Below, one piece after another: positions 1-64,000 of a DNA stretch of 64,000 nucleotides. Each line of letters begins with the position of its first letter. Position 1 is the first letter of the stretch. A model generated the notes under the pieces. The model had not been told where the DNA came from. It saw only the letters and a program-made list of their open reading frames with translations, and did no database searches. A program made the position numbers and the translations under genes. Origin of the DNA: Tubulanus polymorphus (lineage: Eukaryota > Nemertea > Palaeonemertea > Tubulaniformes > Tubulanidae); assembly GCF_964204645.1 (NCBI RefSeq), contig NC_134031.1, positions 2,773,001-2,837,000 on the forward strand, read 5' to 3'.

Positions 1-1010
1 CATCCGAACTACAGCGCCCGTGCTTAGTAGCGTGGTTCAATATTTCTGGGGCCGGTTTTATAGACTGGTATTAACCTCTAACCCCGGGGCTAGCTCAGTT
101 CATTTTCAATTGAGTTAACCCCCGGGCTAAAGATAACACCAGTTTATAAAACCGGGCCCTTGACTATAGTTCTGTCTAACTGACATTCGGTTTCACTTAG
201 TTCGCGAATAGTCGACTAACCCCCGTAACCGAAGTTCGCCCATGTAGTCTCTGATATTCACTAAAATGGCTGGTGGTCACGTATCCCCCCATCTGCTGGC
301 CCCCTCCCCCTCCTGTGTCTCTACAATAAAAGGGAAATCACGGACTATTCGTTGTAGCAACACCAGATTGTTTTTGCGACGCTTCATTCCTGGGGGGCGT
401 TTCCACCCCCGCTGCGAGAGTAGGGGGAAGATTTAGTTATAGTCGCTCTACGCAGTCACATCAACCTTGAGGGAAGTCTGACACGTTCGCGCGTCGTTTC
501 GTATTTCCATCGTCGGCAAGAAAAGAACTCACGCCGCGCTGCCGTTAGGGCTAATGGCGGTATCTTACCACGATACTGCAATCCACGAGTTCTTCTCTCG
601 GTCGGAAGACGATTTCTTAATCATCGCAACGTTTGAGGCTGTTGCATTAGTAATTTTTACTGTGATCTACGAAGAGTTCGGAGAAAGTTTCATCGGTGCT
701 GTTTTTTAATAAACCTCTATTGCAAGTGAATAGCAAAATAGGCAGTGTGGTGGTGTGGTGGTAGATCAGCCGATAACGAGCTGAAATGAATTTTAATGAA
801 TGAACTAATGAGTCCATTTTGCATATAAAAAAATGTATAGGGTTTTAGGAACATATCGTAAGCATGAATTTGCTTACAAGTGTAATAATGAAATACATGA
901 ACCCCAGAGAGGTCGAGGCAGTGACTAATGCAGGTCGAACTTCTTAACAGAGTTATATACTCCGTTACATGTTATTGAGAGGTATTTGAAATTGTCTGAT
1001 ATTTTCGCAG
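1..1010. other. Intron of the glutamate receptor gene
   Basis: No coding sequence is visible. The stretch ends in a clear acceptor (TTTTCGCAG, 1002-1010) that opens the first receptor exon in the window, so it is taken as the intron before it. Earlier exons, which would encode most of the ligand-binding domain, lie outside the window. The only structure seen is a small palindromic element at 48-159. Confidence 0.6.
48..159. repeat. Palindromic MITE-like element (GGGCCGGTT family)
   Basis: About 112 bp that fold back on themselves: GGGCCGGTTTTATAGACTGG at the left end is nearly the reverse complement of the right end, which finishes in AAAACCGGGCCC. The interior holds a CAGTTCATTTTCAATTGAG-like core. 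Related elements occur at 7436, 23253, 26535, 32113, 32273, 45043, 47004 and 49353, so it is a dispersed family. No coding capacity. Confidence 0.75.
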
Positions 1011-4000
1011 GTGGAAGGCGCCGTGACTGTACAACCACTAGCCCAACCGGTGCAAGGTTTCGACGAATACTTTCTGGCACTGAGGCCAGAAAATAACAGC
1101 AGAAACCCGTGGTTTATCGAATACTGGGAAGACTACTTCCAATGCAAATACCCGAATACGAGTTTCACACCTTATAACGATCGTTACACGAAACCATGCA
1201 CGCCTAACATGACACAAACACTAGAAAACGGCTACAGTCCAGAACTACAACTTCAGTTCGTCAGTGACGCCGTAATGGCTTTTGCACACGCGATTCGGGT
1301 AAGATTCAGAATCCATTTCTAGACGGCCTTTTGTAGTAAAATGCGGTTAAGGTTGTTCGTAGTACAGCATCTAGCTAGCTTTTTCCAGCTGCCGCGTGGA
1401 ACCGCTCGTGAAAACAAGGCTTAAGCACTTCTTCCCTTGTATTGCAATATGAGAATCATATCATGGACGTATAGACTAGAAAACTCATGTTTATCCATGA
1501 TCATACTTAAACTGGTATCGTTTTGTTGTCTTATTATCATTAGCATTATCATCATAAGGTCATTGCGCAATAAGCGCACAGAGGTGCAGTTCTACAGTGG
1601 TGTACCATAAGTCGAAAATTTCCAAATGATTACGGGTGTCTGTAAGTCAATGGTGTAATCGTAATATTTGTAGAATATGCATAAAGACGCTTGTGGACGT
1701 GACTATCACGGACTATGCCCAACTATGCAACCGGTTGCTGGTAACGTTCTGAGGAATTATCTGCTCGATGTAAAATTCAAAGGTATATCTTCATTCTATC
1801 GGTAAGAGTCTTTAATTAACGTACAACCCGTACAATTAATTAGGCTAATGGTTTTCTCTTCACGCGCAGGTCTTTCAAATATGGAGTTCCGCTTTGACAA
1901 GAACGGCGACGGGCCGTCGCGATATCGGATATTGAACTTCAAACAAACGAGCCAAGGTCATTTCGAATGGCAGGAAGTTGGAAGATTCCAGGATTCGACG
2001 TTGAAGGTCACTATTAATAGGTGTCGCTTTTGCATGACGTCGACCTTGAATAACATTTTTATTGCTTATAAATAATAATATGCTTCCGTATAATCTATAA
2101 CCGTAACGTACTTAAAGTTGAATCTCATTAACCAAATTATGTAAAGCTGTGTGGACCAAGAAAATAAAAATTCATCTATTCTATCTAGAACAAGCCTAAT
2201 ATTTGAAGTTTAAATTTTTTCCAGATTTATGTTACAAAGTCGACTTGAAACCGAGGTATTTTTTATAATCTATGTTTTGTAGGTCGATAAGAATAAGCTT
2301 CAATTTCGCGCTCTAGAACCGGTGCACCCTACATCTGTGTGCAGCACGCCTTGTCATTTCGGTCAGGCTAGAGTCTACCTGACCGGCGACGAATGTTGCT
2401 GGACGTGCGTCAACTGTAGTCGATACCAGTACCTGGCTTCAGAGGACAAATGCGTGTACTGCCAGCCCGGATCATTACCCGATAAACTGAAACAACACTG
2501 CGTGCCGATACCGGAGGAGTATATGAGGAGGGATAGCCCGATAGCGATAGCGGCGATGATTTACGCAGCTGCTGGGATTATTGTGACATTGTTCGTAATC
2601 GCCGTGTTTACGCGCCATCGCGACACCCCCGTCGTGAAAGCGTCAGGAAGAGAGCTTAGTTTCGTCCTATTAGCCGGAATTCTGATGTGTTTCGGCATGA
2701 CATTCGTCATCACGACCAAGCCGAACGATTACGTTTGCGGCGCGCAGAAGTTCGGCGTAGGATTTTGTTTTTCTGTCTGCTACGCGGCTTTATTGACCAA
2801 AACGAACCGGATCGCGCGCATATTCCGCGCCGGTAAACGAACGGCTCGCAGACCGCGGTTTATCAGTCCTTTATCCCAAATGATAATATGTGTATGGATA
2901 GTAATGCTCCAGATAGTGATTGGCGTCGTTTGGCTGATATTCAGTCCTCCACAAGCCGGTCCTCACTACCCGACGCGCGACGAGCACCAACTAGTGTGTT
3001 TATCGGCCGTCGGGCCTTCCTACATGATCGGATTCTCGTATCCAATATTACTCATCGTCATCTGTACAATATACGCCATACTCACGCGAAAAATACCAGA
3101 AGCATTTAACGAATCTAAACATATAGGCTTCGCCATGTATACGACATGTATTATATGGCTGGCTTTCGTTCCTATATATTTCAGTACGGCTAATAACATC
3201 GGTATAAGACTCGGGACGATGTGTTTTTCGATCAGTCTCAGCGCCACCGTGTCGTTAGTCTGTTTATTCACGCCGAAACTGTACATAATACTATTGCACC
3301 CGGAGAGAAACGTCCGACAATCGATGATGTCATCGAAAAGCCTTTCCAAACAGAACTCGACGTCGCATAGTCGCGTAGACTCAGGTACCCAATCAGATGG
3401 TGAGAATAATGTGTTTTTAATGTGTTCTTGCACGCCGGTTTCATCGACATGTACAGCATGCCCGTCACGTAGTTAAATTCGTCCCTTCCGTTCTTTTATA
3501 GGCCTTTCCATGGCAAACGGCTGCCTCCTTAAATCACGCTGTGACATCATCAAATCACCTACTTCACTGGTTCAATCTATTCAGCTATGTTTTCTGGGAG
3601 TATCATATTCGGCCCGGATCAAACAGGCACGGGCACGCTTGGCAATCGTGTGAACGGTTGGCCCTGGCCTTATCTGGTTCGGATCAAATTTGGCCCGAGC
3701 CATAAGCGCTCGTGTGGTCGTGGCTTAGAGCAAACGAAAGTAGGTGATATGATGATGTCATAGGGTGATATAGGGGCACCCATCTTTTGGGAAAGGTTCA
3801 TTCACGTCATAGTTTTGCCATCCGGTCAGCGATGATTTTGGTGTTAGCATCCTCCAGATATAGTACATTCCTTATCATCATTTTTACTGAGGAGTTAAAA
3901 TGGATTTCCTAATATGTAATAGAGCTATGCATTCCCCAAAGTCGAGTAAAGGGCTGTATGTATTCGGTATACATTTGCATGGAATTTGTTTAATAAATCC

Positions 4001-6980
4001 ATTGAATTTAGTTCATTTTGTTCATGATTAGATTAATGTGGTTGTTGTTGTTTTCATCCGTTGTTATTTTGTGTATATATTGCAGAAATTGTACTGCTTG
4101 GACCCGACACCAGACGTCGACTAGGAGTTATTGTAGACCTAAACACCTAGTGGGTATTAATGTAGCTTTCGATTTCTTAAGTTCTGCCAAAGTTGCTCGG
4201 CTTTCTCTAGGCTTTAATCGTTCCCTTGTACCGGCGCTTGTTTGTGGAGAATATTAAAGGCGAAAGACTGTCAAACTCATCCGATTCAGAACCTTCTGCG
4301 ATAGATCTTAGCATTAGAAAAAATGTTACAGCGAAATTATGATTCCCTCACTGTCAGGGTATATTATATATTCATTGAATTCATCGAAATAAAGAAGCTT
4401 CAAGACGTGTTTGAATAATAGAGTGTAAAAATGTACCAGTACCACCGATTTTTGATTATCTCTCAATTCTCTTTTCATATCTAGCCTACTTTATTCCTCA
4501 GGTAGAGTGCTAGCCTCTCTCCCGGCGATCACTCGAATTTTCAAATACACGTAGTATCAGTTTGTTTGTTCTTAAGTATTGAATTGATTACCAGCCCCAG
4601 TTCCAAAGTTCTGTGTTGGTCGAAGCATTGAAAATAAACTGATCATGATTTTAGGATCAAACTAACTGATCATAATTTTAGGATCAAACTATAAACTGTA
4701 TAACTGGTTCCACAGGACCCAGCTTAACAGTATCGGATCTGACCAAATGAATATGAAGTAATTTCTATGGAACTGGTAACAAAGCTGTACGTAACATGAT
4801 AATGCCCACTCCATAGGCTGAACCGATATCATTTATTATGTTCAGGTATTTTGAAATGTGTATTATCGGTGGATTAACTAGATTTGTTAGCTTCCCTAAA
4901 CAAGTGACTATCTGTAGATTCAATCGAAGAAAAAAACCACAATTATGAAGAAAAACAAAGAGAGTAACAACTTTTCGACTCAATTCTATGAGCCATTTTC
5001 AAACTCGAAAAAAGGAACAGTTTGGAAAATAGCTCATAGAATTTAGCTGAATTATCAATACTCTCTTAATTTCTCTCTTTACTGTTGGTTGTTTCTTTAA
5101 GCTGAAATTGCTTTGAAACACGTTGTCCTGCTTTCCAATAACCGATGTTGCTGTTAGTCGTTGGATTTAGTCAAACGAATGTCTGTCCGATCGCCATATT
5201 GCTGTAAATACCATCGCACGTGACTCGGAACATTTCCCACTCGTCACCTCAGAAAAAAAGCGCCGTTTATTCGATATATTTCATCAATCCCGTCATGATT
5301 TCAATTCACTTTGTTTTTCAAACGGCCTCGACGACGGCGTCGCGTCGACGGTCTCTCATTTTTCATCTCTCGTCTAAGAACATGACTTCCTGGCGGAAAG
5401 TGATCCGCTAGAAAATAATTTCCGTAAAGACTTAGCACGATCGCAACGGGTATGAATTCTTACATCCCAATTTGCAAATTGACAAGATCTGATGGAGTAG
5501 GAACTAATATGAAAATCAATTTCTGGTTAGAAATTGTCGAACGGACGAACGATCAACCTGCGTCGTGGCCGAACGATGCTCGGTTTTCGACGCGGAAAAT
5601 GAAATATTTACATTAACGCAATCCTAGCCGCCGAATGTACAACCTATGATTATAAATTACATGTTAAGATAAACAATGAATTAATTTTCTGTAGTTTGCG
5701 TGGTTTTCAACGCGTCGGAATCAATTACCCAAGCAACAGCTTCGTGAAATATGATAAATCATTGTAGGATCAATATTAGCTCTTTGTATTCGTCGCCGAG
5801 ACTACGTAGCCATTTTCAATTATATGCCCCGGTCTGGTACTATAAAGCCGCTCGAATTTGCCGAAAAAATGTTTCTGTCTGGAAGCCAATTGCTCAAGGC
5901 CAGCTTGTGACAGACAGATAAGGCGTTTTATCCCGTCTTTGCACCGAATTCACCTAATGTGTCAACCTTGGTCTCCCCGGCGAATTCAATCACAGAAAAT
6001 TTACCTGATCTGTCACGGGCGTTAGAAATCTCCGAACTGCCTTTTTAAGCTACCATAGAATTACCATCGATTGCGATATTTGGAAAAAAAGTTCTTCGAA
6101 ACACGAAATGAGTCGTTTGCGGCTTTCGTGTGTCTGCGGGTCTCGTCTGCGATTGCTCGGTGAGAATTGAATCCCGACAGACGATACACATCCTACGTCT
6201 ACCTCCATTAAACATGTATGACTTCAATCAGTCACCTTCAAGCTGTAGAAAAAACCGGTCGGGGGTTTGACGCCGTCGTCGCTGCATGCACGACGCGTTT
6301 GAACTGCGAAATTGGTGAAATGTAATTTACTGAAAAATTTCTATTGAAACTGGAGACGAGAACGCGTGGAATTGTTCTATTAACCACACTGTGTTATACG
6401 TTTTAACTGTAACTTTATTCCGTTTCGGTTAATCATTTGATACCCTGTGTTGTCTATTTACATCTACGTTTCTCTAACAAACCTATTCTGATTACACGGA
6501 GACCTGGCGGGGGAGGGAGCCATAGCGTGTAAAATATGTATCTACTTATTCACGGTTAAAGACGAAACACAATCTAATCGTCATTAGCAACTAGACAAAT
6601 CCAAGTGTGGGCTTTTCTGAGAAAGTATTTGAAAGGTTTTATCGTACTTGGTGCTGGGGTCTTCCTTGGTTATTCAAATTACAGTAAGATCTAATATCGT
6701 TCTCCGATAATAAGAGCAATTCAGTAATTCACTTAGATATTTTCCAACACACCTAATACAGTCTGGATCGTACCGGCGGATAAAATGTATCGACAATTCT
6801 ATTATTTCAGCGGAAATGGAACTGCACCAAAGACTAAAGCCGTCGACTTCGATGAGCAGCGGGCTGAGTCGTTCTACATCAGTAACAGGGACACAGACTT
6901 ATAGTAACGGTACAAGCATTAGTACGCAGACTCTAGACAGCGTCGGTCGTGTGTTCGACGACATGGATGTGGCTTTATAG
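1011..6980 (+). CDS. Metabotropic glutamate receptor, 3' part (class C GPCR)
   Basis: Glutamate-type G-protein-coupled receptor of the plasma membrane; 5' exons are outside the window. Exons: 1011-1298, 1674-1782, 1870-2006, 2283-3399, 6811-6980; phases join to a 606-residue C-terminal part. It starts in the end of the Venus-flytrap domain (NPWFIEYWEDYFQCKYP). A cysteine-rich domain with nine cysteines follows (CSTPCHFG...CCWTCVNC...CVYC), then seven membrane segments. Class C family signatures include RDTPVVKASGRELSFVLLAG, TKTNRIARIF, FNESKHIGFAMYTTCIIWLA and FTPKLYIILLHPERNVR. The 109-nt exon at 1674 was recognised by phase and sequence (NMHKDACGRDYHGLCP). The tail is Ser/Thr-rich and ends DMDVAL, a possible class II PDZ ligand; no Homer motif (PPxxF) is seen. 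If the last intron is retained, the frame instead stops at 3476 with a cysteine-rich tail. Group assignment (I, II or III) is not certain. Confidence 0.93.
3400..6810 (+). other. Last intron of the glutamate receptor gene
   Basis: A 3.4-kb intron between donor GTGAGA (3400) and acceptor TTATTTCAG (ending 6810). No exon-like open frame with splice signals was found inside. It contains a MITE-like element near 4920-5105 (CCACAATTATGAAG family), with paired copies of CTATGAGCCATTTTC and its reverse complement. The remainder shows nothing recognisable. Confidence 0.6.
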
Positions 6981-7012
6981 CGTCTCCCCAGTGACGTGTC
7001 AGTCGGTGTAAA

Positions 7013-7018
7013 AATAAA
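7013..7018 (+). terminator. Poly(A) signal of the glutamate receptor gene
   Basis: AATAAA lies 33 nt after the stop codon of the last receptor exon (TAG 6978-6980). It is the first canonical signal on this strand after the gene and fits the 3' end of the mRNA. Confidence 0.5.
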
Positions 7019-7435
7019 TTCAATTTCATTCGATGTGTAATAATAACGTACTGATATTCCATAGAGATTTCACAAAGATGATTAGTTTTTTACCTGTAAC
7101 TATATATATATACATACATATGACAAAAATATGGTGTTCAAAACTTGAGAGAGTGTTGTTGAATAGCGGGAACTCGTAGAATCTTTATATCACTTCATTA
7201 ACTCAATTAATTATGAAATAAATTATGGAATTCTTGATTCAGAACGTAAAGACTGTGGTACAGGGTTATGTAGGTTTTGCGCGTAACGTTATATTTTGTT
7301 TGCCGGTCAGTGCGGGAGATCAATATGATAATCAGGATCCAATTCCGGACCACAATGAGATGTGGGTTAAGATTCGACTCAGAGTTAGGTCATCGACTAT
7401 TCCTAGTTACGAGACGTGTGTCTAAACATACCTGG

Positions 7436-7560
7436 GGCTAGACCAAAATTGGTCACAAATCTTAAGTCTGGTATTAAGTTGTAATATTAGCTATACAACT
7501 GAAAAAATCTTAGACCGGTCTTAAGTCCGAGCCATTGACTATATGGAACTGGCTCTTGGC
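7436..7560. repeat. Palindromic MITE-like element
   Basis: The left part (GGGGCTAGACCAAAATTGG, then CTTAAGTCTGGT) pairs with the right part (AGACCGGTCTTAAGTCC, ending TGGAACTGGC). It is closest to the copy at 45043-45181, sharing the CTTAAG/GACCGGTC words. No coding capacity. Confidence 0.55.
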
Positions 7561-7667
7561 TTGTTATACTTCACAGAAAGTTGGCAAAATTTGTCGTTTT
7601 CCAGTATTACAAAGTTGGAAAAGACCAGCTAGATGAGAATACAGGTCGTGGTGAACACGATCAGCCA

Positions 7668-7722
7668 ATATATATATATAGATAGACGATATATATGTAT
7701 ATATATACATATATACATAGCT
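7668..7722. repeat. AT-rich microsatellite
   Basis: Imperfect (AT)n/(ATAC)n run in two blocks, TATATATATATAGATAGACG then ATATATATGTATATATATAC. Simple sequence with no gene nearby. Confidence 0.8.
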
Positions 7723-9951
7723 ACTGACTTCTATAAAAGACGAGCAGAAAGAAATAAATGAATTTAATCAGAGCAGCGGCTGCAATGACGGTTATTACGA
7801 GACCACCAGATGTCGATAACGCTATCACCGCAGACGCCGATAAACTGATCAAGCGATTCGCGGCCAAACTGAACAGACGAGATCCTCCGCGAGGAGAGAA
7901 AAAAACGAATTACCGAACGATCTTAACGTATAGGAAACGTGAATAGGCGTCTGTCAGGTGCCCACGCGCTGAGATTTAATCAGTACTGTCATTCAGACCA
8001 CGGCACGGCGTTCAGACCGTCGTGGGGCATAAAATAAGATATCCTTTAAAGAAATCCTTCAATCATACTTGAAAAGAATTGAAAGATTCATTCGGTAAAA
8101 TCTGTCGCAATATACTCTGGAAAATTTGTATGAATAAAAGTACCGTTTGTTTGAATTTCAAATCCAACCGTATACGCCGCATAGGCCAAGTGCGCGCTTA
8201 TCAAATAAACTCGGTTTTGTGAATTGTTTTTGACATCAATCTCACCCAAAGGGCAAAATCCGTGCTTTTAACGCCGTCGCGAAACCACATCGACACTAAG
8301 TAGTTCCAGAGTAAAGTAATCGTGGCGATCCTTTGGGCGATATATTTTCTCCGCGCGAACGTTGTAAAGGCTGATATAGTTAAAGCCAACCGCGTTCATT
8401 TTGTATTGAATCCCACAGCCAAAATCATTGTCTATACAAAGGTTGAACTATGATCATGAGTGTTGAGTGTAAAAGTGATATCGGATGGTGTTGAAGTTGT
8501 TAAAACAATTATCTTAACGTTAGAAAAATCACAGATTACCTTAACCAGATTTTAGCATTTCGTACCGTATTTTGGTGTTATGGGTTAATGTCCTGTTTTG
8601 ATAATTATGTAAAAATTTCACGTGTACTCTCTAACCTGTAAACTGTATATATCGAAACCTTGTAGATCTTTTTATTATAAAACGACTGAATAAAATATTC
8701 AATTATTTCATTTGAAGTTTTCGCCTCGCTTTATTTGTACTGCTTCTAGTCAAGAATCTGATCTCTTCGGAAGCCCCACCTGAACAGAATACGGTTTAAA
8801 GTGACGAAACGAAGATTAATTTCGGGATGATTTTATTGTTTTTGTTCCTGGCAAATTCAAAATAAGTACAGAAAGTTTGCGAACTGGCGCAGAAATGTGA
8901 TATTTCTCTAGATAGAAAGTTTCTAAAACTCGTGTATTTTAATCAGTTCTTGTCAACGAAATGTCACTATCAAAGCTCATGAGATTTCATGAGACCAACT
9001 TGTTATTGTAATCGGAAAACCAATATATAGGGCATTGGAAATTTGAGGCGTTGTTTTCAAAATTGAAAAATGACTTTCAAAATCATCTTCTGCATTCGTA
9101 GCCTGTCCGTGATATCGTCGTGGACGCAAAAGAAGACGAAAATTCTATCAGCCACATTATCGTTATTGACTGTAGAGGGAAAAACGAAGCAAGTCAAATA
9201 TTTAGACTCAACTGACGTTATGTCGCTAGAACAACCCGAAAGTAATCATATCGCAGATCGAGTTTCCAGCGCGAGTAAACGAAAAATCATATTTCAAGGT
9301 AAGCAATCCGAAAACGGTTATAGTTCTCCGCGAAGAAAGGCCTCAAGGCAGACGAAAAAAGCGATATGTAAACTATTGATGTCTTCTCGGTAATAAACAC
9401 CACACTAGATGAAGCTTTTGATGAATAAAGTATACACGATTATTCGACAATACATCAGCGCAACGTTGTTTGCTTTCTGCAGGTAAGAACCAAGTGTCAT
9501 TGGCCTTTTAAGTGGAAAAAGCAAACGAGGAGGTTTCACTAGCAAAGGCTCACTAGCATGACTTAAATAACTCACTGATTGTATTACTGATGTCATGTTT
9601 CTTTTAAGAGAATGGGGTCGTGGATTCAGGATTGTCAGCATCCGAATTCATTCTCCTTTTTTCACACGTCTGCCTCATGACGTAATCAATATCAGACATT
9701 TCGTTCCTAACTCTTTAGAAGCTAGTAATAAAACTGCCCACCACTGGTTGCTATTTCTGGCCCCATGTCCGAAAGCCTGGTTCGATAACCGTATGGATAA
9801 AGAATGCTCCCTTATCCGATATATACTGGACAAACACGATGTTTCTCATGCCAGATGAAGGAGGCATCACATTTCCCGATAGAAACAGAATAACGCTTAG
9901 GTATGGCACTTAAATATTTGAGTGTATCGGTAGGCGAATGTCTGTACATTT

Positions 9952-9957
9952 TTTATT
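9952..9957 (-). terminator. Poly(A) signal of the TSP1 membrane protein gene
   Basis: TTTATT on the plus strand reads AATAAA on the minus strand, about 57 nt after the stop codon (10014-10016) of the TSP1-domain gene. Confidence 0.5.
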
Positions 9958-10013
9958 GCAGATAATGCTGTTATATCTCAGTTTTCGGTATCAGAATACG
10001 CGGGTGGGGTTAT

Positions 10014-11833
10014 TCAATTCCAGTTTCCCCTCATGGGACTGAACGACAGATCTCTGTATTCCTGTCTTTCCCGTGTGATTTTCTGTAGTTTGTAAGCGAT
10101 AATCGACGCCAGACTCAAAGTAACGACCGTCATGAGCAAAGTAGCGCCGATCAGATACCTCGACTTGGATTCTTGTTCTAATTCCAGTTTCGGGTTTAAA
10201 GCGTCAGCTGAAAGAAAATGAAAGTTTTTCCTGTCACAGGTTGTACCATTGCCCGCAGTGTCTAGACACGGGGACTGAAACATCACTAAATAAGGCTTTG
10301 TTTCTATACCGTAAGACTGGCAAAACGTACCCATTCTTTCTAACACCGATTCCAGGCAAACGCGATCGTGACCAAAACATTTCGCTATATCAGTGTCTGC
10401 GGGGTCGCAAGGTTGCGCAATTTTTGTATCATTTCGACAGTCTCGAGCCCGGGTCATAAGGCCTACTCCACATCTGTTTGAGCACTGCGTCCAGGGTCCC
10501 CAGTATCCGTGTCGCCGGTATAGTTCTGAAATAACATATTTTCATTAGGGCGTCATAGTGGCCGTACAACCCATATCTCAGTTTCAGGAATACGTACCGA
10601 GCGTTTCGAAGGTCGGGGTTCTGTTAACGGCTGGGATTGGTACGAACTCGGCCGCTAAATCTTTCGATAAACTAACATTGAATTCGTCGGTACTGTTCTC
10701 TACGCCATGAATTGTAATTTTCGTATCGGAAAAGCCGCGCAGTTGTAGTTGGTCAGTTGTGCTATTTTCGACGGCGTCATTTTTATTGGACAGGGATATA
10801 TTGAATTCAGTGCGTAACTGCATGGCGTCTCCCATGCGCCGACTGTTGCCTGATTGCTGCGATGAAGAGTTAGTTATTCTGATTCGGGATTCAGCGTACA
10901 GATTATCATCAGCCAACGATGATTTTGCATTCAACACGTCGAATTCAACGTCTGCGCTGGACGTCGGTTCAGTTACCGCTGTACCGATCATTACCGTTTG
11001 GTCGTAGACCTCCGACATGCCATGATGCGGGGATGTATTCAATGGTGTCGTTGATTCGGTTCGGGGTGAAATGGTCGTCCCTTTGGCTTTTAAACTTAAT
11101 TTAGCAAGCTTCGCTCTGGTTTGTGTTGTAGGATACGTTTGCATTGTAGGCACGACACTCTGGGAAAAAGTGCTTGACCTTTTTGAATTTAATTCTACAA
11201 ATGTTTCTAAAGTATCACTAAACGTGACATCGTAATGGTCTTCATCAGGTATTGACGTTGAATCAACGAGTAGATCGTTGGCATAGGATGAACCCTCGTC
11301 GTGGAAATCTTCAGAACTATATTCGTCATTTCTTGATAAGTCATTTTCAGATGCGTCCGAAGTCATTTCTTCTGTGACTTCCGCGTAAGCCGTAACAGTC
11401 TCGCTGTCATCTTCCAAGGCTTGCATCAAGTTGATGAATTTATTGTGTTTTTCGACCGTTTCTTTCAGGCGGTTTTCGAGCTTCGTTACGCGGTCATGGT
11501 CGCGTAACTTCTTCGTTTTCTCGGGACAACTCCGCCGGCGACAAACCTCGAACTGAACGCGACTCGACTCGTCCGTGAAACAGGCGGAGTGCTCCGTAGA
11601 CGGGCAGACGCGTGAACGCGCCTTGATGCCTTCGCCGCAACTTTTGGAGCATTCTGTCCAGCGCGACCAATGCGGCCTGATATCCGGTGCTGACAAAAAG
11701 TAAAAATAATGACTTATTGAAATCGTTAATTGTCGGTTAATTCAAAATGGGATCGCTTACCGTGTTTTCCAAATACAATGCAAAGAAGGTTAATGACCAC
11801 CAAATAAACGCAACAGCTGCTTAAATTCGTCAT
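10014..11833 (-). CDS. Single-pass membrane protein with two thrombospondin type-1 domains
   Basis: Not matched to a named family. Three exons: 11833-11761, 11689-10598, 10525-10014, giving 558 residues. Exon 1 encodes a signal peptide (MTNLSSCCVYLVVINLLCIVFG). Exon 2 opens with a TSP1 repeat containing HWSRWTECSKSCGEGIKARS and six cysteines. About 300 residues rich in Ser, Thr, Asp and Glu follow, with many N-x-S/T sites, as in a glycosylated stalk. Exon 3 carries a second TSP1 start (WGPWTQCSNRCGVG) with a cysteine-rich continuation. Near the C terminus is a hydrophobic segment, LIGATLLMTVVTLSLASIIA, then a basic tail of about 30 residues. The inferred form is a type I surface protein binding matrix or another cell. 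Exon 3 begins upstream of its first methionine; the acceptor at 10526-10528 and the second TSP1 domain both require this. Confidence 0.85.
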
Positions 11834-13349
11834 GATAGAAAAAGATCTAGGTTTCCTCGGGTTGGATATTTTGAATTGTTTTCAGACAGAAGGGCGGCCC
11901 AAATTCGTTGACCGTGATAGGCGAGGATTAAAGCGTATATAAAGAGCAAAATGACTTGATGCGTGATGCCCTGTTCATCGCATAAAGTTATCAACTGCCA
12001 TAGTAAAACAGGTACCATGATTTATCAGTTTCAAACTTGAAACAGTTCACGCGTTGCTGCGCATGTCGCATAGGAACGTCCACGTGATAAAAGGTCACTA
12101 ACACTCTGAAGATGGGTATAAATAGGCCACCACCAGGCCTCCTTCCGTCCGTGAATTTGATGATGATAAAGCTTTTTGAAAATGGCTGCTCATAGACTTG
12201 AATCGAAACGATAACATCCTCTTACAATTTTTCTTCAATTGTCGGCTTTATTCGTCGACTGAATTAGACAGAGATTTATCTATGAAAAACCAAAATGGGC
12301 AGCAGAAGTACTCTGCCCGAAACGTTAGAACCATTACTTTCTTGCTGTTTCTTTTCTAATTGTTGCTTTTATCCTACTGCCGGTGCTTAATCAAAATGCT
12401 TAATGATACTATGATGCGGGATATCATGGTATGGGAGTTACTTGGAATAATACCTCTCAGGATGGGTAGACGTACTCCATGCCCGTAAACATCGGAACCA
12501 TATAACATGCTTGCCGTTTGTTCTACAACCTTGAGCTTCTTCATTCTACTACCGGCTTAAGACTGATACAATCTCTTCAATTACATGGTTGAAGTAGGCT
12601 TTGGCCGAGTTACAAGAGTAAATCCTCAACCTACCCAGTCTTTCCGAAGCCTATATGTAGATGTTCCAGAGTGGTAGGAATTTATTGAATCATCCGTTCT
12701 GTAGATATTCCAATAAGTTTCGTATCGCTATACTGTTGTTAATGGGGAAAAAAATAAATACAAGAAAACATTATTTTCTGATTTAAATACGCGTTTTATA
12801 AATAATTTTATTCGCAATAGAATTCGTATATTTAAAATAACTAATGATACTCTTTACGATATTTAAATTATATCAGTTATGTACAAACATATGATATCTT
12901 TTAGATACATGTATATATAAAGCTAAATAGATCATAAATAGATAAATGATAAGCAGATAATCTCTTTTTGGAAGAGATCTAATTCGTTGAAATGAAACAG
13001 TCGAAAACGCCCTTCTTCGTTCTAAATAACCAAGAAGAAGGACCTGATGCAATTTTCATTTTACGTAATATTTCATTTTTTCAACGCTGAATGAAACTGA
13101 ATGAATTAGAAGTATTTTAGGAGAGTGCCTTCCTCGAAAACTATGGATTATAGCGAAACGAAATCTTAACCAAAAGAGAAAGTTTAAGGCGTTTTGAATG
13201 TTTTATGATTGAATGAAATATTTGAGGGCGAACAATCCCTTTTCATTGGAAAGCTATATAACCCATAGTTTAGTGAAAGGTAAACGAAAAGTTATAGTCG
13301 AAAGCGTTTGACCATCGACGGCAAAAGTTCGAGCGATGGGATCTACGAT
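11834..13349. other. Intergenic region
   Basis: Lies between the start of the TSP1 gene and the end of the PH-domain gene, both on the minus strand. A TATAAATA box on the plus strand (12117-12124) has no evident gene behind it. A minus-strand AATAAA (12812-12807) may end the PH-domain transcript. Nothing else is recognised. Confidence 0.5.
12807..12812 (-). terminator. Candidate poly(A) signal of the PH-domain gene
   Basis: Plus-strand TTTATT, reading AATAAA on the minus strand, about 540 nt after the stop codon at 13350-13352. Other AT-rich variants lie close by, so the exact site is uncertain. Confidence 0.35.
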
Positions 13350-16300
13350 TTAAACCATCACGGCGTCTCTGTGACCGGCTAACATCGACCGAGACATTTC
13401 TTCAAAATCCTGAAATATGAATTCAGATCATAATAAGAAAAAGGTGAAGAATGAATATATGAGCCGGGACTCAGTTCCACAGTTATCGGCTAAGGCTAAA
13501 CGCACACGACGATGCAGGGAAACGCTCGTAGTTTCAGTGTCCTGTTTCCGCGTTTCCTGTGTCTGGTTTCCGTGATCAAACATGTTTGATTCCATGTTTA
13601 TGTGTTTCCCTATGTGTCGTGTGCATTGGGCTTTGGTCTATATATGAAACCGTCCCTAAGATACGAGAATAATTACCGCTATTTGCTGTAATGTTTCAGG
13701 ATTCACTGATGACGATCGTTTCTGTTTGTTAAAGTCGCTGGAGCTACGAGGCCTCGAATCAACTTTCATAGGACTAGCAGCAGCTTCGGAGCTACCGAGC
13801 GTGGCGGCGCGGCGCCGGACCGGGGTACTACTCGGTTTCTCATCTGACACCCTGTTTATATCCCGTAGACGCCTAAGGTTGGTTTCTGATAGGCTCAGTC
13901 TCAGATCTGGGGCCGTTTTAAGATGTTCGATCGTTAACCGAACTGCACCTCCATCTCCCGAGCCAGTACTGCCGATGCTTCCCTGGGATTTCCGTCGGCT
14001 TTTCACACTCGACGACGTCTTGCGGTTATGTAACGCTTCCGTGCTGGCCGACATTTCGTCCGATTTTTTCCTTATCGACTTCATATTTTCGGTTTTCTTG
14101 CATAGTTTCTCCTCGATAGAATCCAATTCTTCGGTCAGTTCTTTCAAATGCGACGCGATGTGCGTTTTCTCTTCGGCAGTTTCCTCTTTCAGACTGGGCG
14201 CTGAGACGGACGAACCTCGGGTGGCTCCGAAACGAAGAAGGTTGTTCAATTTGAACGGTTTATTTTCGGGTTTCTTTAACTTTTTATTCAACACGTCAAC
14301 CTGTAATTCAAACACATATTCAACACATTTCAATGAATTAGAAATGCAAATAATCCATGGGCCCGAGCTTCTGTCGAAGCCGAACAGATATTTGAAAATT
14401 CGGTTTTCGTACCTTCAGTTGGGTGGATATACGTCGTTGTTTTAGTTGCGTTATGTCCTTCACAATCGTAGTTTCCGATTCATCGTCGGGAATTCTACCA
14501 TTGAAAACTTCTTGCTCAGGATTCAGTGATAATCGATTGGAAACTTTCAACTAAAACGAACAGAGAAAAGTAACTGATAATGTTTCAGAATTAGAAATGT
14601 TTCAACTGAACGAATTTTGATATCTTTGTTTAGGTTATCGCGATTTTGCTAGATTCATTCTGTTACAATACATGAGGATTAATCAGTCAGAATTCAACTT
14701 GACCCAATATACCTTTTTCTGCAATTCCTGTTTTTGCATCAATAGTTCGTTTAGGAGTTGCTGTTTCTTTAAATGCACTAGTTCTTGTTGCCACCTTGCG
14801 TCCTGTGAACGCCGTGCATTTTCGGCGTGTTCTACAAGACAAAAAAAAATGTCAGTAATCTTACAGTCGTTTCTTCAAATTAACGCGTCGTCGGTTATCT
14901 TTTGTTTTGTGGGCTCAGGTTTGTATGCGCAATAGTTCAAATTGAATGTAGGTAAACTGACCACCAGCAAACATCCGGACAATCGATGCGAACGAACCGA
15001 AATGAACCGAAACATTACGTGGGATAAACAAAAGAACTGTAAATAAATGTACATTCACGTCCCACGTTAACCTAATAAATAGTGGCCTGTTAAAAGCAAA
15101 TAAAACCATGAGAATATTGCCGATTGAAAAACCAGGTTATGTTACTAATAAAACGACAATAACTGTATATGAAAGAGTGACTCAACCAGTGGGAAGGTTA
15201 CTTTACACGAATTCGATACATTTATACGTAATTGGTATTTTCTGCAGTTTATGCCCCTATGTCGGATACCTTGAGATCGGTCAAATTCCTTACTGCCGCC
15301 GTCCTCTAAATCCAGACCTTCCAAGGAAATATTACCATTTTCTCGCGGACAGTCGTCCTAGAAAAAAATGACGCAAAGTATTTCGTAATTATTATTAGTT
15401 TTAGAGATAAGCTGGCCGGACCTGGGTTCCCCGATTCTAGGGTATCCATCCACTCGTTAAGATAATGTGACGCCAAGATTTAAGTTGAGAAACCATGAAT
15501 TTACAAGATTTCGATATTTAGGGTTAAGCTTATATATTCACCTCTACCCGAGCCCCGAAGTGCCCGGTCCCGAAGTGAGCTCCGAGCAGATTTGGAGTCG
15601 ACGCTGAAAGCGCGTCACCGTCAATCTCGTCTGCCGTGCTTTCGGTCGATGTTTTCTTCTGCGATCGGTGACGCGGACTCAAGGTCGGTTCGTTGTCGGA
15701 AGCATCCGACCCATCGCTGCTCAGATAAATCTTCATCACCGGTCTGACGGGGGTCTCCAGTTGTTCCCCGTGTTTCGTAACGCCACCTAGCGGTAGATCG
15801 ATCCCGGAATCGTGTAGAATAGCGCTCTCTGGTGGTTCGCTGGCAGAACTAGATATGCTGGAACGGTTATCCGACGGTTGGCGTTCGACTGGTTTATGCA
15901 ACTGTTCATCGCCGTCTGTTTTTACCGAAATCCTCAACACGGGTGACTCGTTTGAAGGCAGTTGTTTCTGGTGAATTGAAACGTAGCCGGGGTCTGGCAC
16001 GAAATCGGGCTTCAATTCTTTCAGCCATCGATTGAAATCGTATCGATCGAGAGCCGCTAACGTGAAACTGATGCTAGATCGGTCGGTTATCGTAAACTCG
16101 AATCCATGTTTATCAGTAACTTCAACTTTGGCATCAACTGTCGATATCGATTCTATATTTCCTTCATTTCCCGCCTTTGATTTGTATATATAGATGCATT
16201 TCTCATGCAGAATGCACCACAATTTCGAGTATTTACTTTTCAAGTCTTGAACACGAAGGTACGATTTAATTGTAGGCGATTTTAAAGACTCTAGTTTGAC

Positions 16301-18885
16301 TTTGGGTTTGTCTTTAGTCTTGCGTCTGTTCGTAGACGTTCGGCCAAACGTGAGATTGAATTTTGATTTCGATTTATGTTCTTTGGCGGCGACTGATTCT
16401 AAATGTTCGAGTAAACTGTTATCGATCGAGATTTGAGATGATTTCCGTCGCGCCGTCTTCGTCATATCGTCCGTATGGTCGGTCGCCAGGACGTACGAGA
16501 CGCGCCTGCGCGATAACAACATCTGTAAGTCCGGATCGATTTTCTTCTTCGATGACGTCACGGCCGTAGTAGCGGATGTGACGTCACATTCATCCGAGTG
16601 CGAATGTCGGCGGTGCTCGGTGACCAGGCCCGTCTTGCTGAAGAACGGTTTCGGATGCAGTTCTAGTGCGCTGGGAGTTTGTAATTTCAACTCGACGCGG
16701 GATGATCGTCTGTTGCTCGAGGTCGGTTCATATCCGCCGTCGATTCCGTCCAAGTCCTCCTCGCTCGTATCCGAATCTGAGTTGTCCGCGGGGTCGGGAC
16801 TGAGAGCGGTAGCTCGCTGCAGTAATCGCACCCAGTGATGGTGATCTCCCAGCGAAGACGCCGTAAACGTGCGCTTTGAACCGTCTATTTTACTGGTGAG
16901 AACGACGTGGAACCGATTAACCGTCATCTTCCCTTCGTCGTCCAGAACTCGCATGCCGGTCGTATCCTCGCGACTTATCGATCGGAAACAAACCTCGTTA
17001 ACGCTAAAAGTCGGCAGCACGAGAACGTGTGACGTAGTAAGCGCGTTTTGAGAACCGAAAACGCACAGAACCATATCACTCAGAACGCACCATTTTCGTT
17101 TGCCATCGCCTTGATCGACTAACCAACCGGTCTTATCTGGATTGGATATTTCATCGGCTGTAACCTGTAGAGGTCGGGTGATATCCATATTCTGAGTGTA
17201 TATCCGACATCGGGTACGCAAACCGGGGGCCAGCTTCAGTCGTCGATCGCTTATAGATGGCGCTGTATAGGATTTATCTCCTGGCTCCCCGAACTCGCAC
17301 CGGATGGCTTCACTTGCGGCTACCTGTAAAAATAAGGATGAGTTCAAGATATTTTTGTTTATATAATAAAACCAATTGCGGTTTGAGAGTGTTATATCCC
17401 GTGACTAAAAACAAATGTTGTGAATAAGAAAATACACGATAACAAATATGAATCATTCGATCTTATCAAACGGTTTAACAAGTTTTCATATGTACGAGTG
17501 AAATAGATTTCGATTACCGTTCAAAAACCTGTGCGAATGTCTCGGACACGAATTGGCAGCGCGACAGCGTAAATATCAATACGAACTCAGTATTGTGTAC
17601 AACAACTGCGGAAATCAGTACTGGTCACGCGATTTATACAGATTTACAGAAATGAGCACCAGTTATTTCACCCCTAAAAGACGCGACGACACCACCATAT
17701 CGCGGTAAAGACGTCTTTATTCTTTGGGTTAATTGATCGTGTTAAGTGCAGTGTTAAACGCACTATAAGAACGCACTCCTCTCGCGGTCAGCTCTTCCTA
17801 TTTGATCATTTATTAAACTTAATCATTTTATGGAGCAACATAATAGATCCATGTTTCTACCTTTAAATTGTATGGTCATAATAATGACATTGATAAAAGT
17901 TATACATCTAATTTGAGGTCAAACGCGTGCGTGGTAATAAATAAAAGTTGAAAAATTGAGAAAAAAAGATAAGAATTTTAAGCGTCTAAAGCGATATGGT
18001 CCAGAAAAAAAATGCAATAAGCTAGATATGAATATCCTTTTGTTATTATTAATTCTCACCGTAGATTTTGTGTATTGATTCAGTTTTCTTGCCTCCAAAT
18101 CGATTGATGATTTAGGCGCCATCCTAACCTCGCTAATGTAGCGCACTTCGCTCCGCTCTCGTCTTATTCCTGAACTATAGACCGTACTTTCACGGCATTC
18201 TGTTCTTTCATAAGCGTTCAGTTTTTTCGAGGCATTTAAACGCGATTCTAACGACGTAATCCACAGTTTTACATCCCATGTTAAATCTCTAGATTTCTTC
18301 GATAAATCTTCAGCTTCCAGCGAAGCCATCAGTTCGTTCACTTTAGTAACCGTCTCTTCTGCAACTGCAAGAACACATAATATATACTCGATTATTAAGA
18401 AATTAAAAATGTCTTTCGGAGTTTCTCTAACGTTCTCCTGTTATAAACGCTAAGAAAACGTCCGCTCTTGACGAATTGTGTGAATAAAATGAAATAGAAT
18501 GGTTCTCAATAAACGACCGGACAAAGCCATTTGGACAAACGGGTAAAATCATTTGAACTGGCCGATTGACGTCAAAACAATTTGATATTGACAGTATTTC
18601 GGTCCGAGGGAAACTACAACTCATATATATATACAGTGTTTAAGCTATTCAAACATCGATGGGAGATCTAATCAATTCAATGAAATCCGTATTGATAGAA
18701 AAATCGTCGTAGAAATGAAAAAATATGACAATAATCACACTACCACTCATGCATGGAATATACATCAATGCAACCCTATACCCTACATCTTCAAATATAC
18801 ACACGAAATTATGCAGATTTGCTGATTTTCTTGTGCTGAATGAATTAGGATTAAGCCTACCTATATTAACGAGTACTAAGTCCAT
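13350..18885 (-). CDS. PH-PH-coiled-coil protein, AFAP1-like architecture
   Basis: Eight exons with matching phases give 1,046 residues: 18885-18861, 18364-18060, 17323-15542, 15357-15270, 14831-14713, 14550-14413, 14300-13677, 13409-13350. The short first exon encodes MDLVLVNI and the next a leucine-rich helical segment. Exon 3 has a first PH-like domain (TGWLVDQGDGKRKWCVLSDM to HHHWVRLLQRA). A Ser/Arg-rich linker separates it from a second PH domain (SYLRVQDLKSKYSKLWCILH to YDFNRWLKELK). The 119-nt exon encodes a strong coiled coil (WQQELVHLKKQQLLNELLMQ); a further helix (HLKELTEELDSIEEKL) lies in exon 7. The last exon encodes DFEEMSRSMLAGHRDAVMV. Two PH domains followed by coiled coil recall actin-filament-associated proteins (AFAP1 family), but I see no diagnostic signature. 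It is probably a cytoplasmic adaptor at membrane or actin. Confidence 0.8.
13494..13631. mobile_element. Short terminal-inverted-repeat element
   Basis: The left end GGCTAAACGCACACGACGAT, continuing GCAGGGAAAC, is nearly the reverse complement of the right end GTTTCCC...GTGTCGTGTGCATTGGGC. It is about 138 bp, non-coding, and lies in the last intron of the PH-domain gene. The ends differ from the GGTTCCACAG family, so this is a separate MITE family. Confidence 0.6.
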
Positions 18886-20782
18886 CGATGACTCCGTTCA
18901 TGGCCAATTTATACTCAATTAGACCCCATACATTGACTATAGTAAAAGCAGCTATCCACACCGGTTCAACCGTATATTACGTCGAAAATGTAACTGAACG
19001 TTTTGGCGTGGCTCAATGTTTGAGTTCGTGGGCACGTTTCAAACGGCATTGGTGCTCGTTCAACCGTGTGGCCTGATCTTTCAAATCATTACTGGAATTT
19101 AGTTTTAATTATAACGCCTTTCACTGCGTTAAAAAGAATCGTTAATTGGACCCGTCTTTGATGTGGTATGAACAATAAAAGCCGCGGGCGTGACGGCGAG
19201 TCTCACAGTGCTCTGCGTTAACACTTTATTGCTTTCAATTTCCTCTCGTAAAAATTCCTCTAATTATCGAACACAATTCGTCGCCTCAATAGAAATTGTA
19301 TTTTCAGCCTGTATTTTATTTCGTAATAGCCGGGTCTCCCCCATTTTGTCATCACCAGTTATAATACGACGGACCAAAGTTCCTCTCCGAAGTCCAGTTT
19401 CGCAGTAAGGTTTCTTTTACTCACTGGGCTTAAATCTTATTACTATAAACTGGTCTTGATATTTGAGATGGGATACGGATGTTTTTCGGATGTTATCAAC
19501 TCAAAACTAAAGTCATCTGACTTGGAACTGGTCGGAAATAAATATGCGGCCGAATGTCAAAGTGTTCATCACCCAAACCCTGTAGTTTCTTACCTTTCAG
19601 CGCTGATATATCCATCTGTTTGGATTCCATGTCTAGCCGATTCGAAAGATAATTCAATAAGTGTCACTATGTGTGGGCCAAAATAGACTGTACACATCCT
19701 ATAAACAAACTGTTCATCGACTGGGTTTTAATCGTCTGATTCCGGGTAGTTGTAATGTCAGCTATGAGTGGTTTCGCCGAGATTATCGACCTATTTAAGA
19801 CAAAACGTTCCCTATTGTTTTTCTAGAGAAACTACATATTTCCAAGACTCGAGCTCGTAGTAAAATTAGTCTTGCGCCTGAAACAAATGTTTGTCGGTAA
19901 ATGAGTCGATTGTGTACACTGAGAAGTTGTGTAAGGTTGTATCTATATATCTCGGAAAAGCCCATAAAATTAGTTTGTTACTATCGCATTAATCACTTTA
20001 TGTCAAATATTGATCAACGGAATAACCTCGTGCGATAACGATCGAACAAATACCTAAATATTATTTTATGCTATTTTGAGGAGCGCGAGGACTCACTTCA
20101 TCCGAAAGGATGTGCTCCAAAAATGGTCGTTTATGGATATTGGAACAAAACCATTCTAAGTATCTACATGTAAGTATCTATATGTCAGTGCGCCAGTCAG
20201 TGCCGCTTGTCGCGTCAACGGAACCAGTCAATATCCCGAATCCTCATTATAGTGTTATGAAAATAGGCCGATAAACTCGAAATTGTGTAGACCACGCTTG
20301 CCACAGCGAGAATCACATAAATTGAATTGAATTGATTTGTAAACAATATGGTGGACAACATCGACAAATTGTACGGAAATGATCGGAAATAAAGGTATTT
20401 AAGTCATTTTGATCACTAGTTCTTCGATATACGTGACTTCTTCGTTTGTCCGAATTAATTAAGTTCACATTTCACTTATTATGCATTATTCATGCTGAGT
20501 GAAGAGTGAGGCTTAAAATCTTCCGTCCGGATCGAATCAATCAAGAAATGTCAATATTGAAAAGCAAAGAAATCGAATATATATAATAGCATTGATAAGT
20601 ACCGGGTTTTACTCCCAACTTGGTCCTTGCTCATGATATTCAAGTCTGATTGGGCTTTTAAGAATAAGGTGGGAGTGTCCAGAAAGTATATAGTAGGCCT
20701 AGATATTTTTGATAGCTTGATTGGTTTCATTTCCAACACGTTGTAGATATTATTGAATTTGGCCGTGAATGAATTGAGAGAT
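18886..20782. other. Divergent intergenic region
   Basis: Lies between the start of the minus-strand PH-domain gene (ATG 18885) and the start of the plus-strand UBX gene (ATG 20783). Both promoters must lie here or in unseen 5' UTR exons. No TATA box or exon could be assigned. The open frames present are short and lack splice context. Confidence 0.45.
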
Positions 20783-23055
20783 ATGTCTCAGATATCGACG
20801 AGCGACCGCCCGAAGACCGGCCACGGACGACGCCACCACGGAATAGAGGCGCCCCAGACGGCCCGTGATTCGTACACGCCGCATCAGCGAATAACGCCGG
20901 ATAGGATCGAACCGTGGACTGAGAATGATCAGTTCATCGACTGGGGAACGATGGAGACTAATATCGATATAACGGGATGCGACGTTTTAGATTTGGACAC
21001 CGGTTTCGAGTTACACACCAACAGAAACAGAGAGAATTCATCGGAAATAGACGGCCGTCCGAAAACAAGCAGAAGCATGAGAAACAGGTATTTAGAACAA
21101 ACTCGCTCTGGGGCCATATATCTGAGCATCTAAATTTCAAAAGTTTTCTTCGATTTCAACCTGCTTTATAATGAACCAACCTCATACTAAGAGCCACTAT
21201 ATCTGACAAGGATGGATCCCAGAATGGATTCAGAGGCAAGGTCCCTGAAGCTCCTTGATTCCTTATAAACTCCTAAACGGAGTGCTTGAAACTTCTTAAA
21301 TTTGACCAAAATGCCTGTAACCTGTTTTTGTCGCTTTGCATCATTCTCTATTTATTACATTGTTCTGTGATTTCCCTTGTCTATATCATACCTTATATTT
21401 CCAGAAGAAACAGTCACAATCAGCAAGGAGAAAAACAACATCAGCCGATGAAAACAGCTCGATCGATGTCAGTCGATATCAATGAACTCGGAGACCGGCC
21501 TAAAACTGGTCGCAGCAAAGAAAGGTAAAAATGAACACCAGCATACATCGTCTATATTGAACAACTAGATAGGTGTGCCACGATGATAGAACATGAATAT
21601 TTGAAACATTTTTGAATATCGAATTTTCGGTTTTCAATTAAAAACCTTAATAAAGGAGCGTAATAAACTTGAATCATCAACTTATACAAAAAAACTGGTT
21701 TGAATTGATTTCAGTCAGGATAAGACTACTGTAGGCCCTACTATCATTGTATCTTCTGCTTCTTCTATTTTCCTGTGAAATTTTAGAAAAGAATTTCTTT
21801 TCATGTAATCAGGAGGTCTTATCACGAGCCACAAGTGAATCCGTCTCCTCCCCCGCATCCAGCTCCGCCGTCAACTTCGAGGACAACTTCAGCCAAAAGA
21901 CGAACGGCTAAACGTCGAACGTCTCAAGAAAATACAGGTAAGCAGGTATTCAATAACCCGTAGTGGTCTGATGAATGAATCTGTGGTTCTGTGCATTTGA
22001 TTCACTTGTGTTTCACCTGATGAATGGAAATCATCCTGAAAACATTTGTAACAAGCTCATTAGAAAATGAGATTTGTGTTGTTATCGCTTCTATAAATAT
22101 TCAGTGTCCTGAACTCTCATCCTCCCCCGACAGGGATTCAAACCTGATGGCATCGAGATTGCCACGGTACGAAACCCTGCCACACTAGACCTAGCGCGCA
22201 GAATCATCAGCCAATCAGAAATCCCGTTTTATTTTAGCCGTGTTTTCACGTTTATAGAAAATTTACCTCGTTCCTTGGAATTTACCTCAGCGATTATACA
22301 ACAAGCAATCTGATTGGTGCCGCAAGTTTTCAAGCGCCAAAGCTGCGCATGTACCTGCGCGCCCGGTCTAGTGTGGCAGGGGTTCGTGCCGTGGCTGACT
22401 GTAGCGATGCCATCAGGTTCGAATCCCTGCCGTGGGAGGATGGATGTGAACTCTTAAGATTTATTCAAAATTTCTTCATGCAATGTTTCTTCTTGCAGAG
22501 GCGAACATTATTTTCTCCGAAAACCCCGAAATTCGACCGACATCCGTGACGCTATCACGATACCGACCGCTCCCGGCTATCGGTAAATCTCAAAACCTCT
22601 CCGACGATCTCCCGGAACGCGAACCACCGACGTTCGAACGTCGCGACGACGATTTAATCAAAATCCACGACGTCCAAACTATCGAAAATCAACTCGCCGA
22701 TTGCGCGATTACCGACGCCGAATTCATCGAGCGTTCGTACTCGGAGATCGCTCTGTCGAAAACCGACGCGTTGTTCTCGGAGCCGCACGTTCTTCCCGCC
22801 GAACCGGAGGGCAACGAAAACCGCGTTTTACTCGCGATCAAACTGCCGAACAGGAAACGCGTGCAACGTTTCTTCCGGCCGTACGAAAAACTGAAACTGG
22901 TGCTACAGACGGCGGAGAACGCGATGTCGCAGGATTTATCCGATTACGTGTTGGCGTGTCCGATGCCAGTGATCGAATTTAAAGACATGAATATGTTGAT
23001 CGGCGAGGCCGGTTTACAAAATAGAACAATGCTGCATTTGGTTCTTCCCGATTAG
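20783..23055 (+). CDS. UBXN10: UBX-domain protein, UBXN10-like
   Basis: Four exons, 20783-21087, 21405-21524, 21813-21937 and 22499-23055, give 368 residues. The first ATG after an in-frame TAG (20744-20746) was taken as start. The N-terminal half is low-complexity and basic, with the word RPKTG/RPKTS three times (near 20810, 21060 and 21496). Mid-protein is LSRYRPLPAIGKS, which matches the conserved RYRxLPxIG of UBXN10. The C-terminal 80 residues form a UBX fold: NRVLLAIKLPNRKRVQRFFR, KLKLVLQTAEN, ending TMLHLVLPD. UBX domains bind the AAA ATPase p97/VCP; UBXN10 is a ciliary p97 adaptor linked to intraflagellar transport. The usual FPR loop of UBX domains is not obvious, as in vertebrate UBXN10. 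Assignment rests on RYRPLP plus the C-terminal domain. Confidence 0.85.
22108..22452. repeat. Foldback pair of tRNA-derived SINE-like sequences
   Basis: Two inverted arms of about 90 bp (22108-22200 and 22358-22452) separated by roughly 150 bp, inside the last intron of the UBX gene. The right arm contains a perfect RNA polymerase III B box, GGTTCGAATCC (22416-22426). The left arm carries the same box inverted with one change (GGTTTGAATCC, minus strand, 22144-22134). Both arms share CCTGCCACACTAGACC or its complement. A recognisable A box was not established. Confidence 0.7.
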
Positions 23056-24955
23056 TTGAAACGTATAGAGATTATTTTGAAATGTATAGAGTTTATTGGT
23101 TTCTGTAGACGTGTGACTGTTAGATTCAGTTGAAGAAAATAACTCACAATTATGAAGTAAAACTAATGGCGGATTCTTCGAGATACACAATATCCGCGTA
23201 AAATCCTAAATAGGTTCAGAAAAAGATGAAAAGTTCTGGTAGTAAATGTACAGGGCCCAGTTTTTTTACAAAAAGGTTTAACTCTTAAATCGATTTAATT
23301 TCTTCAATAATTCAGTTTACCTTAAATCGATTTAGGCCTTAATCCTTTTTGTGAAACTGGGTCCAGAGCAACATTTCAGCTGAATTACTAACAACCACGA
23401 TCAGACATGAAGAGAGGATTGATGTTTCGCCTCAAATGCTATGAGCCATTTTCACAAAATTTAGAAAACGGCTCTTAGCTTTAGAATCGAAACATTAATC
23501 CTCTGTTAGTTTTTTACAATGGACCCTAAAGGTTTTACTTTGTTATTGTGGGTTTTTTCTTCACTTGAGGATTTTCTTGTTGAATCCGTCCGAACCAGGC
23601 AGGGTAGAAAATGCTTTTTTACATGCTTGACTTGACGAGTGTTTGTTAAGTTGCTCAAGATATTTTTCAGCGATAAATTGATATAAATCCGTCCAATTTT
23701 ATTATTGTTATTTTATTGATAGATAAATTTTTTACCATAATGAAGAAAAATACCAACATATCATTGATTAGAGGTCGTTGTAATGAGGGTCCACGATATT
23801 CATCGTTTTGTGATAGGAAACGGATTATTTTATTAATCATAAATCTGTGATTAGAAATGTCTTTGATTTTTCTGAAATGACAACTTTGGTTAAAATTGCT
23901 GAATTATTTGAGTTTGGTGTGAAAAACTGTTACCCTAAAATGCTAGTAAAAGCTGCTCTCCAGATATTGTACATTGCTATTGAGTAGTTTGTATAAGCTT
24001 GAAATAGTTGAACATTCCCAATTTGAACACACAGCGACCAGATTTAGATGGTCGTGATTTGAAATCCAGACGTTAAGGCAATGCTACATGGACATGTACC
24101 TTAGAAATGATCAGTTACGAGGCTGCTGTTTTGTATCAGCCATTTTCAATGCTTGCATCAATGATTTGGTCACTAACTTGTTTCATGCCAGTTTATGTAC
24201 AAGCCAATGCTATCATCTTCTGTGAAGGTGTTGAAATGTTGTTATTTGCGTTGTGAAAAAATGCATACTTATTTATCATTTTATTTTTTCTATTTTAACT
24301 GCCAGCGTTGACAACTCTGTGTAACAATTATATCAATAAAATTAGTCGTTTTTCTGTCATTCTTGGTTTCCGTCTCATATTTATTATTCTGTTGTTGAGA
24401 GTTTTTATTATCATACGAAATGTGTAAAAAACTGAAAAGCCGCGCTGGAAATAAGAACTACATGTATGATAGTTATGATGCAGTGATTTAGGACAGAATA
24501 TTCGGTAAGACATGAATCCAGGCACAGACGCAAACTTGAATATATCGATCATATGGGACTGATTCCATTCTTTCTGATCCCCAACCGTTTTAAGATGTTC
24601 AACACCGAATAGTAAAATGTGACCGACCATGATTTCAGGCACGCGTTTTGAAGGCAATCCGTTAGATTTGAATATTCTCGATGACTTCGTTATCTTATTT
24701 TTTTATATCGGACTGGATGATATTTCTTTTATTGCGTTGAAAGGCTCGTCGGATTGGAATTGTTCAACTCTAAACCGCATGCGCGCGTGGTAAACCGTTT
24801 AGCGATAACTGATCGGTGTATAAAGGAATTATACGGGGAATCCTATGACGGGAACTCCGTGATACAAAGCATCTGCGGCCTGGCTGTCTGCTTCATTTTG
24901 TATTCACTAATTATAGTAAACAGTACTGAAATACATTCAGCAAACAAATCGGTTC
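23056..24955. other. Intergenic region, repeat-rich
   Basis: Between the UBX gene and the GPCR, whose 3' ends face each other. It contains nested palindromic elements (about 23131-23565, with another at 23253-23364). It also holds the left copy of a duplicated non-coding segment (about 23690-24060). AATAAA at 24335-24340 could end a long UBX-gene 3' UTR. No further gene is supported. Confidence 0.5.
23253..23364. repeat. Palindromic MITE-like element (GGGCCCAGTTT family)
   Basis: GGGCCCAGTTT...AAAAGG at the left end is the inverse of CCTTTTTGTGAAACTGGGTCC at the right end. Inside are two copies of TTAAATCGATTTA. It lies within a larger foldback carrying CACAATTATGAAG (about 23143) and its inverse (about 23545), so one element appears to have inserted in another. 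Confidence 0.65.
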
Positions 24956-25918
24956 TTATCTTTTCACTATTCGGAGCAGCTCTTCGCGAAATGACTTCAA
25001 ATTCACGATATATATGAAAAAATTTACAGCGCTGTTTGTGATCATTAGAACGCCCCCAATAAGACGCATTAAATGTCTTATTTGATTTGGTAAATGTCTC
25101 ATATAGTCGCCCGATTTGTCAACCAAATCGTATATCATATTGGGTGCGTTCAATACGAAAAAAGCTATGATTATGCAAATTAGATTGCGTACGCATCTGC
25201 GTTCCTGTTCGGAAGTGTTCATATTTTTGAAGTGGACATCTCGTCTGGCGAACTGAATGGCGATCAAAATTGTAGAAAATATAAAACCGATCCAAGGAAT
25301 AATAGTCATCATTATGTACGAATAGATTATGATTAGTTGCGCTATCATTTCTGAACTTGTGCTTGTTTGGCAGTTCTTTAAGCCATGTCCGATGGTTTTG
25401 ATTTGGAAAGTGACGCCCTGCGCGCTTTCTGTGATGGCGTAATAAACGAGAACTGATATAACGACATTCCGGCGTCGAGTCCGAGTTACCAGTCTCCCGA
25501 CATCCAAAGGAACCAGTACCGCCATACTACGCTCCATGGCGAAACATAACAGAATCCACGAAGAGCTTTTGATTCCGAAATTGATGAGCACCATGCCCAG
25601 TTTGCACGTGACTTCATTCACGGCGTAGAACACGTAACGGCCATGGGCGTCGCCGGCCACGATGTAAATTCGTTCCAGGGACTTCAACGAAAAACTAATG
25701 ACGAAAATCGAATCAGAGAAAGCTAGCGGTATGAGATACTGGAAGGTGCACGCGTCTAACGTGTGACGCAAACGAAATAGAATGACAATAGACAGTAAAC
25801 TCCCCGTAACACCAGTCACCATACAGGAATAGATGTAAATATTGAACGCGTACCAAACACCATTCTGCCACACTGGATTAGCCGTGACGTTGTCATCTGT
25901 CGAGTTTCTATCAGTCAT
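24956..25918 (-). CDS. Rhodopsin-family G-protein-coupled receptor, neuropeptide type
   Basis: Intronless open frame of 320 residues with seven hydrophobic segments. The N terminus has N-glycosylation sites (NST, NVT). A cysteine at the top of TM3 (EVTCKLG) and one in extracellular loop 2 (LKNCQTS) can form the usual disulfide. The TM3 end reads MERS in place of DRY. TM6 ends FFVLNAP, and TM7 reads NSAVNFFIY, with phenylalanine where NPxxY has proline. The NxxVNF-IY form is common in FMRFamide-type peptide receptors of invertebrates, so a peptide ligand is likely, but the ligand cannot be named. The C-terminal tail is very short (LKSFREELLRIVKR). ATG at 25918 is the first methionine in frame. 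The gene is flanked on both sides by copies of a duplicated non-coding segment. Confidence 0.85.
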   Translation of the reverse strand: MTDRNSTDDNVTANPVWQNGVWYAFNIYIYSCMVTGVTGSLLSIVILFRLRHTLDACTFQYLIPLAFSDSIFVISFSLKSLERIYIVAGDAHGRYVFYAVNEVTCKLGMVLINFGIKSSSWILLCFAMERSMAVLVPLDVGRLVTRTRRRNVVISVLVYYAITESAQGVTFQIKTIGHGLKNCQTSTSSEMIAQLIIIYSYIMMTIIPWIGFIFSTILIAIQFARRDVHFKNMNTSEQERRCVRNLICIIIAFFVLNAPNMIYDLVDKSGDYMRHLPNQIRHLMRLIGGVLMITNSAVNFFIYIVNLKSFREELLRIVKR

Positions 25919-26534
25919 CTCCCTGAGTGTATATGAACTGCGATTCCAGTTTACGTAATTATCACTAACAGGAATTTATTTAAACCTACTACAAAAAATC
26001 CGCATTTCTTAAAATTCAGATCTAATTAGTAACCAAACCAGTTTGCATTCGAATCCGAAGCTGTGCATTCAAATTGCCGTTATAGCGCATGTAGAAATTG
26101 TAAGATATTCTAACATGTATTTCACAATCAGTTCATTACAAATTGTTTCACCTGAGGAAAAACTCTCTGTGGACACTCAGATTCCACTATGTCCACCATT
26201 TTGAACCCGTTATCGCTGCTTCGCGTCATTCTCTGTTTATTATATTGTTAATTCGGGCATGAAAGTGGAGATTTCTAACGACCAACATCATTGGTTAGAG
26301 GTCGTTATAACGAGGTTCCAATATATTAATAATTGTTTTGTGAAAGGAAAATGTAATTTAATGGACTTAGGTTAAATTTGCTGAATTATTTGAGTTTGTT
26401 TGACGTGAAAAACTGTTACTCTAAAACGCTAGTAAAAGCTGCTCTCTATAGATTGTAAATTGCTATAGAGCAGTTTGTATTAGCTTGAAATAGTTGAATA
26501 TTTCCTATTTGAAAACAGGGATGGCCAGATCCGA

Positions 26535-26644
26535 AGGTCCAGTTCCACAGTTCTGAGTTAAGATTTGACCCTGGGTTAAAACATTGAAAATGAACTAACT
26601 TTATCTCAGAGTTAACTCTAACTCACAACTGTGGAACTGGGTCC
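26535..26644. repeat. Palindromic MITE-like element (GGTTCCACAG family)
   Basis: GGTCCAGTTCCACAGTTCTG on the left and CAACTGTGGAACTGGGTCC on the right are inverse copies around a core containing TTGAAAATGAACTAA. It is inserted at the end of the duplicated segment downstream of the GPCR gene's 5' side. Confidence 0.75.
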
Positions 26645-27051
26645 TGAGCATTTACTTTCGTGGTAAACTGTTTAGTGTTGTAAAAACTGATCGGTTTACA
26701 AGGGAAATCCTATATGACGAGGCGCGATAGTATAAAAAAGAGTTCTATCTAATTAGCTCTCCAGGCCACCAGAAATATACCTTCTACCGCTGTGTGACTT
26801 GGGTGACATTATTCGTGTTATTTACCTAAAGTTATTACAACATCAGTTTTTAAAATACTTCACAGTATTTCTTGATATGAACTTCGCAGCATGAAGAAAC
26901 CCACGAAAGATCATTCACAATCTTTTAATTCGCTGTTTCCAATTCAGACGATAACAAAGAATTTGAAAGAATTTGCTGACGATTCTTCTGCGAGACGAAA
27001 ACTCAAATACTAGTACTGGGAGGTGCTGTTAACTATATTCAACGTAGAGAA

Positions 27052-27342
27052 CTACAACATATATGCGTACGACCCTGTCGCCTGTGGGAAAAACAAGTGT
27101 TTGTGTTCACGTGATCGCAGAATGTTGTTAATCCGGTAAATGTTTTTCCATGAATCGTCACTCACGGTACATTTATCATTTAGCGTCGTCTGCAATCTGG
27201 TGCGTCTCGCTTCTGCGTTATAGTAAATCGATTCATGAAAAAATCGTTTCATGAAAAACAATTCCGTGATCATCACGCGCAATGCGTCATTGTCCATCAA
27301 TGTGACCTTTACTTCAGTTAGCCTCTTAGAGCTCGAGGTCAT
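27052..27342 (-). CDS. Possible small protein of unknown function
   Basis: A 96-residue open frame with mixed, protein-like composition (e.g. DDSWKNIYRINNILR). No domain, signal peptide, splice partners or homologue is recognised. It could be a single-exon gene, an exon of an unseen gene or a chance frame. Confidence 0.22.
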   Translation of the reverse strand: MTSSSKRLTEVKVTLMDNDALRVMITELFFMKRFFHESIYYNAEARRTRLQTTLNDKCTVSDDSWKNIYRINNILRSREHKHLFFPQATGSYAYML

Positions 27343-27791
27343 TCATGGACGTATCTAGTTTATACGTCCATGCTACGACGCACTGGTCATAGAAAGCAGG
27401 GAAGTCTCCCTGTAGAAAGAATGCATTTGTTTCCAGTTTGTTACGTAATATGTTTACAGAACACACTATATCGCATTTTCAACGCAATTTGTGTAGGAAA
27501 TAACAAAAATCGGCAATTGACCGCGGCAATCAAAAATTACTTCCAACGCGGCTGGTCAATTACTATAATCAATTCACATAATACATATAATTGTGTGAAA
27601 ATGCTGGGCCTCTTTTCCAGGGTCCGTGCTGAATCAACTGGAGGTAACCAAACCCTGGAGGATGAGTAACTGACAAGGCTTACACAATATTTGGCGGTGC
27701 CTAACCTTGAAGTAGGGAATTCCACGATGAAGCGCCTCCTCTGATATAGATCAATAATTCCAGAAAAAATGAAGATTGGTATCGTTCATAC

Positions 27792-27797
27792 TTTATT
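27792..27797 (-). terminator. Candidate poly(A) signal of glutamine synthetase
   Basis: Plus-strand TTTATT, reading AATAAA on the minus strand, about 660 nt after the glutamine synthetase stop. No nearer canonical hexamer was found. Confidence 0.35.
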
Positions 27798-28457
27798 CAT
27801 CTGTTAACGAGATTGTCGTATATAATATATTTCGTTAGAACCAACGACGACATATTTTGCCATCGTCCGCGTTTAACTCCGGTTAAACCAAAAATATCGA
27901 AACGAACTTCGAGGATTAAATACATTATATAAATACTATTTTTCATTTTAATTCAAACACGTTACACTGATACACGCACACAGACTTTCGAGAGAGACGA
28001 TTAAACAAACAATTTAATTAAAAGAAACATTCTTCACACTTTACCATTTAGCAGATCAATTTCCGCGCAGGAATAAAGAGTATATACTTAGTATATTAAC
28101 ATTTCATGTAATTATATCACGTGGTTATATCCGCGATTAACTATAGCGGATTGAGCGAGAAAGAAGTAAAATAAGTACCGGTTTTTATGAAATATATGTA
28201 CAATATGTAAACGTTATTTTCAAAAATAAAACTCGAATTTCAATATTTTTTCGTTAAAGGATTCAGCATTAGTGAGAAACAACGGAAAACGTGTATAAGG
28301 ACGAACGCGCTATGTAGTGTGGCAAAATATAGTTTATGATCAGCCCACTAGGGGGTGCTTGTGTCAATTATTGCCATCACCCCTATCGTCACTGAAACAT
28401 GACTGTTTTATCTATATTCTCGGGATGGAAGTTTAAATGCTTCGTTTTAGTTTTAGT

Positions 28458-31400
28458 TCACTCGTTGAGAACGCACGTTCGAACCAGCGCCTCGGTGACC
28501 GAGTACGGATCGCAGTTTGAAGACGGTCGTCTGTCCTCGAAGTATCCGAAGCCGTCTGCCATCACTTGACGCGGGATTCTGATGCTGGCTCCGCGGTTAG
28601 CGACGCCGGCCGAGAAATCGTGTATACTCGATGTTTCGTGGGCGCCAGTAAGACGACGTTCATTGTCTTTACCCTCGTTCGGGTCGTAAGCTTTTATGTG
28701 GCGCATGTGTTGCCTCGACAGGCGATCAATGGCAGTTTCGATGACACTGAAATAAATCAAAATCAACCAGCTCTATCAGTCTACAAATTCGATTTAAATG
28801 TTTTCTTTTCATAAATAAAACTTTCCGTCAAAACGAACAATCCATTCTGCTAACGTCGGAAACAAACTAAGTTTATAACTTTGATAGCCCTGGATCAGTC
28901 GTCCACGAAAGAAAGGAATATGTGTCACTGAATTACGATCAAGTGTCGATGAAGTACATAATTTTCAGGGACCGGGCTCGCGTAACGACCGAACCTTGAC
29001 CCACGCTTTCATATCCAGGGTCGACCAACCCACGTAGCTAAACCCTGGAGTGCTCCCGGAACTCGTGATAATGACGAAGCCTTCCGGGAAGCAGCTAAAT
29101 GATTAATTAAGTACGTACTGGGTCAAGGGTTTGTGTGTAATATCACACATGTAAGTAACAAATACACGTGTAGATAATAGATCCAGGGTCGGGTTGTGTG
29201 GGTTTATTGTGTTTACGTCACGCGGAAAGAGCGGTATATTTACGATATTTAACCATCCAGGACCCACATACGATAAATCAACGTTTCAATAATCACCTGA
29301 TGCCACCGGCTTCTTTCGACCTCATTTCCAGCGTCGAGAAGTTAGTGTGAGCTCCGGCGCCGTTCCAATCACCTTCCATCGGTTTCGGGTCCAACGTGGC
29401 GCAGACGCCGAAATCTTCGGTGACTCGGTGTAACAGGAATCGTGACATCCACAGATGATCGCCCATCTCGATACCTTCGCATGGCCCAACTTGGAACTCC
29501 CACTAAACAGATAACAACAACGCATTATTTTCATTTCTTTCTCTCTTCATATGACAGATTCTTTTTTGTCTTCGGCCAACACAATATGCGTAGACCCCAA
29601 GATGTGCCCTCCCCCGCAGAGCATTCAGTTGACGCAATCCCTAGTCTCACCAGGACTGTCGTGACAGCTGTAGGGAGTGTATTCAGCACCTGGTGCAGAG
29701 CAAGTTGAATGGGTTTTTATTGCGACCAAAATTCATTCATTATTTGCAGCGGTCTATCGACCTAATTTCGTATCGCGCTCGCTAACGAAATTGTCGATCT
29801 GGGGCCAGGTGCTCTAAGCTCGTTTTAAAATGTCTAATGTTTTTAAATGATAAAATATCATTGTTTGTAATTAAATGCTTATGTTATAGCTAGGAATAAC
29901 AGATGGGTCGTTAGGGCATCACGCATAGCTACGTTGAAATAGCTATATTGAAATCTTCTCAACCAAAACAATAAAAGGGGTTGCTACGTATGGGAAATAT
30001 TGCAAGACGCGGATTTTTTCTCGAAATTACCTGCGCTGGCATTACTTCTGCATTAGTACCGGCGATTTTAATACCGGCGTATAAACACGCCCGGTAGTGC
30101 GCCTCGACGATGTCCCTTCCGTGCACCTTTCCAGTACCGACAGCGCAATAATAAGGCCCTGCAAATGGCAAATAAACACGATTAATTATAAATGTTTATA
30201 AATAGATGCGAATTATTGAGTGGTTACTTGTAAACGGTTGAGCACAAAGGATTGCGGAATATAAATTATTCAATTCGGGTTAATCTATATAAGTACATCC
30301 AGCATTGTTCTTGTGACAAATATAGAAATATCCCAAATTTATGAAACAGACATAATGTGACCTATGTGAAAGACCTTTCCAGGCACCAGTTACCATAAAT
30401 ATTCACGTTAACTACACGAATTTCGAAATGAAGTATTGTAATATCGTTCGTCGGTCCGTTTTTAAATCGGAACCAGTTTGAACGAGGTACGAACACAAAA
30501 ACCAACCCCGATCACAGTTTATTTTGTTCAAAATAATGAGAAATGGACGTCGACCCAGAAACTCTATTTACAGAGTACAAAGGATAAGAGTTTATGGCAC
30601 ACAAAAATGTCATAAATCTTACGCACGAACAATACTAAACGTTTCTGATATTTTTGTACATGATGTTACATCATGTTAATTTATTACTGTAATACTAAGC
30701 GTCATGGATATAAACCAAGCGATTTTTTCTCAAAGGTAGGTCAAGGTCACGCGAATGACAGGAAATCGTATATCAAACTATCAACAACGAGGCCTTCAGA
30801 AGCGTATGGAATAGGAACGGTGATGGAAAAAATCTTAGTAAATCTTATTATCAAATTTCTCTGCATTACCTTGTGGCCCTGGGAAGCCATTTTTGGGCCA
30901 ACCGAACGGGTGCCCATCGACGTCCATCAACGTGTATTCTTGTTCAATACCGAACCAAGGTATCGACGCCGAAGCGCGGTCCATAACCTGCTTACAGTTT
31001 CTCCTTTTATTAGTGTCTACGGAAAAAAATTAGAGAACATTATTAATAGGTTCACTTGGCGTTACATTGGCGCCAGTAAAAATACAGAGTATAAGAACAC
31101 GTAGTTCACCTGTTGGTTGCCCGTTATATTTGAATGTTTCGCAGAGAATCAGTTTATTTTTGCCGCGACGGAACGGATCTTTAAATTCGGCTACAGGATG
31201 CAAGTAGACGTCCGAGTTAGAACCTTCGGCTTGGTACGTACTCGATCCATCGAAATTCCAGATGGGATAGTCTGAAAATAATCAGAACCAAGGGGTTGGC
31301 CATTGCAGGATCATTCTGTTTATGAAACAGTCACAAATTTTCGTCATTGATTGCATGATGCTTTCTCGTGCATCGCGTATGGTGAAGTAAAAGCTTTACA

Positions 31401-31693
31401 AAAGAAGTTTTCAAAATTAATTTTTGATCAAAAGATTTCCCCGCGTAAACCAAAATGTATATTACACCGATAGCATCTCATTTACGAAAATGCAATTACA
31501 GGGTGTTTTTGTTCTTACCGGATATCGATTTAGGTTCAAAATCTAATGTTTTCGTTTTACATCGAAGTCCTTCTCCAGTTCCGTCGATCCACACGTACAT
31601 AGCCTGGATGATGTCATCGGGCTGATCTAACGTGTAATAGTGGTTCAGCGTGCTTTTATCCAATAAGGATGCTGGTCGTATTTGCAGACTCAT
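28458..31693 (-). CDS. GLUL: Glutamine synthetase (type II, eukaryotic)
   Basis: Joins ammonia to glutamate using ATP. Six exons with consistent phases give a complete 368-residue protein, the normal animal length: 31693-31519, 31271-31110, 31016-30870, 30158-30031, 29502-29297, 28746-28458. Seen motifs are [20 protein letters not shown] (exon 2), [20 protein letters not shown] (exon 3), and GPYYCAVG and [13 protein letters not shown] (exon 4). The substrate loop ([18 protein letters not shown]) and [15 protein letters not shown] are in exon 5, and [10 protein letters not shown] in exon 6. All are hallmarks of the family and include the metal- and ATP-binding residues. The start at 31693 ([11 protein letters not shown]) matches family length. 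An upstream in-frame ATG at 31756 would add 21 residues (see findings). Downstream of the TATA box at 31772-31784. Confidence 0.97.
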
Positions 31694-31771
31694 TTTTGCG
31701 AATGTCGTCTGGCGTGTTGTTGTCAACTGTCGTTTATATCTAGCAATGAAGAACAATAGCCGACGCTTGGC

Positions 31772-31784
31772 TTTATATATATAC
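31772..31784 (-). promoter_or_regulatory. TATA box of glutamine synthetase
   Basis: On the minus strand the sequence reads CGTATATATATAAAG, a strong TATA element about 80 nt before the start codon at 31693. The expected transcription start, about 30 nt on (near 31745), gives a 5' leader of roughly 50 nt. Confidence 0.5.
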
Positions 31785-32112
31785 GAAAAGAATCGATATT
31801 CGTGGAATAAACTGTCAACTAGAAGGAACTGGTACCACTCTGACTCAGTCGTTCAAGGTTCTAATTTACTCAGTGCCGATCGAGGGACGCAGCTCTCGTG
31901 TTTTATGATAGTAGTAAACAATGAACGGGTTATCGCGAGGTAAACTTTCACATGATGTTGTTACGGAGGGGTAGCGCGTCCTTATAGCGAAATTAGAATT
32001 GGCCGTTCGCCAACGTTGGAAAGTAAAACCATCGGGATGACTGTGTGCGCACGTGGTTTTACGATGCTAGGTCGTTTACACTATGATAATGGAGTTGGAT
32101 ATGTCCCTTAAA

Positions 32113-32191
32113 AACAATTCCACAGTTGTGTGTTAACTCAAGTAGTTCATTTTCAATGAGCTAGCAGCTCAAAACTGCGTAACTGGTCCAG
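32113..32191. repeat. Short palindromic MITE-like element
   Basis: AATTCCACAGTTGTGTGTTA at the left faces CAAAACTGCGTAACTGGTCC at the right around TTCATTTTCAATGAG. A degenerate member of the GGTTCCACAG family. Confidence 0.55.
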
Positions 32192-32272
32192 GTTAAGAAG
32201 GCAGTCCGTAGAACCGGCCCGTAGATTATATTAGCAGATTTGAATAGCGTTGCTACGTCGAAAGCAATACGA

Positions 32273-32389
32273 GGGCCCACTTTCACAAAAAGTTAAAATG
32301 GATCGTTGACTTGTCCTCGTTGAAAACATGAAGTAACCAATAGCAATTACACCAAAAATTTTAGTTAAACTTTTCGTGAAACTGGGCCC
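32273..32389. repeat. Palindromic MITE-like element (GGGCCCA family)
   Basis: GGGCCCACTTTCACAAAAAG at the left is nearly the inverse of CTTTTCGTGAAACTGGGCCC at the right end. It resembles the copy at 23253-23364. Confidence 0.7.
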
Positions 32390-34136
32390 TGGAGTCAGGT
32401 TCAGACAATGCATGACTCTCGTTTAGTTCGCGATCATGCGATGGATCGGCGTCTAGCTTTTGCAAAAAATGCACACAGTTCGGCGAGGTCCCTTCGGAAA
32501 AAGAATGACTGGGACATGAATCGATGACTCATGAGTTCCGAAATCGAGTCGCGCATATCTTATACAGGTTTCCATTGTAAAGAAAATACAATTTTGTGTA
32601 ACTGATTTTTTTTTCAAAAAGAATCTAACGTATGTAACGTAGGAAGAATTATTTTTACAACGAGTTTAGGCTTAGGGAAATACAATATCCTACGCGTGCA
32701 ATATAATCGTCATTTTCACCGTATTTCTATAACATTGTTCTAAGTGCACTTGAAAATGAAAAATCCATTATCGACTCAGACTGTTAGTTCACCTTTTTCG
32801 TCACGCATATGAAATATTACACAACAATATTCTAGGTACATTGCGCGAATGTGTAGGGAAAATGTCGGTTTCTTGGCATCTGCATAAACAACGATTCAGC
32901 AATGATAACACACATTAATAATATACGTTCAGAATTATTATTATCTAAATAAAACGTTCATTACATAACGAATTGTACCGGTACGCCAGACAGAACACTC
33001 AGACAGAATTTGTGCATTGTGGGATTTCCGCGGGCGGGTATCGACCGACGATTAGGTAGTTTGGAGAAATATCATATTTTGTACCTGACCGACCTCATTA
33101 GAATGCCACCTTATCAGAACGGTTTTACTGTATATGTTAGAAATAAATTCAAAAGCTATTTTGAGTCGAGAAGATACACAATATCTATAGAAAAAGCTAT
33201 CATTGATTTTCTCCCTCTGACTTTCATTGTGTGATTGGGAAATCTATCGAGTCGGAGACGCAACCTGTTACAAATTTCTTGGAAAAAGAAGAATATATCT
33301 TTCATAACACGAGTTTGAAGTTGTTCATTCAATATTTCTATATCACATCTACATCCTCATCATCCGACCTCTCAAGAGGAAAACAAGATATTTAATTCAA
33401 GAATATAATTAACACTTTAATTAACTAGATCGACTCACTTGGATTGTCAATAAAAAGCACGTGTTTTATAGATTATTACAAAATAGAAATCATCTAATAC
33501 GAAACAAATTAAGTTAACGAATTTGAAGGGAAGAAAATGATAGCTTACCAATCTTAGAACCGGTCCGTTGTGTTACTTGTTATCAAGTGGCACCACAGTT
33601 GTTTTCCACGCTCACAACAGCTGCAGAGTCGCCGTGTTTACGATTTGTCAAGGCCGTTCGCTAGCGATTCTGTAATTGGTTGAACACTGGTGATCATGTG
33701 CGCAGTGCGACTGACTTCGTGGAATCATTTTTAATGATTCACGTGTGCGCGTCGTTGTCAAGTGGAATGGCGTCATAAGCGGAGAATGGCATGATGATGC
33801 AATAACCCGAAGGATCGGGGTCTGTTCGTGAGAGAGGAGCCAGAGATCTTCCTCAACGAGTGATCATTGTTAGCCTTGGTACTCGGGCTCTTTGGTACCT
33901 CTATGTGGGATGTATATGACAAAAAAAGAAATAATCATTATTTGGCCATCGTCTACGCGGATGCTATCCATATCCGGCTTTTAGTGTTGCTATATCCCTA
34001 TCCAGCTTTTAGTTATCTACTTTCATAAGTCCAAATCCAGATTTTACCCACTTTCATAACCGCGATTTAGTCGCAACTGTTTTGTTTACTTCCTGGTTCC
34101 GAGAAGTGTGCGTTACGTAAAGAATAGAATCTAAGA

Positions 34137-37100
34137 ATGGAGCTGGCGGCGATCGCTAAGAGTTTACTGAGAAGTGTAGCCACTAATGAGGTGCGTATGA
34201 TCGAGGGGCCATAGTATCTAGCATCCGCTGTATGACACCTTTTAAGTGTAATCTGTAGAGAATTAGAAGAGAAGCAACAAGGGAGGGAGGGTGTCAATTA
34301 GATGTTACCTAATCGTTATAGTGGTAAGCTTTTATAGTCGAATGAGCTTCTGCGATCGTTAAACTAAACCACAGACAGTTTATTGACTAATAAGGGTGTC
34401 GCTGTCGGCTTTTCTGAATCCTGTCCTGCTGCGCTGGTGTAGCCCCACCCTCTAAATTTTGTGAGGGTGTGGCCGACTTGGTCGTAATCAGTAGCCTGTT
34501 ATATTTTCACAAATCACACTTTATGCACACACGTAATGTTGGTATCACAGCCCAGTATCACCATCTGATTGCTTGCTTAAACTACGACTAGGTAAAAAAT
34601 ATCCCTACTGTCTGTCACACATGCTCTTCGTGCGACGTTTTGGTCCGTAATTCCGTTAATAATCGGTTGATCTGTAAATATTATGCATCAATTTGTTCAG
34701 TAAGGAATTTGCATTCAGAAATAAATCATGAACTGGCAGAAATTTGTTTGTGTTTTCTTCTATCAGCGATAGTTTACCTAGCATACGCTCGCGTAATGCT
34801 GAAAAACGGCTTTTATGGCCCGTCACGTGGCGCCACCTACTGTATTTTGATATGCTAATGAGCAGGTGATGACATCACTGTAACGTTTCCGAGCGTCCGC
34901 GGAGCGGATTTTTCAGCATTACGCGAGCGTATGCTGAGCACAGGGGCTCGTCACGATAGCTGGGGGTCCAAAATCAAAGATTTGACCCAGTATCCTAGGT
35001 ACCACCTATAAAAAAAGAAAAGGGAGCTAACATTTTGACATACTAGAATTGACCTTCTCATTTCAATCGCTCATAACTTCGTAACCCATCGACCGATTCG
35101 CTCGAAATTGGTTTCGTTTCATTCCTAAGAGGTTACTTTTTCGTTTGAGACCTTCCGCGACAAAATCGGATAAGAGACACCCGAGAAATCACGACTCAAA
35201 TCCGAAAAAACGAGTCAAAATAGCCAAAGCCGGAATTACTAGGACGTCTCGGAGTAGTCGATTCCCGACGAAAAACGATGAGTTGACGCGGTTCCCGGAC
35301 GTTAATCTTCACATATCATACATCGCTGGAAAGCTTATGAACTGACCTTATTGAAAAATGCGTTTATTTGATAATCCGTTCCGAAACCGGCGACAAGCGA
35401 GGTGAAAATACGCACCGAACCGATAAATACGCACTTTAAGCGTCACTGAACCGCCATTGAGGGTGTGACGTCACGGGCTCTGAGGACTGATAAATTCGCG
35501 ATACGTGATTGGTCGACTGAATATGTCAATTATCTAGCGTTGCATGCTGGGATTTCTCATGACGTCACGCAGTTAATGGCGGCCGGAATACACTTGGAAA
35601 TCGTATTTATCGCATCAATCTGGATTATCAGCTCGCCAGTCGCGGGTATCGGAACGGATTATCAAATAAACGCATCTGTCAATAAGGTCAGTTCATAAGC
35701 TTTCCAGCGATGTATGATATGTGGCGATTAACGTCCGGGAACCGCGTCAAATCATCGTTTTTCGTTGGAAATTGAGCACTTCAAGCCGTCCTAGTAATTC
35801 CGGCTTTGGATATTTTGACCCGTTTTTTCGGATTTGAGTCGTGATTTCTCGGCCGTCTCCGGTCCGATTTCATCGGGGAAGGTCTCAAACGAAAAAGTCA
35901 CCTCTTGGGAATGAAACGAATCTAATTTTGTGTAAATCGGTCGATCGGTTACGAAGTTATGAGGGGTTGAAATGAGAAGGTCAATTCTAGTATGTCAAAA
36001 TGTTAGCTCCCTTTTCTTTTTTTATAGGTGGTACCTAGGATACTGGGTCAAATCTTTGATTTTGGACCCCCAGCTATCGTGACGAGCCCCTGTGATGCTG
36101 AGTAAACTATCGCTCATAAATGAAAACAAAAACAACTTCAGTGAAAATTGTTGTTTATTTCTGAATGCAAATTCCTCGCTGAACAAATTGATGCATAATA
36201 AAGGTAGATAAACCGATTATTAACGAAATCACGGACCAAAACGTCGCACGGAGAGTAGGTGTGACAGACAGTAGATTGATTAGCCCTGCTGCGTTCCTGA
36301 TTGACCCTGTTACAGGCTGTGACTGAATCTTTTTTCATGAAACCGTATCATACTAATTAGTATAATTGCTTTATTTCTATTTATTGAATCGCAGACTGTG
36401 GCTTTAGAATCGTTGTGGCAGAATGAAACATGCGTGATCACGTTTCTGCGGAGATTCGGGTGACAGTTGTGTCGTAACTACTCGAGGAAACTGAGCGCTC
36501 TCCGACCTCAGCTCGACGCTAACAATGTTAAAATGATCGGCGTCGGCTTAGAGGAGGAGGGCGTTCAGGAATTCGTCGATGGAAAGTTTTTCGACGGTGG
36601 TAAGTTTTAGCATTTTAAACCCTACTACAGTCAGCGGTTGTTTGTTTCCCCAAACAAACCGTATTTGTTTGCCTGGGTCCCTACGACTCATTGATTCCTT
36701 TTAGATAGAAAATGCTTTTAAAGGTGCTTGTAACTCCTTTGATTTGAGCAAAATGCTGGAACCTCCTTTAAAACTCCTTGACCTTCTTTAGAATTAGAAG
36801 TTTTTTCTGGTTAGCAGTTTTCCTGTAGACTAATCTTTTACCCAATCACATGGTTACCAAATTAGTAACCGAGTTTTTGGAGTAGGAATGATAAAGAGAT
36901 TTGTAACTCCTTGAAAACTCATTATATCCTAGAATGACTGATCTGTAAGGATCGTGATCGTTCATCTATTTTCATGACAGGACCACAGCCTTTTAAGTGT
37001 TGCCTGCACACTGCATCAGGACTCAAATCCGCTTGTCACTCGGGGGCGCTGCTGATAAGATGACTCTCTAATTTCAGAACTGTATATCGACACGAAGAAA

Positions 37101-37818
37101 GAATGCTATAAGAAAATGGGTTTCAAAAGGTACATTGTCTACAAATGAAATTCACTAGTTACTGTGAGCGGGGAAAAGTATTCAATACTGACTTTCCTGG
37201 TTTCGTTGCAGGTTCAACTTTTTCAATGTGTTTCCTGCTGTCTTTTCAAAAAATGCAAGAGATTCAGCTAATCAGGTCGGAACAAAATCTTAAGTTTACT
37301 CGTTTCTTAAAAGGGAAAATCCACAATTATGAAGTAACACTGATAAAGGAGTTTGTTGTTTAAACTCAATGCTATAAGCCGTTTCCAAAAACTTCTTTCG
37401 AAAATGGCTCATAACATTTGAGTTGAAAGGTGAAGATTCAACCCAAATAAGTTTTACCTCCTAATTGTGGCTTTTTTCCTCAATTCAATCAGAAAATCAT
37501 TGTCTCGGAAAACCTACTTGTTTCTTGATAAATAAAATTCATGGTCAGGACGCTCCGTAACAAATCCTATTCTTATCGATGTTTCAGGCGAAGGAACAAA
37601 ATATATCGGGAAATTTCAAAGGCGACGGAATGCAAAATGGCGGCACGTTAGTCGTGAAGAAAGGCGGCGAATTGTTGTTGCGATGGAACCAGGAAAACCC
37701 GGCCGATCACGTGCCGTTACAAGACGTATTAAACGCATTGAATATTAAAGAATCGATTCCGACAAGCGAAAACGAGCCGGAACTCGTGTGCGATGATAAT
37801 AGTTGCGAAATAGAATAG
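34137..37818 (+). CDS. PRXL2B: PRXL2B-like thioredoxin-fold selenoprotein (SelU family)
   Basis: Five exons, 34137-34190, 36395-36599, 37078-37129, 37212-37275 and 37588-37818, join in phase to 201 residues including one recoded TGA; vertebrate PRXL2B is about 198. Homology is clear along the protein: LESLWQNETCVITFLRRFG, then U-Q-L-C, VKMIGVGLEEEGVQEFVDG, GELYIDTKKECYKKMGFKR, NISGNFKGDGMQNGGTLVV. The TGA (36461-36463) sits where the homologue has the first Cys of its redox pair; the second Cys (TGT 36470-36472) is kept. PRXL2B is a thioredoxin-like cytosolic enzyme reported to reduce prostaglandin H2/prostamide. SelU-family members carry selenocysteine in some animals and cysteine in mammals. 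Intron 1 holds a 1.67-kb foldback. The C terminus has a DDNSCEIE tail. I infer that the TGA is read as selenocysteine; the SECIS hairpin downstream supports this. Confidence 0.93.
34305..34402. repeat. Dispersed repeat, copy 1
   Basis: About 95 bp (TTACCTAATCGTTATAGTGG ... AAACTAAACCACAGACAG ... GACTA) closely resembling 44072-44165 in the same orientation. Lies at the start of intron 1 of the PRXL2B-like gene. Function unknown. Confidence 0.6.
34605..36273. mobile_element. Large foldback element in intron 1 of PRXL2B
   Basis: A 1.67-kb imperfect palindrome. The outer arms (about 34605-34780 and 36096-36273) contain GTGCGACGTTTTGGTCCGT and its inverse. The inner arms (about 34936-35480 and 35550-36095) are about 545 bp each, starting CACAGGGGCTCGTCACGATA on the left and ending in the inverse on the right, around a loop of about 70 bp. 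No transposase is encoded, so it is non-autonomous. The left arm is interrupted by a smaller element (34782-34933). Confidence 0.85.
34782..34933. mobile_element. MITE nested in the foldback's left arm
   Basis: About 152 bp with 25-bp perfect terminal inverted repeats: CATACGCTCGCGTAATGCTG, then AAAAA, on the left and the inverse on the right. The right arm of the surrounding foldback lacks it (TTTACTCAGCAT runs directly into CACAGG), showing that this is a later insertion. GC-rich interior, no coding capacity. Confidence 0.8.
37309..37490. repeat. MITE-like element (CCACAATTATGAAGT family)
   Basis: Lies in the last intron of the PRXL2B-like gene. AAATCCACAATTATGAAGTAA on the left (20-base core CCACAATTATGAAGTAA) faces CCTAATTGTGGCTTTTTTCC on the right. 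Inner arms contain ATGCTATAAGCCGTTTCCAA and its inverse. Relatives are at about 4920-5105 and 23131-23565. Confidence 0.6.
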
Positions 37819-38006
37819 ACTCGAGTCACCGAAACCGTGCATCCGTTTCCTCGATTACAGTTTAACTGTTAACATTTTTGGTGTAATTGCTTCTATATTG
37901 GTTACTTCAACCTCAGGATCCTCTTCAACTGTTTGTTAAATTTGACGCTACATGTATTATTGAAAATTAATTTCCTACCTCTATTAGTTAAATCTAGCTT
38001 TTAACT

Positions 38007-38016
38007 AATAAATAAA
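38007..38016 (+). terminator. Proximal poly(A) signal, before the SECIS
   Basis: Two overlapping AATAAA hexamers (AATAAATAAA) about 190 nt after the PRXL2B stop codon. Use of this site would give an mRNA without the SECIS element. Confidence 0.4.
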
Positions 38017-38429
38017 TATTTGAGAGCTAGATTTCCAAGGATGAAGTTCTAGAGTTACTATGGAGCTTTATCCTTGAAAATTTGGCCAAGTAGTTCATTA
38101 TTCTATTTATTGCGGTCATCCAAATATGGTTTAAATGCACGAGGTCAAGGGTCCAGAAATCAAGCAATTTCCTTCAATAGTGATAATGCTCAAGTGTGCA
38201 AGTAGATTTTGAATGCGATATGTCTAAGACCCATGAATTATTTTGACTTTCGAAGGTCATCTCATTAAATCAAAACGATTTTTCACCGGTCAATTGTTTT
38301 TTCATGACATTATATTTTGTTACTAAAGCCTGTTCTTTAATATCCTTCTCTCATACTGCCTTACTGATATGAATTGAGCCTGTTATTTAATTATTATGAC
38401 GATTGAATGCGTCTTTGTGTCGGTACGTA

Positions 38430-38520
38430 TTGTATGTTTCTACTGAATGACCGAATGACGTTCGTTAGATGCAAATCTGAAATCGACGATAATCTATCGA
38501 CTGATACTTGTGAGAAATCA
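38430..38520 (+). promoter_or_regulatory. SECIS element in the 3' UTR of the PRXL2B selenoprotein
   Basis: Core features seen: ATGA at 38455-38458; stem GTTCGTTAGAT (38460-38470) pairing with ATCTATCGAC (38492-38501) with one bulged T and one T-T mismatch; AAA in the apical loop (38473-38475); and TGAT (38502-38505) opposite ATGA. This forms the non-Watson-Crick quartet of eukaryotic SECIS hairpins. An ATC/GAT mini-stem in the loop would make it type II. A lower helix is possible between TTTCT (about 38436) and AGAAA (about 38513). Binds SBP2 to direct UGA recoding. Confidence 0.78.
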
Positions 38521-38607
38521 CACGTCACGTCAGAATTAACTTACAACACGGAAGAAACAGAGCTGTTAAATGTATTTTCTATTTATATTTATAATTTACA
38601 CATTTCG

Positions 38608-38613
38608 AATAAA
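38608..38613 (+). terminator. Distal poly(A) signal of PRXL2B
   Basis: AATAAA about 100 nt after the SECIS core and 790 nt after the stop codon. Its use keeps the SECIS in the mRNA. Confidence 0.55.
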
Positions 38614-38791
38614 TGTCTAATGCACTATTTGCATATGTGAACTTCCATTCGTTTTTCAAAGACATTTTTCATATTCTTCAAGCCAGTTGTGTAGGCTGAA
38701 GTCATCACTGATACATGGATTATCGCTGACTTGTCAGTATAATTAAATGCACAGTTTGGTTTGACATCTCTCTCAAATTGACGGATTTCTT

Positions 38792-41700
38792 TCACGTTTG
38801 TTCACAAGACGGCTTCAACATTCTCAATAGATAGCTGCCCAGTTCTTCATCCTAAACGCAAGGAAAATAACCAGTTAGCAGAGAACCAGCTAATCCTAAT
38901 CACATTTGGTACGAACATAGTATAGGTTAGGGGCTAAGAAAATAATGCGGAGATTTTTGGGAATGTAGTTTTGACCGCTCTCTTAGAGTAAGTCATCAAC
39001 ATATAATGTTCCTTCTACCTATGTTAAACTGTAAGAATGTTCCGTATCCCACTGTGTTGAATTCAGTGAGTTTTCCTTTTCTACGAACCTGATAAGACCA
39101 CGAGACGAGAACTTCCTTTTCGTCGTCCTCGTCGCCGGAAACTTTCACCAGAACCGATTCTGAAATCGTTATCGATCCGTCGGTTGAATACTGAATATTC
39201 ACATCGGGTAATTTACTGAAATATACACAATATTGTCAAACGCTCACGCTATCAGATCAAAAGGGAAAATTAGTGACAAAAACCCCATTTTGCCTTTTTC
39301 AGCGTTTAGGCAGACATTTCCTATACTCACGATTTGATAAGCTGATAAAGTTGTTCGGAGAATTTCGCCGGTGTCGTACTCGCTGGATCGTCTAAAGTCA
39401 ATGTAGATGTGAACCGTATTGTGTGTTCCTGTGAGCCTAGCGTTTCTAACGCCTGCAGCGGATCAATCAACTTCATCGTCTGCGAATAAGAAATATCCGG
39501 AGATCGTTTCAAAACGTCGTCAAAATTGATTTCATTCGCTTGAATAGTTGATTTAGATATACTGACATTATCTTGTAGTAACAAAGCTCCATTCATGACT
39601 TTCGCCGATTTCGGATTAGAACCAATAGCTCCTGAAAAATTGAATAAAAATCCCTGCATGGTCGCTATAAACCAGTTAATAGAATCTCAAACTTTAAAAC
39701 TCTCACCTCAAGGAAAACAAAAAATAAATGGACAAGTTTTAAAATGATCATCTAAAATACAAACTGCAGGGTGGCCACTTTTATTTATCAAAATTCGCTG
39801 ACTTTTCTCAAGAAAAATTCCCTGACTCTTCCCTGATTTCCAGGTTAGTGGCCACCTTGATGTGTATCCTTAATGAAGTAGACTGCGCCTTAAAGAGGTC
39901 AGATGCATCAAGATTAAAATGGCACCCAATCTCACCTGCCAGAGATGCCTCTCTCTTGAGTAGTTTCAGAGACACATCGACCGGTATGTTTGGCGTACAG
40001 GGTATGATCACTGTTTCTCCATTCGCCGGTTTAAAACAATTTATATCTGAAACAGTGAATTTACAAATTATCTCCAAGAATTTGTGCCTATACTCAAAGA
40101 CTTTTTAAGTCCTTAAACATACTGAATTCTTGCTGTATTTTTTTCTTAAGGAATTCCATCTTGACGTTTTCGCCGTGTACGAGCATCACGTTCTGCGGCT
40201 CGCATTGTCTGATCAGCTGCATTATTCCTTTAGCATCGGCGTGTGCGCTGAATGACATGTATTCCACCGCTAATTTCACCTCCAACTGTTAAAACATTCA
40301 AAACAATCACGATTTAATCAATAGAAATCTGATATCATAGAAAAAATGTTTCTATAATGATACACAGTAGACTCCACTTTAAATTAAGACATCATTCACC
40401 AGGCATCTACACATTGAATGACGTTTTAAATCTGGACTTCTCCTAATCCAGAAAAATTGCACAAGTGTCCCATGTCCGAATTAAGCAGGGACTTACGTAC
40501 ATCATGTTTGGAGATTTAAACTGAAATTCATTACCGTTTGTCTGTTTTCCAGTTCCAATTTTCGGACGCCACCGAGAATTTTGTGTCCCACCGTTCCAGC
40601 AACGCAATAACCGGGCATTATCACCTGAAATAAGCAACAAGCGTTTACTTCAACAGATCAAGTCCATCAATCGATGTTTATAAACTAAATCTTAAAACCT
40701 ATTTGTTCGTCAAACTAGTTCCCTGTTCTGTTTGTATCACGCAAAGCTAATGCGCATATGGATTTTAGGCTCAATGAATTATTATTATCATTATTTGTGT
40801 GCATTCGGCGTTTACCATGTTGTTTTCGTTGGGCGCCCATCGTTTGAATATCTGCAGCGAGAGTCCAGCGTGCAGCATCCCCGGCGTGGCGAATACGACC
40901 ATCGGTCCGGGATTATCAATAAACGAACGATCAAATGGCTGAAGTATACAAACACACACGATATCACTGAGACCTGTCCTCTCGCGGGGTTCTGAACCCG
41001 ATAGCTTCACGAGTCTCTTATCCGCAGAATCGCGACGCCATCGGCTTCGAATCCGATCATGAACAACATAACAAAAGATCAATGTATAATTGATTCATTT
41101 ACCTTAATGTGTTTGAAATCGAACATATTTCTTTGCACGAATGTTTTTCGTATTTTCTGATTCGTCCAAGTAATAAACAGTTTATAATAATGGTTCGCCT
41201 GAAGAATATTGGAATTCAAAAACAATAAATCTATGACACTGACGAAGATAGAGGGAGGTTTTTACGTATGTTGCGATGAAAGCACCTTTTCAGTGAGTCC
41301 CAGCGAGAAGAAAATCGGAACTTTCAGATTCATTCGATCCCAGTATGTTTCCAGTAGAATGCACAATTCTTGAGCTCTTCCCAACGCGAATACAGGAATC
41401 AACACCTAACAGTTCGAAAATGATATTTCATGAACGATTTCCGACCATGTGTCATTCAGAATAAGGATGTTGTAATAATGAAATTCATCCCTACATACAG
41501 ACATCGGTCAATTCAATAAACCGTTTAACTGTAACCTACCTTACCACCTTTATCGACGCAGTCGTGAACTTTCTTTAGGAAATCGTGTTCTCGAGCTCGT
41601 TTTGAATCTCGTATCGTCGTCGCGTACGTCGATTCCGTGATCAGCAGATTCGGACGACATTTATCGATCCAAGCCGCGCCGAGATGCCGGTCCGGTGTCA

Positions 41701-43485
41701 TATTATAGTCACCCTGAAAAGTTTTGCACAATTTTTGAGTCAAAATAAGTAGATTTCCATGAGTCACAAACCCCACAAATACTACCAAAGTCTACTTAAG
41801 ACACATTAGGGCTATATCATCTCTTTGAAGTTTTGAAATCATCATCAAAAACATTTTTCTTGAAATTTGTCACTTGAGAAACAAATTATTTTATCATTAT
41901 TATCATTTCAGCTTGGATACCAATCTAACAATTATGGTTAAAACTAGATCCTGACTTACCGTGTATACAACTGATTCAGAGCCTACTTTCACGTGAAACA
42001 TCGCGGCTCCCAGAACATGTCCGGCATAATACGCCTTGATTTCCAATTCATCATCAACCTAGAAAACATGTTCACAAACATTCGAAAAAAACAATCTTAA
42101 GAGAAAGGACACAAAGATCTATAACATTCTTGACTCAATGAGTTACCTGTATTGTTTGGTGTAAGTTGACGGCTATTACTTTCTTCATGCAAGATTTAAT
42201 CATTTCCGAAGTGAAGAAATTCTGTTCGCCTTTTCTATCGACAGTGATTTTACGATAATCCTCCTGCAAATTGATTAGAGACGATTAGAAAACGAGGTCT
42301 ACTTGATTATTAGTGAATTAAGACTGATAATTATGCGTATCATTTTACACATACCAACAATATCGGACAAATAGCTTTTGTCGGATGCGTCATGTAAATC
42401 GGACCATCGAAACCGACCATTTCTGACATGTAAGGTAAAGCCCCGCAGTGATCCAAGTGGAAATGACTGAAATAAGTTCAAGAACCATTTTGAACGAAGC
42501 AGTTTAATTATCTTATTGAAAGTTAATTCTAAAGGGTCTTACGTGATGATAACGCAGTCGAGATGTTCTGTAAGTCGGCCGGTTCGAGTAATGAACGTGA
42601 AATCGGGAAACCTTCGCTGAAATTATAGAAAAATGGACCCAGTTTCACACCTTGAATTCAGTTTGAATCTATGGAATTATGAATAGTTCGTTGTCCATTG
42701 ATAATGAACGATCTCGCAATTGATGACTTCTTAAGTTTTTGATTCATTAACATTTTCTTTCATTTCCATATGTTTGAATCTAGAGTCTGTTTAATCCTTA
42801 CAACCCAAGAGGGTCCTGGGACCGTTTATCAGTTCAGTTACAGTCAAAATCGCATATTGGACACATCTCATACATCATTTAATGGATACAGTTTCTAGAC
42901 AGTTCCCACTCGATGAGAGGATAATTGATGTCTTTATAGAGTCATGACTTCCACCTAACATTATAGAAAATGGAGTCAACCGATCTGATTTTGTTGCTCA
43001 CCTCATCGTTGTAGCCCATGTGCATTCCACAATCCATCATTATATTCTTACCACCGACCGTTATCAACACACAACTGCGACCAACGTCTTTAAAACAACA
43101 GTCAACATATCAGATGAATTTAAAAGTAAGTAAAAATCAACCGGTCGAAAATAGAACGAATTTGTAGATGGTGGAAAATATAGAAATGCTTGTATTATTA
43201 GGCCTATAAGCAAACTGAATTTTTGCCAAAGTTCCAATACAAGCCAAGGGAATCTGGTATCTAGACTTGTCGAATTATTTAACATCAGCGACTAAAGTAG
43301 GCATGCAATAAACTTTTGGAAGGCTTACCTTGACCAGCACCTGAAAATGAAAAAAAAGTATAGGGTTAAAAACTCAAAAAATCAAAAGAAAAAGATCGAA
43401 AAAAGATAGCAAATTCGATGGAAACGGAGACTTCAAAATCAAATATACTGATCTTACCTAATGGTACGACACTTATTTCTGACAT
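38792..43485 (-). CDS. INTS11: Integrator complex subunit 11 (RNA endonuclease)
   Basis: Catalytic metallo-beta-lactamase/beta-CASP nuclease of the Integrator complex; cuts snRNA and other nascent Pol II transcripts in the nucleus. Seventeen exons, all in phase, give 630 residues: 43485-43458, 43340-43329, 43087-43002, 42616-42543, 42466-42355, 42263-42147, 42058-41960, 41713-41540, 41405-41286, 41198-41103, 40938-40816, 40624-40535, 40285-40123, 40046-39936, 39631-39331, 39215-39089, 38851-38792. Seen: [19 protein letters not shown] start, zinc motif [86 protein letters not shown] and [21 protein letters not shown] opens the C-terminal part. The C-terminal 200 residues are less conserved, as usual for binding to INTS9. 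Exon 2 is only 12 nt. Confidence 0.96.
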
Positions 43486-43733
43486 AGTTCAGTTTCTAGT
43501 TGATATCCTCATTCAAACCTGTGGAAAAGTGGGTTTAAAACATAAAATTTGGGCCCAAAATTTTGCGGGTCCGTCTTTCGCTCAACGACCTTGAAAACTG
43601 GAGATATCTCGAGAACGCGATGCCGCCACCGAATAACACTACAAACCGGGCCTAGACTAACAGAAATCTCCGGATTCGGACCGAAATCTGGATTGATACA
43701 GCTCTGAATTTCGCGATAAAAGAAGACAGAATT
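43486..43733. promoter_or_regulatory. Shared head-to-head promoter region of INTS11 and TADA1
   Basis: Only 248 bp separate the INTS11 start codon (43485, minus) from the TADA1 start codon (43734, plus). No TATA box is seen, which fits a housekeeping bidirectional promoter. Part of the stretch must be 5' UTR of both genes. Confidence 0.6.
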
Positions 43734-46700
43734 ATGGCTTCTGGGTCGAGTTTCCAGCCTAATCGAGGCCCAACCGGGTTAAATGTAGCTAAGAAGAACC
43801 TACAGGATGTACTGGGAGATGACATGAAAATGTAAGTTTTATTCAGAACGAATTTTCATCATATTTTGATAATGAATCTGGCCACGGCATAAGAAGGTGT
43901 ATTCACTTCCTATTTTCAATTCTCCGACCTGTCAAAAATCTGTAAATGAACCAAGATAGTCATTGATGTTTCAGGTATTTACAGTTACTGAAAGCCTGGT
44001 TCAAACAGAAGGTAAGAATCCAAATCATTTAAACTTTTAAAAAGCCAGGCATTCTCTTCCCTAGTTAGTTACCTAAATCGTTGGTGGTAAGGTTTTTATT
44101 ATCGGATGGGCTTGTGAAACTATCTGATCGTGAAACTAAACCACAGACAGGTTACTGACTATCTCTTCTTGATATGCGGGTTGCACTCTCTCTCACTCTC
44201 CTCTTAAACTTTGTCTTCATATTATTTCAGTTATCAAGAACAGAATTTGATTATAAAGCGAGAAAAATGCTTCCAATGCAATCAAGTAAGTAATAGATAA
44301 ATAATCATTAATCTTCTGTTCGCAAATCCTTCGAAGACTTGGTTAAAATAAGTTCATTTCAATTATTTCAACTCTTAGAATCAAATAGGCCTACTAACAG
44401 ATAACTGTCATTGTCATTGTTTAACCAGGTTCTGTAGTTTTGTAATTGCAAATTTCAGTGAATCTGCACAATGAATTTCTGTTGGCTATTTTGGGAAAAT
44501 GTCAAAGTCTTGGTTCTGTGGTCGGTAGGTTATCAAACAATCCTTGTACCGTACTGTGTATAATGATTTCGTTGTGAATTCTAAGAAATTCTAACTTTTG
44601 CTAAACTTTCATTTTCTTTTCTCGAACACAGCGTCGAAAGATTCTCACATGCCAGCTCACAGTATCGCTAGTCAAAGATTGTTAAAACGCGCGAAAATGA
44701 AACGAAAAACTGGAATCCCGAAAACCAGTTACCAGGTAGGAGCAACACTTCAGTAAACAGCAATACTGAAACTTCATAGCCTCAGATCCCTAGATCTTTA
44801 ATACAGTTAACCTCCCCTATTATTGGACAAACTGGTGCAGGCAAAATTGTTCCGAGTTAAGAAGCAATGTCTGTATTATGTAATAATTTCGTTTGTTGAG
44901 TTAATTGAAAATTCTAAGTCGAAAAGTCAAAGTTTGCCATGTTCGATTTAGGTGAGGTTTACTGTATTCATAGATCTATTTTATAATAGATCTACTGCAC
45001 TGCTCAATTCATGTCTATGATACAATTTTTCTTAGTTAACCAGGGGCCGGTTCCATAGTCGGGCTTAGACTTAAGACTGGTCTAAGACAAACTTAGCTCT
45101 ATAGCCAATCTAACAACTTATGACCGGTCTTAAGGTTTAAGACCACCTTTGGTCTTAAGTCTTGACTATGGAACCGACCCCAGAATTTTCCGATAAATAA
45201 TAATTTGTTGGGGGCATTGTTCTTGTTTTCGTAGCATCGTTTCGTTCCGTACGATCCTTTGAAACACGTTCCACAAGTCGCGTCGAAATCTCCCGAAGAA
45301 GAATGCGGTCTAGGTAAGCTTCTAGAATGTCTCGTCTCGATCAGGGAGTTGAAGGGTCGGCTCCATTCTTCTAGGTTCATTTTGCCTATCCTTTGGATCA
45401 TCCGACACTGTTTCGACTGATGTCTTGATGGTTGGTTACTTCAATTTTTGTGACCAGGAATTCACAATTTGATCAGAAACCCAAATGTGGGATAATCGAG
45501 GGTTGGCTGTGGTTCATATTCAGTGAAATGTTCACTTATAAGTGAAAATAGATCCAGTAATTTGACTTTTTTTAAAGTTATAGTGTGAGTTATATTTGTA
45601 CTTTTCGTTTCCTAGTTTTTGCGAGTCGTGAAATGACGCTTCCCGACTTATCGATCATTCACGGCAGAATGCTCGTCGCTGTTTGGGAAAACGGTATGGA
45701 CGATGTACAAGACAACGCTATCAGACTGGTATCGCTTGCTATGGAGGTAAGCCTTAAAATATTCTGTCAATCACTGTATGGTAGACTCCGCCCACCAGTA
45801 ACTGGGTTAGGAGATATTCAGAAAGTAAGCGTGTATCATGAAAGGGGGTCAAAATTTGGCATTTCTCCCTTTAACTATTATGCTAAAGTTTTGTCAAAAT
45901 TACGTGGCCAATACAATACATTGAGTGAAATAGATTCGAAGCACAGAAACTGAAATTCTCAAGCAAGACTAGAAGTGATGTTACTGACATACTGAAACAG
46001 AATCGGAATGATTGTCCCGAAAGAAATAGAATCCGAATTATGAAATCGGTCGGTATCACTATGACTAAATATTTCTCTCTCCTTATTTTAGAATTTGTTG
46101 AAGAATATTCTAACTGTTGTTTTATCGCGGCGAAACTCGTATAAAACTCGAGAGAATCGATTTCGTTACGCTATGGGCTGTCCGCTGCCGTCTGTGTTCC
46201 TACGTAATTCCACCCTCAGCCATGATTATTCCATGGAAAGGTTAGTGTAAAGTTATTCACCCGAGTGCTGGGAATGTGAAGTCTTGCTCCAGGGGCTAGT
46301 TGTGTATGGCTTAGATTTGAAACCAGTCGAAGTTGCTACAGATCAGTCGTTCCTGGATATAAGGAGTTCTAAAGGAAATTTCAAATTTCGTGGAAGCATT
46401 TGCGCCACTTTCATATCCTTATTACTGTAGACTCCTCCTAAATCGGTACTTTTTGATTAGGTCTATGTGGTTTCATAAGCAAATTTTTATCCTTTACACT
46501 ACCTAAACTCTGTTTCTAATTTGGTAAATACAAAACCTGGTCCCAACTGTATCATTTTAGGAGTAGTTTACTGTACAACTGCCAACTAGACAAAAATTTC
46601 TAATTGCCTATTTCTCAAAATTCAAGCATTTTCAAGCATTTGCTGTTTTGGAAGGAGTTTTCAAGGAGTTGTAGGGACCCTGACTATTGTTGTATAACCT

Positions 46701-47575
46701 ATCTAACAAATAAGACAACTTGGACTTTTAAGCCATGACTTCGCTAGTGGGCAAGGTTTCAGATTGACCTCACAATCTAATCAAATACCGTTAACCCGGT
46801 CCGGTCATCAAATCGTTGTTTCAGCGAAGAGACGTCTGTCACGAGTCAAGGTCAAGTGATCCCGTCGATTAAACCGTCTGCCGAAGTGGCCGAAATAGAC
46901 GCGATCACTCAAATATCCAGCCATAATAAACAACAATGTAAATATCCGGTCTCGCTGTTCGATGTGTATAAAGGCTTACAGGTACGATTTATAACGCTAT
47001 TCAGGATCCAATTCCATAGTTGTGAGTTCAGATTTGACTCATTGAAAATAAACTAAATTAACTCAAAGGTTAACTCCAACTCACAGCCATTGGAAATTGT
47101 ATATGCTTCTGTTATGATTCCACCATGTTGACAAAAATTGTCTGAAGGCCATGACTTGGTCACAATTTATATCAATAGGATATTGATTGTTCAATGCATC
47201 TTTACCCGCATTTCGACGACCTGACAGATTTCAAGCTAAAATTGGCACAATTATTTTGCACGTACCCGCTTAGTTTGACTCGGATAATATCCACGTCCTG
47301 GCTGATTGGAGTTGGTTTCGGCGTGCATCTTCGAAATTGCTCCGATTGTAGACATCGTTTGTATTTTGTAGGTATATAAAAGTGCTATACCGTCTCATAC
47401 GGTTTACACGATGGCGATGGAGAACATCATCAGTAAAATGTGGCATCCAAGCAACGAGGACCTCGAACAGGAGACGTTGTATCATCGAGAACGTCAGATT
47501 AGAGATCAGAAAAAATACGATAACTCTTGTTTTACGAATCTCAATCAGAAGGACAAGTTATATAATACGACTTGA
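43734..47575 (+). CDS. TADA1: Transcriptional adapter 1 (SAGA complex subunit)
   Basis: Core subunit of the SAGA/STAGA histone acetyltransferase complex, with a histone-like fold (yeast Hfi1/Ada1 homologue). Ten exons in phase give 359 residues; human TADA1 has 335. Exons: 43734-43831, 43975-44011, 44231-44285, 44459-44524, 44632-44735, 45235-45313, 45616-45746, 46092-46240, 46825-46981, 47372-47575. Sequence seen: NVAKKNLQDVLGDDMKMYLQ, LLKAWFKQKLSRTEFDYKAR, LHNEFLLAILGKCQSLG, HRFVPYDPLKHVPQ, LPDLSIIHGRMLVAVWENG and LKNILTVVLSRRNSYKTREN. The spread and order match the vertebrate protein. A palindromic MITE lies 54 nt before exon 6. The gene runs divergently from INTS11. Confidence 0.93.
44072..44165. 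repeat. Dispersed repeat, copy 2
   Basis: About 95 bp in a TADA1 intron, similar in the same orientation to 34305-34402; shared words include AAACTAAACCACAGACAG and TTACCTAA-TCGTT. Ends are not defined well enough to classify. Confidence 0.55.
45043..45181. repeat. Palindromic MITE-like element
   Basis: GGGGCCGGTTCCATAGTCGG at the left and TTGACTATGGAACCGACCCC at the right are inverse copies. The interior is built from CTTAAG, GGTCTAAG and GACCGGTCTTAAG words that extend the hairpin. In TADA1 intron 5. Confidence 0.8.
47004..47098. repeat. Palindromic MITE-like element (GGTTCCACAG family)
   Basis: GGATCCAATTCCATAGTTGTGAG-like left end (key word ATTCCATAGTTGTGAGTT) faces AACTCCAACTCACAGCCATT at the right around TTGAAAATAAACTAA. 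It lies just inside the last TADA1 intron. Confidence 0.6.
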
Positions 47576-47828
47576 AGATCGCTAAAGCATTTCAGCGTTT
47601 TACGCAAGACTTTCTGTTTTCGTACTTTGATTCACAGCTGGTTTCGAAGCGGTGGGTTCAAATGGCAGCTGAAGTAGCCTGTGGTGTTTAATTCATATCT
47701 GATTCGAAGAAACCTAACTCTGCGTGGAGTTTCCGTGTAACTGCCCTGAACTGTCATGAAATAACTACCCTGAACTGTTTGATAACTGAGTTATCGAAAT
47801 GAATGAAGTTAATGCATTTTTGTAGCAA

Positions 47829-47834
47829 AATAAA
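47829..47834 (+). terminator. Candidate poly(A) signal of TADA1
   Basis: AATAAA about 255 nt after the TADA1 stop codon (47573-47575); the first canonical hexamer downstream. Confidence 0.5.
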
Positions 47835-49525
47835 TTAAGAATTCTACAATAAAATAGCTGACTCGTTTTGTCTTTGATGTGGACTTTGGACCAGGAGCTT
47901 GTTTCACAGTTTTGTAGAAATTTGACCCTTGGGTAAAATGAAATGAGAGCCATGGAACCGACGCCTGGATTTCAGTCGGTCAAACATCGGAAGTATATTG
48001 ACATGACTCCATCAAAGTTGAATACAACTATTTATTAAAAAATATCTTTCCTTCAATTTTTCTGATTCTGAACTGTATCAAATTGGGTGAAATATTTTGT
48101 CCCGTCACTAGATATGTAGAACCTTAACTTCCAATCGATAGACAAAGGAATTTCTATTCACATTCTGTTAAAATGGTCCTTAGATTTGTGCTTGAGTTAA
48201 ATAGATAATTCAACTTGAAAAGTATTCAAGCTAAGAAGAGCCACCTCTATACACAGGTAAGTGTACTACCCTGATATTAAGGGGGGGTCGACTCAATCTG
48301 AAATGAGCGAATCTTATACTGAAAGCAAACCCATGAAATAAACACCAAAAAGCATCCGTGTACAATATACGTAAAAAATTGTATTTTCAAATAACTAAAA
48401 ACCGCGTCAAATTTTGGACGAAACACACTCTAATGAAATACTATTTTTTTCTCTTTTTACACACAAACACTTTACCGTATTACACAACAATAAAAAAATG
48501 AAACGACTTAAAAAATGCGGAACAAAAAAAAAACATCTTTTTCGATAAATCCTTATATGAAATACAATAACAACTATATCGCTTAACATGAGATAAAACA
48601 CGGTTGTTTTTGTATACGTTTCTTAATTAAATGCTGAATAAAATCGCAAGAAGATTCAGATAAACATTTATGTATAGACGAACAACAATCATATAATATA
48701 GTTATTACACTTATGAAAAATATACGCGCGAACTACAGTAGAACCCGGATCACTAGGGACCATGCTCATATCAGTATTTACGAGTTTTTGTGATAAGAAG
48801 TAACAGTTTTAATGTATTTAATCTCAAATCAAATGGACTAAACTTTTTGTCTGAATTAAGCGAAAATCGAAAAAGCGAAATATAAACGTGTTAACTGGGA
48901 TTGCCTGCATTTATCTGAATCGAAAGATAGATTTCCTCGAAAAATGAGATAAACCGTGGATATCAAAGGTATAAATATTCGTGCAGTTGGAGAAAATATA
49001 ACCACTGAATGGTTAAACAGATCATTATTTCTTGAACCTCTCGAAATACATTTCGGCAGCATGTACGCAATATGTAATAGGTTCCAGTAAGAAAATTGAC
49101 CAGGCCATAACAATATTGAAACTGGTATCCAAACAAGCCACTTATCCATGGACTATATAAAGGCTTCATCGTCTGGAAGTTAGGGTTTTTTGGTTTAAAA
49201 AGCCCTCAAGACAACATCGAGTAATAAAAGCTACTTCAATCTACCCAAAGATAGAAACCCTCGCGCGCATTCCGAAATCATTGTTTTGTATATATCAAGT
49301 TGATTATATAATAATACTATGTACAGTGAGCAAATTTTCAAAATAACTACAGAACCCAGTTCCACAGTTGCAGCTTGACATGTATAATCAACTAATCTAC
49401 TGTAACCTCGCGACAGTTAGAGTACAAATTTGACTGGTAATGATTGATTAGGAACTTATTAAGACTTGAACTCACAGCTGTGGAACCGGTCCCTCTGATT
49501 TAAGTACTGAACATCGTGTTATGTT
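47835..49525. other. Intergenic region between convergent genes
   Basis: AT-rich stretch between TADA1 (plus) and the bromodomain gene (minus). A palindromic MITE is present at 49353-49493. Open frames here are short and have no splice context. No gene supported; the left part of any 3' UTRs cannot be fixed. Confidence 0.5.
49353..49493. repeat. Palindromic MITE-like element (GGTTCCACAG family)
   Basis: AACCCAGTTCCACAGTTGCA at the left faces GAACTCACAGCTGTGGAACC at the right, about 141 bp. It lies just downstream of the bromodomain gene's stop codon and may be transcribed in its 3' UTR. Confidence 0.7.
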
Positions 49526-52500
49526 TTATCCTAATAGTTTTCTGATGTCACCGCAAACTTTTACAGGAGCCTCTGTATCGGGGGACACTTTCATTCTCTG
49601 AGGAGAACCGCTGATATCTGAAAGTATGAAAGATAAGTATATGTATAAACAGTGTAATTCAAACCCTAGGGCCAGCCAGTATCAAAGACCTAGTGAATCG
49701 AATTGAATGAAATTCAAACATTTACCGCTAAAATCCATTTCAGGGAAAGTTAATTTCAGAAGACGTTCGAATCTTGTTTGTACGAAGTTACAATTCCGAA
49801 CCAGTTCAGTTTCAGGCTGAAAAAATTGATATGCACAAATAATTGAACAGTTTTCATCAAAATTATTAACTATAATTTCATTTTTGTAAAGTATCGAGAG
49901 TTGTACCTTGTTGTAAATTCGACAATTTCGGAAAATTCGCCGGAAATCGCTGACGAATTGTTGAATGAACTCGTATTTACGCTGGCGTAGTTTACCCGCT
50001 ATCCAGTCCAACCACATCGGATATTTCACAACCGCGTAATAATCCACTGGAAGCTGCAATAAATAACAACAATTACCTTAATACCTAGAATTCTAATGAA
50101 TGCTTAATGACATTTACGATATGTCCATTACCTCATCTTCTGACCATTCCGTTCGAAAATCTGAACTTTCTTTCAAATTCCACATATCGTCCAATATCTT
50201 CATACATTCCTGGAAAAATACAGACAGAAAATATAGAAACACAGACAAAGTTCTTCGATTGCGTTGGAAAAACCTACAGCAATTTTCAAAAACGTATATC
50301 GACAAAAATGAATTATATATAGATTTTAAGGTTTTCTATCTCAGGAAATCTTGAATTTTCCATAAGGGCATTGCTGGATCCCGCTATTTCAGCACAGTCA
50401 ACTTAGCTCATCCTGTATCAACATATAATTGAATACTCTTCATGCCACTTAGTTCTTGTTCTAAATGGGAGAAGATTCTGAATATGAAGGTGCCAAGTGG
50501 TAACAATTCAAGAACAAGTTAGTTCTTAAGTTTTCAAAATTCCCTTAAGTCTCACTTACAGAAGTGTACTGGAAACCACGCTTATTCATAGGTGAAATAT
50601 TCTCGGTGGTCACTCTAGGCGTCACATGTCTATGCGGAGTATTCGAACCAGATCTAAGCCGGGTAGGAGTTAATACCGGTCTCGGGGTCAGTTTTTCGAG
50701 CACATCCAGTTTAAGATCAAGATGTCCTTCTGAGAGACTGCAAAAAAAATTTCCAATTTGTTAGTTAGATAATGATCTCTTAAAGAATGCTAAGTTTATA
50801 CCATACAGCAAAAATCAAGCACTTTCAACACCCCCCCAAATCAAATGGAATATATCTTTTAAGAAACTTACTGATGCAAATCGGGTGAATCAACTGACGC
50901 AGGAATTAATGGTTCATCATCTGAAGGCTGAGAGGCAGCACCATTTACTGAAAATCATTATGAATAGATGCTTAATGCTAGCAATTAGAATTTGAAAATA
51001 CATGTACTCAGAATTTCAAATTCTGAGGCCAGTTGTAGGTTAGTTACAACCATCTACGCCGAATATGAGTTGAATTTACAGCGAAATATATGATTAATGC
51101 ACCTAAACGTACCATCATTCGATTTCTCATTACTGTATGAATCAGACAGACATCGTTTGACTGACGTCGATAGAATCTTCGTAGAATTCTCGACCGGTGT
51201 TCGGTGCTGCCAAGGTAGAAAATAACCGATTACAACGGTCTAACCCATACTGAGAATAAATCTAATTCAGATCAACAGCACTGAAGGTTCTTCTTACCTT
51301 TACGCAGTTATTGTTATCATCCATGCGTTGTTTTACGTGCAGTCGATGGTGACCCATGCTTTTACGCGCCGTCCTTTTCCCGAACCATTTACTTCTAATC
51401 TTGTCCAAATCTTTACCGCCATTCGCGGCGTTTCTGGTCGACGAATTTTTATTTGTAGCGCTGCTGCCCCGGGATGGATTTTCACTTTGCATCGACTTTC
51501 CATTGTAATTCAGTTCAGTCGGCGCGGAAGTTTTATCGGTTATTTTCGTCTTGAACTTCTGCAACAATGTTGACCACTTTTCCTTATTGAAACTACGGTT
51601 CTGAGCTGCATCATCACTCAATGCCGAGAGAGTACCATTACCTTCAGGTACGATAGCATCGGCTCTTTTTATTGTGTTCCCAAATTTTAGTTCGTAATCC
51701 AATGCATTCAACATCTTTTCTGTAAATCTTCCACCTTCAATATCAGAATTCAGCAAATTTTGGTGAAATGAATGTATTTCTTTATAAATATCACCCATCT
51801 CATGATGTTCTTTTCTGACACTCTTTGCTTTCTCTTCATGAATCGGTTCATCGCATTGCACTCTACTTTTTGCAGACACTTCCACAGTGTTACTGCTTAT
51901 TTTCACTTTCTGCGATGAACACTGATTCCTATGACTGTGAGGTTGGTTAACCTCTTTAGAAACTTTCTTCGGATGAAAGCTTTTCGTCTCGTGAGTTTCA
52001 ATTAGTGCATTCTGATGGGGATTTTCATGGTTTTCCTTTTTCGTTTTGTCTCTTTCAAGATTTTTGGTGACTTCTTCAACGTCATTTCTTTTTTCCAGTA
52101 GCATAACATCTGCAAAACTTGGATCTGTCTCCCTCTGCTGAGGAAGAGTTGGTTTCGTAATAAGCTTCTTCGCTTTTGTCGTGGTTGACAAGGCCACATT
52201 ACTCAATACCTGGATCGGACCGCTTGAAATGGAAAGAATTTTTGGAAAGTCGGGCGGCACCGTCCCATTAGGATGAACTTCATTGCAGATCATTAGATCA
52301 GACTGCTTATCATGGACTTTTACGATATTTTTCACCATTTTATCAACAATCTTTTTAATGACTTCATATCTGAGAGCATTCACATCAGTCTTAACTGCTT
52401 CGTCTCCTACAGAAGTAGATCTCTTGCTTTCGACATTCACCTCTATTACCGGTATGACATTTCTCTTCTCAGCATCGAAGTCGTACAATACAGATTTGCT

Positions 52501-55500
52501 CAACCTATCACCAGCATTAGTATTAGTCTCAGACGGTTTGCAATCATTGAAAACTCGTTCCACGTCTCCAGTATTATTTCCAGACAAACCCTTCTCAACA
52601 TTTATATTTGCAGGATGTATATCATTATTTGTCGAGCACACTTCCATATTCGTATCCATCTGTTTGCCTTTCTGTGCAGCTGATTTCACAGGTGTACTAG
52701 TCAATAAAGCCTCTTTGAAAAATGATCCATTTGACGCGGATTTCAACTCTTCGGTGTTTTTAGCACCGTCTGATTTTACTCTTTTAGTAGAAGTGCTGCT
52801 AGTGACGGTATCTTCATTCATTCTGCGTTTCAAACCAGAAGGCGTGCTGACATCGATTAAAGACTGTTCTCCAAGATTTTGCGCGAGTCGTTCTGACGGT
52901 TCGTTTGTCGGCGAACCGTTCCGAGGAAGAGCCTCGACATTTTGACGTAATTTCGTAACGACCTGGATCACCGACGGCAGTGAATTTTGCACGAATAGTA
53001 GCAACGTTTGTTGTAAAGTTTCGACGTCATGAAGGCTGCCTGGTGCCGAAACCAACTGACGAGATTGTTCCAGTATCAAAGTCATCGTTTGGAATAAATG
53101 AGCGACTTGACGAAAATATTGAAGTTTTTGACCGCACGCTTCTCGACGTTCATTCAACTGCAGCAGAGCGTTGTTCAAATCACGACGTAATAAGTAAACG
53201 ACATCCATCCACACGCCAGACGTCGACTGATTCGCTTGATTCGTCGTTACGTCTGCCTGTTTGTTATTATTGTTATCATGGTTAGAAACGGAAGCGATAA
53301 CATCGAACGGTAAAGTCGAACCGAGCGAAGAACTGTTCCCAACCGCTTCGATAGTCGCGTCGGAATCTTGACTTTCTTGAGGAGATTTCAAAAGCGGTCG
53401 TAAATCTGAAAGCAAGTTTTCAAACCCATTTTAAAAATCTAATTCCTGTATGTCGTATCATTTAAAATGAGGACTTCATTTTCCAATAAATACCTTCATC
53501 AACGTTTTTTCCAGGTAGAAACAGTTCATCTTCGTTTACACTTACGGTTGACACGTCACTGCTGCTACCCGAATGTGCATGTTCTTTGTAATTCACATCT
53601 GTTTTAGATCCTTCAAAGAACAAGAAATCATCTAAATAGTGATAGTCATCAAGACGAAAGGACCATTTATGATATACAAGATAAATGAATATTCTGCACC
53701 ACTGCCTACGTGTTGCAGTAGGCCGTATTACCGGTATATGCATTAAATAGTGCAGAAACCTGGACAGACTTTTGGCCTTTACACCTCCTTGCATACGTCC
53801 ACTCATAGTCTTGGCAAAATATAGATTAATAACCACTGATACAACTCTATATCGTGTTGAGACGATGATATGTAAATAAAATATATATCGTTAAAATAAA
53901 ATATAGGATTGAACTAACCTGATGAAGCATCATTTGAGTTCAGATCATCAACTTCCATCTCCGTTACTTTCTGATCTTCATCTGCAGCATCACCATCACC
54001 ATCGATATCATCATTAATTGGCAGTTTTTTCTTGGCATCTTCATCGCAGTGAAAGTTAGGGATATCCGAGACTCTTTCGTTTCCGTCTGCGTCGCAATCG
54101 CAATCTTTACCGGGCCGACTTTCCCAGAATATGTAATCGTTATCGTCGTATCCATAATCGATCGGAGTGAAACCGACCGCGTTGCTGGCACTTTTTTTGG
54201 TTTCGATTAATTGTAAACCGCTGACCGATGACAAAGCGTTCAAACTCGTCGACGGGGTTACATCCAATCCAGCGAGAAGATCTTCACTTCTCGATACACT
54301 GCGCGTATGCAACGTGTAGCCTTTCAAGAAATGGTTGCCTACTGGTGCAGATAGTACCTCAGATGTACCCGAATTGCTGCAGCTGCTGCTGCAAGAGCTG
54401 ATAGAGTGCGTAGATGGAGCGACTACAACTGGGATATCGGAATTGGTTAAAACTTCAGAAGCCTTCGCGTCTTTCTTTTTATCTTCGCTATCATCATCGT
54501 CCGTATCTGTAAATTTTAGCTTTCTAATTCTCGATAAAGACGGGGTGATCTCCTCGCGTGACTGCTTCGCTATACGAGGGCTTCGCCGCGGACGCCCGAA
54601 TTTACGTACGAAACGAGGACTTCGTCGCGGGATATGAACATTCGTCGCGGTCGGATAAACGACGTCGCTGCTCGAGGACGGCGAAGCCGACGAAGCAGAC
54701 GCCTTCCATTCGGGATCTTCTTCGTATCGATGATGAACCTCTTTAGTCATCGACGACGGTTTTTTCTCGTGGCGTTTACTATGAATTATACGTATTCTAG
54801 GAATTCCTCCCGTAGCGACGGGCACTAACTCGGCGTGCATACTGCTTTCGCGTTCTTCCAATGAAAGATTAGTCGAAACGTTATTTTGTTCTTCGACGGA
54901 CTTCGTCGTCATAGTTGTAGTCGACACCTGATCGACTTCATCAGTTCGTCGAGTATCACTGCATTGAGCACTTAGGCTTTGAACCATAGAATTCGAAGGT
55001 TGAATTGGAACTGAAACTGTCTGTTTGCATTCAACTTGTCGGTTTGTCGGCGCTTTTTGGAGCCGATCTTTGTTGATTCTAGCTCCGAGTCTTTTTTTCA
55101 AAGGTTTCCGACTTAAGGTGACATTGTCAGGTATAGGTGTTTCTGGTTCAGACATTGCTACTATACCATCTCGGGACGTGGTACTTTTACAAGAAGTTTG
55201 TTGGCTGTCTTCATATTTTGGAACTATAACAACAGGCGCATTAGCTGCAGGTTGATGATATATTGCGCAAGACGGTATTGCCAGCGGGAATGCAGCTACT
55301 GAATGTGGTAGTACACAGGCCTGCTGTACCGCTGCAGAGCCGTAAACTGTACTAGGCCATCTAATTTCTTCGGATAAAGATGCACCTGACATACCATGTC
55401 CAATGATACAAACATTTGAATTTGTATCAGTAGCCGTTGACTGATCGAGCAGGGACCAATGCATTTGATCCTGGACCCAATCGGGTGTAATAGCTGATTC

Positions 55501-57984
55501 TATACTCGATCGATTCCTTAACGTAATCGTCGGAGTACTAGACGCGCATTCGGTAGGTACGACCACCGGTGTTTTCAACACTTCACTCTGCTTCGCCGTA
55601 TGAATTTCTACACCTTCATTTGCTTGATTCGTCGATGCCGCGACCGAGGGTATGACTAAAACAGGGTCATTACCGGCGTTCTTTTGGCAGTTATTGCGAC
55701 ACATTTGGAAAGTATACAGCGGAGGATCACGAGAATTCAACGCGGAATTGGTGTTAGTAGCGCTGCTCGAGCTCAACATCGATAAACTTGAATTCAGCTC
55801 GAAATTCAGTTTTGGAGATACCCATCGATTTCCGGTCTCAGTTGAAGACTGATTGTTCATCATCGGAGTTGTACGTTCTTTATCAAGACTATTTGCTGTT
55901 AGTTTGACATTCTTTACACGATTCTTTCTTACATCGATGTCCTTATTGCCTTGACGTGGAACAACATCCGAAGCGCTAGTTTGATTAATTTCATTGCTTT
56001 TCACAGTAGTCGGCAGTCGAGAGCAGCCCTGGCCTGGAATCGACAACTGTTTATTCGTATTATTAGGCTCGACCAATGCTGCGTTACTCCTCGGTATAGT
56101 ACCCGAGTCCATTACATTTCTAGTCGAATTCAACCGCGTGTTTAGAACGCCTTGGTGCGAAACCTTCGCATTATCTAAATTGGGAGCTAAACGTTGTATC
56201 GATTCCTTATTATTTCCGTTATCGTTATAACTCTGCATCATCATCGTAGCGTCTACGAGCGTGCCGTCCTGCGTGTTGATGTAACCGTACACGGACGGCG
56301 TCATCTTCAGGTGGAACGTTTTTTGTTTCGGCCCGACCGCGACGGGAATCGACTGGCCGTCAATCGCGCCGCAGTACAACATCAACTCGGCCAAATTCGG
56401 CTTGTAAACGTAACAACGATCGAGACACATGCAGAAACACGGCATGAACGGAATGTTATGTTTACGGTAGTAGTAGTACGAGTTGAGCATCAGAGTGCTC
56501 AGCACCGGCGGTAAAGACGATAGAATATAGTTCGGCATCGACGCGATCGGAATGTGATATTTATAGACCAATAACGGCGGGTAAATATGATCACTTGAGG
56601 CTACCTGAAATAAATTTCAGATCATTCAAATGATACCAATCGATTCAACCCTTTCAGTGCTTCTACACCGCAGTGCGGTGTATGTAATGGACTATGTAAT
56701 CAGTTATGGTCTTTGCTACTAGTACACCGCTCTTCGGTGTACTAGTAATGAGTTTTTTTATCTAGTCTTTTGAAAGATGGCAGCACCTATCAAGCATAGT
56801 GAAATAGTGGTAATTAACAATACACCGCACTATAGCGGTATGCCTGTCATTCAACACACTGGGGTGGAATTTTTGAAAATTTTCAAATAACTTCCAGCAC
56901 TTTTGGGTATCAATTAGTCAGCGTTTAAATATAATCCACAGAGTACCTCTAAGGCGTATAGCACACAACCAAGGAGCCAGAATCCTTACTTAGATTAAGG
57001 CCAATGAGTTGAAATCTTTTCATTTCAGTTCGCCAAATCTGGCTTTTACTGTAATTCATACAAATTAAGTTTTCTTACCTTATCAACTGAGTACGGAGCC
57101 ATGTAGATCGGTTTACTATGATTCACTGAGCTGATGATTGCGTTGCTGCTGATACTCGGGGTGGTGCTGGTGCTGCTGCTATTCAGGGTGGTGCTGCTGT
57201 TACTGGTACTGATATTCGTCGTCAAACGTTTCGATGATGACATGTGACACTTTCGAATTGTTAAATCCAGCGGTTGTTCACTTTCACCGCAGCGAACACT
57301 TTCATTCGAGGGTCGTCCTTTAACGGGGTCATTTTGAGGAACGCGAAGATTGCTGCTCTCAGCAGACGACAATTTCGAAATATTGTTTCCAAGTTGCAAT
57401 TGTTGCGCGATGGATTTATTTGAATTTTGCCGAATCGTAGCAGGAACTGTATCCCTGATCAAAGGTGCTGTCAATGCGGAAAGTCGAGAAATTTCACAAT
57501 TTGTGTCCTTGAAACTCTGAGGTCGATGGGCATCAGTCCTGCCCTTTTGATATCTACGGGCTTCAATAATTGCACTTCTCTGAGCTTCACGGGCATAGCC
57601 ACTCTGAGATCCACGGGCATCAGTTCTGCCATTCTGAGATCCACGGGTATCAGTTCTGCCATTCTGAGATCCACGGGTATCAGTTCTGCCATTCTGAGAT
57701 CCACCAGCATCAGTTCTGCCACTCTGAAGTCCACCAGCATCAGTTCTGCCATTCTGAGGTCGACCAGCATCAGTTCTCTCACTGGCATGCATATAAACCG
57801 TTTTTGAGGTTAGCGGTTTATCTAATACAGCAGTAACTGTAGCGGAGGCTGCCGAAGTTTGTCGTACTGACGGTGAATACGTCGGTGGTGGCGCCACAGG
57901 TATATGCCTCCAGGTCTGCGAGGTAGACAACTTTGACGAAAGAACAATGATTTTCTTATTATCCACAAATGGCTTCTTTTCATC
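49526..57984 (-). CDS. Large disordered protein with C-terminal bromodomain (5' end not found)
   Basis: Eleven exons joined by phase give about 2,200 residues: 57984-57079, 56604-53919, 53631-53494, 53405-51298, 51206-51113, 50947-50872, 50737-50560, 50209-50132, 50053-49907, 49816-49726, 49617-49526. The first begins mid-frame, so an upstream exon exists. In order: a ten-residue tandem repeat (GRTDAGGSQN type), a CtBP-type motif (QPLDLTIRK), and a compact-looking segment with PCFCMCLDRCYVYKPNLAEL. About 1,500 mostly Ser/Thr/Asn-rich residues follow, with basic patches (RRSPRFVRKFGRPRRSPR) and a helical stretch (WMDVVYLLRRDLNNALLQLN). The bromodomain (ECMKILDDMW to LTFPEMDF) has PVDYYAVVKYPMWL and the acetyl-lysine-contacting YN in NCRIYNK; the usual PMDL is PMWL. 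The likely role is a nuclear chromatin reader with corepressor contact (inference). I cannot name an orthologue. It could be two genes only if phase agreement is coincidence. Confidence 0.8.
56665..56840. repeat. Cluster of ACACCGC hairpins in an intron
   Basis: Three inverted repeats in one intron of the bromodomain gene: ACACCGCAGTGCGGTGT (56665-56681); ACTAGTACACCG/CGGTGTACTAGT, a perfect 12-bp stem with a 5-nt loop (56718-56746); and CACCGC-ACTATA-GCGGT (about 56823-56838). All share the ACACCGC half-site. Confidence 0.7.
57596..57795. repeat. Coding 30-bp minisatellite
   Basis: About six and a half tandem copies of a 30-bp unit (plus-strand words CAGTTCTGCCATTCTGAGAT and CCACGGGTAT). 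On the minus strand they encode ten-residue repeats such as GRTDTRGSQN within the first exon of the bromodomain gene. Copies are in frame; unit differences are mostly single bases. Further degenerate units continue toward 57530. Confidence 0.9.
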
Positions 57985-59001
57985 CTGAAAATTTGAAACG
58001 TAAAATTGAGAGGCAAACAAATAGAAATAGAAATATTTAAAATCTAGGCCCTAGCTTGCAGACCTACGTAACTGTAGTGTAGGCCTATCTAATTTTAATC
58101 ATCATGCCAAGGGAAGAGAAATGGAAAGCCTAGAACATATAGAATAGGCCTACACGTAGGCTATTTGTAGTTCAACTTTTTGCCTAGCCTTTACTGAACA
58201 GTGAGGGTCAGATGGTCAGAACAGAACGACAAAACATTAGGCCTACCAAAAAAGTCAAGGTCGAAGCTGTGGACGGATGGAGTTGTTTCAGTGTGGAATG
58301 GAAGTAGAAAATGGTGCCCGGTGGGACCCGGTGGAAATTGGTCCACAGATTGTTTTTTTATTGTCCCACCACGGTCCACGGACACGGTCTTGTGTAGCTG
58401 TAGCCTGTGTAGTTAGTGTTGGGCAGTTGAAGTTGGGTTGGGGAAACTCACCATTCTACTACTATCTATGTCTCCCTCCTCATATCAATTAGCTGATCAC
58501 AGATCAGTACCGGGCAGAACAGAGTGCTTGAATATCGGTATCACAAATGAATTATTCAGTATCAGATATAATAACACGAGTTTATCAACAAACAACAGCA
58601 CGTGACGAAAAATCTCCAAATCGGAAAATCCAGCAATTCAAATTTTTTCGTATTTCCGGGTTAGGTGGCAGCACTGTACGGTACACTGTTTAAACTGGTG
58701 AAGCGTAGCGGCCTGCAAAAACCGAAATGTTTCCAATGTCTCCGTTTTTAACGCATGCGCATTATAGTGATTTTACAGTTCACCCCAAACTTCAAATACG
58801 AGCCCCTGTGATAAGGTCATTACTCGAGGATCGCAGCTATATCGTCATGGCACTGCGTCGTACACCCCTCCAAGTAATTAAAAATGCCTCATATATCTCC
58901 CCTCAATTGAATCGAGGAGTTTTTTGTAATGAAAATCTGTCTATTGACGGGATTCTGTGATAACAGTATGAATGATGAATAATCGTGAATACATGGTATT
59001 A
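57985..59001. other. Region upstream of the bromodomain gene
   Basis: Must contain the missing 5' exon(s) and promoter of the minus-strand bromodomain gene, unless these lie farther right. I could not identify a start exon ending in phase 0 with a good donor. TAGGCCTA words recur (58078-58165). No other gene is supported. Confidence 0.4.
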
Positions 59002-59685
59002 TGCTAGGTTCACACACACGATTTTTCGTCGAGGAATCGAGCAACTCACAGTCGAGGACAACTATTTTGAAGTGAGTCATGTGTGTGAACGAAAAAGTTG
59101 CTCGATTTTCCTCGACACAACTCTAGTCTCGACTAGTTGAGAGAAATAGAACATGTTCTATTTCTCTCAACTCAGTCGAGGAGTTGAGAGAAATCTAACC
59201 AATCAACATGCAGTATATTCGCGCGCATTTTAATAGTCTTCCTTTCTGGTAAGAGAGGGCAATATATTTCTACAATTTCTACAATAAAAGAATAAACCTT
59301 TTAAATCTCATCAATCGCATGTCTATCAGATAATTGATATATGAGACTCATGAATTCTCTTTAAAATTTCTGGAGTCAGGCGGTACCAGGATCCCCTAAC
59401 ACCGGGCATGATATATCCATATGGATGCTGGATAGGCCAAAGTCGTTTTATCACAATTATCTTTTTGATTTCTGCTTAAATTGCGATTTCTTGTTCATCC
59501 TTCTATGCCTTCTATGCACTGCTGCATCTACGCCCAGCTGGAGTTGTGTGAATTATGCTGTGTGTGTGAACACACATTTTGACACAACTTTGTTTATTTA
59601 TCTAACCGGGTCAGAAGTTTAGAAATCGAGAAGTTGAGACAACTTCTCAATTTTCTCTTCAAAAAGTCGTGTGTGTGAACCCAGC
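59002..59685. mobile_element. Non-autonomous TIR transposon with TTA target duplication
   Basis: 684 bp bounded by TGCTAGGTTCACACACACGA and, at the other end, TCGTGTGTGTGAACCCAGCA, near-perfect inverse copies. Both sides are flanked by TTA (58999-59001 and 59686-59688), a three-base target duplication typical of PIF/Harbinger elements. The interior holds a perfect 36-bp palindrome at 59136-59171 but no transposase. Confidence 0.85.
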
Positions 59686-60400
59686 ATTAGTGGGTTTTCC
59701 CCCAGACTCAAATAGACCGCTTACTCGTGCATGTGAGGTAGTTATCTCGGGGTGCATGAACTGTCCGTGACTAATAAACTAATTTCATTAGTAAATGTTT
59801 ACGCGGTTTCTATGATAGGAAGACCTGTGTTGGTGTGAATCTGAACTGGAAGTGCTATCGGTCGGTATAATTTATAAATTATTCTAGAATTTAAGAAAAA
59901 TAAAACAGGCGTATGCTTATAAATTCGGAAGTAGCTGTTGGGAATCAAGTAATTTATTTCATGGCCTTATTAAAGTTCCTCCACTATATTGTTCAGCTGA
60001 CTACTGGCGCGTATTCAACCCGGCGGTGGAACCTCATAATGTAAATCCAATCAACAATAGAGACACAATTGCGGGTTTTCAGAGTTGTTGATATCATTCT
60101 GACACGCGCTATTGAATACGTCACCGCTGACCACGGTGTACACAAGCATAGACCATTCACCTCAGCTTACTCACACTGTGAACATGCTACCGTGGATTCT
60201 CCTCCTGGCGATTTTCGCTGCGCTCCCGCTCCTGCTCCTGTTCCTGCTTCCTGAGGAACGACGTCTTCATGTTTTATGTGTTACTGTTCGTCTCTGTGCT
60301 GTCCTGTACTGTTCCGTGTTCATTAATCCGTTCTATTTTTCAGCAATTAACCCGTTTTGTTTTTCAGGGCCGATTTCTCTGTCGAATTTCAACGTTTGCT

Positions 60401-60590
60401 GGAACAAAACTAATGTCCGAAAGCGTCAGCTCTCCTTCGCCGGTCATGTGTCGAGGATGTCAGACAAAGAGTCGGTCAGGAAATTCTGCCCTCTACACGC
60501 CCTCATACGGAACACGAAAACCAGGATGACGAGGCCTCACTGCCCCCACCTATCTACAAAGTGTGCTGAGTGATGTCAATGACGGGCATA
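60401..60590 (+). pseudogene. Reverse-transcriptase C-terminal remnant of a non-LTR retroelement
   Basis: The frame reads KRQLSFAGHVSRMSDKESVR, resembling the conserved (R)KRxLxFxGHVxRM stretch after the polymerase domain in LINE-type retroelements. No catalytic domain lies nearby, so this is a fragment. An inverted, about 80% similar copy lies at 60985-61175. Confidence 0.6.
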
Positions 60591-60649
60591 TCTGCGGGAT
60601 TGCGCGGGATACAAATGGAGCGGTTATACTGGATTGTCACGCTACTAGC

Positions 60650-60915
60650 ATTCATTGTGTCCTTGTGACCGCCCGGATGAGGGATGATTCTACTGTCACG
60701 CTCTTTGTTTCTGGTATTCTGAGTCGGCTGAGGGATGATTCTACTGTCACGCTCTTTGATTTCTAGTTTGAGTGCTAGTTTTCATTGTGTCCTTGTGACA
60801 ACCCCGGTCAGTGGATGAAGTCTCTTGTCGGCTTGTGAGTGCTAGTTTCATTGTGTCCTTGTGACAACCTCGGTCAGTGGATGAAGTCTCTTGTCACGCT
60901 TTTGAGTGCTAGTTG
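60650..60915. repeat. Short tandem repeats
   Basis: Two interleaved sets: GAGGGATGATTCTACTGTCA twice, 52 bp apart (about 60680 and 60732); and CATTGTGTCCTTGTGAC at about 60653, 60783 and 60849. The last two are followed by GGTCAGTGGATGAAGTCTCT. They lie between the two inverted retroelement fragments. Confidence 0.75.
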
Positions 60916-60984
60916 AGATCCTGAATCTCAACCCGGTCAAGCTGGTTGTACTGCGCCATTTGTGTTTCGTGCAATTTAACAGGT

Positions 60985-61175
60985 GTGTCAGTTACTGACG
61001 TCGCCCAGTACATCCTGCAGTTAGATGGGGAATGTAAGGCGTTGTCATTCTGGTTTCCGCGTTCAGTGTGAGGGCGTGTAGAGGGCAGTATATTCCTGGC
61101 TGGCTCATTGTCTGGTGTTCTCGGCATGTGACCAGCGACGGAGAGCTGATAGCTTTCGAACATTAGTTTTGTTCC
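60985..61175 (-). pseudogene. Inverted copy of the reverse-transcriptase remnant
   Basis: The minus-strand frame reads GTKLMFESYQLSVAGHMPRT, parallel to the plus-strand copy at 60401-60590 (GTKLMSES...QLSFAGHVSRM when aligned). Same start (GGAACAAAACTAATG) and same block order, so the two copies face opposite ways. Confidence 0.6.
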
Positions 61176-61560
61176 GTACCAGGTTTTCATCGCTCTTCTC
61201 TTTTTTTTCATTTCAGGACTCCCAAGAAGTTGAAGAAGATGCTGAAGGTGACTACAACGAAGACGATGCCAAAAAAGAACACTGAACTCAGCAATATTAA
61301 AAGTTAAGTTGATACACATGTAAATTACGATGCGTGATACGGAAAGGATTGTGTAACTACAGAATATCGTTCTTTTACTCATTTCAGGTTAATCCGGAAA
61401 GGCCCATCTAAAATCTGCCCACCAGAAGTGCCCACAAAAGACTCCACCTTGAAGTACCACCAAACACCTGTCGCAAAGACCTGTTGCAACCGAACCTGGC
61501 AGTCTTGCATGGCTCATCCCGCATGGCAACAGGAATACATACATACATAAAGCTAAGTTG
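61176..61560 (+). other. Probable retroelement tail
   Basis: Contains acceptor-like TTTTCATTTCAG at 61216, then an acidic open frame (EVEEDAEGDYNEDDAKKEH, stop near 61285). A second piece (61388-61550) ends in WQQEYIHT and a short ACATACATACATA tract, as at the 3' end of many LINEs. I cannot say whether this is a host exon or element sequence. Confidence 0.35.
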
Positions 61561-61599
61561 ATTTTTCATATCTGGGGTAGAATGCATAGGCGCTGGTCA

Positions 61600-64000
61600 A
61601 GCTCTCCATCTCCGCACTACTTTATTGAGGCTCTGTGGCCGGTAGTAAATTGAAATATAGCTAGGCAATGATTGCTTGAATATTTACAATATTAGACGAA
61701 ATGATTGAGTGAGGTCCTTGAAATATTCTTTGGTCTGATAATTAAAATGTAGATTGGTCAGTTATTGATTAAAAGATTTTGTAAGTACGTACAATTAAGG
61801 TAAATTCAATATCTTATGTGACATTTGAAATTATTCGAATGTACCGTAGATATTTCAGGCCTCATATGACTATTGTTTAACTGACAATCAAGATCTAGAT
61901 AGGACAATTTTTACTAAAAGATATATCAATTAAACTTTATCGTTGGTTGATAGATATTTCTTTACAAATAATATATTGATAAATCTATTAAGATTGAGGC
62001 CATACTTTACAATATATACTGTGTGCTGCCTCACACATAACAGTTATGAATTTCATAAGATAGTGTCTAGGGCTCTATCGAGGTCTGGTGTTATATGGGG
62101 AAAACTATGGACTACAGGTCTTTATGAAACAGTGATTTGGTCTCAACACTTGATAAATCCAGAATAAACCAAAGCTTTAATTGATTTAATTCATTCCTGA
62201 AACACTGCGTCCTGTTTTGGGCGACGCATGATAATTGTTGTTCGACTGACAATTAGCATACAGCCAGGAAAAATGGCTTAGATATTCACAATTAAGATGA
62301 ATTCATTATTTGATGTTAGATCAAAAACTTTTTATATCATAAATATTTATTGAAATATAGCTGAAATATACAATATATTTGAGCACATCTATAAGTGAAT
62401 CAGTCTCATTGACTGATCAGTTCTGTAACGCCAACTGCCGCGCTTACGACGACTAGCCATGCTTTTCATAATTGGCAAAATTTACTCAAACCTAACTGAT
62501 TCAATTAATATCTAAAAGCCATACTGTGTGTCAAGTGACGCATATTAGATATAGTTTAACTGAAAATTAGAATCTAAGATGAATTACTCATTAACGTATT
62601 ACTTAGATCGATTAAGGTTAATTCAATTGTTATGTGAAATTATTTCTAATTCCATGGACATTTAAAATGTAGCTGATACATGTGTATCTAAGCACATTTA
62701 TTTATCTGTATCTAAGTGAACCTAGGGTGTCTTCACACAGCTGTATTAGTTTTGATACATATTGCCAAAATCATCTAACGCAGATTTACTTCCGATCGAA
62801 TCTGTGCACAAATACATTCCTGGATTTGGAAGGGGGAATATTTCAATTTCACTGTGTATATCAGATTGAAAGCCTTATTGTGACAGGATATCCTAAACTT
62901 AGGTCTTATTCCTCTTGCTAATAGCTCTCTTTTACTAACCCCTCTCCTTCAAACTATTTTCTAGCATCATGACTCGCACCGCACCAGGGAGGTCCGGTCA
63001 TAACAAGGTCTTTTGGTCCTTATACACAGTGAACTATATAATAGCCATTCGGCTAAGGGAATTTCTAATTTACCACTAAAGATATGCTTTTTTATCTTTA
63101 ATTTCTGATGAATTCAAATAGTGACGAATTCACCACATCTGAAATTCTACTCATGTAGATTTTCAGGCTCCATATGAATATTGTTCAACTGACTATTAAA
63201 ATATAGCTAGTATGATTACTAATTAATGGTTCGCTTAGATACCTAGAATTTAATTAAAATTAATTCAATGTAATGAATATAAGTGAAACTTATTCAAAAT
63301 TGCACAGTGGATGAGACGACTGTATCGCGCAATGTCATCTGCGTCTATTTGGGCCACATGTGTGTGTGGGATCTGTTGAATCAGTTAGGTTTTGGGGGAT
63401 TCTAGGTTAGTTAAGCTAGGTATCAAAAGCTCTGATGCAAAATTAGCAGTTTAAATAGTGATTAATTCTTCTCGTGTAGAAATTTAAAGCCCCATATGAA
63501 ATATTGTCCGAGACAATTTCAATTATAGCTAGGACATTTTCAATTAACTTATAGATTAGGTATCTAATTCAGCATCTTCATATAAGGTAAAAGTGCTCAA
63601 ATCTAAACCATAGGGGTTGATAAGTATAATTCAATATTGGTTGATATATAAAGAATACTGGGTATGTTTTAACTCTGTCTCTTGTGCGTGGGATTTATTG
63701 AATCTTTAAGGCTTTGCAGAATTCTGGATTTGTCGAGTTGTGGGAATGATTCGAGGTTTCTTAAATCTGTAGAACCATGTTACTTATAGGATCAGTGTGC
63801 TCAATGCTGGCAGCGCACTCACTCTTCAGTTAGTTATATTATCATAATTACAAAATCATTGTATATATTAGGAGCAATATTTAGAATTAATGAAATGGAT
63901 TAGAATACCATTCACTGGGTACAGATGTCGCCATCTGTGGGTAGAAAACATCTCTTAAGTTTATTAACTGACGATGAAGTAAATTTGATAATACGAACAT
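61600..64000. repeat. Diverged tandem array with period near 320 bp
   Basis: The block CATATGA-ATTGTT-AACTGACAAT recurs at about 61862, 62226, 62541, 63172 and 63492, and AATATAGCTAGG-like words at 61650, 63210 and 63525. GTGTGTGGGATCTGTTGAAT at about 63361 recurs as GTGCGTGGGATTTATTGAAT at about 63687. Spacing is near 320 bp or twice that. AT-rich, no long open frames; runs to the window edge. Confidence 0.65.

Follow-up and report, generated by a model that had tools for sequence, protein, structure and literature searches.

A PRXL2B/SelU3-like gene with an in-frame UGA at the redox cysteine site and a weak candidate SECIS element

SelU3 proteins and the PRXL2B-like gene

Selenocysteine (Sec)-containing SelU3 has been published in invertebrates by Jiang et al. 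2012 (PMC3473315); that paper gives eight SelU3 proteins in seven species, three of them Cys forms (sea urchin, amphioxus and sea squirt), all deuterostome, which leaves five Sec forms by subtraction. According to a second study, all Sec-containing vertebrate SelU proteins are SelU1 and there is no evidence for an early Sec-to-Cys change in SelU2 or SelU3 (PMC3316567), and SelU3 was earlier listed among fish selenoproteins with mammalian Cys homologues (PMC2397514). No paper naming PRXL2B together with selenocysteine was found in the literature searched. An earlier note on this DNA had held that Sec in this gene would lie outside the known SelU lineages; since Sec-SelU3 is in print for invertebrates (PMC3473315), the claim of a new Sec lineage fails in general and would hold only for, say, a deuterostome. 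The assembly has no COX1, and it also lacks the exact 23-nt pattern of the bantam miRNA, which is a hint, though not a demonstration, that the animal is a non-protostome.

The window, by which we mean the whole stretch of 64,000 nucleotides analysed, carries a PRXL2B/SelU3-like gene on the + strand (34137-37818), with five exons and a predicted product of 201 residues (Table 1). The introns are GT-AG in all four cases, every phase is compatible, and the 201-codon ORF, ended by a terminal TAG, has the TGA of codon 41 as its sole internal stop. In frame 1, exon 2 reads TVALESLWQNETCVITFLRRFG, then this stop, then QLCRNYSRKL. Apart from a single one-residue gap, residues 2-186 of the encoded protein align throughout with the human prostamide/PGF synthase (PDB 9us9; E 3.7e-49). 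The first Cys of human RRFGCVVC/LRRFGCVVC is the residue paired with the TGA, so that a [C/U]xxC redox motif follows LRRFG in both proteins. In the second best match, PDB chain 9usa, the aligned row has Ser at both motif positions. Identity to 9us9 is 17/39 upstream of the TGA and 65/145 downstream (44-45% on both sides), hence there is no sign of decay beyond the TGA. An in-frame UGA aligned with the Cys of a homologue, with homology resuming after it, is the pattern by which a selenoprotein gene is called, and it is found here. The protein also contains an AhpC-TSA_2 domain (PF13911; 2.9e-25, 89.3 bits, cut-off 27). The earlier note had described an in-frame TGA at the redox Cys, homology directly past it and other exons intact and in phase, all of which we confirm; its second conserved Cys, placed two residues after the TGA, lies three residues away, the motif being U-x-x-C.

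A search of the genome with this protein gave five matches, four of them to its own exons and the fifth (E 0.18) to a PRXL2A-like gene, a tentative label given for its likeness to the human sequence; genome-wide, no second copy or other good PRXL2B match was seen. Going by the PDB match and the E 0.18 genome match, the gene appears nearer to prostamide/PGF synthase than to PRXL2A, a placement by pairwise matches that involve a PDB set in which PRXL2A or PRXL2C may be missing.

Table 1. Features of the PRXL2B/SelU3-like locus (positions in the window) and Sec-site TGA codons of other genes in the genome
Feature	Positions	Strand	Basis or remark
Exon 1, PRXL2B/SelU3-like	34137..34190	+	Start codon 34137; phase 0; GT donor 34191; human 9us9 alignment from residue 2
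Exon 2, contains in-frame TGA	36395..36599	+	LRRFG-TGA-QLC aligned with LRRFG-C-VVC
TGA codon 41, site of first Cys of human CxxC motif	36461..36463	+	Frame reading and human alignment
Exon 3	37078..37129	+	Splice fit, genome match, human alignment
Exon 4	37212..37275	+	Splice fit, genome match, human alignment
Exon 5, coding part	37588..37818	+	PF13911 match; stop TAG 37816-37818
Probable 3'-UTR, provided AATAAA at 38608 is used	37819..38630	+	Listing of poly(A)-signal hexamers
Weak SECIS candidate, ATGAC ... AAA ... TGAT	38454..38506	+	Core 636 nt past stop; evidence mixed
GPX4-like, Sec-site TGA			NVASK-TGA-GLTEKN
SelW-like (three genes), Sec-site TGA			YCGM-TGA; SGG-TGA-GYGPRF; SGK-TGA-GYRPRF
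MsrB1-like, Sec-site TGA			RF-TGA-IFSES
Deiodinase (DIO), Sec-site TGA			GNCT-TGA-PPF
Sep15, Sec-site TGA			VCA-TGA-KLGRFPQVQ

Two further features of the neighbourhood were observed. Intron 1 holds a long imperfect inverted repeat (34605-36274) with arms at 34939-35431 and 35602-36094 (493 nt, 90%) and outer arms at 34605-34725 and 36154-36274, probably a foldback or MITE-type transposon. Downstream, on the - strand at about 38800-42000, lies a putative convergent gene with a metallo-beta-lactamase look, INTS11-like by eye. The human counterparts of PRXL2B and INTS11 are presumably both on 1p36, and this shared location suggests that the neighbourhood may be old.

Selenoprotein genes and SECIS-shaped elements in the genome

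Two tRNA-Sec genes were found (81.6 and 81.1 bits), ARAGORN giving the anticodon UCA for both, and the remaining 21 of 23 tRNA-Sec matches fell under the cut-off. When five Pfam families were searched and exon joins judged by eye, seven other genes had a TGA at the Sec site (GPX4, three SelW-like, MsrB1, DIO and Sep15), with names and Sec motifs assigned from Pfam matches and the known Sec sites of these families; there was also a weak SelM-like match (L026). A SECIS-shaped element lies downstream in 7/7 of these genes, at most about 1.1 kb from the matched exon. The strict fold scan picked up six of the seven elements (-21.3 to -34.9 kcal/mol), and the Sep15 element (-24.9 kcal/mol) needed a relaxed UUGA core. 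SECIS-shaped elements were also found at a MIEN1-like Rdx gene (-23.1 kcal/mol) and at PRXL2A (SelU1), the latter with the lowest energy among the nine (-44.7 kcal/mol); the Sec exons of these two genes were not located in the sequence read, which for PRXL2A covered 6.3 kb upstream and did not reveal a Sec/Cys exon.

In an alignment of eight of the elements, PRXL2A and MIEN1 included, 9/10 helix-II pairs had changed on both sides, which 12 of 500 shuffles equalled, and the covariation score was matched by none of 500 shuffles. Both measures suggest that the elements are a real family. Five control genes (DIO, Sep15, MsrB1, MIEN1-like and PRXL2A) have their element 160-932 nt past the stop. In summary, the organism appears, on its genomic sequence, to make selenoproteins.

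The elements of eight loci (L012, L017, L018, L019, L025, L030, L031 and L033) mostly have the core ATGA...AA...NGA, with TTGA in Sep15. At one locus (L019, G000:C7:19709000-19718000) a tandem pair of SelW-like genes, each with TGA at the Sec site, shares the same SECIS core. A GPX-like exon (L007, G000:C1:27928516-27928722) has Asp-Arg (IAVGDRSAA) at the expected Sec/Cys site and perhaps belongs to a non-catalytic GPX.

A SECIS candidate in the 3'-UTR

The candidate element of the PRXL2B/SelU3-like gene was first spotted by eye at 38455, and its distance of 636 nt from the stop is inside the range of the control genes. Further AATAAA hexamers occur upstream of it (38007 and 38011) and the one at 38608 is downstream, so the candidate would be in the mRNA only if the 38608 signal is used, and transcripts ending earlier would lack it.

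The first pattern score (26.0) was too unspecific for a SECIS test, at least 25 other sites in the window being equally high. With a redesigned score the candidate came first in the window (28.1, the next site having 25.2) and 1 of 1000 shuffles scored as high; a wider search over some 357 kb of strand, a figure that counts overlapping loci, gave two unrelated sites with higher scores. This score is biased because it was designed after the candidate had been seen, and covariance models make a fairer, less biased test. Model R1, trained on the eight elements from other genes, placed 38454-38506 (+) at the top of 12 matches on both strands of the window (14.4 bits, E 0.51; next 11.6), and in a search over 881 nt the E-value was 0.007. 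The top R1 match would fall by accident on the correct strand of the 812-nt 3'-UTR in about 0.6% of cases (812/128,000). The training elements score 29.9-47.1 bits, values that are inflated by their membership of the training set. The alignments behind the held-out models R2 and R3 were built with R1, whose own training set included all eight elements. R2 gave the candidate 17.5 bits, with held-out elements at 21.9, 21.0 and 16.9 and the next window match at 13.9; R3 gave it 9.1 bits, sixth among the window matches, with held-out controls at 26.8, 17.5 and 14.8. The candidate therefore scores like a true element by R2 and like noise by R3.

By a relaxed fold scan, the site at 38455 has -11.6 kcal/mol, lies 7.2 above the MFE and has little helix I, the nine control elements having -21.3 to -44.7 kcal/mol and an MFE gap of 0-3.7. 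This energy resembles that of three unrelated high-scoring sites (-9.5, -12.8 and -19.7). The fold z-scores of the candidate were -0.60 and -0.42, that of the SelWb control -0.45. The strict fold-energy scans, the first of which were too strict as SECIS tests, showed no SECIS in the PRXL2B 3'-UTR; their background was 43 matches over both strands of the window (128 kb), five of them at -20 kcal/mol or below with a gap of at most 4. Rfam likewise had no SECIS in this 3'-UTR, nor any match at gathering score in the whole window, and SECIS_1 did not match the candidate even within 111 nt; the SelWa element was also missed by SECIS_1. Genome-wide, RF00031 was scored on 150 of 6569 candidates and matched none of them, nor did it match anything in the prokaryotic controls. 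Its sensitivity is too low for a SECIS to be excluded in this way: the GPX4 element reached 30.9 bits (cut-off 35) and that of SelWa was missed. In summary, there is moderate evidence that 38454-38506 is a weak or decaying SECIS.

The same 3'-UTR has a nearly perfect 25-bp hairpin at 38026-38089 (+; z -5.65; z -8.1 for a 95-nt stretch at 37990 that includes a neighbouring hairpin as well), which resembles either a miRNA precursor or an inverted duplication of recent date; the region 37880-38640 matches only itself in the genome. The hairpin was rejected as a SECIS, its ATGA being fully paired (GGAUGAAG with CUUUAUCC), with neither an opposing GA nor an apical AA.

Explanations for the in-frame UGA

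The TGA at codon 41 most likely originated as a Sec codon: it is the right codon, the gene is intact and the genome, by its sequence, makes selenoproteins. We favour, with a probability of roughly 0.58, an invertebrate SelU3 (PRXL2B) gene whose codon 41 UGA is read as Sec to give a U-x-x-C enzyme. The UGA would be decoded by tRNA-Sec with the aid of a 3'-UTR element, either the weak one at 38454-38506 or another that the scans did not recognise. The product would be a thioredoxin-fold, peroxiredoxin-like enzyme of the prostamide/PGF synthase type, in which the selenolate may do what the catalytic Cys does in the human protein, attacking peroxides (prostaglandin H2, for example) and reducing them. 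The resolving residue may be the Cys that lies three positions past the Sec. The statement of the earlier note that the gene is a selenoprotein goes beyond this evidence, the SECIS being only a weak candidate, while a Sec codon as the origin of the TGA stands as the likeliest case.

The best surviving rival, which we consider possible but doubtful, is a dying Sec gene: a Sec-SelU3 ancestor whose SECIS has decayed, 38454-38506 being the remnant, so that translation now ends at the UGA with 40 residues made, in a young pseudogene with its frame intact. It accounts for the weak element as well as the Sec reading does: the PRXL2B 3'-UTR has no strong SECIS, in contrast to the seven Sec-site TGA genes checked, and the candidate scores under most control elements. 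The invertebrate study describes a sponge SelU3 copy lacking a SECIS and interpreted as inactive (PMC3473315). However, the 201 codons have no second lesion, the splice sites are all intact, human identity is uniform and no second copy was seen in the genome. The loss of the SECIS would have to be young, as a dead frame stays clean only briefly: in a simulation of neutral drift of the CDS, limited to substitutions, an extra in-frame stop appeared in 36.5%, 69.5% and 91% of runs at 2%, 5% and 10% divergence.

A variant in which the animal is a deuterostome, or of another lineage with only Cys-SelU3 reported, and has kept the Sec is unlikely; the UGA would then either be decoded with the help of an exceptionally weak SECIS or belong to a gene that is losing its SECIS ahead of frame decay. 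It is rather improbable that the true SECIS lies beyond the assumed 3'-UTR, for example behind a 3'-UTR intron, and that 38454-38506 is there by chance. The end of the 3'-UTR is a predicted one and R3 gives the candidate no distinction, but the strict scan of the + strand over 37.7-64 kb had five matches, the best at -19.9 and -19.6 kcal/mol with poor SECIS shape, and the convergent gene apparently ends at about 38.8-38.9 kb (frame judged by eye).

The observed codon, which comes from one genome, would also result if a Cys codon (TGC/TGT) had become TGA through a nonsense mutation in this allele or through an error of assembly. We regard this as very improbable, since the change must strike one particular codon among 201 (a chance of about 1 in 200 for a random nonsense codon), and Sec is reported at the same site in several invertebrates (PMC3473315). 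We give least credence to a true or bypassed stop, with an acceptor at CAG 36464-36466 (CAG|TTG would stay in frame with exon 1) or downstream initiation yielding a shorter protein that lacks the redox motif, as there is no pyrimidine tract upstream of this CAG by eye and 24 codons would be lost, including the human-conserved LRRFG and the first redox residue.

Read as a Sec gene, the locus would be one more Sec-coding SelU3, which an automatic pipeline would cut short at codon 41 or label as a pseudogene. Its intact Sec frame and barely recognisable SECIS, set against seven strong elements in the genome, make it a testable case of either a minimal SECIS or selenoprotein gene death. Human PRXL2B (PDB 9us9, 9usa) is collinear with the protein over query residues 2-186 and its CVVC matches U-QL-C; it has Cys at the motif, so that a SECIS is unneeded, whereas the gene described here has TGA. 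SelU1 (PRXL2A) of the same genome, which is a paralogue going by the weak E 0.18 match, has a strong SECIS-shaped element 932 nt past its stop. The invertebrate Sec-SelU3 proteins, likened here from their published description (PMC3473315), belong to the same prostamide/PGF synthase subfamily and have Sec where the mammalian protein has Cys; compared with them, the gene described here differs in that its SECIS is weak or absent.
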